DNA of 62,320 nt from Proteiniborus ethanoligenes (lineage in GTDB: Bacteria; Bacillota; Clostridia; Tissierellales; Proteiniboraceae), in the NCBI RefSeq assembly GCF_900107485.1, contig NZ_FNQE01000025.1:1-62320 (forward strand). Direction: 5' to 3'. The stretch's first letter is position 1, and the number at the start of each line of letters is the position of its first letter. Shown here piece by piece: positions 1-62,320 of this stretch. A program made the translations under genes and the position numbers. The notes beneath the pieces are model-generated. The model saw nothing but the letters and a program-made list of their open reading frames with translations, searched no databases and had not been told where the DNA came from.

Positions 1-68
1 AAATTTGAGTTGCGAGACTGCGGAAAATGACCTAACTCGATTTCCTGAATGCTTTTATCATATATCTT

Positions 69-97
69 TTGAAAATTCAGAACTATAATGGTATAAT
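69..97 (+). promoter_or_regulatory. Probable sigma-A promoter of the S41 protease gene
   Basis: A -35 TTGAAA at 69-74 and a perfect -10 TATAAT at 92-97 are separated by 17 bp. The gene start at 150 follows about 50 bp downstream with a GAGGTG ribosome binding site. The match to the vegetative consensus is seen directly; activity is inferred. Confidence 0.75.
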
Positions 98-149
98 GTT
101 TACATATATTTAATAAAATAGATAACATAATGCTTATTGAGGTGACAAT

Positions 150-1379
150 ATGATATCCAAGAAAAGAGCAGTGATTATAGCTGTTTTGCTAGTATTAGTA
201 ACTAGTGCATCCACATTTGTTTTTAGTAATATGATACAGATATCTCTTAAAGATAAAGTTATTATTACTCAAAGTGAATACAATGACTTAGCAAGTGTAT
301 ATAGGAAATATTCTAAGAACATTCTTTTAGAAGATATAGTAAAAGAATATTATCTAAGAGATGTAGATGAAGATGTGCTATTAGAAGGACAACTGAAGGG
401 TCTGTTTAGTGCTATTGAAGATCCTTATTCAGTGTACATGACAAAGGATGAATTTAAAAGTTTTATGGAGCATACTAAAGGTGTATTTGGAGGGATTGGT
501 GTTTATGTTGCTCCAGGAGATGACAATCTAATAACTGTAGTATCGCCTATAGAAGATACCCCGGGAGAAAGAGCAGGTATAAAACCTGGAGATAAAATTA
601 TTAAAGTAGATGGCAGGGAGTTTACTGCTGATAAAATGGATGAAGCAGTTAAACATATGAAGGGTGAACCGGGTACAGAGGTATTACTTACTATTATGAG
701 AAAAGACTTAGAGGGTAATTCGCAAATTTTCGATAAAAATATTAAAAGAGAAGAAATCAGAATCAAAAGTGTTAAATCAAACATGCTTAAGGATAACATT
801 GGATATATAAGAATCATTTCTTTTGACGATTTCACTTATAATGATTTTATGGCACACTTAAAAGAATTACAAAATAAAGGTATGAAAGGCTTAGTATTAG
901 ATTTAAGAAATAATCCTGGAGGACTTTTAGATATTTCTGCTAAAATTGCAGATGAATTAATGGGTGAAGGAACTATAGTTTATACAGAAACAAAGAAAAA
1001 AGAAAGAGAATATTTAAAATCAGATAAAAATAAATTAGGAATACCTTTAACAGTCTTGGTAAATGAAGGTAGTGCAAGTGCTTCAGAAATCCTTTCAGGA
1101 GCCCTTCAAGATACCAAGGAAGGTACTATAATAGGAACTACTACTTTTGGTAAAGGTGTTGTACAGCGAATAAAAGAGCTTTCGGATGGCTCGGGGTTTA
1201 AAATCACTGTATCCGAATATTTCACACCTAATGGAAGAAATATTCAAGGCATAGGAATAGAGCCTGACATTATAGTTGAGATACCTAAGGATGTTGAGCA
1301 AATAGGTGTAGAAAATCTAGAAGAGGACACTCAGCTTCAAAAAGCAATTGAGGTAGTGAAAGAAAAGATTAATAAATAA
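150..1379 (+). CDS. S41 family C-terminal processing peptidase (CtpA/CtpB type)
   Basis: Membrane-anchored serine protease of the tail-specific protease family, which cleaves proteins outside the membrane near their C-termini. Residues 8-28 form one N-terminal transmembrane segment. A PDZ domain covers roughly 105-190 and the S41 protease core about 210-390. The Ser-Lys dyad is visible: Ser310 in the SASASE stretch and Lys335 in FGKG, with Gln339 four residues on, the same spacing as in Bacillus CtpB. At 409 residues it has the normal family length. The start is the ATG at 150 behind GAGGTG. It lies upstream of uvrB, a common neighbourhood in Clostridia, and is separated from the convergent lipoprotein gene by a shared terminator. 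The physiological substrate cannot be told from sequence. Confidence 0.93.
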   Translation: MISKKRAVIIAVLLVLVTSASTFVFSNMIQISLKDKVIITQSEYNDLASVYRKYSKNILLEDIVKEYYLRDVDEDVLLEGQLKGLFSAIEDPYSVYMTKDEFKSFMEHTKGVFGGIGVYVAPGDDNLITVVSPIEDTPGERAGIKPGDKIIKVDGREFTADKMDEAVKHMKGEPGTEVLLTIMRKDLEGNSQIFDKNIKREEIRIKSVKSNMLKDNIGYIRIISFDDFTYNDFMAHLKELQNKGMKGLVLDLRNNPGGLLDISAKIADELMGEGTIVYTETKKKEREYLKSDKNKLGIPLTVLVNEGSASASEILSGALQDTKEGTIIGTTTFGKGVVQRIKELSDGSGFKITVSEYFTPNGRNIQGIGIEPDIIVEIPKDVEQIGVENLEEDTQLQKAIEVVKEKINK

Positions 1380-1394
1380 TGGAGAGAATATATT

Positions 1395-1424
1395 AAAGGA
1401 TAGCTTTTTAGCTATCCTTTTCAT
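1395..1424. terminator. Bidirectional terminator overlapping a stop codon
   Basis: An 11-bp stem (AAAGGATAGCT with AGCTATCCTTT) is flanked by an A-run on the left and a T-run on the right, so it can end transcripts from both convergent genes. The last codons of the minus-strand lipoprotein gene lie inside the hairpin. Confidence 0.8.
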
Positions 1425-2994
1425 ATTCATTAAGTTCATCAAAATTAATACCATATATAAACTGAGAATCAGCATTATCTGAAGATGGAACTACGCTAAA
1501 AAAGCCTGTGTTTAAATTGTGGCTATAATAAATATTCTTATCTAGTACCTGTCCTAGTAGTTCGGATTCATCCTTTTTAAGATTATATAAATATATAGAA
1601 TAATCAGTGGAGGTGTTATTTTTACCAACTATGAAAATTGTGTCCTTATTGACAATAGAAAATTCCCTAGTATCAATATCAGTTAACAATGTTTCCTCAT
1701 TTTTCTTTAAATCATAGATATACAATTCGTATTTATCTTCTTTTTCTACTTTTTTTCTATAAATTAGCCTATTATCGTCTATAAATTTACCCTCAATACC
1801 AGAGCTGATTTTTCTTGATTTATCATCACTTTTCTTAAAATACAGACTAGAAATATCTTTGGTAAAATCACTTTCCTCAAGAACAAAGGCATCTCCATTT
1901 ACGTCAAAATTAGTAATATTTAAATTTACCTTAAACAAAACCATTTCCTCATTATTCAAGGTATCCAGAGTAATTATTGAAGATACCTTCTGATCATCAT
2001 TATTTACTGCGCACAATATGTGGTTGTTCTGCCATTTTATATTCCACGTATGTCTGCGATCCATTGGAGTAATTTTTTGAGTTAGGTTACTATCTAAATT
2101 TACTACATATAAATCAGTTAGTTTTCCATTATACTCAATTATTGCAAGTTTTTTTAAATCTGGGCTAAATTCAACAGAAAAAATAGAGTTATTAGTTGAA
2201 TAAATTTTTCTTTTCTCAAAGCTGTTAAGATCGTATAACCAAAGACTTTCGCTAGATATATTGTCGTTTTCCTCTCTTTGGACATAAGCAATAAAGCTAT
2301 CCTTTGCATAGTCAATTATCTTACCTTGATCAATAGTCTCAGATAAAAGTATTGGCTGGGCATTTAAGATGTCGCCACTATCAGAGTTGATTTTTGCTTT
2401 GAACATAAAAAGAGGGCTACTAGGATTATTTTTTAGAAATGTATTATTTAATCTCACATTCCATATGTACTCACTATTTTCTTTTATAAGACTTACAACG
2501 GGCATAGTGTTAGCAGTATACTTAAATTGAGTATATATTTTATTAAGAACCTGGGCCCTATCAAATTTTATTTGGATGGGCTTATAGTTGCTAGGAATAA
2601 CATTGAATTTTAAATCCTTAAGTGGCAAATCATCAATATCTTCAAGCTTAATCAAAATTTGTGGAACTACTATATCTTTTTTACCCCATTCTTTTTTTAC
2701 TGAGGTATATATGTTAACTTCATTGTTTACCCTAGATATGCTGTCAACACTGGCAGTAGAGCATTCAACTACACCAAATTTAACTAAAAAGTATTGACCT
2801 CTGTCTTTTTCCATTAACTCAACAGCGGGAGAGATAGATTGGAAGCCCTTAGACAATATTGTTTTCTCTACTTTATATTCTATGTCAGATGTCACATTTG
2901 TAGAAAGGCTAGAGTCAACTAAAGGTGTATTACTTTTAGGACTGCAAGCAGTTAAAGTTAACATCAATGACACATATAATATCCCTTTCTTCAT
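1408..2994 (-). CDS. Predicted lipoprotein with TolB/DPP-IV-like beta-propeller repeats
   Basis: A 528-residue exported protein of unknown function. The N-terminus is a lipoprotein signal with a lipobox Leu-Thr-Ala-Cys and Cys17 as the lipidation site. The middle and C-terminal parts (about 215-520) carry repeated units of the type 'LYDLNS', 'LYVVNLD', 'LYIYDLKK' and 'IYLYNLKK'. These are blade motifs of six- or seven-bladed propellers such as TolB and the DPP-IV N-terminal domain. No protease domain follows the propeller, so a peptidase role is not supported. The start ATG has an AGGAGGT site 7-8 bases upstream. The gene stands alone, divergent from uvrB and convergent with the S41 protease. 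The LexA box lies between it and uvrB, but I see no reason to assign this gene to SOS control. Confidence 0.75.
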   Translation of the reverse strand: MKKGILYVSLMLTLTACSPKSNTPLVDSSLSTNVTSDIEYKVEKTILSKGFQSISPAVELMEKDRGQYFLVKFGVVECSTASVDSISRVNNEVNIYTSVKKEWGKKDIVVPQILIKLEDIDDLPLKDLKFNVIPSNYKPIQIKFDRAQVLNKIYTQFKYTANTMPVVSLIKENSEYIWNVRLNNTFLKNNPSSPLFMFKAKINSDSGDILNAQPILLSETIDQGKIIDYAKDSFIAYVQREENDNISSESLWLYDLNSFEKRKIYSTNNSIFSVEFSPDLKKLAIIEYNGKLTDLYVVNLDSNLTQKITPMDRRHTWNIKWQNNHILCAVNNDDQKVSSIITLDTLNNEEMVLFKVNLNITNFDVNGDAFVLEESDFTKDISSLYFKKSDDKSRKISSGIEGKFIDDNRLIYRKKVEKEDKYELYIYDLKKNEETLLTDIDTREFSIVNKDTIFIVGKNNTSTDYSIYLYNLKKDESELLGQVLDKNIYYSHNLNTGFFSVVPSSDNADSQFIYGINFDELNEYEKDS

Positions 2995-3129
2995 TTAAAT
3001 TACCTCCTACTATGAGTTATATATTCCACATTAAATCAAAATGACCTTCTAAAATTAATAATAATTTTTTGGAAAAATAAAATATATTTGATATATTGAT
3101 TTATATGAATATTAAATATATAATTAATA

Positions 3130-3143
3130 CGAACAAGTGTTCC
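3130..3143. promoter_or_regulatory. LexA (DinR) operator, SOS box of uvrBA
   Basis: The 14-mer CGAACAAGTGTTCC matches every position of the Gram-positive LexA/DinR consensus CGAACRNRYGTTYC. It lies 65 bases before the uvrB start, where LexA would block transcription until DNA damage. I found no second copy next to uvrA or uvrC. Confidence 0.88.
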
Positions 3144-3207
3144 GAAATTGTGATTAAATTAATTTTGTGAGATACTATGGTTTATAAGTATAAATTGAGG
3201 TGATACC

Positions 3208-5181
3208 TTGAACAAATTTAAAATAAAATCAGAGTTTAAACCTACTGGCGATCAGCCTCAGGCTATTGAGCAGTTAGTTAATGGAATAAATAAAGGCCTA
3301 AGCTCTCAGACTCTTCTAGGGGTTACAGGCTCTGGTAAGACATTTACCATGGCTAATATAATTGAAAGAACTCAAAAACCAACTATTGTAATAGCACATA
3401 ATAAAACATTAGCGGCACAGCTAACTAGTGAGTTCAAGGAATTTTTCCCTGACAATGCTGTAGAATACTTTGTAAGCTATTATGATTATTACCAACCAGA
3501 AGCATATGTACCCCATACGGATACATATATAGAGAAGGATGCATCAATAAATGATGAAATTGATAAGCTAAGGCACTCTGCAACGGCTGCGTTATTTGAA
3601 AGAAGAGACGTAATAATAGTAGCTAGTGTGTCTTGTATATATGGATTAGGAGATCCAATCGATTATGAAAATCTAGTACTATCCTTAAGACCAGGAATGA
3701 TAAAGGATAGAGATGAAATCATAAGAAAGCTTGTAGATATTCAGTATGAAAGAAATGATATAAACTTTGTTAGAGGAACCTTTAGAGTTAGGGGGGATGT
3801 GGTGGAAATATTCCCAGCTTCGTCTAATGAGCATGCTATTAGAGTAGAACTTTTTGGAGATGAAGTAGAAAAAATAACAGAAGTCAATGCTTTGACTGGT
3901 GAGATTATAGGAACTAGAAGCCATATTTCCATATTTCCTGCATCTCACTATGCTACAAGCCCAGAAAAGATTGAAAGAGCTATAAAGAGCATAGAAGAGG
4001 AATTAGAGGAAAGATTAAAGGAACTAGCTAAGGAGGATAAGCTCTTAGAAGCTCAAAGACTACAGCAAAGAACCATGTACGATATAGAGATGTTACGGGA
4101 AATGGGATTTTGTCAAGGAATAGAGAACTACTCTAGGCATATTAGTGCAAGACCACCAGGAAGCAAGCCCTACACTTTACTAGATTATTTCCCAGAGGAT
4201 TATCTTATGATAATAGATGAGTCCCATGTTACTATTCCTCAGATTAGAGGAATGTATGCAGGAGACAAATCAAGAAAAACTACCTTGGTAGACTATGGGT
4301 TTAGGCTACCTTCTGCACTTGACAATAGACCACTTCAGTTTGATGAGTTTGAAAAGCATATTAATCAAGTATTATTCGTAAGTGCAACACCTGGACCTTA
4401 TGAGCTAGATAATTGTCAGCAAATTGTAGAGCAAATTATTAGACCAACAGGTCTATTAGATCCAGAAGTTGAAGTTAGACCAACGAGAAATCAGATAGAT
4501 GATTTGGTAAAAGAAATAAACATTAGAGCAGAGAAAAACGAAAGAGTTTTAGTGACTACCTTAACTAAGAAAATGTCTGAGGACTTAACTAATTATTTTA
4601 AAGAAATAGGTATAAAAGTTACCTATCTACACTCAGATATTAAAACTATTGAAAGAATGGAAATAATAAGAGATCTTAGAATAGGCAAGTTTGATGTTCT
4701 TGTAGGCATCAATCTTTTGAGAGAAGGACTAGATTTACCAGAGGTTTCTCTAGTAGCAATACTAGATGCAGATAAAGAAGGCTTCTTAAGATCGGAAACA
4801 TCTATGGTACAGACTATAGGAAGAGCTGCTAGGAATTCAGAAGGCAAGGTTATAATGTATGCTGATAGAATAACAAATTCAATGCAGAAAGCAATAGACG
4901 AAACTAATAGAAGAAGGCATATACAGTTAAAATATAATAAAGAGCATAATATAATTCCTCAAACTATTAAAAAAGGCATAAGAGATGTTATCGAAGCTAC
5001 TAAGGTAGCAGAGGACCATGAAAAATATGGTTTTGATACAAAGAAAGAAATGGGTATAGATGAACTAATGGTTTATATTAAAAATCTTGAGATTGAAATG
5101 TTTGAGGCTGCAGAAAATTTACAATTTGAAAGAGCAGCAGAATTAAGAGATAAGATTAGCGAGTTAAAGAAAAAAATATAA
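3208..5181 (+). CDS. uvrB: Excinuclease ABC subunit UvrB
   Basis: Damage-verifying helicase-like subunit of nucleotide excision repair. It is loaded by UvrA and holds the pre-incision complex for UvrC. Seen directly: Walker A GVTGSGKT at residues 38-45, the Tyr-rich beta-hairpin region around [10 protein letters not shown], helicase motifs such as DESH and QTIGRAARN, and a C-terminal UVR coiled-coil domain (about 620-657) for binding UvrC. At 657 residues it is full length. The start is TTG at 3208 with GAGGTGAT about 6 bases upstream. It is preceded by a perfect LexA box and followed after about 100 bp by uvrA in the same direction, so a damage-inducible uvrBA operon is likely. Confidence 0.98.
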
Positions 5182-5284
5182 TTACTTATGCATGTAGACT
5201 GTTGAAAAATGCATTTGTGTTATCCTGGGCATTAGCTAAGAATCTAGTATTAAAATACTCAGATAAGAAAAACGAGGTGCAGAA

Positions 5285-8110
5285 ATGTTAAAAGACAAAA
5301 TAATAATTAGAGGAGCAAAGGAGCACAATTTAAAAAATATTAATCTAGAGCTCCCAAGAAACAAATTTATTGTATTAACAGGCTTAAGTGGTTCTGGTAA
5401 ATCATCCCTTGCCTTTGATACCATATATGCAGAAGGTCAAAGAAGATATGTAGAGAGCCTTTCAGCCTATGCTAGACAGTTTTTAGGTCAAATGGAAAAA
5501 CCAGACGTTGAGTATATAGAAGGTTTATCTCCTGCCATATCCATAGATCAGAAGACTACAAGCAAAAACCCAAGATCTACTGTTGGAACAGTTACTGAGA
5601 TTTATGACTATTTAAGACTTCTGTATGCTAGAATAGGAACACCACATTGCTATAAATGTGGAAAGGAAATAACTTCTCAAACAGTTGACCAAATGGTGGA
5701 TCAAATACTATCCTTAGAGGAAAGAACTAGAATTCAGCTGCTTTCGCCTATTGTAAGAGGGCGCAAGGGGGAGCATCAAAAAATATTTGAAACCATAAGA
5801 AAAGAAGGCTTTGTGAGAGTAAGAGTAGATGGAGAATTAAAGGAATTAAGTGAAGAAATAAAGCTAGATAAAAATAAAAAACATAATATAGAAGTAGTAA
5901 TAGACAGATTAATAGTTAAGGAAGGAATAGAGCAAAGACTAACAGATTCCCTAGAAACAGGACTGAAGCTTTCAGAGGGATTAATAATAGTTGATGTAAT
6001 AGACAAGGAAGAATTACTCTTTAGCCAAAAACTATCCTGCCCTGACTGTGGTGTAGGCATAGATGATTTAGAGCCAAGATTATTTTCGTTTAACAGTCCC
6101 TTTGGTATGTGTCCAACCTGTAATGGATTAGGCAGCCACATGAAAATAGATCCTGAGCTAATTATTCCTAATAAAAACTTGTCTATAAATCAAGGCGCCA
6201 TAGCCCCTTATGCTAGCACGTCTGAAGACACATATTATTTTAAAATGTTTACTGCTATAGCAGAGTATTATGATTTTAGTCTGGATGATCCTATTAGCAG
6301 TGCGCCAAAAAAGTTAATAGATGAAATACTCTATGGAACAGGCAAAAGAGAAGTAGAATTTGAATTTGATAGTAGATTTGGTGGATGGAGAACATATAAA
6401 GCGCCTTTTGAAGGTGTAATACCTAATCTAGAAAGACGATATGGTGAAACAAATTCAGATTATATGCGCGATAAGATAGAAGGCTTTATGGGCATTATAC
6501 CTTGTCCTGACTGTAATGGAAATAGGCTAAAGCCAGAAGCACTTGCAGTAACTATAGGAGAGCTAAATATTTCAGAGTTTACTCATATGTCCGTAAGACA
6601 GGCAATAGACTTTGTGAATAATTTAAGCTTAACTAAAATGCAGGAAAAAATTGCATATCAAATTTTAAAAGAAATAAGAGAAAGACTAAAGTTCCTTGTA
6701 GATGTGGGATTAGATTATCTAACATTATCAAGAAATGCAGGGACTCTTTCTGGCGGAGAGTCTCAGAGAATAAGGCTAGCTACTCAAATAGGCTCAAGCC
6801 TAGTAGGAGTTCTCTATGTATTAGACGAACCAAGCATTGGGCTTCATCAACGAGATAATGATAGACTACTAAAAACCCTTAGAAGTCTTACAGACCTAGG
6901 AAATACTTTAATAGTAGTAGAGCATGATGAAGATACTATGTATTGTGCTGACCACATAGTAGACATAGGACCAGGGGCAGGTGTTCATGGAGGCTATATA
7001 GTTGCAGAAGGAAGCCTTGAAGATATAAAAAAATGCAAGGAATCTATTACAGGCCAATATTTAAGTGGTACTAAAAAAATAGAAATTCCGAAAAAGAGAA
7101 GAAAGCCAAACGGCAAATGGGTAGAGGTACTAGGCGCTGCAGAAAACAACCTAAAGGATATAGATGTTAGGATACCCTTAGGTGTGTTCACATCTATAAC
7201 AGGTGTTTCAGGCTCTGGTAAAAGCACATTAGTAAATGAAATATTGTATAAAAGACTATCTCAGGAGCTACACAACTCTAAGGTTAAACCAGGAAAACAT
7301 AAAGACATATTAGGCATGGAGCATATTGATAAAATCATAGATATAGATCAATCACCTATAGGTAGAACACCTAGATCAAACCCTGCAACGTATACAGGAG
7401 TATTTGATCAGATTAGGGACTTATTTGCTATGACTCCAGAGGCTAAAGCTAGAGGATATAGTAAGGGCCGCTTTAGCTTCAATGTGAAGGGCGGAAGATG
7501 TGAAGCTTGTAGAGGAGATGGTATATTAAAGATAGAAATGCACTTTTTGCCTGATGTATATGTTCCATGTGAAGTATGTAAGGGCAAAAGATATAACAGA
7601 GAAACTCTGCAAGTAAAATATAAAGGAAAGACTATATCAGATATATTGGATATGACAGTAGAGGAATCTGTAGAATTCTTCGATAGCATACCAAGCATAA
7701 AGAGAAAGCTAGAGACCATGTACGAAGTAGGGCTTGGATATATAAAGCTAGGTCAACCTTCAACGCAGCTTTCAGGTGGGGAAGCACAGAGGGTCAAATT
7801 AGCCACAGAGCTTAGCAAAAGAAGTACAGGCAAAACCCTATATATTCTTGACGAGCCTACAACTGGTCTTCATACAGCAGATATTCACAAGCTTATTAAG
7901 GTGTTAAATCAGTTAGTAGATGCTGGAAATGCAGTAGTAGTTATTGAACATAATTTAGATGTAATCAAAACCTCTGACTATATAATAGATTTAGGGCCAG
8001 AAGGCGGAGATAAGGGTGGTACAGTAATTGCTAAAGGAACACCAGAGGAAATATGCAAGATTAAAGAATCATATACAGGTCATTTCTTAAAAAAAGTATT
8101 AGAAAAATAA
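5285..8110 (+). CDS. uvrA: Excinuclease ABC subunit UvrA
   Basis: Dimeric ABC-type ATPase that scans DNA for lesions and delivers UvrB. It contains two ABC ATPase modules: Walker [10 protein letters not shown] at residues 33-41 and GVSGSGKST near 640, with two LSGGE signature motifs (near 490 and 830). Zinc-binding cysteine pairs are visible near 253-283 (CPDC..CPTC) and 738-765 (CEAC..CEVC). At 941 residues it matches the family. The start ATG at 5285 has GAGGTG upstream. It probably shares the LexA-controlled uvrB transcript, because I see no SOS box of its own in the 103-bp gap. Confidence 0.98.
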
Positions 8111-8123
8111 ATATTAGTATAAT

Positions 8124-8174
8124 CCCCTTAATTTTGTCAATAATTTTAGTAAAAGCAAATTAGGGGGTTTTTTT
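8124..8174 (+). terminator. Terminator-like hairpin whose 3' arm contains the next gene's ribosome binding site
   Basis: Bases 8124-8136 (CCCCTTAATTTTG) pair with 8156-8167 (CAAATTAGGGGG) with one bulged T, followed by seven Ts ending directly at the ATG at 8175. The hairpin can terminate uvrA transcripts. It also buries the AGGGGG that would serve the downstream gene. Confidence 0.7.
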
Positions 8175-8717
8175 ATGAAAAAAAGCTTAGTGTTTTTACT
8201 AGTTGGAATAATACTTTTACTATCAGCTACAGCCTTTGCAGGAGGATATTTCAAAAGAATAGATGTATTTATAAAGGATATAAAGATAGAGGTAGATGGA
8301 ATAAATATAAAAACAGATACAGAGCCTTTCATATACAATGACCGAGTGTTTGTTCCATTGAGACCAGTAGCAGATGGCTTAGGATGTGAAGTTACATGGG
8401 ACAGCAAAGAAAACAAGGTTATAATAAACAAATATAAGGATTTTCCAGAATGTGATTATTTAAATGGTGAAATATTCGTATATGGAATGATAACTAAAAT
8501 AGACCATGAAAACAAAACCATAGAAATTGAGCAGCATATTGACGATAATAGCAGGGAAGTAACTCCATTACTAAGTATAAGAGAAGATGTCATTATACTA
8601 CTTCAGAGAAATGATAAAACTATGAATATTGATTTTAGCGATTTGAAATGTGGAGATATTTTAGGGGCAGTTATAGACAAGGATAATTTCATAAGAGGAA
8701 TAATAATATCCTTCTAA
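8175..8717 (+). CDS. Secreted protein with copper amine oxidase N-terminal-like domain
   Basis: A 180-residue exported protein. A hydrophobic signal peptide covers residues 4-22 with an AFA cleavage motif. Residues about 28-80 match the copper amine oxidase N-terminal-like domain (residues such as 'RVFVPLRPVADGLG' and 'VTWD'). In Clostridia this domain is a widespread extracytoplasmic module unrelated to amine oxidation. The remaining 100 residues show no motif I recognise and look like a small beta-rich domain. The start ATG follows seven Ts and its only Shine-Dalgarno candidate is the AGGGGG at 8163-8167, inside the terminator stem. Function unknown. Confidence 0.7.
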   Translation: MKKSLVFLLVGIILLLSATAFAGGYFKRIDVFIKDIKIEVDGINIKTDTEPFIYNDRVFVPLRPVADGLGCEVTWDSKENKVIINKYKDFPECDYLNGEIFVYGMITKIDHENKTIEIEQHIDDNSREVTPLLSIREDVIILLQRNDKTMNIDFSDLKCGDILGAVIDKDNFIRGIIISF

Positions 8718-8744
8718 AGACTAGAGAAGATTTTAATATAAGAT

Positions 8745-8778
8745 AGGGCTGACCATTGTGTCAGTTCTTTAATTTTTT
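8745..8778 (+). terminator. Probable terminator after the secreted protein gene
   Basis: A stem of about 8 bp with G-U pairs (GGGCTGAC with GTCAGTTC, loop CATTGT) is followed by a T-rich tract. It is weaker than the other terminators in the window. Confidence 0.5.
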
Positions 8779-8838
8779 GTTACCAAAGACTTATTTCTAT
8801 AAATATAATTTATAACATTAATGTTTATTGCTCTTTTT

Positions 8839-8926
8839 GCTTTCTTGTAATAATATGATGTTATTGAGAAAAGTCTAGAGTGTTTTGGGCATGTTTAATA
8901 AACACATCATAACATAACAAGAAAGC
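8839..8926. repeat. Long imperfect inverted repeat upstream of the AEC carrier
   Basis: Bases 8839-8864 (beginning GCTTTCTTGT) and 8901-8926 (ending ACAAGAAAGC) are inverted copies over about 26 bases, with 10 perfect outer pairs and a few inner mismatches, around a 36-base loop. The right arm ends 12 bases before the TTG start of the carrier gene, so an RNA fold could mask its translation start. It might also be a binding site or a mobile-element remnant. Confidence 0.55.
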
Positions 8927-8938
8927 AGGCTGATAACT

Positions 8939-9895
8939 TTGATATTTCAAAATTTTATTTTTAGTATAAATGCTGTTTTCCCAGTTTTTATAATTATTAT
9001 ATTGGGATATGTTTTAAAAACGAAAGGTATAACAGATGAACACAGCATAAAGAAGATGAATACTATTTTATTTAATATAGCATTACCTATGCTATTATTT
9101 AGGGATATTTCTCGTTCGAATTTTAATGATTTTTTTAATTTAAAATTGCTAATTTTTGCCCTTGTTGCAACTCTTTTATCATTTATACTAATATGGCTAG
9201 GTGCAGAACTATTAATTAAAGAAAAAAGCTCTATAGGTGCATTTGTGCAAGGTTCTTTCAGGAGTAACTATGCCCTTATAGGACTAGCATTAGCATCTAA
9301 CATTGGAGGTAGTGATGCAGTCACAAAAGGTGCACTAATAACTGCTTTTGTTATTCCCTTATATAATATATTAGCAGTTATTGTCTTAACCATAAGATCA
9401 GAAGGTAATAATAAAATAGGGATAAAATCAACTTTTACTAATATTGTAAAGAATCCATTGATAATAGGAATAGTCCTTGGCTTACCATTTTGCATACTAG
9501 GCATTAGGCTTCCAGCAGTTATAGAAACTTCCGTAGATTATATGGCAAGAATTGCAACACCTATTGCTATGTTAGCCATAGGTGGCACTATATCCTTAGA
9601 TCAGATTAAAAACAAAAAAATGAAGCTGGCAATGGCTGCGGCTACGATTAAGATTATACTGCTACCTATTGTCTTTACTCCTATTGCTGTGCTTTTAGGT
9701 ATAAATGGGAATGCTTTATTAGTTTTATATATTATGCTAGGCTCACCTACAGCAGTTAGCAGTTATGTCATGGCCTGCAACATGAATGGCGATGAAGAAC
9801 TAGCTGCAGATATATTCATAATAACCACTTTGCTTTCTGTATTTACATTTACCATTGGTATATACATATTTAAGACTTTTGGACTTTTAGTTTAG
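8939..9895 (+). CDS. AEC family (auxin efflux carrier-like) transporter
   Basis: A 318-residue integral membrane protein with about ten hydrophobic segments arranged as two halves, the layout of the AEC family. Bacterial members are malonate/malate-type or uncharacterised carriers. Recognisable pieces are the N-terminal 'ILGYVLK' segment, the 'RSNYALIGLAL' segment in the first half and 'LGSPTAVSSYVMA' in the last third, typical of permease family PF03547. The start is a TTG at 8939; the ribosome binding site is weak and lies at the end of the inverted repeat. The gene stands alone and is followed by a strong bidirectional terminator. The substrate is not predictable. Confidence 0.85.
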   Translation: MIFQNFIFSINAVFPVFIIIILGYVLKTKGITDEHSIKKMNTILFNIALPMLLFRDISRSNFNDFFNLKLLIFALVATLLSFILIWLGAELLIKEKSSIGAFVQGSFRSNYALIGLALASNIGGSDAVTKGALITAFVIPLYNILAVIVLTIRSEGNNKIGIKSTFTNIVKNPLIIGIVLGLPFCILGIRLPAVIETSVDYMARIATPIAMLAIGGTISLDQIKNKKMKLAMAAATIKIILLPIVFTPIAVLLGINGNALLVLYIMLGSPTAVSSYVMACNMNGDEELAADIFIITTLLSVFTFTIGIYIFKTFGLLV

Positions 9896-9930
9896 TTTTG
9901 GACAGGCTATATGTAATACTAAAAAGGGGA

Positions 9931-9976
9931 GGGGGTTATTGCTTCAATTTTACCATTAAAGCAATAACCCCCTTTT
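9931..9976. terminator. Bidirectional terminator between the AEC carrier and the ABC exporter pair
   Basis: A perfect 14-bp stem (GGGGGTTATTGCTT with AAGCAATAACCCCC) has a 14-base loop, with T-runs on both outer sides when read on the respective strands. Confidence 0.88.
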
Positions 9977-9980
9977 GGCT

Positions 9981-11600
9981 TTACACCGAATATACACCTT
10001 TATTTTTAACTACATACACATTATCATATTTTGTCTTTGTATCCTCAAATACTACATGACTTACATTTACCACTGTTATGCCCTCAAGACTTAAAATAGT
10101 ATTTTCTATTTCCTTTGCTATTTTAGAATCCAAGCTTGAGAAGGCTTCATCTAAGAAGATAATGTCTGTTTTTTGCAAGAGTCCTCTAGCTATGGCTACT
10201 CTACTTTTTTCTCCACCTGATATATTTTTCCCATTATCATAAATCATAGTGTCAAGACCTTGAGGAAGTGACTGAACAAAACTTTTCAGCCCTGCTCTTT
10301 CAATTGCAATATTTATATCCTCTTCAGAAAAATCTTTATATAAAGTAATATTATTTCTTAAGGTATCTTCAAATAGGAAAACCTGCTGCTCTATATTAGA
10401 TATGTGCTTAAAGTAGCTTCCTTTTGTAACATCCTTAAGATTTGCCTTATCTATTAATATTTCCCCATCTTTAGGTGAGAAATATTTTCTAAGCAATTTT
10501 AAAAGGGTAGATTTACCACCGCCACTTGGGCCTATGACTAAGTATTTCTCACCTTTTTTAAGAGATAGATTAATATTATTCAGCACATCTCCATTTTCAT
10601 AGCCAAAGGAAACATTGTTAAATTCAATAGTATGATTGAATTTTTCCAAAACAATGGTTTCTTCATAATTATCTTGATTTTCCATTGTATTCTCAATTTT
10701 CTCAAACAACTTTTTTGTTGACAATATTTTAGGTAACCATTCTCCAAATCTCATAATAGGTACAATTATTTTCTCCATATTATTTACTATTAATATAACT
10801 CCACCTAGTGTTAAGCTTCCTTTTATAGCCATGTAAGAAGTTATTCCAAGCAATGCAAAGAGGGAAATCATCATATTAAGATTTTGTAAAGAGAAAATAA
10901 AAGTAGATATTTGATCTATGATATAGCCTTTTTGTTGTATTGCATTACTTTTATTGAAAAAATCATTTTTAACCTTTTCATTTAGATTATTTGCTTTTAT
11001 TATATGAAAGGCACTTAATACTTCCTTAATATATGAAGTATAACCCTCATACAATTCACTTCTTTGAGCTTGATGCTTTTGGATAGGCTTATTAAGTAAT
11101 ATTGAAACAAGTGTACTGACAAATCCTATCCCTAAGCCTAGTGCTAAAGAAAGGGGGCTAACATATGCAATAACTATAATTCCAACTATAAAATAAACCA
11201 CACCTAGTATTATTTCATATATACCATCTATATAATTAGTTTCAATAGTATTAACATCATTAGTTAGGGTAGACACATACTTTGCATTATTATCTCTTTG
11301 AAATTCATTGATATTCTTTTTAAATATTCTACTAACATAGTTAACCTTAGCTGATACGATAGCCTTTCTTTTGTAGAGTCCTTTCCCAACGGCTAATAAT
11401 ACATTTACAGGTAAAAGTGATAATGCAAGCAATAAAAGCTTTATAGCTTCTTTATTGAACATGTCCCTATTGCCTGAAACAGCCATATCTATAGTATCCA
11501 TCATAGTAATTGAAAGGTAGCCTTCCAATACTGCGCCTGCTGAAGCAATGACAAGAACTAGTAAAAGATATGGTAATGCTTTATATATGGATTTTTTCAC
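9981..11600 (-). CDS. ABC exporter half-transporter (membrane domain plus ATPase), second gene
   Basis: A fused permease-ATPase of the MsbA/multidrug exporter type. Residues about 1-300 contain six hydrophobic segments. Residues 325-539 form the ATPase with Walker A GPSGGGKST, signature ISGGEKSR, Walker B IIFLDEAFSSLD and the switch His in VNVSH, so the site looks catalytically complete. The start is GTG and overlaps the stop of the upstream half-transporter by 4 bases (GTGA), so the two are translationally coupled and most likely form a heterodimer. No C39 peptidase domain is present, and no peptide precursor or modification enzyme is adjacent, so bacteriocin export is not supported. Substrate unknown. 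Confidence 0.9.
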   Translation of the reverse strand: MKKSIYKALPYLLLVLVIASAGAVLEGYLSITMMDTIDMAVSGNRDMFNKEAIKLLLLALSLLPVNVLLAVGKGLYKRKAIVSAKVNYVSRIFKKNINEFQRDNNAKYVSTLTNDVNTIETNYIDGIYEIILGVVYFIVGIIVIAYVSPLSLALGLGIGFVSTLVSILLNKPIQKHQAQRSELYEGYTSYIKEVLSAFHIIKANNLNEKVKNDFFNKSNAIQQKGYIIDQISTFIFSLQNLNMMISLFALLGITSYMAIKGSLTLGGVILIVNNMEKIIVPIMRFGEWLPKILSTKKLFEKIENTMENQDNYEETIVLEKFNHTIEFNNVSFGYENGDVLNNINLSLKKGEKYLVIGPSGGGKSTLLKLLRKYFSPKDGEILIDKANLKDVTKGSYFKHISNIEQQVFLFEDTLRNNITLYKDFSEEDINIAIERAGLKSFVQSLPQGLDTMIYDNGKNISGGEKSRVAIARGLLQKTDIIFLDEAFSSLDSKIAKEIENTILSLEGITVVNVSHVVFEDTKTKYDNVYVVKNKGVYSV

Positions 11601-13249
11601 AGAGCAAGCACCTCCATGCTAAAGTAATCTTGACTTTTATACTGAGTTACTAAACCGTTCTTAACCTCAAGTACATAGTCATATTTTTCTGTTATTCCCT
11701 TATAATATCTGTGAGATATAGCAATAACTGTGCTATCTAATGAAAGTATAGTATCTTCAACAGCTCTACCGAGCTCTTCATTGAGACTTGAAGTACCTTC
11801 ATCTACGAACAATATACTAGCATTTTTGACTATGGCTCTTGCAATGGAAATCCTTTGTCTCTGTCCTCCTGAAAGATTTTTACCATTTTCCATCAGAGTT
11901 TCTTGTAGGCCTAATTTTTTTTCATTTAAGAATTCAATTAACCCTGCTCCCTCTGCAGCCTTAAGGATTTTTTCCTCAGGTATATCCTTGAATAATGTAA
12001 TATTGTTAGCAATTGTATCTTCAAATAAGAACACGTCTTGATATACAAAGGATACATTATTATTTAGGCTTTCTTCTTTTATTTCCCTATAGTTTACTCC
12101 ATCCATTGTTATGCTCCCCTCATAGTCATCTACAACCATTGATAGAAGCTTTATTAGTGTAGACTTTCCAGAACCACTTTCTCCTTTGAGTAAATATTTC
12201 TTACCTTTTTCAATATTAAAGGATGCTCCTTTAAATATTTCTTTTCCATCATAATTGAATTTTAAGCCTTCTACTCTGATTTCAGAATTAAATTCAAAAT
12301 TCTTTTCTTTTACAATACTAGAGCTAGTATCTTCATCATTTTTAGTTATCTTATTGTAAATAGTATTAGATGCTCTTAATTCATTTAAAAATGGGAACAA
12401 TTGTACTATAGGCCACACACAGCCATTGGATAGCTGTAGCATTAGTGCTGTTTTAGCAAAGGATGCTCCATTTAAAATTGAACTTATGGAGTAGATTAAT
12501 ATCCCAACGAATATTACAAAGCCAAGAAAGTTAGTTAAGTTTCTTTGTCCTTCAGTAAAAACAGTGTAGTGTAGCTTTTTTCTCTCTACCTTATCAACAG
12601 CCTTTAGTGTGCTACCTAAAAATTTGTCTTCAATATTATTTAGTTTCAAAATCTCTAGACCGTTAAATGTATTTGCAATATTAGTAGTGAACTTTTCGTT
12701 GTTTTCTGATACTTCCTCTTGCAATTTCACGGTTTTCTTTTCAAAGGATTTGCTGAAGAAGAATAAAACAATAGATACTACAAATAGACTTAATGCAAAC
12801 TTGTAATCTAGAAAAAGCAATATTATTAATGATGCAGTATATTGGCCTCCAAAGTAGATTACATTTAACAATTTATGAAAAAAATGTTGTTCGAATACAT
12901 TAATATCATTTATAAGATTTGATATGTATACATCTTTAGATTTTTTGCTAAAATTCTTATATGAATGTTTAAGAATCTTATCAAAGGCTTGTATTCTAAC
13001 ATCTAAAATTGTATCCCTCATAAAGCTTATTCTCATAAATCTAGAGAGTATAAATAGCAATATACCAAGAACGGCAAAGAATATAGCTAGTGCAAAGACC
13101 TTTACAAAATAGTCCATTTGTCCTTTTTCAATACTTCCAATTATAAGTGCAAAAGAAAAGTTTCTAAGCAATGTATCCACTACAGGTAAAAAACAAGCTA
13201 ATACATATAAGATAAACCTGCCTTTTCTTTTTAACAATAACTCCTTCAT
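11597..13249 (-). CDS. ABC exporter half-transporter (membrane domain plus ATPase), first gene
   Basis: A 550-residue partner of the overlapping downstream transporter. It has six membrane segments over residues 10-300, then an ATPase with Walker A GESGSGKST, signature LSGGQRQR, Walker B ILFVDE and switch His in AISHR. The D-loop reads SSLN, with Asn where Asp is usual; the partner carries SSLD, so the two composite ATP sites may differ. I start it at the ATG at 13249, which has AGGAGGAGG about 6 bases upstream, rather than ten codons further out. A very AT-rich 340-bp region with a palindrome lies upstream. Efflux of a lipid, drug or peptide is the family role; the actual substrate is unknown. 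Confidence 0.9.
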   Translation of the reverse strand: MKELLLKRKGRFILYVLACFLPVVDTLLRNFSFALIIGSIEKGQMDYFVKVFALAIFFAVLGILLFILSRFMRISFMRDTILDVRIQAFDKILKHSYKNFSKKSKDVYISNLINDINVFEQHFFHKLLNVIYFGGQYTASLIILLFLDYKFALSLFVVSIVLFFFSKSFEKKTVKLQEEVSENNEKFTTNIANTFNGLEILKLNNIEDKFLGSTLKAVDKVERKKLHYTVFTEGQRNLTNFLGFVIFVGILIYSISSILNGASFAKTALMLQLSNGCVWPIVQLFPFLNELRASNTIYNKITKNDEDTSSSIVKEKNFEFNSEIRVEGLKFNYDGKEIFKGASFNIEKGKKYLLKGESGSGKSTLIKLLSMVVDDYEGSITMDGVNYREIKEESLNNNVSFVYQDVFLFEDTIANNITLFKDIPEEKILKAAEGAGLIEFLNEKKLGLQETLMENGKNLSGGQRQRISIARAIVKNASILFVDEGTSSLNEELGRAVEDTILSLDSTVIAISHRYYKGITEKYDYVLEVKNGLVTQYKSQDYFSMEVLAL

Positions 13250-13269
13250 AGCATTCCTCCTCCTAAAAC

Positions 13270-13420
13270 CAAAGGTCATTTTAATTATTTTAATATATTT
13301 ATCATCTTAATCAATATTCTAATAGATATTTTATATATGTCAATAGTATTTATTAAAATTATTAAAAAATAATTTAAATATATTAATAAACAAATTAAAA
13401 TATTTAAGTTTAATAGTTGA
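13270..13420. other. Extremely AT-rich intergenic segment
   Basis: Part of the 340-bp gap between the exporter pair and the rhomboid gene. This stretch is nearly all A and T. A 79-codon minus-strand reading frame crosses it but has low-complexity Ile/Asn/Tyr composition and no clear ribosome binding site, so I do not call a gene. It may be promoter-associated flexible or curved DNA. Confidence 0.5.
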
Positions 13421-13470
13421 TTTTTATAAATCATCCTGATTTTATACATTTTCTCATTATAAGAAGTCAT

Positions 13471-13496
13471 ATTCATATAACTATAAGTATATGAAT
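13471..13496. promoter_or_regulatory. Palindromic candidate operator upstream of the exporter pair and rhomboid gene
   Basis: ATTCATATA and TATATGAAT flank a short centre; 22 of 26 positions are symmetric. It lies in the divergent gap, as expected for a repressor dimer site of the TetR/MarR/GntR kind, but no such regulator gene is adjacent. Confidence 0.4.
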
Positions 13497-13590
13497 AAGG
13501 GTTGAAATGTTTACTAATTATCAATAGAATATAATAACAGAGTAAAAATCATATAATAAATAGGATTATAGATTAGAGAGGTTTTTTACT

Positions 13591-14703
13591 ATGAATGAAT
13601 ATCACTACAAATATGGAAACACACCATATAGTACTCAGTCCTATAACCAAGGAAATGGTTTCGAGGAGAGACCAAGAGTACCTATTATAAAAGTGAATAA
13701 ACCTATAGTAACCTATGTTTTAATAGCTATTAACATAATTATGTGGGGATTATTGAGCTTTATTTCTTCCAAAACAGGAGAAAGCTACAATGAACTACTC
13801 ATGCTATTTGGAGCTAAAATAAACATTAAAATTATTCAAGGACAATATTGGAGATTTATTACACCTATATTTTTGCATGCTGATATTACACATCTGCTTG
13901 TAAATTGTTATTCCTTACATGCTGTTGGTACTACTGTTGAAAGAATATATGGGCATACTAAGTTCCTGGTTATATATTTAATAGCTGGGACTTTAGGAAG
14001 TATCTTAAGCTTTGTATTTTCTATAAATCCTGCTGTTGGTGCTTCAGGTGCAATATTTGGACTCTTAGGTGCACTTTTATATTTTGGAGTTGAGCACCCT
14101 AGACTTTTTAGAGCTTTTTTTGGACGGAGTATATTTATGATTCTGGCTATTAACTTAGGCTATGGGTATGTAAACAAAAGAATAGATAATTTTGGGCACA
14201 TTGGAGGACTGATAGGAGGATTCTTGGCATCAGGAATAGTAAAAGCCCCTTTTAATGGCAAATGGTATCTTAGTAAAGCAACATATATTATTTTAATATT
14301 AGCTATACTAGCATCAGGATTAGCTTATGGCTTTAACTATGGAAACAATAACGCTCTTCTTATGCTAGAGGAATTATATAAGCATGACCAAAATCAAAAC
14401 TGGAATGAAGCAGTTAAGATTGGCCAAGATATTTTAGATTTAAAGCCTACAAACAAAAACATAAATATAGAAGTACTATGGATTACAGCAAAGGCAGAGG
14501 TAATTACAGGTAAATATAATGAGGCTGTTGAGCATGCTAAAACTCTTGTAAAGCTTTCTCCTGTAAATGGACATTATCTTTTAGGGATTATATATTATGA
14601 CCTGGGACAATTAAATCTTGCAAAGGAAGAGCTCCTAAAAGCTAAGGCTCTAAGCTCACCATACCCTAATATCGATGAGTTGCTAAGAAAAATAGGGGAT
14701 TAA
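13591..14703 (+). CDS. Rhomboid family intramembrane serine protease with C-terminal TPR repeats
   Basis: Intramembrane protease similar in layout to Bacillus GluP/YqgP. After a soluble 35-residue N-terminus, six to seven membrane segments span about 38-255. The catalytic Ser is in GASGAIFG (about residue 153) and the catalytic His in FGHIGG (about residue 206); the conserved 'H..HLLVN' loop is present near 103-110. Residues 265-370 form helical TPR-like repeats likely to bind a partner or substrate. At 370 residues it is normal for the TPR-bearing subclass. The start ATG has AGAGAGG upstream. It is a single gene ended by a strong terminator. Confidence 0.92.
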   Translation: MNEYHYKYGNTPYSTQSYNQGNGFEERPRVPIIKVNKPIVTYVLIAINIIMWGLLSFISSKTGESYNELLMLFGAKINIKIIQGQYWRFITPIFLHADITHLLVNCYSLHAVGTTVERIYGHTKFLVIYLIAGTLGSILSFVFSINPAVGASGAIFGLLGALLYFGVEHPRLFRAFFGRSIFMILAINLGYGYVNKRIDNFGHIGGLIGGFLASGIVKAPFNGKWYLSKATYIILILAILASGLAYGFNYGNNNALLMLEELYKHDQNQNWNEAVKIGQDILDLKPTNKNINIEVLWITAKAEVITGKYNEAVEHAKTLVKLSPVNGHYLLGIIYYDLGQLNLAKEELLKAKALSSPYPNIDELLRKIGD

Positions 14704-14705
14704 TC

Positions 14706-14740
14706 AAAACCATATGACAAATGTCATATGGTTTTGTTAT
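14706..14740 (+). terminator. Terminator of the rhomboid gene
   Basis: A perfect stem of at least 12 bp (AAAACCATATGAC with GTCATATGGTTTT), a four-base loop and a T-rich tail. Confidence 0.85.
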
Positions 14741-14813
14741 TTAGGTCATTATCTTTTCAGATTTTTTTATACTATGATTATATTATAGAGAAAAGTTAAA
14801 GGAGGGTCTTGCT

Positions 14814-15746
14814 TTGGTAGTTGAAATAAAGAATATAGTGAAGCGTTATAAGGAGGATTTGGCAGTTGACAATGTAAGCTTGTCTATAAAAGAGGGAGAG
14901 GTATTTGGGTTGCTAGGACCAAATGGAGCAGGAAAAACAACAACAATTAATGCTTTAATGGGATTAACTAAAATAGACAAGGGGGAAATCCTAGTATTTC
15001 AGAAAAATATTAATAAATTTAGTAATGAGATTAAAAAAGAAATAGGTATAGTACCTCAAGATATAGCCATATATACAGATTTGACAGTTTATGAAAATAT
15101 AATATTTTTTGCAAAGCTTTATGGACTTAGAGATAGCTTACTGAAAGAAAGAGCGGAAGAGGTTATAGAGTTTACAGGACTGCAAGATAAGAAAAAGGCA
15201 TTTGCAAGAAATCTTTCTGGAGGAATGAAAAGAAGATTAAATATCGCCTGTGCTATAGCTCACCATCCTAAACTAATAATAATGGATGAGCCTACTGTGG
15301 GCATAGATCCTCAATCTAGAAATCACATATTAGAATCAATAAAAAAACTGAATAAAAATGGCTCTACAATTATATATACCTCTCACTATATGGAAGAAGT
15401 AGAAGAGCTTTGCACCAATATAGCTATAATGGACAAAGGAAAGATAATTGCTCAGGGAAGCGGTGATGAATTAAAGGAATTAATAGCTGTTGACCATAGG
15501 GTGTCATTTGATCTTTCTTCTGTAAACTTTACCCTAGTAGATAATATTAAAAATATAACTGGGGTTATTGATTGCATAATAGAAGGGAACAAAATAATTG
15601 TAGTGTCTAAAGCAGATAGTAAAAATCTTAGTCGTATAATTGACTGTATCGTAAACACTGGAGTTGATATATTGAACATAAATATAGAAAGACCAAATCT
15701 AGAGGGAGTATTCCTAACCCTAACTGGTAGGTCACTAAGAGATTAG
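14814..15746 (+). CDS. ABC transporter ATP-binding protein, linearmycin/daunorubicin-export type
   Basis: A 310-residue ATPase energising the two ABC-2 permeases encoded just downstream. Walker A GPNGAGKTT lies near residue 38, the signature LSGGMKRR near 137, Walker B LIIMDEP near 158, and the switch His in YTSHY near 190. A C-terminal domain of about 90 residues follows, as in DrrA/LnrL-type proteins. The start is TTG at 14814 with GGAGGG about 8 bases upstream. It is the first gene of a five-gene run (ATPase, permease, permease, kinase, regulator) that matches the composition of Bacillus lnrJKLMN, though with the kinase and regulator last. Export of an amphipathic antibiotic or lipid-active compound is inferred. 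Confidence 0.92.
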   Translation: MVVEIKNIVKRYKEDLAVDNVSLSIKEGEVFGLLGPNGAGKTTTINALMGLTKIDKGEILVFQKNINKFSNEIKKEIGIVPQDIAIYTDLTVYENIIFFAKLYGLRDSLLKERAEEVIEFTGLQDKKKAFARNLSGGMKRRLNIACAIAHHPKLIIMDEPTVGIDPQSRNHILESIKKLNKNGSTIIYTSHYMEEVEELCTNIAIMDKGKIIAQGSGDELKELIAVDHRVSFDLSSVNFTLVDNIKNITGVIDCIIEGNKIIVVSKADSKNLSRIIDCIVNTGVDILNINIERPNLEGVFLTLTGRSLRD

Positions 15747-15757
15747 GAGGTGAGCAT

Positions 15758-16900
15758 GTGAATATATTTAATATAGCTTATTATAGTCTAATAAGAAATC
15801 TTAGAGATAGAAAGACCCTAAGTCTCATGATGCTGTTACCCTTATTAAGTACATTAATTTTAGGCTCTGCATTGAGCAGCTCATTTATTGTATCATCAAT
15901 AGGAAAAACCACTATATGCTACTTAAATCAGGACAAAGGGTGGGCTGGAGAGGCCTTTCATCAGTTTATTAATAGTGAAGATACTAAGTCCATTATTGAG
16001 CTTAAGGAGATTTCTTCTTATGATGAGGGAGTTAGCTTAATAAGAGAAAGAAAAGCTTCAGCTATAGTTATTATAGAATCAAATTTTTCTCAAGAGCTAG
16101 GACTAGGAAAAGAGGCTAATATAAGGATATATAATAGTCAGTATAGTAATTATAGAAGCTCAATTATTAATAATTTAGTGGAAAGCTTTATTAATATGAG
16201 TAGCTCTAGAATTGCAATAGAGGAAATAGGAAGGAAGAATTTTGTCCCTATATATAGCGATAATATTGAAGAAATATCCATATCTTCAACAGGAAATCTT
16301 CCGAGGGCGATAGACTATTATGCTGTAACCATGCTGGTTATGTCTATAATGTATGGGACAATATATGGAGCCTACGCAATTGGAGAGGATGAGATTTTAA
16401 AAACAGAAATAAGGCTAAAAAGCTCACCTATTAAAAACTATCAGATTTTCTTGGGGAAATTGTTAGGAACAATAGTCACATTGATTTTGCAGGTACTTAT
16501 TATGATCGGCTTCACTAAATTTGTCTATAAATCAAACTGGGGCGATAATATGCCTATTATACTCTTTACATGTTTTTCAGCTATAGTTATGGTAGTAGGT
16601 ATAGGAATAATGACTCATAGCATATTTAGAGATTCTAATAAAGCTTCAAGTATATTAAACTTAGCAGTTGCATTATTTACCTATTTAGGAGGAGGCTATT
16701 TCCCCATAGATGGATTTACGCCTAAAATGAAGCTAATATCCTCATATATATCCCCTAACTATATGATACAAAATATAATATTTAATAGTATATATGGAGG
16801 AAGCAATAAGGAGATTCAAAATTATCTAATAGCCATATGGAGCATTACCATCCTAACTTTTATAATATCTTCCCTTTTAGGAAGGAGGAATGTAGCATGA
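15758..16900 (+). CDS. ABC-2 type permease, first subunit of the exporter
   Basis: A 380-residue membrane protein with the ABC-2 layout: one N-terminal membrane segment (about 20-42), an extracytoplasmic stretch of about 150 residues, then five or six membrane segments from 190 to the end, including 'YLGGGYFP' near 310. It starts at GTG 15758 with AGGAGGTG 7 bases upstream, 11 bases after the ATPase stop. Its last 4 bases overlap the next permease (ATGA), so the two subunits are coupled and probably form the heterodimeric channel. Confidence 0.88.
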   Translation: MNIFNIAYYSLIRNLRDRKTLSLMMLLPLLSTLILGSALSSSFIVSSIGKTTICYLNQDKGWAGEAFHQFINSEDTKSIIELKEISSYDEGVSLIRERKASAIVIIESNFSQELGLGKEANIRIYNSQYSNYRSSIINNLVESFINMSSSRIAIEEIGRKNFVPIYSDNIEEISISSTGNLPRAIDYYAVTMLVMSIMYGTIYGAYAIGEDEILKTEIRLKSSPIKNYQIFLGKLLGTIVTLILQVLIMIGFTKFVYKSNWGDNMPIILFTCFSAIVMVVGIGIMTHSIFRDSNKASSILNLAVALFTYLGGGYFPIDGFTPKMKLISSYISPNYMIQNIIFNSIYGGSNKEIQNYLIAIWSITILTFIISSLLGRRNVA

Positions 16901-18003
16901 TTATTTTTAAAAACAATATTACAAGAATATTAAGAAAAAAGAGTAATATAATTTTTATGATTATTTTGCCTATATTAACTATGGTGATTTCCCTCAAATT
17001 TACTAATGTTAGCTACCCACCAACAGTAGGAATTATAGATAGAGACAACACAGAGCTAACTAGTTTTTTAATCAATAGCTTAGAAAACAATTGTGAGGTA
17101 GTATTCATAGATGAAGATGATATAAAGGATAAATTAATAAAGGGAGCCATAGAATTTGCAATAAATATTCCTAATGGATTTACTGAAAATATAATCACTA
17201 ATAAAGAGTCAAAAGTTAATACATATAAGATAAAAGATACAGAACATACTATTCCTTTAAGTATGTCATTAAATAACAATATAAACTCATTTAAGAATAT
17301 TGCTAGAGCTACAGAAGGAGACTATGAAAGCTTTTATAAGGGCTTAGACAGTTATAAAAGTGGAAACCTAGGTGTTGAGTATAAAAACATAGAGGGAACT
17401 GATAGAAAACAGGATAAGCTATTGCAAAGTTTTGGATTTATAATCATGTTTATGATGTATCTTTCTAATAATGTAGCTAGATTAATGCTTGAAGACAAAA
17501 GATATAAAACATATGCTAGAATATTCTGTTCGCCTATTAGCTCTAAAAGCTATATGCTGCAAAACATATTAAGCTTTATAACTATTATTTTTATCCAGGT
17601 TGCAATAGTTTTTACAGTAGCAACAAAAATGATAAATATAAATTTAGGTCCATCTATTAAAGGAATGTTTTTATTATTAATAATTTTCGGTGTTTGTAGT
17701 GTAGCTATGGCAGTTGCCATAAATATTCTGTCTAAAGATATGAGACAAGGCAATGTAACTTCGCAGTTTATAATATTGCCAATGAGTCTTCTTGGCGGAT
17801 GCTTCTGGCCTAGAGAGATTATGCCGAAATTCCTACAGCAGCTTGCTAGGTTTATCCCTGTAACCTGGACATTGGAAGGAATAGAGAAGCTGCTTTTTCA
17901 ACCTGATATAAAAATTGCAGGGACAGAAGTAATTATACTTATATTATTTTCCACAGTGTTTTTTCTTTTAGGATTAAATAGAAGAAATAACATGGAGCTT
18001 TAA
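16897..18003 (+). CDS. ABC-2 type permease, second subunit of the exporter
   Basis: A 368-residue partner permease with the same layout as the preceding one: one membrane segment near 12-32, a large external loop, and several membrane segments from about 175 to 365. The conserved 'LGGCFWPREIMP' and 'PVTWTLEG' stretch near 295-330 is typical of ABC-2 permeases. I chose the ATG at 16897, directly behind GGAAGGAGG and overlapping the upstream stop by 4 bases, over a start 20 codons earlier inside the previous gene. Confidence 0.88.
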   Translation: MIIFKNNITRILRKKSNIIFMIILPILTMVISLKFTNVSYPPTVGIIDRDNTELTSFLINSLENNCEVVFIDEDDIKDKLIKGAIEFAINIPNGFTENIITNKESKVNTYKIKDTEHTIPLSMSLNNNINSFKNIARATEGDYESFYKGLDSYKSGNLGVEYKNIEGTDRKQDKLLQSFGFIIMFMMYLSNNVARLMLEDKRYKTYARIFCSPISSKSYMLQNILSFITIIFIQVAIVFTVATKMININLGPSIKGMFLLLIIFGVCSVAMAVAINILSKDMRQGNVTSQFIILPMSLLGGCFWPREIMPKFLQQLARFIPVTWTLEGIEKLLFQPDIKIAGTEVIILILFSTVFFLLGLNRRNNMEL

Positions 18004-18072
18004 AAAGGAATTTTGCAGTAAAACGTAGAAGTCTATTAAAATCTATAGAAAAATTAAGTGGGGTATGAATTT

Positions 18073-19188
18073 ATGCATTATATATTTAAACTATTGATTC
18101 TAATATACACAATATTTAAAATGTCAATTTCATATGAAATATCCCCTACAGAAATAATAATTCTATTGGTTGTCATATCCTTTGACATATATAGAGAAAA
18201 ATATAATAAGCATGAAGCTTTAGATATTATTATAGCTCTAATAGAAGCTACACTTATAGCTGTAGGAGCTAGATATAATTCACTATTTATTATTTTATTA
18301 GCTATTGGGGCTTATGATTTTATTAGAGTTAGAATATATTTTTTAATTATCCCTATATTATTATTTGGATTTTTTACGTTAGGCTTAAATCAGTTTGGAG
18401 ATTTTTCTCTATTAATAGTATTGAGCTGCTTCTTTTCCTTTGTGACTACTAGCCTAAAGGAGAAGGAAACAAATTATAAAGAAAGCTATGATAGAGAAAG
18501 ACAATACAGATACGACCTAGAACAAAGTAGAATAAAGCTAATAAACATGTCTAAGGAAATAGTTTATATAACAGAGGTTAAGGAGAGAAACCGTATAGCT
18601 AGAGAAATTCACGATACTGTAGGCCATAAAATTGCAGGAGTTTTACTACAATTACAGGCTTCCTTTAAGCTCCGAACTAAGGACAATGAAAAATCAGATA
18701 AGCTACTTAAAGACTCTATTGAAAACCTATCAGATACTTTAATAGTACTTAGAAATACAGTCCATAATATTAAGCCAAAGGATAAAGTAGGCATAGAATA
18801 TATTAAAGAAATTATCCACAACTTTTCTTTTTGCACCGTAGACTTTAGCTACAAAGGAGATTTTAATAATATTTCTCCAAATAACTTAGAAGTCATTAGT
18901 CTTAGCATTAAGGAAGCATTAACTAATGCTTCGAAGCATTCTCAAGCTGATAAGATAATTATCAGTATAGATGTATATGAAAAATTTATTAGGCTTTTTA
19001 TAAAAGATAATGGAACAGGCTGTGAGAATATAAAAGAAGGTTTAGGTATTAGCGGAATGAGAGAAAGACTCACTAATATAGGGGGCAGCATTTCTATTGA
19101 CTCAAGGGATGGATTTATGATTGTAGCCATTATACCAATAGAAAACATACAAGGAGGTGTGAGGATTGAAGGTACTTATAGTAGATGA
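18073..19188 (+). CDS. Sensor histidine kinase, NarL-partner (HisKA_3) type
   Basis: A 371-residue membrane sensor. Four to five membrane segments span residues 1-125 with almost no external loop, the intramembrane-sensing layout used by kinases paired with ABC exporters. The dimerisation/phosphoacceptor helix carries His180 in 'REIHDTVGHK'. The ATPase domain has the N box 'KEALTNASKHS' and the G box 'DNGTG..GLGISGM'. I prefer the ATG at 18073, behind AAGTGGGG, to the GTG 15 bases earlier. Its 3' end overlaps the response regulator by 23 bases. It probably senses the compound, or the membrane stress it causes, and controls the exporter genes upstream. Confidence 0.9.
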   Translation: MHYIFKLLILIYTIFKMSISYEISPTEIIILLVVISFDIYREKYNKHEALDIIIALIEATLIAVGARYNSLFIILLAIGAYDFIRVRIYFLIIPILLFGFFTLGLNQFGDFSLLIVLSCFFSFVTTSLKEKETNYKESYDRERQYRYDLEQSRIKLINMSKEIVYITEVKERNRIAREIHDTVGHKIAGVLLQLQASFKLRTKDNEKSDKLLKDSIENLSDTLIVLRNTVHNIKPKDKVGIEYIKEIIHNFSFCTVDFSYKGDFNNISPNNLEVISLSIKEALTNASKHSQADKIIISIDVYEKFIRLFIKDNGTGCENIKEGLGISGMRERLTNIGGSISIDSRDGFMIVAIIPIENIQGGVRIEGTYSR

Positions 19189-19792
19189 TGATGGTTTGAT
19201 AAGAGATAGCTTGAAAATACTTCTGGGCTTAGAGTCTGATATAGAAGTAGTGGGTATTGCATCTAATGGACAAGAAGCCTTTGATTTATGCGGAAGAATT
19301 AGACCAGATATAGTTCTTATGGACATAAGAATGCCGATAATGGATGGAGTATTAGGTACAAAGCTTATAAAAGAACATTTTAGCCATACCAAAGTAATAA
19401 TATTAACAACCTTTAAGGATGACGAATACATAAGAGAAGCAATAAAGAACGGAGCGGAAGGTTATATTTTGAAAAATCAATCCTCTGATAGTATTGTAGA
19501 TAGCTTAAGGGCAGTATATAGAGGGAATACAGTATTAGATAAGGAAATTGCAGATACTTTAACCTCAATGATAAAGGATAAACCGGATAAAAAGAATGAT
19601 GTAGATTACGATTTTGGAAACAGAGAACTAGAAATATTAAAACTAATATCAGAAGGCCTATCTAATAAAGAGATAGGAGCTCGGCTTTATTTAAGTGAAG
19701 GTACTGTTAGAAATTATATAACTGGGCTTTTAGATAAATTAAACTTAAGAGATAGAACCCAGCTGGCTATATTTTATTTAAAGAATATGTAG
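19166..19792 (+). CDS. NarL/FixJ-type response regulator
   Basis: A 208-residue two-component regulator. The receiver domain (1-120) has the acidic triad Asp7-Asp8 and phosphoacceptor Asp53 (LMDIRMP), Thr near 83 and Lys near 105. A LuxR-type helix-turn-helix follows (about 145-205, 'LSNKEIGARLYLSEGTVRNY'). The start is TTG at 19166 with AGGAGG 8 bases upstream, inside the end of the kinase gene. It is the cognate partner of that kinase. The likely target is the promoter of the exporter operon near 14750-14810, but I could not recognise a binding site there. Confidence 0.93.
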   Translation: MKVLIVDDDGLIRDSLKILLGLESDIEVVGIASNGQEAFDLCGRIRPDIVLMDIRMPIMDGVLGTKLIKEHFSHTKVIILTTFKDDEYIREAIKNGAEGYILKNQSSDSIVDSLRAVYRGNTVLDKEIADTLTSMIKDKPDKKNDVDYDFGNRELEILKLISEGLSNKEIGARLYLSEGTVRNYITGLLDKLNLRDRTQLAIFYLKNM

Positions 19793-19828
19793 AGCAAGAA
19801 TTACTAAAATAATTCTTGCTCTGTTTTT
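19791..19828 (+). terminator. Terminator of the exporter/two-component operon
   Basis: A 13-bp stem (AGAGCAAGAATTA with TAATTCTTGCTCT) is followed by GTTTTTA. The stem begins within the stop codon of the response regulator gene. Confidence 0.85.
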
Positions 19829-19852
19829 ATACGAATAGAAAAGTTCTAATTT

Positions 19853-20545
19853 TTATTCTGAAATATTTCTGATGGGTATATTATTTTGGACCATCAAGCC
19901 TGTAACCTGCCTCTTTAACTCACCATTAGCATGAAAGACTATTTTGCCAATACTATTTACTAGGTAAAGCTCTATACGATCAGAATATATAAAATAATTT
20001 TCAATATCATTATAGCTATAATACCCTGAATCATTGTGTATATATACGTTTAATCTAAAGGGTATTTCAATTCTAGCATCAAAGCCTGTTATTAATAAGC
20101 CATTTCTTTGAAAAAATATTTTAGTGTTTTTATTAGATTTTCTCAACAGCATTTGTATAAAGAAAACAGAACCTATAAAAAGCATAATTCTTATTAATAA
20201 TGTGTAATCAAAAATAATTCCCCTCAATAAAGGTAATAAATAAAAAAATATTAAGAGTAGATAAAATATTATTTTTTCCCTCATAATAAACTTGCTTATA
20301 GATACAGATAGTAGAGTAGTATTAGAGTCTAAAGCCTTTTTGTGGAATAGATATCTTATAAGTCCTTGCAACAAAGCAAAAGATATAAGTACTAAAGTGC
20401 TAAAAAAAGGAATCACTATATTGATTACTATATTTTCATTCATAGAACTAATGACTGGGCTTATAACTAGCGAAAATGCAGATATTATAAATAGAGAAAG
20501 AAAGAAGGTTAAGAAAGAAATCACAGTCTTTTTAGTAAGAGACAT
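19853..20545 (-). CDS. Membrane protein of unknown function
   Basis: A 230-residue protein I do not recognise. Four hydrophobic segments are visible (about 7-32, 40-62, 92-114 and 118-135), followed by a soluble C-terminal domain of about 90 residues with alternating polar and aromatic residues ('YSYNDIENYFIYSDRIELYL'). That pattern suggests a small beta domain resembling the PH-like domains behind membrane segments in bacterial DUF proteins. The start ATG has AGGAGGT upstream. The gene is convergent with the exporter operon and divergent from uvrC. No function is proposed. Confidence 0.7.
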   Translation of the reverse strand: MSLTKKTVISFLTFFLSLFIISAFSLVISPVISSMNENIVINIVIPFFSTLVLISFALLQGLIRYLFHKKALDSNTTLLSVSISKFIMREKIIFYLLLIFFYLLPLLRGIIFDYTLLIRIMLFIGSVFFIQMLLRKSNKNTKIFFQRNGLLITGFDARIEIPFRLNVYIHNDSGYYSYNDIENYFIYSDRIELYLVNSIGKIVFHANGELKRQVTGLMVQNNIPIRNISE

Positions 20546-20597
20546 ATTAGACCTCCTATAAAAGTTTCTTTAATCTAAATTATATACAATTTTTCAA

Positions 20598-20626
20598 TTT
20601 AAACAACATAAATGTGGTATTATAAT
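20598..20626 (+). promoter_or_regulatory. Possible uvrC promoter
   Basis: TATAAT at 20621-20626 with a weak -35 TTTAAA 17 bp upstream, 35 bases before the uvrC start. No LexA box is visible here. Confidence 0.4.
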
Positions 20627-20660
20627 TATATAATATGAAAGCTACAAAGGGTGAAAATCA

Positions 20661-22535
20661 TTGTTTAATATAGAAGAAAAGCTTAAAAAGCTACCAGATC
20701 AGCCTGGGGTATATTTGATGAAGGACAAAGAAGAGCAAATAATATATGTGGGCAAGGCAATATCTTTGAAAAAAAGAGTGAGACAATACTTCCAATCATC
20801 AAAAAATCATACTCCAAAGGTCAATGCTATGGTAAAAAACATAGAGGAGTTTGAGTATATAATTACGGACACAGAAGTAGAGGCTCTTATACTTGAGGCA
20901 AATTTAATAAAAAAGCATAAGCCTAAGTATAATATTTTATTGAGAGATGATAAGCAGTATCCGTATATTAAGGTAACTACAAATGAAAAATTTCCAAGAG
21001 TGATAAAGACTAGAAATATACTAAAGGATGGGGCAAAGTATTTTGGACCTTATACTAGTGGTGGCGCTGTAAATGACACCCTAGAAATAATAAATAATCT
21101 TTATCCTCTAAGAACCTGTAGAATGAACTTTGATAAAAACGAAAGAAGACAAAGACCTTGTCTCAACTACTATATTGGTAGATGTCTTGGACCCTGTCAT
21201 TATGACGTAGATGAGAAAAAATACATGGGAATGATAGATGAAATATTACTATTTTTAAATGGCAGAGAAGAAAAGCTAATTGAGGTTATGGAAGAAAAAA
21301 TGAAGGAAGCAGCTAAAAGCTTAGATTATGAAAGTGCTGCAAAATATAGAGATAAGATAAATTCATTAAATCTTATATTAGAAAAACAAAAGATAGTTTC
21401 CCATACTTTAATAGACCAAGACATAATAGGAATGGCTACAGGAATAGATGAGGCATGCGTTCAGGTTTTCTTTGTTAGAGGAGGAAAGGTTACAGGAAGA
21501 GAGCATTTTATTCTAAAGGATACTGAATACCTTGAAAGAGGAGAAATACTTAGCTCTTTTATCAAACAGTTTTATATAGGAACCTCCTATACTCCTAAAG
21601 AAATACTTGTAGAAGATGAATTCGAGGACATGGAGGCTGTTAGTAGCTGGCTTAGTGAAAAAAGAGGCTCAAAGGTAAGTGTAAAGGTACCTAAGCGAGG
21701 AGAAAAAAATCTCCTAGTTGAAATGGTGAGAAAAAATGCTTTAGACATGCTAGTTCAGCATGGAGACAAGCTAAAGAGAAAAATGGACGAAAATCTTAAA
21801 GCCCTAAATGAATTGAAGGAAGCATTACAATTAGATGATATACCTAAGAGAATAGAAGCCTTTGATATTTCAAATATACAAGGAGTAGAATCGGTAGGCT
21901 CAATGGTAGTATTTGAAAATGGACAATCAAAGACTAGTGACTATAGAAGATTTAAAATAAAAACTGTTTTAGGTCCAGATGACTATGGTAGTATGGAGGA
22001 AATTATATATAGAAGATTTAATAGGGGCATTAAAGAAAAGGATTTAATCAAACAAAATATAGCAAGGATAGAGAGCTTCTCAGTATTTCCAGATTTGATT
22101 ATGATGGATGGAGGGAAAGGTCAGGTAAATGTGGCTAAGAGAGTATTAAATGAACTTGGACTCAATATACCTGTTTGTGGTTTAGTAAAGGATGATTTTC
22201 ATAAAACCAGAGCCTTAACATATGAAGATATAGAAATAGAACTAACTACAAATAGCTCTGGGTTTAAGCTTATAACCAGAATACAAGACGAAGCCCATAG
22301 ATTTGCTATTAATTATCATAGAAGCCTTAGGGATAAGAAAATGATTAGATCTATACTCGATGATATAAAAGGAATTGGAGATAAGAGAAAGAAAGCACTT
22401 TTAAAAGCCTTTGGCTCTATAGATAACATTAAAAAAGCCACTGTTGAAGAGCTGGCATCCGTTGAAGGTATGAATAAGCTGGCAGCCCAACAAGTATCTG
22501 ATTTTTTCAGGGCACAAAATACAAGAAAAGGATAA
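20661..22535 (+). CDS. uvrC: Excinuclease ABC subunit UvrC
   Basis: The nuclease that makes both incisions in nucleotide excision repair. Domains in order: GIY-YIG nuclease (residues about 12-95, with GVYLM and IYVGKA), a Cys-rich region (CLNYYIGRCLGPC near 170), a UVR UvrB-binding helix pair (about 205-240), the RNase H-like nuclease domain (about 390-540, with DISNIQG and DGGKGQ), and tandem helix-hairpin-helix motifs at the end. At 624 residues it is full length. The start is TTG 20661 behind AAAGGGTG. hprK follows after 10 bp, so they are co-transcribed. Confidence 0.98.
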   Translation: MFNIEEKLKKLPDQPGVYLMKDKEEQIIYVGKAISLKKRVRQYFQSSKNHTPKVNAMVKNIEEFEYIITDTEVEALILEANLIKKHKPKYNILLRDDKQYPYIKVTTNEKFPRVIKTRNILKDGAKYFGPYTSGGAVNDTLEIINNLYPLRTCRMNFDKNERRQRPCLNYYIGRCLGPCHYDVDEKKYMGMIDEILLFLNGREEKLIEVMEEKMKEAAKSLDYESAAKYRDKINSLNLILEKQKIVSHTLIDQDIIGMATGIDEACVQVFFVRGGKVTGREHFILKDTEYLERGEILSSFIKQFYIGTSYTPKEILVEDEFEDMEAVSSWLSEKRGSKVSVKVPKRGEKNLLVEMVRKNALDMLVQHGDKLKRKMDENLKALNELKEALQLDDIPKRIEAFDISNIQGVESVGSMVVFENGQSKTSDYRRFKIKTVLGPDDYGSMEEIIYRRFNRGIKEKDLIKQNIARIESFSVFPDLIMMDGGKGQVNVAKRVLNELGLNIPVCGLVKDDFHKTRALTYEDIEIELTTNSSGFKLITRIQDEAHRFAINYHRSLRDKKMIRSILDDIKGIGDKRKKALLKAFGSIDNIKKATVEELASVEGMNKLAAQQVSDFFRAQNTRKG

Positions 22536-22545
22536 GGAGGAGAAC

Positions 22546-23475
22546 ATGAAGTCAGTATCTATTGATAAATTAATAGAAGATTTAGGATTAGAGGTTATTC
22601 ATAAATCAGATAATCCTATAACAGAAATAACTAGGAGTGAGCTAAGCAGAATAGGTCTTCAGATTGTTGGTTTTTTTAAATATTTTGGCTATAAAAGAAT
22701 TCAAATTATCGGAAACGTGGAATGGCACTTTTTAGCCGGACTTGAGAAAAAAGTTAGAGCGAATAGACTAGACACTATTTTTCAGTATCCATTACCTGCA
22801 GTAATATTTACTAGAAATCTAGAAATATTTGATGAGGTCATTGATGCAGCAAAAAAGTATAACAAAACTATATTAAGAACAGAAATGACTACTACCAAAT
22901 TTATAAACAGATTAATTAATTATCTTGACGATGCATTGGCTCCTCAAATAACCATGCATGGTGTATTAGTGGAAGTTTATGGCATGGGAATATTGATAAC
23001 AGGTGAAAGTGGTGTAGGGAAAAGTGAAACTGCTCTTGAACTAGTAAAAAGAGGACATAGACTTATTGCAGATGATGCTGTTGAAATTAAAAAGGTTGGG
23101 GAGGATTTGCTTATAGGCGAATCTCCAGAGCTTATTAGGCATTTTCTTGAAATAAGAGGTCTAGGAATATTAGATATAGAAAGATTGTATGGAATAGGCG
23201 CAGTGAAGAAATGGGAGGCTATAGACTTAGTTGTAGAGCTTGAAGATTGGGATTCTCAAAAAGAATATGATAGATTAGGATTAGATGACGAATATATAGA
23301 TATTTTAGGGAAACAAGTATTGAAGCTTACTATACCAGTGAGGCCTGGACGGAATGTTGCTATGATTCTTGAGGTGGCTACAAGAAATACAAGACAAAAG
23401 CAATTTGGATATAGTGCAGCTACAGAGCTAGATAGAAGGCTAATGCAGGAGCTTGAAAAGAAAAAGCAGAAATAA
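22546..23475 (+). CDS. hprK: HPr kinase/phosphorylase
   Basis: Phosphorylates Ser46 of HPr when glycolytic intermediates are abundant and reverses this with phosphate, making HPr the corepressor signal for catabolite control. The P-loop GESGVGKS is at residues 153-160 and the family signature 'IRGLGILDIERLYG' near 200-215. The N-terminal domain (1-130) is present, and 309 residues is normal. The start ATG has AAGGAGG upstream, directly after uvrC. Its substrate HPr is encoded 16.6 kb downstream and retains Ser46. Confidence 0.97.
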   Translation: MKSVSIDKLIEDLGLEVIHKSDNPITEITRSELSRIGLQIVGFFKYFGYKRIQIIGNVEWHFLAGLEKKVRANRLDTIFQYPLPAVIFTRNLEIFDEVIDAAKKYNKTILRTEMTTTKFINRLINYLDDALAPQITMHGVLVEVYGMGILITGESGVGKSETALELVKRGHRLIADDAVEIKKVGEDLLIGESPELIRHFLEIRGLGILDIERLYGIGAVKKWEAIDLVVELEDWDSQKEYDRLGLDDEYIDILGKQVLKLTIPVRPGRNVAMILEVATRNTRQKQFGYSAATELDRRLMQELEKKKQK

Positions 23476-23557
23476 ATATATCCTATATTTTAATAAGTAA
23501 ATCAATAAATATTTTAAAACTAAGACATTTTTGTAATATTTATTGGTATTAGTTTTA

Positions 23558-23586
23558 TTGACTTTAATTAAATAGTTTAATATACT
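23558..23586 (+). promoter_or_regulatory. Strong promoter of the pyruvate:ferredoxin oxidoreductase gene
   Basis: TTGACT at 23558-23563 and TATACT at 23581-23586 are spaced by exactly 17 bp. Each hexamer is one base off consensus. This fits the high expression expected for a central fermentation enzyme. Confidence 0.78.
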
Positions 23587-23624
23587 AAGTATAAGGGATA
23601 TATTGTATACAGTATTTTTAATAA

Positions 23625-27164
<3,540 letters not shown>

Positions 27165-27187
27165 GATAAAAATAAATAAAAAGCTAA

Positions 27188-27230
27188 GGCCGCTGGAAAA
27201 TTCAATAAATAGAATTTTTCAGCGGCTTTT
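27188..27230 (+). terminator. Terminator of the PFOR gene
   Basis: GCCGCTGGAAAATTC pairs with GAATTTTTCAGCGGC around an 8-base loop, followed by TTTTC. Confidence 0.85.
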
Positions 27231-27331
27231 CTTGCTCTTGCTTATTAATTAAAGGATTTCCAAAAAGCAAAGCGAATAAATGATATATTACTTATAATAG
27301 AATAAAACATTAAGACAAGGAGAGATTATTA

Positions 27332-28261
27332 ATGAAAATACCAGTTATTATTGATACAGACCCAGGTATGGATGATGCAATAGCAATATTTCTAGCATTT
27401 TCATCAGATAAGCTAGACATAAAAGCATTAACTACAGTAGCAGGAAATATTCCATTAGAAAGAACTACAAGAAATGCATTAGATTTAGTTAGGTATATAG
27501 AGGCGGAAACAAAAGTAGCACAGGGAGCTCACAGACCACTAATTAAAACCTTAGAAACTGCTGAATGGGTACATGGAAATACTGGATTAGGAACTTTAAT
27601 ATTACCTGAAAGTCCTAATGATGTATATTATAAAAAAGCCTGGAATACCATTTATGAGGAAGCACAAGCTTGTGATGGAAAGCTTCAATTAATATGCTTA
27701 GGACCACTTACAAATATAGCTATTACTTTAATGGTGCACCCAGATATAAAGGATAAAATTGAAAAAATTACACTGATGGGAGGTTCATCTTACTTAGGAA
27801 ACACTACCCCATCAGCAGAATTTAACATATATGTAGATGCGGAAGCAGCGGATATAGTTTTTAAATCAGGAATACCTATTACAATGGTGACCTTAGATGC
27901 TACTAATAAGTCAATAGTAAAGGAAAATGAAATTAGAGAAATTTGTTCAATAGAAAGTAGGGTGTCTTCTGCAGTAAAAGAGCTATTATATTTTAATGCT
28001 GATTTTCGTAAAAGATCCTCTGGTCTAGATGGTGCTATAATACATGATGCATTAGCAGTAGCTACAGTTATAGAACCTGATATTATAGAAAAGGGAAACT
28101 ATCATGTAGGTATTGAGACAGAAGGAAAATTGACTTATGGCAGAACAGTTATAGATATGGAAAGAGTAACTAAAAACAACCCTAACGCAGAGGTGTCTTT
28201 AGGATTAGATAGAGAAAAATTTGTTGAAATGTTTAAGGATATGATGAAAGCATATATATAA
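27332..28261 (+). CDS. Nucleoside hydrolase (inosine/uridine-preferring type)
   Basis: Cleaves the N-glycosidic bond of ribonucleosides to give base and ribose for salvage or catabolism. The N-terminal calcium-binding signature DTDPGMDD is at residues 7-14. The conserved active-site regions 'GPLTNIA' near 132 and 'AEFNIYVDAEAA' near 168, and the late His in 'IIHDALAV' near 240, are all present. At 309 residues it is normal. The start ATG has AAGGAGAG upstream. It is a single gene with a downstream terminator. Which base it prefers cannot be read from sequence. Confidence 0.93.
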   Translation: MKIPVIIDTDPGMDDAIAIFLAFSSDKLDIKALTTVAGNIPLERTTRNALDLVRYIEAETKVAQGAHRPLIKTLETAEWVHGNTGLGTLILPESPNDVYYKKAWNTIYEEAQACDGKLQLICLGPLTNIAITLMVHPDIKDKIEKITLMGGSSYLGNTTPSAEFNIYVDAEAADIVFKSGIPITMVTLDATNKSIVKENEIREICSIESRVSSAVKELLYFNADFRKRSSGLDGAIIHDALAVATVIEPDIIEKGNYHVGIETEGKLTYGRTVIDMERVTKNNPNAEVSLGLDREKFVEMFKDMMKAYI

Positions 28262-28275
28262 GGTATATCGAAAGT

Positions 28276-28307
28276 CGAGCAGTTTAGTTCAAATGCTCGG
28301 TTTTTTT
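28276..28307 (+). terminator. Terminator of the nucleoside hydrolase gene
   Basis: A CGAGCA/TGCTCG stem with a 12-base loop is followed by G and seven Ts. Confidence 0.75.
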
Positions 28308-28315
28308 AGGTGGAG

Positions 28316-28367
28316 TACCAGTAGGACGGCTTATTATAACTGGTATGTTAGCCTTGTTTGCCAAGGC
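28316..28367. repeat. Two tandem short hairpins of unknown role
   Basis: TACCAGT (28316-28322) pairs with ACTGGTA (28339-28345). Six bases on, GCCTTG (28351-28356) pairs with CAAGGC (28362-28367). They lie just after the terminator and 80 bp before the acetyltransferase gene. Neither is followed by a T-run. I do not recognise a riboswitch class. Confidence 0.35.
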
Positions 28368-28446
28368 AATAAATAGGTTATAATATTAAATGTTCAAAAT
28401 AAAAATATTATACAATAGTTAAAATTAATTATAGGGGCTGACAATA

Positions 28447-28914
28447 TTGGGTGAACAAAAGGAAATAGATAAATGCATTCAGAAGGCGAATAAAGCAATT
28501 TTAAATGATTGGGTTAAAATGGGTATTCAATTATGGCCAGATTACCTAGAGAATGAATTAAAGGACATTTTTCTAGGAATTTTAGGCTCAGATAAGGAAG
28601 AATGCTTTTTATATTATTTAGATAATGAATATGTAGGATTTATTAATGTTTCTATTAGAAATGATTATGTAAATGGCTCTGAATCAAGTCCAGTAGGTTA
28701 TGTTGAAGGTATTTATGTAAAACCAGAACATAGGAATAGAAACATAGCAAGAAAATTAGTAAGGGCAGGAGAATTATGGGCAAGTGGCAGAGGCTGTAAA
28801 CAAATGGCTTCTGATATTTTAATAGATAATAATATTAGCTATGACTTTCACAAAAAGGTTGGGTTTAATGAAGTAGAAAGAGTTATTTGTTTTATTAAAG
28901 ACATCAATGACTGA
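28447..28914 (+). CDS. GNAT acetyltransferase resembling aminoglycoside 6'-N-acetyltransferases
   Basis: A 155-residue GNAT-fold enzyme transferring acetyl from acetyl-CoA. The layout follows the AAC(6')-I group: Trp-Met..Leu-Trp-Pro near residues 20-30, 'YVGFINVSIR' near 60, 'GYVEGIYVKPEHR' near 80-92, the CoA-binding segment 'RNRNIARKLV' near 93-102, 'GCKQMASD' near 115 and 'YDFHKKVGF' near 130. The CoA loop reads R-N-R-N-I-A where Gly is more usual. The start is TTG at 28447, behind a modest AGGGG site. It is a single gene ended by a hairpin. Family resemblance is strong, but an in vivo role in resistance is inference, since chromosomal AAC(6')-like proteins may have other amine substrates. 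Confidence 0.8.
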   Translation: MGEQKEIDKCIQKANKAILNDWVKMGIQLWPDYLENELKDIFLGILGSDKEECFLYYLDNEYVGFINVSIRNDYVNGSESSPVGYVEGIYVKPEHRNRNIARKLVRAGELWASGRGCKQMASDILIDNNISYDFHKKVGFNEVERVICFIKDIND

Positions 28915-28983
28915 TTCTTACTTTTATAGCATTATTGATACGTTTTCAAGTTTAATTTCTTAGGCTAATATAGGATTTGAAAA

Positions 28984-29008
28984 GGAGAGGCTAATTTAGC
29001 CTCTTTCT
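28984..29008 (+). terminator. Probable terminator of the acetyltransferase gene
   Basis: AGAGGCTA pairs with TAGCCTCT over a 3-base loop, followed by TTCTTA. The T-tract is short. Confidence 0.6.
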
Positions 29009-29100
29009 TAATGTATTAATAATTCCATAGAGCATTATTTACTTAATTATCCTGTTTAAATACTCATATTAGTAGCAAAATAAAATAAAAAGGTGATTTT

Positions 29101-29640
29101 ATGTCTATAAACGAAAAATTTATTATCAATCTTCAGGGAAAGTCTTTTGTAACCTATGAAGGTCTTTTGGATTTAGCACATCAGAAGAGTTTAAAATCAA
29201 TACAGGTTGAGCTTATTCAGGTACCATCAAAGGATAACAACATGACAGCCATTTGCAAGGCAGTTGTAGTTGCGGAAAATGGAACCTTTGTAGATTATGG
29301 CGATGCAAGTCCTATGTCTGTAAATTCAACTATCCAGCCTCATATTATAAGAATGGCATCTACTCGTGCAAAAGCAAGAGCTTTAAGAGACCTTACTAAT
29401 GTAGGTATGACATCAATAGAGGAAATAAATATTGAAGGTGTAAGTGAGGATAAAAATCTTGAATTTGATGATTTTAGCTCTGAGGATTACTTTGTTGAGC
29501 CTCCTACTAGAAGACAGATAGAGACAATAAAGAAGCTATCAGACGATTTAAGAAAGGATATTGATATAACATCATTAAGTAAAAAAAGTGCAGGAACATT
29601 AATTTCCAGTTTGTTAGAAGAAAAACATAAAAGGCATTAA
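29101..29640 (+). CDS. Hypothetical protein with a Rad52/DdrA-like single-strand-annealing motif
   Basis: A 179-residue soluble protein. The N-terminal 115 residues contain 'LQGKSFVTYEGLLDLAH' near 10-26 and 'MASTRAKARALRDLTNVG' near 82-99. This pair resembles the conserved core of DdrA/Rad52-like and phage annealing proteins, where an Arg-Ala-Lys-Arg-Ala-Leu helix binds DNA. Residues 135-179 are a helical region starting 'PPTRRQIETIKKLS', like the helical tails of recombination proteins. The gene stands alone with GGTGAT upstream and a strong terminator after it. No phage genes are nearby. The family link is from pattern memory only; the function is not established. Confidence 0.5.
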   Translation: MSINEKFIINLQGKSFVTYEGLLDLAHQKSLKSIQVELIQVPSKDNNMTAICKAVVVAENGTFVDYGDASPMSVNSTIQPHIIRMASTRAKARALRDLTNVGMTSIEEINIEGVSEDKNLEFDDFSSEDYFVEPPTRRQIETIKKLSDDLRKDIDITSLSKKSAGTLISSLLEEKHKRH

Positions 29641-29668
29641 GAGCGACTCTTTTTTGAGTCGCTTCTTG
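29641..29668 (+). terminator. Terminator after the Rad52-like hypothetical gene
   Basis: An AGCGACTC/GAGTCGCT stem with a T-rich loop is followed by TCTTG. Confidence 0.75.
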
Positions 29669-29735
29669 ATTTAGAAAGAACTTAATCACATAAAGGACAT
29701 ATACTTAGAATATTTATATTCTAGGGAGTGATAGA

Positions 29736-31070
29736 ATGAAAAGGATTTTTAAAACTATAATATCAATGATTTTAATAGCTTTTATAGTTATGTGGCCCTT
29801 AAATGTTTTTATATATGAACCAGCAAGGCTTGAAGAAATAAATAATAAAAAAACAGAGGCATGGAAGGGCGTAATTCAGCTTTGGGATTTTCCAAGAGTT
29901 GACTCAAAAACAGGTAGCAGATATGGTTGGATACAGGATAAAATAAGAAAATTTGAAAGACAAAATCCAGGTGTTTTTATTGAGCTAACACCATTAGACT
30001 GGAAAAAAGGACCTATAAAGCTTGAGGTAGCACTTAAGACAGACAATTTGCCTGACATAGCACCTATAGGAACAGATTATTTGTATATGGATGGTTCTAT
30101 ATTGGAACCCCTAGATGAATATTTTACTGAAAGTGAAATAAAAGAATTTAAATATTTGGCAATGAGCGCAGTTACAAAGGACGAGAAGATGTGGGGAGTA
30201 CCTTTTATGATGACTACATACTCCCTATTTTTAAATGTAGAGCTGTTTAAGCAAAGAGGAGTAGAGCTTCCCCTAGATGGTAACTGGACTTATGATGAGT
30301 TTGTTGAGAAGATGAAAGCATTAACCTGGGATGAAAATAATGATGGTAAGCTAGACTATTTTGGATTTATTTCTCCCATAAAGCCAGATTACTATAATTT
30401 ATGGGGTATAATATTAAGTGATGGTGCCCATATAGTAAATGAGGAAGGAAAATATTCTTTTTTTGGAGAAAAAGCTGTAAGTGGACTTCAAAAGGCTATT
30501 GACTTAAAGGAAAAACATAATGTGACACCTGAGAGCTTTGGGATATGTGATGAAAACGAGGCCTGGGACTTATTTTTTAACAAAAAAAAGGTAGGAGTTT
30601 ATCCTACAGGCTCCTGGGCTGCGAAAACACTTTTAGAAAGCTACAGCTCTGGAGAAGGCTTTGAATATATGGCAGCAAATTATCCAATAGGTGACAGAAG
30701 GATTCCCATATCCTTAAATAACAGTGTCAGTGCATATGGTGTTTTTAAACAAGAAGATGAAGGCAAGCTTCAAATGTGTATTAAGTTTTTAAAATTCATT
30801 ACTCAAGAAAACCATCAAAGGGAATTAGAAAGGCTAGGTGTATTTCCAGCTAAAAGCAATATAGATGATATATACATAAATGATGCAAATATGAAAAAAA
30901 TTGAAGATTGCTTATCTTATACTATGTCATTGCCTAAGCATAAGAAATGGAAGGAAATAGATAGGATATTGCAAACTCAAATTAGGCTAGCAATTTTAGG
31001 AGATAAAACTGCTGAGGAAGCCATAGAAGAAGCAAGAAAGCAGGTTATACAGTTAAGTGGTGATAAATAA
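29736..31070 (+). CDS. Extracellular solute-binding protein family 1, membrane-anchored orphan
   Basis: A 444-residue protein with the fold pattern of sugar/oligosaccharide-binding proteins of ABC importers ('IRKFERQNPGVFIEL' near 70, 'LPDIAPIGTDYL' near 105, 'WTYDEFVEKMKAL' near 188, 'GSWAAKTL' near 288). The N-terminus has a membrane segment (about 6-26) but no lipobox cysteine, so it is probably held by an uncleaved anchor or released by signal peptidase I. No permease or ATPase gene lies on either side. It may serve a distant transporter, share an ATPase, or act as a sensor. The start ATG has GGGAGTG upstream. Confidence 0.85.
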   Translation: MKRIFKTIISMILIAFIVMWPLNVFIYEPARLEEINNKKTEAWKGVIQLWDFPRVDSKTGSRYGWIQDKIRKFERQNPGVFIELTPLDWKKGPIKLEVALKTDNLPDIAPIGTDYLYMDGSILEPLDEYFTESEIKEFKYLAMSAVTKDEKMWGVPFMMTTYSLFLNVELFKQRGVELPLDGNWTYDEFVEKMKALTWDENNDGKLDYFGFISPIKPDYYNLWGIILSDGAHIVNEEGKYSFFGEKAVSGLQKAIDLKEKHNVTPESFGICDENEAWDLFFNKKKVGVYPTGSWAAKTLLESYSSGEGFEYMAANYPIGDRRIPISLNNSVSAYGVFKQEDEGKLQMCIKFLKFITQENHQRELERLGVFPAKSNIDDIYINDANMKKIEDCLSYTMSLPKHKKWKEIDRILQTQIRLAILGDKTAEEAIEEARKQVIQLSGDK

Positions 31071-31202
31071 AAAATATAAAATCACCAACTGTTGTTAATT
31101 AATATAAAAAAAGATATACTAAAAGCTAGAAACATAACCCTATCTCTATATGTCAGAGAAGGTATAATATAAAGATTTTCATTTAGAATGGAGCTGATAT
31201 AA

Positions 31203-32117
31203 TTGGATAAAAATCATGTTTATAGACTATTTAAAAATATTATAGAAAAAGGTGATGTTCTGATTCATGAGCCTATGAGCAAGCATACCTCATTTAAAAT
31301 CGGAGGACCTGTAGATGTTTTAGTATTACCAGGTAGTATAGAAGAGTTGGCTAGCTCGATTAAACTATGTAAAAGTGAAGGCTTAGACTATTTTGTAATG
31401 GGAAACGGTAGCAATATAATAGTTAGAGATAAAGGCATACGTGGTATTGTAATAAAAATATCAGAAAGCTTAAATAATATAATCATAGAGGGGACAAAGC
31501 TAATCGCTGAAGCTGGAGCATTATTGTCTGTAGTATCTAAGTCCGCACTTAGAAGCTCCTTAACGGGGTTAGAATTCGCCAGTGGAATACCAGGCTCTTT
31601 AGGAGGAGCCATTGCCATGAATGCCGGTGCTTATGGTGGAGAAATGAAGGATGTAGTCACAAAGGTTAAATGCGTAGATGAAAATGGCAATTTTGTAGAG
31701 TATGAAAATTCAGATATGGAATTTGGGTATAGACAAAGTAGGATACAAAACGAAAAATTAATTGTTGTTCAGGTAGAGATGAAATTAAAAGAAGGAAACT
31801 ACGAGGATATTAGGGCTTATACTAATGAGCTTACAGAAAAGAGAACATCAAAGCAGCCTCTTCATTTACCTAGTGCAGGAAGTACCTTTAGAAGACCTGA
31901 AGGATATTTTGCAGGTAAGCTAATTGAAGATGCAGGCTTGAAGGGTTTAATACTTGGAGGGGCACAAGTTTCAGATAAGCATTGCGGATTTATTGTAAAT
32001 ATAGGTAATGCTACTGCTGACGATGTAATAAATCTTATTAGGGTAGTTCAGAAAACTGTATCCGACAAATATGGGGTAAAACTTGAGACAGAGGTTAAAA
32101 TTATAGGAGAAGAGTAA
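31203..32117 (+). CDS. murB: UDP-N-acetylenolpyruvoylglucosamine reductase
   Basis: NADPH- and FAD-dependent reductase producing UDP-N-acetylmuramate for peptidoglycan. The FAD-binding domain shows 'HTSFKIGGP' near 24-32, 'GNGSNIIV' near 68 and the 'GIPGSLGGAIAMNAGAYGGE' region near 130-149. The catalytic Ser is in 'SAGSTFRRPEG' near 224. This is the type II (shorter) form, 304 residues. The start is TTG at 31203 with GGAG 8 bases upstream. In Clostridia it commonly heads the PHP-rapZ-yvcK-whiA run, as here. Confidence 0.96.
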   Translation: MDKNHVYRLFKNIIEKGDVLIHEPMSKHTSFKIGGPVDVLVLPGSIEELASSIKLCKSEGLDYFVMGNGSNIIVRDKGIRGIVIKISESLNNIIIEGTKLIAEAGALLSVVSKSALRSSLTGLEFASGIPGSLGGAIAMNAGAYGGEMKDVVTKVKCVDENGNFVEYENSDMEFGYRQSRIQNEKLIVVQVEMKLKEGNYEDIRAYTNELTEKRTSKQPLHLPSAGSTFRRPEGYFAGKLIEDAGLKGLILGGAQVSDKHCGFIVNIGNATADDVINLIRVVQKTVSDKYGVKLETEVKIIGEE

Positions 32118-32198
32118 TGATAATTAAAATCGTGTTCCTGCAAATGTTGCCTTAGTATTTTATTTATTATGCAGGATAAAGCTGAAGGAGGCTAACAA

Positions 32199-32930
32199 AT
32201 GAAGATAATTGGTGACTATCATACTCATACTATATATAGTCATGGAAAAGGAACTATAAGGGAAAATGTAGAGAGTGCCATAAGAAAAGGACTTAAGGAA
32301 ATTGCCATATGTGACCATGGACCTAGGCATATAGGCTTTGGTGTAAAGAGAAAAAACTTTAAAAAAATGAGAAAAGAAATTGATGAACTAAATAAGGAGT
32401 ACAGTAATATTAAAATACTCTTAGGTGTGGAAGCTAATATAATTGGATATGATGGCGAGATAGATGTAAATGATGAAATAATAGGCATGATAGACATACT
32501 ATTAGTTGGTTTTCATTTTGGATCATTACCAAAATCTCTAGGAGATGCCTATAAAATGTTTATTCTTAATTATTTAAGAAGATTTTCTAAAAGAATTAGA
32601 GAAAAAGCTAGAAGATTAAATACCCAGGCTGTTATTAATGCAATAAATAGATATAATATAGATTTAATCACGCACCCAGGAGCAAAGGTAGATATAGACA
32701 CAAGAGAATTAGCTAAGGCAGCTGCTAAACGAGGAACAGCATTAGAAATAAATGCGAGTCATGGTTTTTTAACAGTTGAGTACATTAAAGTTGCTATGGA
32801 GGAAGAAGTAAAGTTCATGATCAATAGTGATGCACACAGACCAGAAGACGTGGGCAAAGTAGAAAAAGGAATAAGAAGAGCATTAGAGGCTAATCTTAAG
32901 GTAGAAAAAATAGTGAACGCTGTGGATTAA
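32199..32930 (+). CDS. PHP domain phosphatase/phosphoesterase
   Basis: A 243-residue stand-alone PHP metallo-hydrolase. Metal ligands are visible: His-X-His in 'DYHTHT' at residues 6-11, 'CDHG' near 43, Glu in 'GVEANI' near 76, His in 'VGFHFG' near 106 and 'NSDAH' near 208-212. It is of the YcdX/HisJ-like group, for which phosphatase activity on small phosphates is known, but the substrate here is not predictable. It sits 14 bp before rapZ, with AAGGAGG ahead of its ATG, and is part of the murB-rapZ-yvcK transcription unit. Confidence 0.88.
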   Translation: MKIIGDYHTHTIYSHGKGTIRENVESAIRKGLKEIAICDHGPRHIGFGVKRKNFKKMRKEIDELNKEYSNIKILLGVEANIIGYDGEIDVNDEIIGMIDILLVGFHFGSLPKSLGDAYKMFILNYLRRFSKRIREKARRLNTQAVINAINRYNIDLITHPGAKVDIDTRELAKAAAKRGTALEINASHGFLTVEYIKVAMEEEVKFMINSDAHRPEDVGKVEKGIRRALEANLKVEKIVNAVD

Positions 32931-32951
32931 AAAAGAAAGGAGTGTTTGGAA

Positions 32952-33809
32952 ATGAAATTTATTATAATAACAGGATTATCTGGTGCTGGTAAAAGCCAAG
33001 CTGTCAGAGTCTTAGAAGACATAGGATACTATTGTATGGACAACCTTCCTCCTGCACTTCTTCCAGATTTTGCAGACTTATGCTTACATTCAAAGAGAAA
33101 TATTGATAAAGTGGCGGTTGTTGTAGATATAAGAGGTGGAAAGTTTTTTAACGATTTATTCAAAAGTCTTTATGATCTTGAAGAAGCAGGCTTTGAGTAC
33201 AAAATATTATTCTTAGATGCCTCTGACGAAGTATTGATTAAGAGATTTAAGGAGCAGAGAAGACCTCACCCTTTAAGCACTGAAGGCAGGATAATTGATG
33301 GTATAGAAAGTGAAAGAGAAAAATTAGATGAAGTAAAAATGAAATCAAACTACATTATAGATACGTCAAATCTAACTACAGCCATGCTAAAAGAAGAAAT
33401 AAGAGATATATTTTTAGAAGGTAAGGAAACTAAAAACTTAACAGTTTCTATAGTTTCCTTTGGCTTTAAGAAAGGAGTACCTCTTGATGCGGATTTAGTT
33501 TTTGACGTAAGATTTTTGCCTAATCCTTATTATATCCAAGAGCTTAAAGACTTTACTGGAAATGATAAAAATGTACGAGAATATGTTATGAAATGGGAGC
33601 AGACAAAAGTATTTACTGAAAAACTAATAGATATGATTGATTTTTTGATTCCTTTTTATATCAAGGAAGGAAAGAGTCAGCTAGTTATAGCTATTGGATG
33701 TACAGGCGGAAAGCATCGCTCTGTTACTATAGCTAATGTATTATATGAGGATTTAAAAGAAAAAGAGTATAGAGTTATTATGAATCACAGGGATTGCGAA
33801 AAATCATAA
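32952..33809 (+). CDS. rapZ: RapZ-family nucleotide-binding protein (YvcJ)
   Basis: A P-loop protein. E. coli RapZ is an adaptor controlling glucosamine-6-phosphate synthase RNA, and Bacillus YvcJ hydrolyses nucleotides and affects competence. P-loop GLSGAGKS at residues 8-15, a second nucleotide motif 'DxR' near 60-65 (VVDIRGG), and the C-terminal RapZ domain with 'GFKKGVP', 'FLPNPYY' and 'GCTGGKHRS' near 252-260. I use the ATG at 32952, 9 bases from AAGGAG, rather than the TTG only 3 bases from it. This gives 285 residues, normal for the family. Confidence 0.95.
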
Positions 33810-33821
33810 AGGGGAAATAAT

Positions 33822-34859
33822 ATGCATTTTAGAAATGGAAAGCTGACTAATAAAATACTTAGCAAAGAAAAACTTCTTACCAGAGGTCCTAAGGTTGTAG
33901 TTTTAGGTGGAGGAACAGGACTTTCAGTTTTTTTACGTGGGTTAAAGGAATATACTTCAAATATTACTGCAATAGTAACAGTAGCTGATGATGGTGGAGG
34001 TTCAGGGGTTTTAAGAGAAGACTTAGGTATGCTACCACCAGGCGACATTAGAAGCTGTTTATTAGCCTTAGCAAATACGGAGCCAGCTATGGAAAGGCTT
34101 TTACAGCATAGATTTAAGGAAGGAAGACTTAAGGGGCAAAGCTTCGGTAATTTATTTATAGCTGCCATGAATGATATATATGGAAACTTTGAAACTGCCA
34201 TTAAGGAAATGAGTAATGTATTAGCTGTAACAGGGAAAGTGCTCCCAATGACTTTAGAGAATGTAAAGCTTTATGCTAAACTAGAGGATGAACATGTAAT
34301 AGAAGGAGAATCTAATATACCTATAAAAAATGGCGAGCTAGGGAGCAGAATAGAACAGGTATTTATAAAGCCTAAAAAAGCCAAGCCCTTAGATGAAGCC
34401 GTAGTGGCAATAAAGGAGGCAGATTGCATAGTTCTAGGACCAGGCAGTCTATACACTAGTGTAATACCCAATCTGCTTGTTTCTGATATGGTAAAGCATA
34501 TTCATAATTCTAAAGGATTAAAGGTGTATATATCAAATGTAATGACTCAGCCTGGAGAAACGGATAACTATGGAGTTTTAGATCATATAAAGGCTATAAT
34601 TAAACATTCTAAAGAAGGGATAATAGATTATGTTATAGCAAATATAGAAAAGATACCAGAAGAGATTTTAGCCATATATGAGAAGGATGGAGCTAGAGCA
34701 GTTATTATCACAGATGAAGAAGAAAAGATGTTAGACCAAATGGGAATACAAGTAATAAAAAACAATCTTATAGATATTAAAAAGAATTATATTAGACATG
34801 ATGCAATTAAGCTAAGTCAAATTATATTGGATTTAGTTATGAATAGAAAAGATAAATAA
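33822..34859 (+). CDS. yvcK: YvcK family protein (gluconeogenesis/cell-shape factor)
   Basis: A UDP-sugar-binding protein of the CofD-like fold. In Bacillus it is needed on gluconeogenic carbon sources and for correct PBP1 placement. The conserved N-terminal 'VVLGGGTGLSVFLRGLK' segment (about residues 26-42), 'ADDGGGSGVLR' near 56 and 'PPGDIRSCL' near 72 are all present, as is 'LGPGSLYTS' near 206. At 345 residues it is within the family range. It begins 12 bases after rapZ and ends with a strong hairpin. whiA does not follow directly as in most relatives; a 4-kb insert intervenes. Confidence 0.94.
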   Translation: MHFRNGKLTNKILSKEKLLTRGPKVVVLGGGTGLSVFLRGLKEYTSNITAIVTVADDGGGSGVLREDLGMLPPGDIRSCLLALANTEPAMERLLQHRFKEGRLKGQSFGNLFIAAMNDIYGNFETAIKEMSNVLAVTGKVLPMTLENVKLYAKLEDEHVIEGESNIPIKNGELGSRIEQVFIKPKKAKPLDEAVVAIKEADCIVLGPGSLYTSVIPNLLVSDMVKHIHNSKGLKVYISNVMTQPGETDNYGVLDHIKAIIKHSKEGIIDYVIANIEKIPEEILAIYEKDGARAVIITDEEEKMLDQMGIQVIKNNLIDIKKNYIRHDAIKLSQIILDLVMNRKDK

Positions 34860-34881
34860 AATAAAAGATAAAAAGAGATAA

Positions 34882-34935
34882 CTAAAGCCTGTAATCCTTT
34901 GCTAATACGAAGGAATACAGGCTTTAGTTGTATTT
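34882..34935 (+). terminator. Terminator after yvcK
   Basis: An 18-base arm CTAAAGCCTGTAATCCTT pairs with AAGGAATACAGGCTTTAG with one mismatch, followed by a weak T-rich tail (TTGTATTTTC). Confidence 0.75.
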
Positions 34936-35046
34936 TCTTATAATGAATAGGTAAGTTCTACTTTAATTTTTTAATATAAAAGAACTTGACTGTAATGAGT
35001 TTCAAGAAAAGCTTCCTTAATTTCAATGTGATCATATAAGCTTTTC

Positions 35047-35715
35047 TTATAATTCGCCTCTATATTTTTCCATCAGAGTTGAGAAAAGCTCAGCAGAAGT
35101 TGGCGGTGTATAAGTTATAGCATTTGCCCCTGCTTCTATGGTTCTCAATATACTTTCATCAGTAGGACCACCTGTTGCAATAATAGGTATGTCGGGGAAA
35201 TCCTTTCTGATTGTAGCTACAATTTCAGGAGTTTTACTTGCACCAGATACATTTAAAATACTTGCTCCTGCTTTAATTCTTTCTAAAATATCTGTTTTAG
35301 CAGTAGTGACTGTAACCACCACGGGTATATCTATAGTATCTACCATTTCACTTATTACGTCATTGGAGGTTGGGGCGTTAACAACTACTCCCATGGCTCC
35401 TTGAAATTCAGCATGTAGAGCTAGATTTATTGATCTTTTCCCTGTAGTAATGCCTCCACCTACGCCACAAAAAACAGGGATATCAGCAGCAGTCATAATA
35501 GATTGAGTAATAACAGGTTGAGGTGTAAATGGATATACTGCAATTACTGCATCGGCATTAATATTTTTTATTATAGCTACGTCAGTGGAGAACACTAAGG
35601 AACGAATTAGCTTCCCATTAACTCGTATTCCCGAGGCTTTCTCAATGACTGTTGGAATATAAATCATATTTCTTTTTAAATAACTGGAAATCGCAGGAAT
35701 TCTTCTTTCTTCCAT
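35047..35715 (-). CDS. TIM-barrel protein of unknown function
   Basis: A 222-residue protein with alternating beta/alpha units typical of a TIM barrel: 'DAVIAVYPFTPQP' near 53, 'IPVFCGVGGGITTGK' near 79-93, 'GAMGVVVNAPTSNDVI' near 107, 'DIPVVVTVTT' near 127, 'AGASILNVSGASKTP' near 147 and 'PIIATGGPTDESI' near 173-186. The final GGP and GAN(A)ITY segments look like a phosphate-binding end of the barrel, as in KDPG aldolase or nucleotide-sugar epimerases. No catalytic set is recognisable. The start ATG has AAAGGGGG upstream. It is a single gene, transcribed opposite to its neighbours. Confidence 0.7.
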   Translation of the reverse strand: MEERRIPAISSYLKRNMIYIPTVIEKASGIRVNGKLIRSLVFSTDVAIIKNINADAVIAVYPFTPQPVITQSIMTAADIPVFCGVGGGITTGKRSINLALHAEFQGAMGVVVNAPTSNDVISEMVDTIDIPVVVTVTTAKTDILERIKAGASILNVSGASKTPEIVATIRKDFPDIPIIATGGPTDESILRTIEAGANAITYTPPTSAELFSTLMEKYRGEL

Positions 35716-35984
35716 TATAAAAGCCCCCTTTTATAAGTTGTAATTTATTATAACATCAACGTGAATGTATTCCAATCAAAATATTATAGCCAAAGCTAAC
35801 AACACAATTAGACTTAATAGATGCTCGAGTTTTAGATGAAAATATTACATAAAATTAATTAAATAATTAATGAAAAAATATAAAGGAAATGGAGCTTAGA
35901 TATAGAATAATTTCTATATAAATATTTTTGAAGGCTTAAAATAAATTTAGTAATTTAAACTGATAAAGTAAAGGAGGGCTTTTT
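35716..35984. other. Intergenic region before tryptophanase
   Basis: 269 bp, AT-rich. A poor promoter candidate exists (TTGAAG at 35928, TAATTT at 35951, 17-bp spacing). I see no leader peptide with Trp codons and no recognisable riboswitch. Confidence 0.4.
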
Positions 35985-37373
35985 GTGAGTGAGATTTATG
36001 CTAAAATGGCAGAACCTTATAAGATTAAAATGGTAGAAAGTATCAGATTAATCCCTAAGGAGGAGAGGATTAAAAAGATTAAGGAGGTTGGCTATAACCA
36101 ATTTGCATTAAAATCTGAGGATGTGTTTATTGATTTGCTGTCTGATAGTGGTACTGGTGCTATGAGTGATCATCAATGGTCAGGACTAATGCTTGGGGAT
36201 GAAGCATATGCTGGCAGCAGGAACTTTTATAACCTAAAGGAAACTGTTGAAGAAATTATCGGATACAAATATCTAGTTCCTACACACCAAGGACGAGGAG
36301 CTGAAAATATTTTATTTCCTCTATTGATAAAACCAGGTCAGCATGTACTAGGAAATATGCACTTTGATACTACTAAGGCTCATATAGAGCTTAAAGGGGG
36401 AAGGGCTACTAATCTTGTTATCGAAGAAGCTTATGACACTCAGCTAGAGCATCCTTTTAAGGGAAACTTTGATGTAGAAAAGCTTGAAGCCTTTATACAA
36501 GAAAAAGGTGTTGAAAGCTGTGCTTTTATATTGATAACAATAACATGTAACAGTGCTGGTGGGCAGCCTGTATCAATGGCAAATATCAAGGCTGTAAAAA
36601 GCATAGGAGATAAATATGGACTGAGGATTTTCTTCGATGCGGCTAGATTTGCAGAAAATGCATATTTTATTAAACAAAGAGAAGAAGAATACAAGGATAA
36701 AAGTGTAAAGGAAATAATTAAAGAAATGTTCTCCTATGGAGAAGGATTGACTATGAGTGCTAAAAAAGATGGAATAGTAAATATGGGAGGAATGGTTGCC
36801 ATCAAAGAAGACGAAAGCTTATTTGATGGTGTAAGACAAATGGTAATACCTATGGAGGGATTTCCAACTTATGGAGGTCTTACAGGTAGAGACATGGAAG
36901 CTTTATCAAGGGGTATTAGAGAGGCTGTTGAAGAATCTTATTTACAAGCTAGAATTGGACAAATGGAGTATCTAGCTAGAAGGCTTGATGAAGGTGGAAT
37001 ACCTATACAAAAGCCTGTAGGAGGTCATGCAGTTTTCGTAGATGCTAAAAAACTTCTTCCTCATATACCATATTATCAATTTCCAGCTCAAGCTCTATGT
37101 GTAGAGCTTTATATAGAAGCGGGAGTTAGAGGTGTTGAGGTAGGTTCATTCTTATTAGGCAGAGACCCTGATACAGGAGAGCAGCTTGAATCACCCTTAG
37201 AATTTTTAAGGCTAACTATACCTAGAAGAGTATATACTAATAATCATATGGATGTAGTTGCCCAAGCATTAATAAACATAGCAAAAAGGAAGGATGAGCT
37301 TAGAGGCTACGAATTTACGTATGAACCAAAGGTACTTAGACATTTTATAGCTAAACTAAAGCCTATAGAATAA
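35985..37373 (+). CDS. tnaA: Tryptophanase (tryptophan indole-lyase)
   Basis: PLP enzyme splitting tryptophan to indole, pyruvate and ammonia. The PLP-binding lysine is Lys261 in 'MSAKKDG'. Other family pieces are '[13 protein letters not shown]' near 105, '[13 protein letters not shown]' near 218 and '[12 protein letters not shown]' near 299-310. Two features favour tryptophanase over the sister enzyme tyrosine phenol-lyase: the '[12 protein letters not shown]' segment (the phenol-lyase has the substrate Arg and 'MERG' here) and His453 in 'VLRHF', which corresponds to the His463 region of E. coli TnaA, where phenol-lyase has Phe. The start is GTG 35985 with AAAGGAGGG upstream. The pyruvate made can feed PFOR. 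No tryptophan permease is adjacent. Confidence 0.88.
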
Positions 37374-37405
37374 AATGAATGCGACTAATTGTCGCATTCA
37401 TTTTA
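37374..37405. terminator. Bidirectional terminator between tryptophanase and M42 peptidase
   Basis: AATGAATGCGAC pairs with GTCGCATTCATT over a 5-base loop, with A-run and T-run flanks. Confidence 0.85.
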
Positions 37406-38443
37406 TTCTGCTAATAAATATTTAATAGCTAATTTTACAGTATTTTCAATAGCATCTCTATGAGTTCTTTCGTGGGAATGTGAAGCATCTACTCCTGGAC
37501 CTATAAGCCCATGCTTGAATTCCCAGCCTGCCCTCATTGCAGCACTAGCATCTGAACCATAGAATGGATAAATGTCTATTTTGTAGTTTATGTCATTATT
37601 TTCCGCAATATTTACTAATCTGTTTTTTAATTCTAAATCATATGGACCACTTGAATCCTTTGCACATATAGTTACACTATATTCGTCTGAGGTTTGACCA
37701 TCTCCAGGGGCTGCCATATCTATGGCAATAAACTCAACGGTTTTTTCAGGTATTGAAGCTGAAGCACCATGACCAACCTCTTCATAATTACTTATAAAGA
37801 AATGAGTAGTATATTTTGGCTTAATTCCATTGTCCTTAAAATATTTTGCTATAGTTAATATGGCAGCTACGCCTGCTTTATCATCTAGGTGTCTTGATTT
37901 TATAAAGCCACTTTCAGTAACTGTAGTTCTTGGATCAAGAAAAACAAAATCACCAACAGAAATACCTAGTTTTTTAATCTCTTCTGCAGTTTCAATCTTC
38001 TCATCAAGTCTAATCTCCATACTATTTTCATTTCTTTCAAGCTTGCTAGTTTCACCACCATGTATATGAGTAGATGCCTTAGTAGTTACAATAGTTCCTG
38101 AATATTTTCTCCCATTAGATGCTTCAACAACGCAGTATTCTCCTTCAATAGTATTCCATGAATAACCGCCTATCTGTGTAATTTTTAATCTTCCATTGCC
38201 TTTAATTTCTTTAACCATAGCACCTAATGTATCAATATGAGCTGATAGTGTTTTATGAATTCGATCATTTTCACCTTCTATAGTAGCTATTAAAGCTCCC
38301 TTTTTAGTTTGGTGGGTTTTAACCTTAAGGTCATCAAATTCTTTTTTTATTATATCCATAGCTGCCTTAGTATTGCCTGTAGGACTTGGGGTTTTTAAAA
38401 TCTCAACAAGCCTGTCAATAGCATATATCATGTCTACATTCAT
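37403..38443 (-). CDS. M42 family metallopeptidase (glutamyl aminopeptidase/FrvX type)
   Basis: A cobalt/zinc aminopeptidase of the tetrahedral TET type, removing N-terminal residues from peptides. Ligands and catalytic residues are visible: 'LSAHIDTLG' near 66-74, 'RHLDDKAGVA' near 175, the Glu-Glu pair in 'SNYEEVGHG' near 210, 'AIDMA' near 234, and the late His in 'HSHERTH' near 322-328. I start at the ATG at 38443, behind TAAAGGAGG, giving 346 residues. It stands opposite tryptophanase. Together with it and PFOR, it fits a peptide- and amino-acid-fermenting lifestyle. Confidence 0.9.
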   Translation of the reverse strand: MNVDMIYAIDRLVEILKTPSPTGNTKAAMDIIKKEFDDLKVKTHQTKKGALIATIEGENDRIHKTLSAHIDTLGAMVKEIKGNGRLKITQIGGYSWNTIEGEYCVVEASNGRKYSGTIVTTKASTHIHGGETSKLERNENSMEIRLDEKIETAEEIKKLGISVGDFVFLDPRTTVTESGFIKSRHLDDKAGVAAILTIAKYFKDNGIKPKYTTHFFISNYEEVGHGASASIPEKTVEFIAIDMAAPGDGQTSDEYSVTICAKDSSGPYDLELKNRLVNIAENNDINYKIDIYPFYGSDASAAMRAGWEFKHGLIGPGVDASHSHERTHRDAIENTVKLAIKYLLAE

Positions 38444-38634
38444 AAGCAAATCCTCCTTTAAAATAATATATCTATGTAATATAATACAATTTTACATCAG
38501 GTAGCCAAAATAGTAAACAAAACTATAGCCAAATAAGCCCTTGAATAGTTGAAAGATTTGAACTTATATGATAATTTAATTGTATATACTTTTTATGATT
38601 TATAAATGGGATATTTATATAGGGGTGTGGCAAC

Positions 38635-39039
38635 ATGAGACAGGAGATAAGTGCAGGAGGGGTTGTAGTATTTGGTAATGCAATATTACTTTTGAGAAAA
38701 TATAATGGCGATTGGGTTCTTCCAAAGGGAAAGGTAGAAGACAATGAAGACATTGCAGAAGCAGCAACCAGAGAAGTGCTAGAAGAGGGAGGTGTAAAAG
38801 CAAATATTGTTAAATATTTGGGTAAAATAAATTACACTTTTAGGAATACTAGAGATGAGGAAGAAATCGTTAACAAAACAGTTCATTGGTTTTTAATGGA
38901 AACTAGGAACATGGATTGTGTACCACAAAAACAAGAAGGCTTTGTAGATGCGGTATTTGTACATGTTAATAGGGCTGCAGAAATAGCAAAGTACGAAGAT
39001 GAGAAGAAGATCATATTAAAGGCGATACAAAACATGTAA
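38635..39039 (+). CDS. NUDIX hydrolase
   Basis: A 134-residue pyrophosphohydrolase acting on nucleoside-diphosphate-linked substrates. The Nudix box is intact (residues about 31-53: GKVEDNEDIAEAATREVLEEGG, key residues Gly31, Glu34 and the REVLEE helix). The start ATG has AGGGGTGTGG upstream. It lies 32 bp before whiA in the same direction and probably starts that operon. The specific substrate is unknown. Confidence 0.9.
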   Translation: MRQEISAGGVVVFGNAILLLRKYNGDWVLPKGKVEDNEDIAEAATREVLEEGGVKANIVKYLGKINYTFRNTRDEEEIVNKTVHWFLMETRNMDCVPQKQEGFVDAVFVHVNRAAEIAKYEDEKKIILKAIQNM

Positions 39040-39071
39040 TATAAGAGCCATTAATGAGGAAGGTGTGGCAT

Positions 39072-40028
39072 ATGTCATTTTCATCAAAAACTAAAAATGA
39101 ATTATCTAGAATTCCAACAGAAAATAATTGTTGTATGTTAGCTGAACTAGCTGCACTTATAAGAATGAGTGGTTCTATTCAGCTTAGTGGACTAGGAAGG
39201 GTAAGCTTGAAATTTACTACTGAAAATGCAGCTATAGCAAGAAGAATATTTACCTTAATAAAGTCACTATATAATATAAATGTTGAAGTAATGGTTAGAA
39301 AAAACAAGCAGTTAAAAAAGAATAATAATTATCTAATCATAGTTAGCCATTCTAAAGATGCAGAAAAGATACTTGTTGATACTAAAGTAATAAAAAAGGA
39401 TAACAAGCTACATTATATAATAAACTATGGTATACCTGATAGTATAGTTCATAATAGATGTTGTAAAAGGTCATATATTAGAGGAGCCTTTTTAGGGGGT
39501 GGCTCTATTAGTAACCCTGAAAAGACTTATCATTTAGAGTTTGTTACACATAATGAACAACATAGTAAGGATTTATCTGATGTTATTAATACCTTCGGAC
39601 TAAATTCAAAAATAGTGTTGCGTAAAGAAAGCTATGTAGTATATCTTAAAGAAGGAGAACAAATAGTTGATTTGTTAAATATTATGGGAGCACACTCTGC
39701 ATTGCTTAAGCTTGAGGATATAAGAATAATTAAAGAAGTTCGAAATAATGTAAACAGAATAGTCAACTGTGAAACTGCTAATTTAGAAAAAACTATTAAT
39801 GCTTCTATAAGACAAATAACTAATATAGAATATATAGACAAGGCAATGGGTATAGAGCATTTACCTGAAAATCTAGTTGATATTGCAAGATTAAGGCTTT
39901 CACACAGAGATGCTAGCTTGAAGGAATTAGGAATGATGCTAAACCCGCCAATAGGAAAATCCGGAGTAAATCATAGGCTCAGAAAACTAGAGGAAATAGC
40001 AGAGCAGCTAAAAGAGAGGAGGAAATAA
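39072..40028 (+). CDS. whiA: DNA-binding protein WhiA
   Basis: A conserved Gram-positive protein combining a LAGLIDADG homing-endonuclease-like N-terminal fold without nuclease activity and a C-terminal helix-turn-helix. In Streptomyces it drives sporulation division genes and in Bacillus it influences division. Visible parts: N-terminal '[13 protein letters not shown]', the '[17 protein letters not shown]' segment near 132-148, and the C-terminal HTH '[29 protein letters not shown]' (about 278-306). I use the ATG at 39072 behind GGAAGGTG, giving 318 residues. ptsH follows after 4 bp. Confidence 0.95.
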
Positions 40029-40032
40029 TAAG

Positions 40033-40299
40033 ATGATAACAAAAACTACTAAAATAAAAAACAATATAGGGCTTCATGCTAGGCCTGCTGCAATATTTGT
40101 AAGAACATGTAGCAAATATAGAAGCGAAATTTATGTTGAAAAAGATGGCAGAAGAGTCAATGCTAAGAGTATTATGGGTATAATGTCATTAGGAGTATCC
40201 CCAGGTGAAGAATTAAAAATAACAATTGATGGAATAGACGAAGAAGCTGCTATGAAAGACTTATTAGATTTAGTTGAGAACAGATTAGATGAGGAATAA
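40033..40299 (+). CDS. ptsH: Phosphocarrier protein HPr
   Basis: An 88-residue HPr. His15 in 'GLHARPAA' is the PEP-dependent phosphorylation site for sugar uptake, and Ser46 in 'NAKSIMGIMSLG' is the site used by HPr kinase. Both are present, so this is a full HPr rather than a Crh-type regulatory copy lacking the His. It directly follows whiA by 4 bp. No enzyme I gene lies in the window. With hprK at 22.5 kb, the window holds both partners of the HPr(Ser-P) switch. Confidence 0.95.
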   Translation: MITKTTKIKNNIGLHARPAAIFVRTCSKYRSEIYVEKDGRRVNAKSIMGIMSLGVSPGEELKITIDGIDEEAAMKDLLDLVENRLDEE

Positions 40300-40454
40300 A
40301 AAGCACATAAATCCTTTAAGTAATATGTAGCGATAGTTCAAAAGTCCCTATTTGTTAAAATTATGCATTAATTACTACTTTTTTTGGTAGATATATAATA
40401 TAATATCAAAATGTGGATAAATTTATTGTTTTTTGTCATGAAAAGGAGACTACC

Positions 40455-41534
40455 ATGATACTTATCTCAACGAAATCGCTTAAAGAAGGCATGATATGTG
40501 CAAGGCCTATATTTGCAAGTAATGGGGCAGTACTAATTGATGAGGGTGTTTTAATTAAGGAAAGATATATATCAAAACTTAAAGACTTAGGAATAGCTAA
40601 TATCTATGTTAGAGATGATTTAGATGATAAAATAGAGATTCATGACATAGTTAGAAGTGAGCTAAAACAAAGCTCTTTAATAGCTATTGAAAATATTATG
40701 AATAATATATGTCTATTTGATGAAGGGGAATTCGAACATATAAAAGGTATTATTGTCAGCATAGTGGATGAATTATTAACTGCTGAAGACATATTGGTAA
40801 ATATATCTGATATGAGAACAGTTGATAATTATACCTTTGGTCATAGTGTAAATGTCTCCATATTATCTATGGTTATAGGTTTAAGCTTAGGCTACAGTAA
40901 AGAAAAGCTTATTGATCTAGGTGTGGGAGCTATACTTCATGATATTGGCAAAACAGAAATTGATATTAGGATACTTAACAAACCTCATAGTCTATCAAAA
41001 AGTGAATTCGAAACAATAAAAAAACATACTATACTAGGTTATAGTATATTAAATAATATAAAAAACATAAGCTTTGATTCTAGAATGATAGCGTTATCTC
41101 ATCATGAAAGATTTGATGGCAATGGGTATCCTCATAACTTAAAGGGAGAGGATATTCACGAGTATGCTAGAATAGTTTCCATTGCTGATGTTTATGATGC
41201 ATTAATTAGTGATAGAGTATACAGAACCAAAATTAGTACGGATGAGGCTATAGACTATGTTGAATCTATGGCTGGAACTCAGTTTGACAAATGCATTGTT
41301 GATAATTTCTTAAAAAATGTAGCTAGATATCCAGTAGGAAAAGGAGTTATACTGAATACAGGACTTGAAGGCTATGTAGTCTCAAATAATAAAAAATACA
41401 TATCTAGACCAGTAGTTAGGATATTATATAATAATGCTGGAAGTAAAGTAAAGATACCATATATAATAGATTTATCTGAAACAGACGATTCGATTAATAT
41501 AGTTGGTACAACAGATAATATAGAATTATTTTAA
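40455..41534 (+). CDS. HD-GYP domain protein, probable cyclic-di-GMP phosphodiesterase
   Basis: A 359-residue cytosolic protein. A DUF3391-like N-terminal region (1-120) is followed by an HD-GYP domain (about 130-300) with the metal ligands 'HDIGKTE' near 173, 'HH' plus 'RFDGNGYP' near 215-225 (the GYP motif as GNGYP), and 'SIADVYDALISDRVYR' near 240-255. This set is what active c-di-GMP hydrolases carry. I use the ATG at 40455, 6 bases after AAGGAG. It is preceded by an AT-rich region with a -10-like TATAATATAAT and followed by a terminator. No GGDEF partner lies nearby. Confidence 0.9.
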   Translation: MILISTKSLKEGMICARPIFASNGAVLIDEGVLIKERYISKLKDLGIANIYVRDDLDDKIEIHDIVRSELKQSSLIAIENIMNNICLFDEGEFEHIKGIIVSIVDELLTAEDILVNISDMRTVDNYTFGHSVNVSILSMVIGLSLGYSKEKLIDLGVGAILHDIGKTEIDIRILNKPHSLSKSEFETIKKHTILGYSILNNIKNISFDSRMIALSHHERFDGNGYPHNLKGEDIHEYARIVSIADVYDALISDRVYRTKISTDEAIDYVESMAGTQFDKCIVDNFLKNVARYPVGKGVILNTGLEGYVVSNNKKYISRPVVRILYNNAGSKVKIPYIIDLSETDDSINIVGTTDNIELF

Positions 41535-41544
41535 GGGCATAAAA

Positions 41545-41573
41545 TTGTAACCTAATATTAGTTTTGGTATAAT
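41545..41573 (+). promoter_or_regulatory. Probable dnaE promoter
   Basis: TTGTAA at 41545-41550 and a perfect TATAAT at 41568-41573 with 17-bp spacing, 50 bases ahead of dnaE. It overlaps the start of the upstream gene's terminator hairpin. Confidence 0.6.
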
Positions 41574-41574
41574 G

Positions 41575-41602
41575 AAGATAGTGAAATCCACTATCTTTTT
41601 TT
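41575..41602 (+). terminator. Terminator of the HD-GYP gene, within the dnaE leader
   Basis: AAGATAGTG pairs with CACTATCTT over a 5-base loop, followed by TTTTTTTG. It sits directly downstream of the putative dnaE -10, so transcripts from that promoter would begin inside or beside the stem. Confidence 0.8.
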
Positions 41603-41622
41603 GTTAAGAGGAAGTGAAAGAG

Positions 41623-44600
41623 ATGATTAGAAAAGATAATAATAAATTCATACATCTTCATGTCCATACCCAATACAGCTTGTTAGATGGTGCATCTAGA
41701 GTCAACAAGCTTTTAGACAAGGCTAAAGAGCTTGGTATGGATAGTATAGCTATAACTGACCACGGAGTAATGTATGGGATAGTAGACTTTTATAAAACGG
41801 CAGTAAAAAAAGGAGTTAAGCCAATATTAGGATGCGAAGTGTATATATCTAAGGGGAAATATACTGAAAAAGACCCAGTTAGGGATAAAGGTCAATACCA
41901 TCTCGTGCTTTTGGCAGAAAATAATGAAGGCTATTCAAATCTAATGAAGATAGTATCAGAGGGTTTTATAAATGGATTTTATTATAGACCAAGGGTAGAT
42001 CATTCTATACTCAAAAAGTATAGTAAAGGCATAATTGCACTAAGCTCTTGTCTTGCAGGAGAAGTTCAGCAATACCTTCTTGAAGATAACTATGATAAAG
42101 CTAAAAGAACAGCTTTATTGTATAATGATATTTTTGGACAAGGAAATTTTTACTTAGAGCTACAAGATCATGGTATAAGAGAACAAAAATTAGTTAACCA
42201 ACAACTGCTAAAGCTAAGCAAAGAGACAGACATTCCTTTAGTGGCTACTAATGATGTTCACTATATAAACAAAGAAGATTCAAAATTTCATGATGTTCTT
42301 CTATGTATACAAACAGGAAAAACCCTAGAGGACGAGGAAAGAATGAAATTCCCATCCTCTGAATTTTATCTAAAATCCTATGAAGAAATGAAATCCTTAT
42401 TTAATGGATTTAATGGTGCTCTAGAGAATACAGTACAAATTGCCGAACGATGCAACGTAGAGCTGGACTTTAATACTCTTCATTTGCCTGGATATACTGC
42501 ACCTGATGGCTTAACAAACTCAGAATATCTTAGGAAGTTGTGCTACGAAGGATTAAAAATAAAATACAAGGAAATAAAAGAAGAATTAATTGAACGTCTA
42601 GAATATGAAATACAGACCATTGAAAATATGGGATATGTAGATTATTTTTTAATTGTTTGGGATTTTATTAAATATGCAAAAGACAACGGAATTATGGTAG
42701 GTCCTGGACGAGGCTCTGCTGCAGGAAGCTTAGTATCCTATACCCTGGGGATTATAGACATAGACCCTATCAAATACGGATTGTTATTTGAAAGATTTTT
42801 AAATCCTGAAAGAGTGTCTATGCCAGATATAGATATAGATTTTTGCTATGAAAGAAGAGAAGAGGTAATAGATTATGTCATATCTAAATATGGTAGCGAT
42901 AAGGTAGCCCAGATTGCTACATTCGGTACTATGGCAGCAAGAGCGGCTATTAGAGATGTGGGCAGGGCAATAAACATGTCGTATGGAGAAGTAGATTTTA
43001 TTGCAAAGCAAATACCTATGGAATTAGGTATAACAATAGATAGGGCTCTTGAAATAAACAAAAAATTAAAAGAATCCTACGATGAAGATGAGGATGTGAA
43101 AGAGTTAATAGATCTTGCTAGATCAGTGGAGGGTCTTCCTAGACATACATCAACTCATGCTGCTGGTGTGGTTATATCAAAGCTACCTATAACAGAATAC
43201 GTACCATTATCAAGGAATAATGACAGTATTACTACACAGTTTACAATGACCGAACTAGAAGAGCTAGGTCTATTAAAGATGGACTTTTTAGGACTTAGAA
43301 CTCTTACAGTTATTAGGGATGCAGTAAAGCTTATTGAAGATAATCATGGGATCAAGATAGATTTTTCAGATTCAAATTATGATGATCCAGAGATATATAG
43401 GATGTTTAGTAAAGGGGAAACCTTAGGAATATTTCAGTTTGAAAGCTCTGGAATGAGACAGTTTTTAAAAGAGTTAAAGCCTACAGGCTTTGAAAATATA
43501 GTTGCAGCCAACTCTCTTTATAGACCTGGTCCCATGAATCAGATACCGAGATATATTCAAAACAAAAACAACCCTGATTCTATTAAGTACTTACATTCTA
43601 AGCTGGAGCCTATACTAGATGTTACTTATGGCTGTATGGTTTATCAGGAGCAGGTAATGCAGATTGTAAGAGATATAGGCGGCTTCTCCATGGGGCGTTC
43701 TGACTTAGTTAGAAGAGCTATGGGAAAGAAAAAAATGGATGTAATGGAGGAAGAAAGAAAGCATTTCATATATGGAAAGAAAAATGAAAAAGGTGAGATG
43801 GAAATTACAGGAGCCATAAGGAACGGAGTAGATGAGGAGACTGCCAATAAAATATATGATGAAATGATTGACTTTGCTAATTATGCATTTAACAAATCAC
43901 ATTCTGCTGCATATGCTGTAGTTGCATATGAAACAGCTTGGCTTAAGCACTATTATCCTGTTGAGTTTATGGCTGCACTTATTACAAGTATAATGGGGAA
44001 TACTACATCGGTTTCATTATATATTCAGGAGTGTAAAAGGCTGGGAATTAGAATACTTCCGCCAGATATTAATGAAAGCCACTCTAAATTTACAGTTTCT
44101 CATAAAGCTATTAGATTTGGTCTTGCTGCAATTAAGAATGTAGGAGCAGCTGCAATAGATTCTATTGTAAAAACAAGAGAGAAAAGTGGGAAATTCAGCA
44201 GCTTTATAGACTTTTGTCAAAGAGTGGACTTAAATGTTATCAACAAAAGAATGATTGAGAGTATGATTAAATGTGGTGCATTTGACTCTTTAGGGGGGAA
44301 TAGGGCACAGCTTTTAGCCATATATGAGAGGATATTGGAAGGTATTAATCAAGATAGAAAAAGAAATGTAGAAGGACAATTTTCACTATTTGAATCCCTT
44401 AGCCCAGAAAGCAATCCAGATTTAAGTATCCATATACTACCAAACATAAATGAGTTTCCAGAAAGAACTTTATTGTCTATGGAAAAAGAAATGACAGGAG
44501 TCTACATCAGCGGGCATCCCCTATCTTCTTATGCTGAAGAACTTAGAAAAATTTCTAAAATAACTAGCGCAGATATTGTTGAAGGAATGGAAAGCATTGA

Positions 44601-45108
44601 AATAGACAAAGACACTATTAGAGACGGCAAAATGGTTACTATTGGTGGAATCATAGTAAAGAAACAAAATAAGATTACAAAAAATAATAATATGATGGCA
44701 TTTGCAACTCTTGAAGATTTATTTGGAACCATAGAGCTTATTATTTTTCCTGCAACCTTTGATAAGTATAATAAACTAATATATGAAGACAGCATTGTCG
44801 TAATTGATGGAAGACTTAGCATAAATGAAGAGGAGGAACCAAAGATAATAGTTGAAACAATAAGACCTCTTTCTAAATTTAAAAAAGAAAAGCTCTATAT
44901 TAAAATACCAAAGGATAAGCCATTAGAATATCTTGAACAGATAAAAGAGGTATTATCTCAACACAATGGGCAGATGCCTGTTTATGTCTATTTAGAGAAG
45001 AAAAAAAGCACCATAATGGCAGATAGAGATTATTGGGTAAATGCAAATGAAGACCTTCTTAATATACTTGAAAAGATGCTTGGAAAAGATTGCATAAAAG
45101 TATGTTGA
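41623..45108 (+). CDS. dnaE: DNA polymerase III subunit alpha, DnaE type
   Basis: A C-family replicative polymerase subunit. The N-terminal PHP domain begins 'HLHVHTQYSLLDG' near residue 11 and retains its His residues. The palm has catalytic aspartates in 'PDIDID' (Asp402, Asp404 and Asp406). The 'FLGLRTLTVI' region, tandem HhH and a C-terminal OB-fold ('GGIIVKKQNK' near 1005) follow. No exonuclease insertion of the PolC type is present. At 1161 residues it is full length. I start at the ATG at 41623, behind AGAGGAAG, not the GTG nine bases earlier. In Firmicutes DnaE usually works beside PolC, which is not in this window. Confidence 0.96.
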   Translation: MIRKDNNKFIHLHVHTQYSLLDGASRVNKLLDKAKELGMDSIAITDHGVMYGIVDFYKTAVKKGVKPILGCEVYISKGKYTEKDPVRDKGQYHLVLLAENNEGYSNLMKIVSEGFINGFYYRPRVDHSILKKYSKGIIALSSCLAGEVQQYLLEDNYDKAKRTALLYNDIFGQGNFYLELQDHGIREQKLVNQQLLKLSKETDIPLVATNDVHYINKEDSKFHDVLLCIQTGKTLEDEERMKFPSSEFYLKSYEEMKSLFNGFNGALENTVQIAERCNVELDFNTLHLPGYTAPDGLTNSEYLRKLCYEGLKIKYKEIKEELIERLEYEIQTIENMGYVDYFLIVWDFIKYAKDNGIMVGPGRGSAAGSLVSYTLGIIDIDPIKYGLLFERFLNPERVSMPDIDIDFCYERREEVIDYVISKYGSDKVAQIATFGTMAARAAIRDVGRAINMSYGEVDFIAKQIPMELGITIDRALEINKKLKESYDEDEDVKELIDLARSVEGLPRHTSTHAAGVVISKLPITEYVPLSRNNDSITTQFTMTELEELGLLKMDFLGLRTLTVIRDAVKLIEDNHGIKIDFSDSNYDDPEIYRMFSKGETLGIFQFESSGMRQFLKELKPTGFENIVAANSLYRPGPMNQIPRYIQNKNNPDSIKYLHSKLEPILDVTYGCMVYQEQVMQIVRDIGGFSMGRSDLVRRAMGKKKMDVMEEERKHFIYGKKNEKGEMEITGAIRNGVDEETANKIYDEMIDFANYAFNKSHSAAYAVVAYETAWLKHYYPVEFMAALITSIMGNTTSVSLYIQECKRLGIRILPPDINESHSKFTVSHKAIRFGLAAIKNVGAAAIDSIVKTREKSGKFSSFIDFCQRVDLNVINKRMIESMIKCGAFDSLGGNRAQLLAIYERILEGINQDRKRNVEGQFSLFESLSPESNPDLSIHILPNINEFPERTLLSMEKEMTGVYISGHPLSSYAEELRKISKITSADIVEGMESIEIDKDTIRDGKMVTIGGIIVKKQNKITKNNNMMAFATLEDLFGTIELIIFPATFDKYNKLIYEDSIVVIDGRLSINEEEEPKIIVETIRPLSKFKKEKLYIKIPKDKPLEYLEQIKEVLSQHNGQMPVYVYLEKKKSTIMADRDYWVNANEDLLNILEKMLGKDCIKVC

Positions 45109-45152
45109 TATTGTTAAACATGGTAAAATCATAGTGGAATATTTTATTTTTG

Positions 45153-45161
45153 TGGTATAAT
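45153..45161 (+). promoter_or_regulatory. Extended -10 promoter element before the 63-residue gene and pfkA
   Basis: TGGTATAAT is an extended -10 (TG-N-TATAAT) about 75 bases before the small gene. No clear -35 is visible at the proper distance. Confidence 0.5.
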
Positions 45162-45233
45162 ATGTTTATAGTATATATTCATAATAACATTCATTGAAAT
45201 AGCTTATTAAATTGAAGCTTTGGAGGTAATAAA

Positions 45234-45425
45234 ATGTGGACAGCAGTATATATGGCAGAAGGTGTTGAAGCGGCTAAAGAAATAGAGAGAAAACTACAAG
45301 CAGAAGGTTTTTTAGTTAAAGTGAAACCCTTTTCCAAAGAAGGAGACAGTATACTATATAAAATATTAGTACCAGAGTTTGAGGCAGACGATGTACAAGT
45401 AGTGCTTATAGATTTAGGATACTGA
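45234..45425 (+). CDS. Small conserved-looking protein of 63 residues
   Basis: I do not recognise a named family. The protein is compact and charged, with a beta-alpha-beta-beta feel: 'WTAVYMAEG', a helix 'VEAAKEIERKLQAEGF', then 'LVKVKPF' and 'ILYKILVPEFEADDVQVVLIDLGY'. That layout resembles small ferredoxin-like-fold domains such as the DUF2007-type signal-transducing proteins. The GGAGGT ribosome binding site 8 bases before ATG, the codon use and the position 94 bp before pfkA support a real gene. It is probably co-transcribed with pfkA-pyk. Confidence 0.75.
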   Translation: MWTAVYMAEGVEAAKEIERKLQAEGFLVKVKPFSKEGDSILYKILVPEFEADDVQVVLIDLGY

Positions 45426-45486
45426 GCATCCACCCTATATTTTTTAGAATAATTGTAGTGATTCGATTAAACTGGGACATTATTAG

Positions 45487-46488
<1,002 letters not shown>

Positions 46489-46500
46489 GGGTGAGGGAAT

Positions 46501-48258
46501 ATGAAAAAAACTAAAATTGTATGTACAATAGGACCAGCATCGGAAAGCGAAGGGGTATTTGAAAAATTAGTATTAAATGGTTTGAATGTAGCTAGATTAA
46601 ACTTTTCTCATGGAACCCATGAGGAGCATAAGAAAAGAATAGATGTTATTAAAAAAGTAAGAGAAAACCTTGATATTCCTGTAGCCATTATGTTAGATAC
46701 TAAAGGACCTGAAATAAGAACAGGAGATTTTAAAGACGGTACAGTCGAACTTGTTGAAGGTCAAGAGTTTACCTTAACTACTAGAGATGTTCTTGGAGAC
46801 GACAAAATATGCAGCATTACATATGAAGGCTTACCTAATGATGTTAAACCAGGAGATGTTATATTAATTGATGATGGACTTATTGAATTAAATGTTATAG
46901 ATGTAATTAATAATTCTGATATAAGGTGCAAGGTTATTAACCCAGGACCTATTAAAAATCATAAGGGTGTAAATGTACCTGGGATTAAGATAAACTTGCC
47001 AGCAGTAACGAAAAAAGATATAGATGATATAATATTTGGCATTAAAAATGAAATTGATTTTATAGCTGCTTCTTTTATTAGAAAGGCTTCAGACGTTATT
47101 GAAATAAGAAGAGTATTGGAAGAACACGCAGCTAATAATATTCAGATAATATCTAAAATAGAAAACCAAGAAGGCGTAGATAATATAGACGAGATAATAC
47201 AGGTTTCAGATGGAATAATGGTAGCTAGGGGAGACCTTGGAGTAGAGATACCAACTGAAGAGATACCACTTGTTCAAAAATCAATTATTAAAAAATGTAA
47301 TGAAGAAGGTAAGCCCGTAATCACTGCTACCCAGATGCTAGATTCAATGATGAGAAATCCAAGACCTACAAGAGCAGAGGTTACAGATGTTGCAAATGCA
47401 ATATTAGATGGTACAGATGCCATTATGCTTTCAGGAGAAACAGCTGCTGGGAAATACCCATTAGAGGCTGTTAAGACGATGGCCAATATTGCTCTTAGAA
47501 CAGAGCATTCACTTGATTACAAAGAGATGATTCGCAACAAATCAATTGGAAGAGATATTACTGTAACTAATGCAATTAGTCATGCTACTTGCTCTACAGC
47601 TCAGGATTTAGGCGCTGCAGCAATAGTAACAGCTACATCATCTGGCTATACGGCAAAGGCAGTTTCTAAATTTAGACCTGCTGCTCCAATTGTTGCAGTA
47701 ACCCCTAAAAAGGATGTTATGAGAAAGCTTATGCTAGTATGGGGCGTATATGCAATATTATCTAGTAGCGTTGATTCAACTGATGAGGTAATAGATTCAT
47801 CTGTAGAAAGTGCTATTAAAAAAGGTTATATAAAACAAGGAGATTTAATTGTAATTACTGCAGGAATACCAGTAGGAGTAGCTGGAAGTACAAACCTAAT
47901 TAAGGTGCATATAGTGGGAGAAATCTTGATTAAAGGTACTGGAATAGGAAACACTTCTGCAAAGGGTAAAATTTGTATAGTGAATAATATAAATGACCTA
48001 GAAAGCAAGTTTAAAGCTGGAGATATACTTGTGGCAGTAGATACAGATAGAGATATGGTAGCATATATGGAAAAAGCGGCTGCTATAATAACAGAGCATG
48101 GTGGGCTTACATCTCATGCTGCGATTGTAGGATTGAATATTGGTAAGCCAGTAATAGTAGGTGCAGCTGATGCTACTACAATACTTAAAGATGGAGAATT
48201 AGTTACTATAGATAGCATTAGAGGACTTGTATATAGAGGAGAGACTACTGTCCTATAA
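46501..48258 (+). CDS. pyk: Pyruvate kinase with C-terminal PEP-utiliser-like domain
   Basis: Makes pyruvate and ATP from PEP and ADP. The barrel shows 'TIGPAS' near 11, 'ARLNFSHGTHEEH' near 32-44, the catalytic Lys in 'ISKIENQEG' near 220 and 'ARGDLGVE' near 243. The allosteric domain spans about 350-470. Residues about 475-585 form the extra C-terminal domain found in Bacillus-type enzymes, resembling the swivelling phosphohistidine domain of PEP synthase and including 'TEHGGLTSHAAIVG' with the equivalent His. Total 585 residues, normal for that subtype. It is co-transcribed with pfkA. Confidence 0.97.
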   Translation: MKKTKIVCTIGPASESEGVFEKLVLNGLNVARLNFSHGTHEEHKKRIDVIKKVRENLDIPVAIMLDTKGPEIRTGDFKDGTVELVEGQEFTLTTRDVLGDDKICSITYEGLPNDVKPGDVILIDDGLIELNVIDVINNSDIRCKVINPGPIKNHKGVNVPGIKINLPAVTKKDIDDIIFGIKNEIDFIAASFIRKASDVIEIRRVLEEHAANNIQIISKIENQEGVDNIDEIIQVSDGIMVARGDLGVEIPTEEIPLVQKSIIKKCNEEGKPVITATQMLDSMMRNPRPTRAEVTDVANAILDGTDAIMLSGETAAGKYPLEAVKTMANIALRTEHSLDYKEMIRNKSIGRDITVTNAISHATCSTAQDLGAAAIVTATSSGYTAKAVSKFRPAAPIVAVTPKKDVMRKLMLVWGVYAILSSSVDSTDEVIDSSVESAIKKGYIKQGDLIVITAGIPVGVAGSTNLIKVHIVGEILIKGTGIGNTSAKGKICIVNNINDLESKFKAGDILVAVDTDRDMVAYMEKAAAIITEHGGLTSHAAIVGLNIGKPVIVGAADATTILKDGELVTIDSIRGLVYRGETTVL

Positions 48259-48293
48259 TAAATATATCTACAATAATAGAATATAAATATTTT

Positions 48294-48359
48294 AAAATCC
48301 TTTGCTAAGCTAAAAGATGCAAACAACACTTGCCATCTAAGCTTTAGCAAAGGATTTAT
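48294..48359 (+). terminator. Large hairpin after pyk
   Basis: AAATCCTTTGCTAAGCT pairs with AGCTTTAGCAAAGGATTT, extended inward by AGATG/CATCT. The stem is about 22 bp with small bulges. The following T-tract is interrupted. Confidence 0.7.
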
Positions 48360-48480
48360 TTATAATAAATAGGGAGCTAGGTATATAAAGCTAAATACTG
48401 CAGAGTAATATTGCCTTTTATTTATTTTCTTAAATTGCTATAATTATATATAGCTGACGTATAAAAGAAGGAGAGATATT

Positions 48481-48897
48481 ATGACAAATGAAACAATTAT
48501 TAGAGCTAGATATGCTGAAACTGACCAAATGGGAATAATATACCACGCAAATTACTTTATATGGTTTGAAATAGGAAGAACAGAATTTTTTAGACAGCTT
48601 TCTATGGATTATAAAGAGTTAGAGGAAAAAGATATATTGCTTCCTGTCATAGATGTAGGCTGCAAATATGTTCAATCTGCAAAATATGATGATGAAGTTA
48701 TAATTAGAACAAAGCTTTCTACATTAAAAGGAGTAAGGGTAACATTTGAGTATGAGGTAATAAGGAAAGAAGATAATGAATTATTAGCAAAAGGCTATAC
48801 TATACATGCCTTTGTAACAAAAGAGCTTAAGCCAGCAAATCTAAGAAAAAAGCTACCAGAAGTTTGGGAGGCACTGGAAGGAAGTATTGAAAAATAA
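48481..48897 (+). CDS. Acyl-CoA thioesterase, YbgC/4HBT family
   Basis: A 138-residue single hotdog-fold protein. The 4-hydroxybenzoyl-CoA thioesterase motif 'RYAETDQMGIIYHANYFIWFE' is at residues about 8-28, with the catalytic Asp in 'TDQMG' and the conserved 'HANYF'. It hydrolyses acyl-CoA or acyl-ACP thioesters; the chain length is not predictable. The start ATG has AAGGAGAG upstream. The aldo/keto reductase gene follows 45 bp later. Confidence 0.92.
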   Translation: MTNETIIRARYAETDQMGIIYHANYFIWFEIGRTEFFRQLSMDYKELEEKDILLPVIDVGCKYVQSAKYDDEVIIRTKLSTLKGVRVTFEYEVIRKEDNELLAKGYTIHAFVTKELKPANLRKKLPEVWEALEGSIEK

Positions 48898-48942
48898 GTA
48901 GTAAATTTAAAAACAATTATTATCTAAAAAGAGGTGAAAAGG

Positions 48943-49953
48943 TTGATAAAAAGGTTACTAGGAAGGACAGGCTTAGAAATATCTATAATTGGTTTTGGAG
49001 GCATACCTATACAAAGATTAGATAAAGAATCTGCAGTAATTTTAATAGAAGAGCTTTATAAGCAAGGAATAAACTTTATCGATACAGCCAGAGGCTATAC
49101 AACAAGCGAAGAGCTTATCGGACATGGACTTAAGAAGATAGGAAGGGATAAATTTATATTAGCAACTAAATCTATGTCTAGGGATTACGAAAGTATGAAA
49201 AGAGATATACAAATAAGTCTAAATAATTTAAAGACTGATTATATTGAGCTTTATCAAGTACATAATGTAAGAACAGAAGAAGAGTATAGCAAGATTTTGA
49301 GTGAAGATGGAGCTTTAAAAGCACTTTTAGAAGCAAAAGAAAAAGGAAGCATCAAACACATTGGTATAACTAGCCATGATTTAAATATTATAGAAAAGGG
49401 AGCAGAGTCAGGACATTTTTCTACAATTCAATTTCCATATAATCCTGTAGAAAGACAAGCAGAGGAGTTGTTTAAAAGAGCAAAGGAGCTAGGACTTGGT
49501 GTAATAGTTATGAAGCCATTAGCCGGAGGAGCTATTATTAATAAAGAGCTTTCATTAAGATTTGTTTTAGAAAATAATAATATTTCGGTTGCAATACCAG
49601 GAATGGATAGCGTTGAGCAAATTATAACCAATAGTAAGCTAGGAATAGAATATAGAAGCCTTAATGATGAAGAAAGGGCTATTATTTTATCAGAAGCTAA
49701 GGAGTTAGGATCAGAATTCTGCAGAAGATGTGGATACTGTGCTCCATGTCCACAAAGAATAGACATTCCTGTTCAATTTCTAATGGAAGGGTATTATACA
49801 AGATATAACTTAAAGGATTGGGCAAAGGAAAGATATTTGTCTATGGAAAATAAAGCAGTAGACTGTATAGAATGTGGAATATGCGAAACAAGATGTCCTT
49901 ATGATTTGCCTATAAGAAGGATGCTTAAAAAAGTAGCATATAATTTAGGATAA
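48943..49953 (+). CDS. Aldo/keto reductase with C-terminal 4Fe-4S cluster domain
   Basis: A 336-residue oxidoreductase. An aldo/keto reductase barrel covers 1-245, with the catalytic set Asp in 'IDTARGY' near 42, Lys in 'ILATKS' near 71 and His in 'YQVHNV' near 104. The C-terminal 70 residues hold cysteine clusters 'CRRCGYCAPCP' and 'CIECGICETRCP', each fitting a 4Fe-4S site. This fusion is common in anaerobes and suggests ferredoxin-like electron delivery. The start is TTG at 48943, 6 bases from GAGGTG, rather than the GTG inside that site. Substrate unknown. Confidence 0.92.
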   Translation: MIKRLLGRTGLEISIIGFGGIPIQRLDKESAVILIEELYKQGINFIDTARGYTTSEELIGHGLKKIGRDKFILATKSMSRDYESMKRDIQISLNNLKTDYIELYQVHNVRTEEEYSKILSEDGALKALLEAKEKGSIKHIGITSHDLNIIEKGAESGHFSTIQFPYNPVERQAEELFKRAKELGLGVIVMKPLAGGAIINKELSLRFVLENNNISVAIPGMDSVEQIITNSKLGIEYRSLNDEERAIILSEAKELGSEFCRRCGYCAPCPQRIDIPVQFLMEGYYTRYNLKDWAKERYLSMENKAVDCIECGICETRCPYDLPIRRMLKKVAYNLG

Positions 49954-50030
49954 TTATGTATAAATTGGACTAGTATAGTCAATAATTCATAGTATTAAGT
50001 GAAATAATAAGGGTATACTGGTTCTATTGT

Positions 50031-50062
50031 TTGGTGCATCCATTGGATGCACCAATTTTTTT
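50031..50062 (+). terminator. Strong terminator after the aldo/keto reductase gene
   Basis: TTGGTGCATCC pairs with GGATGCACCAA with a 3-base loop, followed by seven Ts. Confidence 0.88.
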
Positions 50063-50205
50063 GAAAAGAAAACTATTAGTATACTGCCTTTGAGAGGATT
50101 CATACCTGATTAATTAACAAAAATTAGGGTAAAAGAAAATAAGACATATTTTTTTACATAAGTGCTTGAGAAATATATTAACTGACTAGATTTGGAGGGA
50201 AAATC

Positions 50206-51432
50206 ATGAATGTTACAAATGTAACTAATGACATTTATCAGCTTTCGGTAAATGTAGAAGATATATTGTTTGAAGGTCTATGGGAAATCCCAAATGGAGT
50301 TTCATTAAATTCTTATATAATTAAAGGGGAAAAAACTGCAATCGTAGATGGTGTCTGTGGATGGGATGGAGTGCCTGAAAGCTTATTTGCATTATTAGAT
50401 AAGCTAAATATTGCACCTGAATCTATAGAGTATCTTATAATAAACCATATGGAGCCTGACCATTCAGGATGGATTGAAGATTTTAAAAAGATAAACTCTA
50501 ATTTTAAAGTTGTATGCAGTAAAAAATCAGCAGAATTATTAGAAGCCTTTTATGGACATACGGAAAATATAATACATGTTACAGATAAGGATACATTAGA
50601 TTTAGGGAAAGGCCATATTTTGAAATTTGTAGAAATACCTAATGTACATTGGCCAGATACAATAGCTACCTTCGATACATTAACAGGAACTTTATTTTCC
50701 TGCGATGCCTTTGGATCCTTTGGAAGAGCTACAAGCTCTAACTACGATGATATGCTCAGCAAAGAGGAAATAGATTTTTATGAAAAGGAGGCGGTAAGAT
50801 ATTATTCAAATATTGTAGCAGCCTTTTCTATGCCTGTTAAAAAAGCTATCCAAAAGTGTTCTGATTTGCCTATTAAAATTGTTGCACCTGGTCACGGAAT
50901 TGTATGGAGGAAAAACCCTAATAAAATCATAGAAGATTACTCTAGGTATGCATCATATCAAAAAGGACCTGCACAAGAAGAAATAACTATTATCTGGGGC
51001 TCTATGTATGGTATGACAGAAAAAGCAGTTCAACATGCTATTGATGTATTAGAAAAGGAAAAAATAAAAGTTCATGTCCATAGAGTACCAGAAACATCTT
51101 GGGGAACAATTTTAGCATCTGCTTGGACCTCAACAGGAATAATTCTTGCTATGCCAACCTATGAATATAAAATGTTTCCACCACTAGCAGCAGTATTAGA
51201 AGAGCTAGGAAAGAAAAAGGTGCAAAACAGAAAAGCATTTAGATTCGGCTCCTATGGTTGGTCAGGTGGGGCGCAGAAAGAATTAGATGAAATTATAAGT
51301 AAATACTGCATGAACTGGGACTTCCTAGAACCTGTAGAGTTTAAAGGAAGGCCAGAACCAAAAGACTTGGAATTAATTACAGAAAAGCTTAGGACTTTAG
51401 TAGGTGAAGTAAGAGAATTGACAAATGAATAA
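50206..51432 (+). CDS. Flavodiiron protein (A-type flavoprotein, FprA-like)
   Basis: Reduces oxygen to water (or nitric oxide to nitrous oxide), protecting oxygen-sensitive enzymes such as PFOR. The N-terminal metallo-beta-lactamase domain carries the diiron ligands in 'HMEPDHSG' (His-X-Glu-X-Asp-His) near residue 82, a later His in 'NVHWPDT' near 147, Asp in 'SCDAFG' and His in 'PGHGIVW' near 226. The flavodoxin domain (about 258-400) has the FMN loop 'GSMYGMTEK' and 'SYGWSGGA'. No fused rubredoxin is present. At 408 residues it is normal. The start ATG has GGAGGG upstream. Confidence 0.95.
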   Translation: MNVTNVTNDIYQLSVNVEDILFEGLWEIPNGVSLNSYIIKGEKTAIVDGVCGWDGVPESLFALLDKLNIAPESIEYLIINHMEPDHSGWIEDFKKINSNFKVVCSKKSAELLEAFYGHTENIIHVTDKDTLDLGKGHILKFVEIPNVHWPDTIATFDTLTGTLFSCDAFGSFGRATSSNYDDMLSKEEIDFYEKEAVRYYSNIVAAFSMPVKKAIQKCSDLPIKIVAPGHGIVWRKNPNKIIEDYSRYASYQKGPAQEEITIIWGSMYGMTEKAVQHAIDVLEKEKIKVHVHRVPETSWGTILASAWTSTGIILAMPTYEYKMFPPLAAVLEELGKKKVQNRKAFRFGSYGWSGGAQKELDEIISKYCMNWDFLEPVEFKGRPEPKDLELITEKLRTLVGEVRELTNE

Positions 51433-51446
51433 TAAAGTTTTAAAAA

Positions 51447-51480
51447 AGCATAAGCAGTTTAGCTTATGCTTGTGCTTTTT
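51447..51480 (+). terminator. Probable terminator of the flavodiiron gene
   Basis: AGCATAAGC pairs with GCTTATGCT over a 6-base loop; the T-run follows after TGTGC. Confidence 0.6.
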
Positions 51481-51661
51481 ATAACGAACAAGAAAGTACT
51501 GCTTACTATTTAATGATAATTTAATTTTGTTACTTCCAAATATAAAAAGAAAACTAAGTATGTTAATATTTTTAATAATATTACCAATAATAATTATAAT
51601 TACAGTTTAAATGCAATTATTTATTATATAATATTAACAAATATAAAGAGGAGGGAACAAA

Positions 51662-53191
51662 ATGCCTGATAATAATAACGAAAAAAAAGGAGTATTAAAT
51701 TCACTAGAAAGACTAGGAAACAGATTGCCACACCCTATTTATATTTTTATGATAATGGCACTAATCGTTGTAATAATTTCGGCCCTAGCTGCTGGAACAA
51801 AGATGATTCATCCTGGAACCGGCAATGAGGAGGTCGTTAAAAGTCTTATTTCAAGAGAAGGTATAATCTGGATATTGGATAATGTTGTAAAAAACTTTAC
51901 TAAATTCCCTCCGCTGGGAATGGTTTTAGTCATGATGATAGGCTTGGGATTAGCAGAAGAAGCAGGTTTATTAAGAACATTACTTAGAAAAGTAATCGTA
52001 GGGGCACCTAAGACCTTAGTAACCTTCATAATCGTATTTGCTGGTATTATGGGTAATATTGCTGGCAGTGCTACTTTTGTAGTTATTCCTCCCCTTGGTG
52101 GGCTAATCTTTAAAACTTTAAAAAGACATCCTATAGCAGGTATAGCTGCTGGATTTTCTGGTGTTGCTGCAGGACTAAGTGCAAATCTTTTAATCACTCC
52201 CACAGATATTCTATCTGCAGGAATAACAGAAAAAGCTGCTCAAATAATAAACCCTGAGATTTTAGTTCATCCAGCAGTTAACTGGTATTTTATGATTGCA
52301 TCTACAATAGTGCTATCATTAGTAGGTGTATTTGTAACTGAAAGAATAGTTGAGCCTAGACTTGGAGCATATGATGCTCAATATGCAGGTGATGCAGATT
52401 ATGCAGATGAAGAAGGATTAATGCTTATTACAGCAGATGAGAGAAAAGGATTGAAAAACGCTGGGATAATTTCCTTATTATATTTTATCTTAATAGCCTT
52501 ATTGGTTATTCCTAGAAATGGTTTACTCAGAGAGCCTGTTACTGGAACTATCGTTCCTTCTCCATTTATATCATCTATGATACCTATTCTTCTCGTTTGG
52601 TTTATACTTGCTGCTTTAGCATATGGGATTGGTGCAAAATCAATAAGAAATTCTAATGATGTTGTAAAATACATGACTGATGCTATGAAATCCTTTGCTG
52701 GATTTATTGTATTATGCTTCTTTGCAGCTCAATTTGTAGAATTTTTTGCTTACACTAATTTAGGGCTATTATTAGCTGTAAATGGAGCAGGATTCCTTAA
52801 ATCAAGTGGTTTTGTCGGAATTCCATTAGCTATTGTATTTATTATTTTTGTTTCACTGATTAACTTTTTAATAGGCAGTTCATCAGCTAAATGGGCATTA
52901 CTTGCACCTATATTTGTTCCAATGTTTATGCAGGTGGGATTTTCACCGGCTTATACACAAGCAGCATATCGTATTGCTGACTCAGTAACAAACTGTATAT
53001 CACCACTTGAGCCTTTCTTACCATTCATAATAATTTGTGCTCAACGCTTTGATAAAAGATCAGGCTTAGGTACAGTAATTTCTACAATGATTCCATATGC
53101 GTTAGTTTATCTTGCAGCTTGGACATTGTTGTTAGTGTTATGGTCATTATTAAATATACCATTAGGGCCAGGAGCATTTATGAACTTATAG
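51662..53191 (+). CDS. AbgT family transporter (p-aminobenzoyl-glutamate type)
   Basis: A 509-residue integral membrane protein with about 11-13 hydrophobic segments and two hairpin-like regions. AbgT-family hallmarks are visible: N-terminal 'LERLGNRLPHPIYIF', 'GNIAGSATFVVIPPLGG' near 122-138, 'NLLITPTDILSAGIT' near 175, and 'GSSSAKWALLAPIFVPM' near 405 followed by 'DSVTNCISPLEPFLP'. Known members take up p-aminobenzoyl-glutamate or export sulfonamides and antimetabolites. A M20 amidohydrolase follows after 21 bp, which favours uptake and hydrolysis of an N-acyl amino acid or p-aminobenzoyl-glutamate. The start ATG has GAGGAGGG upstream. Confidence 0.93.
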   Translation: MPDNNNEKKGVLNSLERLGNRLPHPIYIFMIMALIVVIISALAAGTKMIHPGTGNEEVVKSLISREGIIWILDNVVKNFTKFPPLGMVLVMMIGLGLAEEAGLLRTLLRKVIVGAPKTLVTFIIVFAGIMGNIAGSATFVVIPPLGGLIFKTLKRHPIAGIAAGFSGVAAGLSANLLITPTDILSAGITEKAAQIINPEILVHPAVNWYFMIASTIVLSLVGVFVTERIVEPRLGAYDAQYAGDADYADEEGLMLITADERKGLKNAGIISLLYFILIALLVIPRNGLLREPVTGTIVPSPFISSMIPILLVWFILAALAYGIGAKSIRNSNDVVKYMTDAMKSFAGFIVLCFFAAQFVEFFAYTNLGLLLAVNGAGFLKSSGFVGIPLAIVFIIFVSLINFLIGSSSAKWALLAPIFVPMFMQVGFSPAYTQAAYRIADSVTNCISPLEPFLPFIIICAQRFDKRSGLGTVISTMIPYALVYLAAWTLLLVLWSLLNIPLGPGAFMNL

Positions 53192-53212
53192 TACAATAAT
53201 AGGAGGTTTATC

Positions 53213-54415
53213 ATGGAATTAAGAGAAAAAGAGAGATTAAAAGAAGAAATAATTAGAGAAATTGAAAATAATCGTGAAGAATTAATAAAAACAACTAAAT
53301 ATATATGGAACAATCCTGAAATAGGATACCAAGAGCATAAGGCAAAGGAAATCCTTGTTAATGTGCTAGAGAAAGCAGGATTTCAGATACAAAGAGAAGT
53401 AGGCAATGTAGCTACGGCATTTGTTGCTGTTAAAAATGGTAAAGGAAAAGGACCAAGAGTTGCCATAATGTCAGAATATGACGCTTTACCTGGAATAGGT
53501 CATGCATGTGGACATAACTTATTTTCAGTATCGGCCATTGGAGCGGCATTGGGAATATCAAAGGTAATAGAAGAGTTAGACGGTAGTGTGGTTGTTATAG
53601 GAACGCCAGCAGAAGAAGGTACCGTACCTAATGCAGGAGGAAAAGCAGTACTTATTGAAGAGGGAGTTTTTGATAACATAGATGCGGCAATGATATGCCA
53701 CGCAGAAGGAAGAACAATAGTAGAACGTTTGTTGGTTGCAGCTGCATCAATAGAAGTTGTATTTACTGGGAGGGCAGCACATGCTGGCGGATCTCCTCAT
53801 GAAGGGATTAATGCATTAACTGCAGGCTTGTTAACTATAAACAACATAAATGCTATACGTCAACACTTTCTCCCAAGGGTAATTGTTAATCCAATTATTT
53901 CAGAAGGTGGAATTACAGCAAATACTATTCCAGATAAATGTCTTTTAAAGCTTAGTATTAGAGCTGATAAAAGAAATGTATTGTCAGCGGTAATGGATAA
54001 GGTAGAGAACTGTATAAAGGCAGCAGCTTTAGTTACAGATTGTAAATATGAAATAATAATGGATAAAAAGATATATGAAGATTTAATTCCTAACCATGAA
54101 TTATCATTATCCTTTAGAGAGGCCTTGGAAAACTTAGGCGTAGATTATATAGAAAGGGAAGAAGCAAATTATGCATGGGATGCAGGAAATGTTAGCTATG
54201 TATGCCCTACAATTGCTCCATATATTAAAATTGGTAACGAAAACCTTGTAGGGCATACAGAGGAATTTAAAGAAGCCAGCAACTCTGAAACAGGATTTGA
54301 AGGCATGATTATAGGTGCTAAAGCTATGGCACTTACTGCATTTGATTATTTGACATCTCCAGATTTAAGAGAAAGAGCACAGGAAGAATTTCAAAAAAAA
54401 ATAGCAGGAGAATAG
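53213..54415 (+). CDS. M20 family amidohydrolase (AbgB/aminoacylase-like)
   Basis: A 400-residue metallopeptidase-fold amidohydrolase. Metal-binding pieces are visible: 'EYDALPGIGHACGHNL' near 85-100, the 'PAEEG' pair near 132-136, 'CHAEGR' near 162, and a late His in 'VGHTEEF' near 345. The lid domain is typical of M20D members such as AbgB, which cleaves p-aminobenzoyl-glutamate. Its position right after the AbgT transporter supports a two-gene uptake/hydrolysis operon yielding glutamate or another amino acid. The second subunit (AbgA) of the E. coli enzyme is not present. Confidence 0.9.
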   Translation: MELREKERLKEEIIREIENNREELIKTTKYIWNNPEIGYQEHKAKEILVNVLEKAGFQIQREVGNVATAFVAVKNGKGKGPRVAIMSEYDALPGIGHACGHNLFSVSAIGAALGISKVIEELDGSVVVIGTPAEEGTVPNAGGKAVLIEEGVFDNIDAAMICHAEGRTIVERLLVAAASIEVVFTGRAAHAGGSPHEGINALTAGLLTINNINAIRQHFLPRVIVNPIISEGGITANTIPDKCLLKLSIRADKRNVLSAVMDKVENCIKAAALVTDCKYEIIMDKKIYEDLIPNHELSLSFREALENLGVDYIEREEANYAWDAGNVSYVCPTIAPYIKIGNENLVGHTEEFKEASNSETGFEGMIIGAKAMALTAFDYLTSPDLRERAQEEFQKKIAGE

Positions 54416-54435
54416 TTAGGATATAAAAGTAATTT

Positions 54436-54474
54436 AAAACAGCAGGCTCGATTGAACTATAAGCCTGCTGTTTT
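54436..54474. terminator. Bidirectional terminator after the AbgT operon
   Basis: A perfect 13-bp stem AAAACAGCAGGCT with AGCCTGCTGTTTT and a 13-base loop. It also serves the convergent GerMN gene. Confidence 0.87.
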
Positions 54475-54483
54475 CATTTAAAT

Positions 54484-55812
54484 TTAGTTTTCTGGATTCA
54501 AGAATAGGGGTCTTGGCATTTCATAAGATAAATCAAGGCTTGCAAAATTATTTATAACTTCTCCATTGATTAGGATTTTTACTTTATCTACCTCTTTTAA
54601 GCTTGTAAAGGAAAACAATATAGAGTCAAGCATCATTCTATTTAAATTGTTATCATCCTCATATGCACTTAAAAAGCTATCATCAAAGTTTAATATCAAA
54701 ACATTATTTTCCAATCTTGAGTTTAAAAGCTTAATTTCTGAAGGAATAGTGGAAGATAAATATTCATAGCTACTGTTTTGTAAGGACTGGAATATTGAGC
54801 TAATCTTTTTTTCAATTGTCATGTCTTCAGCTATGTTATCTACATCACATTCTATTAAGAAATATCTGTTTGGTGAAGCATATGCTAAAAAGGCTTTATT
54901 TTCACTATTTATTGTAAAAGATTTAGTAATATCCTTATCATTAAAAAAGGTACTAGCTCTGTTATAATCAACTAAAAATCTTACATTTTCAACACCGGGA
55001 TAATTTGCATAGGACTTTATAAGTGAATTCATTGAGGCTTCGCTTCTCTCACCACCATTAGTATATAAGCCTTCATTTGATGGCAAATCTACATATAAAG
55101 TAGTACCCTTCAATGAAACATAGTTATAGCTTCCCACTATTGGGTTCATATTTAGACCCAATTCTAAGGAAGGTCCTTTTTTAAGCTCATCTATTATTGA
55201 GGTCAAAGGCTTTTGAGTATAATTAATGAAGCGTGTAATACCTATTAATTGCTTAACAAGATTTTGATTATCCATAAAGTAAAGATTTAGAGCCGTTTTA
55301 CCATCAGGGATATTACTAACAGCAGGAAAATAAGGAACATTACTTAAATATTTTATGTTAAAAATTAAAGGGTTTATGTTGTATAAGTTATTATTAATAT
55401 TAGGCATTATTTCAATTTTGTATTCTCCATTAGGTAGCTCTAGCTCTTCTTGAGAGAGATTGATGTTCACGCTATAAGGAGTATCCTTAGTGAACTCTAC
55501 CTGTGTAGAACCATGATTATATATATTATGTACTTTATATAGAGCTTCATTTTTAAATATTTTTAACGAGAATTGGTATTCTTCATTGAAATCTAAAACA
55601 AAGCTTTCATCTGATTTATATTTTATATAAATATCATTAGGATTTAACAAGGATTCACCATAATCACTTGAAGCTAATAAGGTTATCTGTTCATTATTGC
55701 TACTATGAACAATACTACTTTCATCTAGGATAGGACTATAAAGCACTGAAATGCCCATTGCAACAATACATACGGTTAATATTATCAGTAGATTATATAA
55801 AGACTTAAACAT
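54484..55812 (-). CDS. Membrane-anchored protein with two GerMN domains
   Basis: A 442-residue extracytoplasmic protein with one N-terminal membrane segment (about 8-28) and no lipobox. After a beta-rich region (30-160), two GerMN modules are visible, near 165-290 ('LNLYFMDNQN..IDELKKGP' and 'LYVDLPS') and near 300-435 ('IFQSLQN..LILNFDDSF' and 'VDKVKILINGE'). GerMN modules occur in GerM and in cell-wall or lipoprotein factors of spore formers and actinobacteria. The start ATG at 55812 has GAGGAG 8 bases upstream. A spore-related role is possible but not shown. Divergent from rlmD. Confidence 0.78.
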   Translation of the reverse strand: MFKSLYNLLIILTVCIVAMGISVLYSPILDESSIVHSSNNEQITLLASSDYGESLLNPNDIYIKYKSDESFVLDFNEEYQFSLKIFKNEALYKVHNIYNHGSTQVEFTKDTPYSVNINLSQEELELPNGEYKIEIMPNINNNLYNINPLIFNIKYLSNVPYFPAVSNIPDGKTALNLYFMDNQNLVKQLIGITRFINYTQKPLTSIIDELKKGPSLELGLNMNPIVGSYNYVSLKGTTLYVDLPSNEGLYTNGGERSEASMNSLIKSYANYPGVENVRFLVDYNRASTFFNDKDITKSFTINSENKAFLAYASPNRYFLIECDVDNIAEDMTIEKKISSIFQSLQNSSYEYLSSTIPSEIKLLNSRLENNVLILNFDDSFLSAYEDDNNLNRMMLDSILFSFTSLKEVDKVKILINGEVINNFASLDLSYEMPRPLFLNPEN

Positions 55813-55903
55813 ATGCTCATCTCCTCTCAAACTTGTCAGATGTTTACAATACTATTCTATATCAAAAACAGGAAAAAATAAACATATAAAACTCGTGAAA
55901 AAG

Positions 55904-55932
55904 TTGAAAAATATAATAAACTCAAATAATAT
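55904..55932 (+). promoter_or_regulatory. Possible rlmD promoter
   Basis: TTGAAA at 55904-55909 and TAATAT at 55927-55932 are 17 bp apart, about 52 bases before the rlmD ATG. Confidence 0.5.
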
Positions 55933-55984
55933 ATATATAATAATGTTAGAATTAAGATTACAAGTACATTTAGGGAGAGATAAT

Positions 55985-57355
55985 ATGGATATTTCGATAA
56001 AAAAAGAAGACATTGTAAAAGGTAAAATAATAGATATTAGTCATGATGGAAAGGGGATATTAAAGCCTTGGGGATACACTGTTTTTACTCAAGGAGGCAT
56101 AATAGGTGATGAGGTATCTGTAAAGATAATTGAGACAAAAAAGAACTATGCTATTGGGAAAACCATGGCTATAGATGAGCCCTCAAAGCACAGAGTAGAA
56201 CCAATGTGTAAGATTTCAAATATATGTGGAGGATGTCAGCTCCAAGAGCTTGATTATGGTACTCAGCTCCAGATTAAGACAAATAAAGTTAAAAATGACC
56301 TAGTGAAAATAGGTGGACTAGATGATGTTATTATTCATGATACTATCGGAATGAAGGAACCATATAGGTATAGAAATAAAGTACAGATTCCAGTAGGAAG
56401 AGAAAAAGGAGAGACTGTAATTGGCTTTTATAAGAAAGGAAGCCATGTTATTGCAAATACAAATACTTGTATTATACAGCATGAAATAGCTGATAAAGCA
56501 ATAGAAGCAGTAAGAAAGTATATGAAAGAATTTAATATTGAGCCATATGATGCTAAAACAGGCCAAGGTCACATAAGGCACATTATTGTTAAAACCTCAT
56601 TTGAAACTAAGGATACAATGGTTATTATAGTTACAAATAAAGAGCACTTACCTAATAAAAACCAGCTTTTAGACAGACTAAAAAGAGCAATACCAGAGCT
56701 TAAAAGCTTAATCCATAACATTAATAATAAAAAAACAAATATAGTAATGGGAATAAAGACAAGAGTTATATACGGAGAAGACCATATTATTGATTACATA
56801 GGGGATTTAAAATTTAAAATATCAGGAGAATCATTTTTTCAGGTAAATCCTGTACAAACAGAGGTGCTCTATAAAAAGGCATTAGAATATGCAGGGTTAA
56901 AGGGTGATGAAATAGTATTTGATATATATTGTGGCATAGGTACTATTTCACTACTGCTAGCACAAAAATCTAAAAAGGTTTACGGTATAGAGTCAGTAAA
57001 AGAAGCAATTGTAGATGCAAAAGAAAATGCAAGGATAAATGGAATAAATAATGTAGAGTTCCATTGTGGAAATGCAGAAGAGGTGTTTCCAGAGCTATAC
57101 TCTAAAGGCATAAAAGCAGATGTGGTTGTGGTAGACCCTCCTAGAAAGGGCTGTGATACATCTGTGTTAGATACTATTATAAAAATGCAACCAGAAAAAG
57201 TAGTCTATGTATCCTGCAATCCCTCAACTTTAGCTAGGGATTTAAAGTATTTAAGCCAGAACGGATTTAAGGTGCTAGAGGTACAACCAGTTGATATGTT
57301 CCCGCAGGGGGTACACGTTGAGAGTGTTTGTAAATTAGTAAAGGAGCTGTTCTAA
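55985..57355 (+). CDS. rlmD: 23S rRNA (uracil-C5)-methyltransferase, RlmD/RlmCD type
   Basis: A SAM-dependent RNA m5U methyltransferase. An N-terminal TRAM domain (about 5-60) is followed by a cluster-binding motif with Cys residues in 'CKISNICGGCQ' near 76-86. The methyltransferase core has 'DIYCGIGTISLLLA' near 313, 'DPPRKGCD' near 383, and the catalytic Cys in 'VSCNPSTLARDL' near 407. I start at the ATG at 55985, behind AGGGAGAG; upstream in-frame codons are not conserved-looking. At 456 residues it is complete and ends shortly after HVESV (bases 57314-57328). That is the position where integrative elements enter rlmD/rumA genes in Firmicutes. Decayed C-terminal extension domains lie just downstream. 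Confidence 0.94.
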   Translation: MDISIKKEDIVKGKIIDISHDGKGILKPWGYTVFTQGGIIGDEVSVKIIETKKNYAIGKTMAIDEPSKHRVEPMCKISNICGGCQLQELDYGTQLQIKTNKVKNDLVKIGGLDDVIIHDTIGMKEPYRYRNKVQIPVGREKGETVIGFYKKGSHVIANTNTCIIQHEIADKAIEAVRKYMKEFNIEPYDAKTGQGHIRHIIVKTSFETKDTMVIIVTNKEHLPNKNQLLDRLKRAIPELKSLIHNINNKKTNIVMGIKTRVIYGEDHIIDYIGDLKFKISGESFFQVNPVQTEVLYKKALEYAGLKGDEIVFDIYCGIGTISLLLAQKSKKVYGIESVKEAIVDAKENARINGINNVEFHCGNAEEVFPELYSKGIKADVVVVDPPRKGCDTSVLDTIIKMQPEKVVYVSCNPSTLARDLKYLSQNGFKVLEVQPVDMFPQGVHVESVCKLVKELF

Positions 57356-57569
57356 TATAAAATCTTGCTTTTTATAATCAAAACTAGCTTCTATTAAAAA
57401 ATCCTTTTTTCTCTAAGAATTTATAATAATAAATATAATATAGATATAAAGGTTGCATAGGTAGATATGAGTATATGGAGAATAATTTATTAGGAATTTG
57501 TAAAACAAATAGATATCCAAACATAATTATGCTATAATAAAGTCATAATATTAATAAGGAGACGATATT
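57356..57569. other. Intergenic region between rlmD and the toxin-antitoxin genes
   Basis: 214 bp, very AT-rich. TATAAT at 57533-57538 could be the toxin-antitoxin -10, but no good -35 is visible. I see no reading frame worth calling. Confidence 0.4.
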
Positions 57570-57833
57570 ATGATAGAAATAAGGCCAATTAAGGATTTAA
57601 GGGATACAACTGAAATATCAAAACTTTGTGAAGAAAGTAAAGAACCTATCTATATTACAAAAAATGGTTATGGACACCTAGTTGTTATGAGTATGGAAAC
57701 TTATAAAGATAAATTAGCAAAAGCAGATTTATATGAAAAGTTAGCAGAGGCAGAGAATCAAATAAAAAATGGAGAAAAGCTTTTAGATGCTGAAGCAGTA
57801 TTTGAAAGTTTAAAAGATAGGTATGGCAAATAA
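57570..57833 (+). CDS. Antitoxin of the Phd/YefM family
   Basis: An 87-residue antitoxin. The N-terminal DNA-binding Phd fold shows 'IRPIKDLRDTTEISKLCEESKEPIYITKNGYGHLVVMS' over residues 4-41 (an unusually close match). The C-terminal helix-rich tail (45-87) would bind and block the toxin. The start ATG has AAGGAGACG upstream. Its last 11 bases overlap the toxin gene, the usual coupled layout. Phd-type antitoxins normally repress their own promoter. Confidence 0.92.
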   Translation: MIEIRPIKDLRDTTEISKLCEESKEPIYITKNGYGHLVVMSMETYKDKLAKADLYEKLAEAENQIKNGEKLLDAEAVFESLKDRYGK

Positions 57834-58140
57834 TTATACTATTAAGATGACCCCAAAAGCCGCAGATGATCTAGATAATATTTATAGATATATATCAGAA
57901 GAACTATTTGCTACGTCTGCAGCTACTAATATTCTAGAAAGAATAGAAAAAGAAATTATGAGACTAAAAGAATTTCCTTTTTCATGCAATCATGTGGCTG
58001 ATGAATACCTAAGAAATAAGGGTTATAGAAAATTAATAGTTGATAATTATATTGTGTTTTATTTAATTGAGGAAGAAAAGGATCAAGTTATTATCATGCG
58101 AGTTCTGTATGGAAAACAAAAATATGAGAATTTACTTTAG
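57823..58140 (+). CDS. Toxin of the RelE/ParE superfamily
   Basis: A 105-residue toxin, either a ribosome-dependent mRNA endonuclease (RelE) or a gyrase poison (ParE). The N-terminal 'IKMTPKAADDLDNIYRYISEEL' helix pair, 'RLKEFPFSCNHV' near 46-57, 'GYRKLIVDNYIVFYLI' near 67-82 and 'IIMRVLYGKQKY' near 90 are the standard blocks. This 'YRxLxVxNYxxFYxI' pattern is common to both subgroups, so I do not choose between them. It overlaps its antitoxin and ends at a strong terminator. Confidence 0.9.
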   Translation: MANNYTIKMTPKAADDLDNIYRYISEELFATSAATNILERIEKEIMRLKEFPFSCNHVADEYLRNKGYRKLIVDNYIVFYLIEEEKDQVIIMRVLYGKQKYENLL

Positions 58141-58168
58141 ATACACCCATAACTTGGGTGTATTTAAT
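58141..58168 (+). terminator. Terminator of the toxin-antitoxin operon
   Basis: ATACACCCA pairs with TGGGTGTAT over a 4-base loop, followed by TTAATTTG. Confidence 0.75.
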
Positions 58169-58179
58169 TTGAATATAAG

Positions 58180-58405
58180 TGGTTATAAAGAAATGTAGCC
58201 ACACATATTAACGTAAATGTTGAATTTGGTGAGGGTGACGGAAAGATTCGGGTGGATTAAATAGTTCAGAAAGCCGGAGATTGCAAACCAAGCGAAAGAG
58301 TTACCTATAAAATGATATAAGAGTATAATAGAAAGTAAATATGGATTTAAAGTATATACGGATTATATTGCAAAAGTGAAAAGAGACTTTGGATTGTCCT
58401 ATTTA
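58180..58405 (+). pseudogene. Decayed rlmD/rumA-associated C-terminal domain, copy 1
   Basis: Homologous at base level to the open copy at 59782-60135. From about 58207 the frame reads I-N-V-N-V-E-F-G-E-G-D-G-K, then meets TAA where the other copy has Lys (58258-58260) and again where it has Gln, with one extra base near 58325. After that the third frame continues E-S-K-Y-G-F-K-V-Y-T-D-Y-I-A-K-V-K-R-D. The final third (M-Y-D-A-P-N onward in the other copy) is missing. It is thus a broken, truncated relic. The surrounding gap up to 58540 holds no other gene. Confidence 0.85.
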
Positions 58406-58540
58406 TATACTAGTACTAATATAAATGTATTTACAATATTAAATTATGGGTATACAGTGTACAAAATGTATTATATTAAATTTTATTTCTTAAGTAATTT
58501 AGATTAAAGTGGGAAAGATAGTAATAAAGGAGTGTTATTT

Positions 58541-59521
58541 ATGAAAAGCGTGATTGTAAAAAAACCAGGAGGTTATGAGCAACTTGAGGTTGTTGATATG
58601 AATATACCTAAATTAAAAGAAGGAGAATTACTTATAAAAGTACATTGTGCAGCAGTTAATCGTACAGATATTATAACAAGAGAGGGAAAAGTAGGTTATC
58701 TTGAAAATCCTATTTTAGGGGTGGAGATTTCAGGGGTAGTTACTGAAATAAGTGGTAAAAGCTCTTTTTCTATAGGAGATAGAGTAATGAGATTAGTTAA
58801 TGGTGGAGGTTATGCTGAATTCGCTGTAATGCCATCAGATAGAGCTATAAAAGTTCCTGATTCTTTATCATTTGATGAAGCAGCCGCGATTCCGGAAGTG
58901 TTCTTAACTGCTTATCAAACATTATTTTGGCTTGGTAAACTTAAAAAAAATGAAACCGTTTTAATTCATGCAGGTGCAAGTGGTGTTGGAACAGCAGCAA
59001 TTCAATTGGCAAAACATATTAGTGATGCAAAAGTTATTGTTACTGCTGGTTCTAAAAGGAAACTAGATTTTTGTAGGGAACTTGGAGCAGATGTTCTTAT
59101 AAACTATAAAGAGCAGTCATTTGATGAAGAAGTTTTAAAAGCAACAAATGGTGAAGGTGTAGATTTAATTTTAGATTTTGTTGGAGCTGATTATTGGAAT
59201 AAAAACTTAGCTAGTATTAAAAAAGAAGGAAGATGGGTTCTTATTGGTATACTAGGTGGAGCAGAGGTGGAAAAAGTAAATTTATTATCAATTATGTCAA
59301 AGTGTATTCAATTTACAGGAACTTTATTAACTCCAAGAAGTAATGAATATAAAGCGCTTTTAACGAAAGAGTTTTCTGAAAACATAATACCATACTTTGA
59401 AAATAAAAAAATAAAACCTATTATTGATACTAAGTTTTCTTTAGAGGATATTGGAAAGGCGCATTTGCATATGGAAGGTAGTCATAATATAGGAAAGATT
59501 ATTATTAATGTGTGTGAGTAA
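58541..59521 (+). CDS. NAD(P)H:quinone oxidoreductase-like protein (zinc-less MDR family)
   Basis: A 326-residue medium-chain dehydrogenase/reductase. The N-terminal GroES-like domain ('VKVHCAAVNRTDIITREG' near 33) lacks the Cys/His ligands of catalytic zinc. The Rossmann domain has 'VLIHAGASGVGTAAIQLAKH' near 140-159. This is the quinone oxidoreductase/TP53I3-like branch, which reduces quinones or enones with NADPH. I use the ATG at 58541, 8 bases after AAGGAG. It sits between the two rlmD-domain relics, so it was probably carried in with mobile DNA or placed there by it. The native substrate is unknown. Confidence 0.9.
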   Translation: MKSVIVKKPGGYEQLEVVDMNIPKLKEGELLIKVHCAAVNRTDIITREGKVGYLENPILGVEISGVVTEISGKSSFSIGDRVMRLVNGGGYAEFAVMPSDRAIKVPDSLSFDEAAAIPEVFLTAYQTLFWLGKLKKNETVLIHAGASGVGTAAIQLAKHISDAKVIVTAGSKRKLDFCRELGADVLINYKEQSFDEEVLKATNGEGVDLILDFVGADYWNKNLASIKKEGRWVLIGILGGAEVEKVNLLSIMSKCIQFTGTLLTPRSNEYKALLTKEFSENIIPYFENKKIKPIIDTKFSLEDIGKAHLHMEGSHNIGKIIINVCE

Positions 59522-59625
59522 TAGATAATACAGCTAGTTAGTATAACTTAGCTTTAGAAAAGAATAGAATAGATTACTGATAGGGAAGCATGATTTAGAT
59601 ATAGAAGTTTGAATCATAATAGATA

Positions 59626-59676
59626 TAATAAACCTATTACTTGTATTATCATACAGGTAATAGGCTTTATTTTTAC
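59626..59676 (+). terminator. Terminator of the oxidoreductase gene
   Basis: ATAAACCTATTAC pairs with GTAATAGGCTTTAT around a 15-base loop with one bulge, followed by TTTTTA. Confidence 0.75.
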
Positions 59677-59781
59677 TTTGATAAAACTAAAGTTGGATTC
59701 TAAAGTTATGAAAAATCATAAATGTATTCTTCCGCCAAGGGGGTACTATCTCCCTACGACATCATTATTGTATCCTCAAGG

Positions 59782-59791
59782 CACGTGGAGA
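59782..59791 (+). other. Candidate integration (att) core at the rlmD-type junction
   Basis: CACGTGGAGA marks the exact start of homology to rlmD/rumA 3' ends; the resident rlmD has CACGTTGAGA at 57314-57323. A short shared core is what a large serine recombinase would leave. No recombinase is seen in the window. Confidence 0.4.
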
Positions 59792-60135
59792 CGGTTGTAT
59801 CTTTGTCCCACAAAAATGCAGATAGTCATATTCACGTAAACATTGAGTTTGGTGAGGGTGATGGAAAAATTCCAGTGGATAAAATAGCTCAAAAAGCTGA
59901 AGATTATAGACCTAGTGAAAGAGTAACCTATAAAATGATACAAGAGTATATAGAAAACAAATATAACTTCAAAGTGCATACAGCTTATATTGCAGAAGTA
60001 AAAAGAGATTTAGGATTTCCGATGTATGATGCCCCAAATGCTGTAGAAGAATTAAAGCATGAACGAAAGCATCCAACACCTGAGAAAGTAGAAGCAATTA
60101 AAGATGCCTTTAAGTATTTTAAGCTTATCCATTAA
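59782..60135 (+). pseudogene. rlmD/rumA C-terminal extension domain, copy 2, open but detached
   Basis: An uninterrupted 117-codon frame begins with the codons for His-Val-Glu-Thr-Val-Val. These are the end of the methyltransferase core in rlmD/rumA. It continues into an extension ('VEFGEGDGKIPVDKIAQKAE', 'ERVTYKMIQEYIENKY', 'AYIAEVKRDLGFPMYDAPN') that I know as the C-terminal tail of rlmD genes interrupted by integrative elements. Nothing upstream of 59782 aligns with the methyltransferase, so the piece lacks its catalytic part and a convincing start. The first 10 bases, CACGTGGAGA, match the rlmD sequence at 57314-57323 at 9 of 10 positions (CACGTTGAGA). It directly precedes parA. Confidence 0.75.
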
Positions 60136-60155
60136 TTATAATTGAATACGAAAAC

Positions 60156-60198
60156 AAAAAGTTGTTTGTTCTTATTTAGAGAGCAGGCAACTTTTTTA
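60156..60198 (+). terminator. Terminator between the rlmD-domain relic and parA
   Basis: AAAAAGTTGTTTGTTC pairs with GAGCAGGCAACTTTTTT through a stem of about 16 bp using several G-U pairs. Confidence 0.75.
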
Positions 60199-60231
60199 TA
60201 TAGATAAAATTAAATAGTAACATTTTTACAA

Positions 60232-60263
60232 GGAGTTAGTTTATGTAACTAGCTCTTTTTTTG
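60232..60263 (+). terminator. Terminator or attenuator directly upstream of parA
   Basis: GAGTTAGTT pairs with AACTAGCTC over a 5-base loop, followed by eight Ts, only 30 bases before the parA start. It is the second terminator-like hairpin in 110 bp. Confidence 0.7.
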
Positions 60264-60290
60264 TACCCAAAATTGAAAGGAGGAAGAAAT

Positions 60291-61112
60291 TTGAATGCAA
60301 AAATAATTGCCATTACGAATCAAAAAGGTGGTGTAGGTAAAACAACCACCTGTGCCAACTTAGGTATAGGACTGGCTATGGAAGGGAAAAAGGTTTTGCT
60401 TGTAGATGCAGATCCACAAGGTAGTTTATCCATTAGTTTAGGATTCCCACAGCCGGATAAGCTTCCAACAACCATTGCAACAGTAATGGGAAAGGTTATT
60501 ACAGATACACCTATTGAGCCTAGAGAGGGGATTTTACAACATCATGAGGGAGCGGACTTACTTCCAGCCAACATTGAATTATCTGGTATGGAAGTATCCC
60601 TTGTTAATGCTATGAGTAGGGAAACCATACTTAAACAATACCTTGATACGGTAAAGAAAGACTATAATTTTATACTTTTAGATTGTATGCCCTCTTTAGG
60701 TATGTTAACCATTAATGCCCTTGCTGCATCGGATAGTGTAATTATCCCTGTACAAGCTGACTATCTACCTGCAAAGGGATTAGAACAGCTTTTACAGACC
60801 ATTGGGAAGGTACGCAGACAGATAAATCCTAAACTAAAAATTGATGGTATTTTACTGACTATGGTAGATGGGCGTACTAATTTTGCAAAGGACATTAGCA
60901 CCCTAGTAAGGGAAACTTATGAAGGCAGTATTAAAGTATTTAAAGCAGATATACCCCGCTCAGTAAAGGCTGCTGAAATAAGTGCAGAGGGGAAAAGTAT
61001 TTTTGCCCATGACCCAAAAGGGAAAGTTGCAGAAGGGTATGGGAATTTAACCAAGGAGGTGTTGAAAATTGAAAAGCTCCGCCAAAAACATAAAGCTGGC
61101 ATCAGTAGATGA
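60291..61112 (+). CDS. ParA family ATPase of an integrative/conjugative element
   Basis: A 273-residue Walker-type ATPase for segregation or maintenance of a mobile element. It has the deviant Walker A 'KGGVGKTT' near residues 11-18 with the signature Lys, 'DADPQGSL' near 40, and Walker B 'FILLDCMPSLG' near 122. It belongs to the Soj-like branch carried by Tn1549-type ICEs and clostridial plasmids. The start is TTG at 60291 with AGGAGG 7 bases upstream; a longer upstream frame would run through the attenuator hairpin and is rejected. It overlaps parB by 44 bases. Confidence 0.92.
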   Translation: MNAKIIAITNQKGGVGKTTTCANLGIGLAMEGKKVLLVDADPQGSLSISLGFPQPDKLPTTIATVMGKVITDTPIEPREGILQHHEGADLLPANIELSGMEVSLVNAMSRETILKQYLDTVKKDYNFILLDCMPSLGMLTINALAASDSVIIPVQADYLPAKGLEQLLQTIGKVRRQINPKLKIDGILLTMVDGRTNFAKDISTLVRETYEGSIKVFKADIPRSVKAAEISAEGKSIFAHDPKGKVAEGYGNLTKEVLKIEKLRQKHKAGISR

Positions 61113-61998
61113 TTTGTTTTCCACAGAGGAAAGTAGGGCTGATGAAACAAGAGAAAAGATAATTGAAATCCCTTTAACAGAATTACATCCCTTTAAAGAC
61201 CACCCATTTAAGGTAATTGACAATGAAGCCATGTTTGACACGGCAGAAAGTGTTAAACAATATGGGGTTTTAGTTCCTGCCATTGCAAGACCCCGTGATG
61301 AGGGTGGCTATGAACTTGTGGCAGGACACCGTAGGAAAAGAGCCTGTGAACTTGCAGAACTAGAAACAATGCCTGTCATAGTTCGTAACCTTGACGATGA
61401 TGCCGCCATTATTATCATGGTTGACAGTAACTTGCAAAGGGAAAATGTACTTCCAAGTGAAAGAGCCTTTGCATATAAAATGAAGTTATCAGCAATGAAA
61501 AGGCAGGTGGGTAGACCATCAAAAGAAAATGCGTCCCAAGTTGGGACACAAAAACGTTCTGACCAGTTATTAGCAGAACAAGTGGGAGAAAGTCGTAATC
61601 AAGTACAGCGTTATATCCGTCTTACATACCTTATACCAGAAATACTTTCGATGGTAGATGAAAAGAAAATAGCTTTTAATCCTGCTGTGGAACTATCCTT
61701 CCTTAAAGATGAGGAACAGGCTGATTTACTTGAAGCTATAGACATGGAACAGGCAACACCTTCACTTTCACAGGCACAGAGATTAAAGAAATTTAGTAAT
61801 GAGGGGAAGTTAAGCCTTGAAGTTATGAGTGCCATAATGAGTGAGGAAAAGAAGGGAGACTTAGACAAGGTAACCCTTACAGGAGATAAGTTAAAGAGGT
61901 ATTTTCCAAAGTCATATACACCAAAACAAATGGAAGAAACGATTATTAAATTACTTGAAGGTTGGCATAAAAAACGAACTAGGGATCAGGAAAGATAA
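61069..61998 (+). CDS. ParB/Spo0J-type partition protein of an integrative/conjugative element
   Basis: A 309-residue CTP-binding partition protein. The ParB N-terminal domain shows 'IPLTELHPFKDHPF' near 26-39, 'YGVLVPAIARP' near 64 and 'ELVAGHRRKRAC' near 80-91 (the nucleotide-binding Arg box). The central helix-turn-helix is 'LLAEQVGESRNQVQRYIRL' near 167-185. The C-terminal 80 residues are a helical tail. The start is TTG 61069 behind AGGAGG, inside parA. The parA-parB overlap is the usual arrangement. The chromosomal parAB is not expected here, so an element-borne copy is likely. Confidence 0.92.
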   Translation: MKSSAKNIKLASVDDLFSTEESRADETREKIIEIPLTELHPFKDHPFKVIDNEAMFDTAESVKQYGVLVPAIARPRDEGGYELVAGHRRKRACELAELETMPVIVRNLDDDAAIIIMVDSNLQRENVLPSERAFAYKMKLSAMKRQVGRPSKENASQVGTQKRSDQLLAEQVGESRNQVQRYIRLTYLIPEILSMVDEKKIAFNPAVELSFLKDEEQADLLEAIDMEQATPSLSQAQRLKKFSNEGKLSLEVMSAIMSEEKKGDLDKVTLTGDKLKRYFPKSYTPKQMEETIIKLLEGWHKKRTRDQER

Positions 61999-62214
61999 AC
62001 AATATTTAAGCTAGAGATGAGCATAATTAATAAAATTTGACTAGAGAAACTTTAAAATTAAATATCAAATATATACTCATCTGGAACAGACATAAAATAA
62101 TAGGTTTTGTCTTGAAAATGGAAATTTTAAAAGAAAATAAAACAAAAAGTGCATAGCAAAGCTAAGGTTGGTATTTCTGAATTCTAAAAACCAAAAGAGT
62201 AGGCTCTGAAATTA

Positions 62215-62320
62215 CTATGAAGCTTTTTTAAACTTAGTTAAGGACCTAATTTTATCCTTTTGATTATCAGCAATAGCCGCAAGAGCCAAGGATAAAAGTG
62301 TAATATGACCTAAAGTATTT
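62215..62320 (-). CDS. C-terminal end of an unidentified gene, cut by the window edge
   Basis: An open minus-strand frame of 34 codons enters from the right edge and stops at 62215. It reads like a real protein end with a hydrophobic helix ('LLSLALAAIADNQK') and a basic tail ('SLTKFKKAS'). It could be the end of a transposase or another element gene. Too short to identify. Confidence 0.35.
   Translation of the reverse strand, partial: NTLGHITLLSLALAAIADNQKDKIRSLTKFKKAS

Follow-up and report, generated by a model that had tools for sequence, protein, structure and literature searches.

The lnrJKLMN locus (yfiJKLMN) of Bacillus subtilis encodes an ATPase, two ABC-2 permeases, a kinase with five transmembrane helices and a regulator of the NarL group (PMC4672918, PMC11466899, PMC7472640); the five helices are those of LnrJ (PMC4672918), and the junction of lnrK and lnrL carries a terminator as well as a separate promoter (PMC7472640). 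The yvfRSTU cluster combines an ABC transporter with a DesK-like thermosensor and follows the order ABC-kinase-regulator (PMC7726353). At their promoters, yvfRS-yvfTU, des-desKR, the clusters with SA1313/SA1314 and the pneumococcal TCS11 share an inverted repeat, ATGACA-N2-TGTCAT, accompanied by a direct repeat (PMC7726353, PMC11034029). The Des-type switch has so far been tied to lipid-order sensing in Bacilli.

The window analyzed here, a stretch of 62,320 nucleotides from Proteiniborus ethanoligenes, contains five intact genes between positions 14814 and 19792, all on the forward strand, as recognized from open reading frames and Pfam matches. They encode an ABC ATPase with a TTG start (14814-15746; PF00005, ABC_tran, 1.3e-34; 285.8 of 312.45 bits with the drrA model), a first ABC-2 permease, P1, whose predicted structure includes, around residues 51-158, an alpha/beta insert (15758-16900; PF12698, ABC2_membrane_3, 1.5e-33), a second ABC-2 permease, P2 (16897-18003; PF12698, 1.2e-42, scored on a longer reading frame from 16837), a sensor kinase with five predicted membrane helices and, from the position of the H-box, the phospho-acceptor H180 (18073-19188; HisKA_3 2.3e-15, HATPase_c 4.8e-7), and a NarL/DesR-type response regulator (19166-19792; Response_reg 5.1e-27, GerE 2.9e-16). 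The most likely start of P2 is the ATG at 16897 and not 16837, judging from the ATGA overlap with P1, and that of the kinase is the ATG at 18073 and not the GTG at 18058. The Pfam families agree with the gene kinds named in the preliminary description, which had also called the operon overlapping; this holds for two of the four junctions, where the permease genes overlap by 4 bases and those of the kinase and the regulator by 23, but not for the other two, which are gaps of 11 and 69 bases. Its view of the host as an anaerobe fits with the reading frame at 23640-27164, which we take to encode a pyruvate:ferredoxin oxidoreductase-like protein. Terminator-like hairpins flank the unit on both sides (14705-14736 and, at the operon end, 19789-19824, forward strand), although the hairpin scan is weak by itself, since it yielded 5 in 8 kb and 2.9 were expected. 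The five-gene arrangement is non-random, yet common; 62 complete systems of the same make-up were present among the loci fetched for holding a related kinase. BceAB/BceRS systems differ from this unit, which has a GerE regulator and ABC2_membrane_3 permeases, in that their regulator is of OmpR type and their permease a single large protein of FtsX type.

The best NCBIfam model for P1 is SagH, and the gene order of SagGHI is ATPase-permease-permease, as in the window. The operon could accordingly encode an exporter of the SagGHI kind for a ribosomally made peptide with YcaO modification, but this reading is scarcely plausible, since the 224.3 bits of P1 are half of the SagH cut-off of 450, the genome has no YcaO match and no biosynthetic gene was recognized among the open reading frames of the window, whose N-termini were judged by eye. 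The window exporter is, in addition, joined to a kinase and a regulator, unlike SagGHI. Searches of the genome for YcaO and for condensation domains gave 0 matches each, so that the organism seems to have no product of these classes of its own. The orthologue of LnrM scores 147 bits with the same model, also below the cut-off, and in 299 Bacilli genomes the SagH models gave 0 matches above the cut-off and 16 at E 1e-80.

A sequence search of the PDB up to E 1 gave P1 a single match, with E 0.42. The structure of P1, predicted from 8 sequences (pLDDT 72.9), found as its top solved matches the Tribolium ABCH-9C entries 8z01 and 8yzp (E 2e-10, TM 0.58 and 0.57; ceramide appears in their titles), followed by ABCG25, ABCG2, ABCG5/G8 and ABCA3; the list also holds the polysaccharide exporters KpsMT (8tsh) and WzmWzt (7k2t) at E below 0.001. 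One genus (g61) has, in three genomes, an exporter of the window's clade inside a PKS/NRPS cluster that also includes a PadR regulator (domains were scanned in one genome, and two of the three were placed in the exporter tree), with no kinase within the 12-14 kb examined. The fold and the gene cluster of this genus suggest that the exporter may move a lipophilic, membrane-active compound. In the plasmid collection, P2 matched 13 records (best identity 27.6%), P1 matched 2, and the kinase matched 548, of which 0 covered 80% of the query.

The preliminary description had matched the locus to that of linearmycin resistance. Our Lnr reference was an LnrJKLMN orthologue (L179) identified by eight published residues. 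The window unit is like LnrJKLMN in all five kinds of parts, in a kinase with five transmembrane helices and no sensor domain (predicted here) and in permeases with an extracellular domain (PMC4672918, PMC11466899, PMC7472640). In the tree of the three exporter proteins, from which 13 of 65 rows had been dropped (long branches, short permeases, fragments, thinning), the window exporter belongs to a clostridial clade apart from Lnr, and joining the two lowered lnL by 173.5 (p-AU 5e-52, for 28 of the 52 tree rows under LG+G4 without mixture). The Lnr rows grouped instead with a second operon of the window's own genome, on contig C16 (support 99). This operon (L063) has the same five families as the window unit, but it differs in its order kinase-regulator-lipoprotein-like-ABC, its Lnr grouping, its KNH helix and its lack of the operator box; its extra gene has a lipoprotein-like start and no Pfam match. 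A tree of P1 alone, with 65 systems, supported the window clade weakly (52) and placed three long rows inside it (L049, L076 and L083), while the Lnr rows belonged to an 18-row clade (96) that excludes the window; our conclusions rest on the three-protein tree.

The kinase tree also sets the window kinase apart from LnrJ, although a joint clade gave a borderline AU p of 0.066 and is not rejected at 0.05 (4 of 57 kinase-bearing rows were dropped from the first tree; 14 of 57 were dropped from the second, and 6 Bacilli rows were added). The H-boxes are similar, HDTVGH in the window and HDIVGH in the Lnr orthologue. The recognition helix, on the other hand, is EGTVRNY in the window regulator and EGTVKNH in the Lnr branch, and the TGACA-N2-TGTCA box found ahead of the window operon is absent from all Lnr-branch loci in the 113-pair set described below. 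Thus, the shared parts and the intramembrane-type kinase of the earlier match stand, whereas exporter trees, SagH score, helix and operator speak against a reordered Lnr locus, and the phylogenetic separation is clear for the exporter and borderline for the kinase. That the operon is an LnrJKLMN orthologue in another gene order, giving resistance to linear or cyclic polyenes, is very unlikely; compared by sequence, the unit is similar to LnrJKLMN, most likely without being orthologous to it.

Nor does the gene order call for a rearranged Lnr locus. The Lnr orthologue has the order kinase-regulator-ABC and the window has its ABC genes first, but ABC-kinase-regulator is the order of yvfRSTU, so that no rearrangement is needed. 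All 10 members of the window's clade with the kinase in view have this order, as do 6 systems from outside the clade. Within the same genus, one genome (G002) has a complete syntenic operon, and another (G001) keeps at the same place an intact regulator (81%) with only fragments of the kinase and P2.

Upstream of the ATPase gene lies the palindrome TATGACA-AA-TGTCATA (7-2-7; 14713-14728), at the center of the inverted repeat 14705-14736 and predicted from sequence match and clade conservation to be the binding site of the regulator. The operator lies outside the interval covered by the preliminary description. It is the single exact match in the window, where up to 2 mismatches give 3 matches versus 0.47 expected; exact ATGACANNTGTCAT occurs at two places in the whole genome, the operon site being the one in promoter position. 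Alignment of the promoters on the palindrome revealed a half-site downstream of it, TCATTAT (14746-14752, forward strand), conserved near the -35 position, and a probable -10 box, TATGAT (14773-14778, forward strand), a similar box and spacing being found in most of the 9 aligned clade promoters. Because the relatives keep TATGAT at 14773-14778 instead, the site given by the promoter scan (14756-14784; 9 of 12) was discarded. Of 11 clade promoters, 9 have the exact palindrome core ahead of the ATPase gene; in the other two, the palindrome is degenerate (L075) or lies one gene further upstream, in front of a DUF418 gene (L226). In the window, L044, L217 and L220 the palindrome forms the heart of a long hairpin, which could mean that it is a mere terminator of the upstream gene, conserved as such. 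We hold this to be highly improbable, since L074, L219 and L221 retain little beyond the core, the palindrome sits between two divergent genes in the divergent clade, the spacing of both the half-site and the -10 box is kept across the aligned promoters, and the palindrome is present in a des promoter too. That promoter is in a Bacilli genome (G283), where TATGACA-AG-TGTCATA precedes a desaturase gene and, after it, the genes of a DesK_N kinase and of a regulator with NGTVRNY.

Among 113 related kinase-regulator pairs (L216 was omitted as the same stretch as L072), 39 are preceded by TGACA-N2-TGTCA; the upstream windows searched for these 39 matches total 68,266 bases, and 50 shuffles gave 0.06 matches on average. 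In counts uncorrected for kinship, the box accompanies 39 of the 61 regulators with an 'RN' recognition helix and 0 of the 44 with other helices, 8 of the 113 having no readable helix motif; 22 of the 61 'RN' loci have no exact box within the windows searched. The regulators from the window clade and from the divergent clade form one group (90), and hence the independent cases of this helix-operator association may be few. The full-operator scan of viral contigs ran to 111 stretches. The palindrome is conserved and co-occurs with one type of recognition helix; from this pattern we infer that the regulator binds the site and activates transcription.

The kinase model (mean pLDDT 82.6, pTM 0.42) has helices at residues 2-19, 25-44, 48-68, 70-85 and 89-200, separated by 5, 3, 1 and 3 residues, and the kinase is predicted to be an intramembrane-type sensor with five helices and neither an extracellular loop nor an outer domain, as the preliminary description had supposed from its nearly absent extracellular loops. 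Among PDB entries, those of DesK match it best by sequence. This match, together with the Des-type operator ahead of the first gene, the RNY helix (the DesR orthologue has TVRNYI) and the order of yvfRSTU (PMC7726353), also shared by a YvfRSTU-like locus, L263, would suit a DesK/YvfT-like thermosensor circuit, in which cold or lipid ordering induces the exporter and the cargo is a lipid or envelope precursor rather than an antibiotic. Such a circuit is rather doubtful: the window kinase gives no match to DesK_N (PF23540) at E 0.001, while a true DesK scores 176 bits; window kinase and regulator fall in a distant clade, outside a three-row DesK/YvfT clade (support 100 in the tree); and L263 has one permease of 245 aa versus two of 368-380 aa in the window.

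Since the exporter stands apart from Lnr and the box is of Des type with an RN helix, we read the unit as a two-permease, Lnr/SagH-like exporter with a Des-type operator in front. It is probably a self-contained, autoregulated module that exports a lipophilic, membrane-active compound, and protection from such a compound, as proposed earlier, appears to be its likeliest role. The ATPase and the two unlike permeases would form the ABC-2 exporter; the kinase may detect the compound as a disturbance within the membrane and phosphorylate the regulator, which would then bind both the palindrome (14713-14728) and the half-site (14746-14752), so that the whole operon is transcribed. More tentatively, Clostridia may have coupled the Des-type switch (RN helix plus TGACA-N2-TGTCA) to two-permease Lnr/SagH-like exporters, sensing membrane-active natural products through their effect on the membrane and not by binding them, and the helix-operator rule might then reveal target promoters from sequence. 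The five-gene clostridial form is unnamed in the titles listed by searches of the open-licence PMC library, among them a paper on the pneumococcal RR11/DesR motif, which is no proof of its being unpublished.

These results would give a large group of clostridial regulators a concrete DNA target and separate them from the linearmycin system, a possible mistaken identity. The cargo of exporters beside DesK-like kinases, a question left by PMC7726353, would become testable with reporters.

The operon consists of five intact genes on the forward strand, encoding an ATPase (14814-15746), permease 1 (P1; 15758-16900), permease 2 (P2; 16897-18003), a kinase (18073-19188), and a regulator (19166-19792), and it is flanked by two terminator-like hairpins. 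The starts of P2 and of the kinase (16897 and 18073) were refined from the sequence and reading frames. None of the five proteins reaches the cut-off of an NCBIfam model, the top scores being those of drrA for the ATPase (285.8 of 312.45), SagH for P1 (224.3 of 450) and P2 (74.8 of 450), MctS for the kinase (82.3 of 700), and NarL for the regulator (150.7 of 250). There is also an overlapping ORF pair on the opposite strand (9981-13279), with ABC_membrane and ABC_tran domains, that corresponds to half exporters; G002 and G001, two genomes of the genus, likewise have such a pair close to the site of the operon.

The preliminary description had likened the operon to the linearmycin-resistance locus (LnrJKLMN) and proposed a phylogeny of its kinase and permeases against that system. 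A reference was picked from 17 kinase loci in 299 Bacilli genomes via diagnostic residues taken from the yfiJ/yfiK alleles in the accessible text of PMC4672918. Only the genome G283 has all six of the LnrJ residues given there (A88, A152, T164, H167, H201, and L254) in register, position 1 of that register being V (GTG), and the runner-up loci have four at best. The gene after its kinase carries D54 and T83, and an ATPase and two permeases come next. Because the eight residues and the gene order agree, this locus (L179) was treated as the putative LnrJKLMN orthologue.

In a tree of joined ATPase-P1-P2 sequences (52 of 65 systems), the exporter falls inside a 15-row clade (99*), and four Lnr rows share another clade of 10 rows (99*) with a second operon of the same genome. 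An AU test rejects the union of the window clade with Lnr (lnL 173.5 lower, p-AU 5e-52; constraint of 9 + 4 rows against 15, 28 rows under a simple model with no mixture). With P1 only, support for the window clade is lower (52), but Lnr is still separate (96*). The kinase tree repeats the same clades (window clade of 10 rows, 99*); since its AU test gives p 0.066, a link to LnrJ may still hold on the kinase data alone. In both the kinase and the regulator trees, the DesK and YvfT rows make up a third clade that is distant from the others (100*). The second operon (C16:34668-41125; L063 6669-13126) has the order kinase-regulator-lipoprotein-like protein-ATPase-two permeases, and by its grouping with Lnr appears the better Lnr candidate of this genome.

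Comparison of upstream regions revealed the palindrome TATGACA-N2-TGTCATA before the ATPase gene, a predicted operator (14713-14728) followed by a half-site (14746-14752) and a probable -10 box (14773-14778), whose spacing is kept in most aligned promoters. The palindrome lies 94-153 bases upstream of the ATPase gene in the window and its relatives, leaving out L217, whose start is miscalled. The TGACA-N2-TGTCA core is exact in 9 of 11 promoters of the clade; in L075 it is degenerate, and L226 has the palindrome ahead of a DUF418 gene lying upstream of the ATPase gene. Among 113 kinase-regulator pairs, searched before the kinase, ATPase or leading regulator gene (68,266 bases), 39 have an exact core (39 matches; mean of 50 shuffles 0.06, largest 1). 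The site accompanies a recognition helix with RN after GTV/GTI (39/61 pairs, against 0/44 with other residues; Fisher 4e-13, kinship ignored; helix unreadable in eight pairs). The remaining 22 RN pairs lack it in the searched windows, some having one farther upstream, which precedes a desaturase gene in L107 and the gene for a periplasmic binding protein in L112. The own genome contains two exact copies of ATGACA-N2-TGTCAT: one is the operator, and the other, C36:13867, is situated where the adjoining ORFs have their 3' ends. Many gut-clostridial loci (e.g., L086, L088, L109, L126, and L145) carry the core box between divergent kinase and ATPase genes, and a single box may serve both promoters.

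The accessible text of PMC11034029 gives the DesR motif as ATGACA-N2-TGTCAT, the pneumococcal RR11 motif being alike, and that of PMC7726353 describes cold-responsive kinases and, for yvfRS-yvfTU of B. subtilis, a des-like promoter and a gene order identical to that of the window operon. As a check, G283 has a desaturase (PF00487) with TATGACA-AG-TGTCATA upstream of its gene, a DesK_N kinase (176 bits), and a regulator with the helix NGTVRNY. The window operon resembles Des in operator and recognition helix and yvf in gene order, whereas it is without DesK_N, belongs to another clade, and differs in permease number.

Gene order was counted in 62 complete systems from loci retrieved for their similarity to the kinase. 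Of these systems, 31 have a divergent arrangement, and the rest read kinase-regulator-ABC (19), ABC-kinase-regulator (10; four in the window's clade, six outside), or regulator-kinase-ABC (two). Within the clade, the ABC genes lead in all 10 operons with the kinase in view (window, L044, L072, L074, L075, L217, L218, L220, L221, and L226), two ORFs intervening before the kinase-regulator part in L074. L199 and L219 stop at contig ends, and L073 starts at the kinase; no kinase was seen in the stretches read of L225 and the g61 genomes (one genus). A P1 match at E 1e-30 is present in 24 of the 391 genomes examined from the class, including the own genome. Some related kinase (E 0.001) is present in 35 of 41 near-kin genomes, and a close one beyond the own genome only in G002 (67%). 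The module can be lost, as shown by the decayed copy in G001 (L043 8588-9573; G001:C44), where the regulator is intact (81%) but only 33 C-terminal residues of the kinase and a fragment of P2 are left. Short GTGCAATAGGGACA repeats adjoin this scar.

The AlphaFold2 model of the kinase (12 sequences; mean pLDDT 82.6, pTM 0.42) predicts five helices, four of them short and the fifth a long one that connects the membrane with the H180 bundle; the interhelix gaps are 5, 3, 1, and 3 residues. That of P1 (8 sequences; pLDDT 72.9, pTM 0.58) suggests a beta/alpha insert at residues ~51-158, similar to the extracellular domain that the accessible text of PMC11466899 describes for LnrLMN. Among the 27 solved matches of the modelled P1 fold (E 0.001), the top five are Tribolium ABCH-9C chains, with ceramide in the titles of three of these entries; next come mainly ABCG25, ABCG2, ABCG5/G8, and ABCA3, and the polysaccharide exporters KpsMT and WzmWzt are also included.

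In three g61 genomes (L222, L223, and L224; two of the three exporters placed in the tree), an exporter of the window's clade adjoins PKS/NRPS-type genes and a PadR regulator; KS, KR, carrier, condensation, AMP-binding, and radical SAM domains were found in the one genome scanned. P1 of these exporters is 35% identical to that of the window, and a B12-binding radical SAM protein is nearby. A related ATPase with two permeases is found on the Paenibacillus polymyxa plasmid p-YT9A (L070 3904-7131), directly 3' of a gene whose product has carrier and thioester-reductase domains. Neither YcaO nor condensation domains were found in the own genome. We infer that exporters of this clade handle lipophilic natural products, and that the operon of P. 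ethanoligenes would most likely protect against foreign compounds of this kind.
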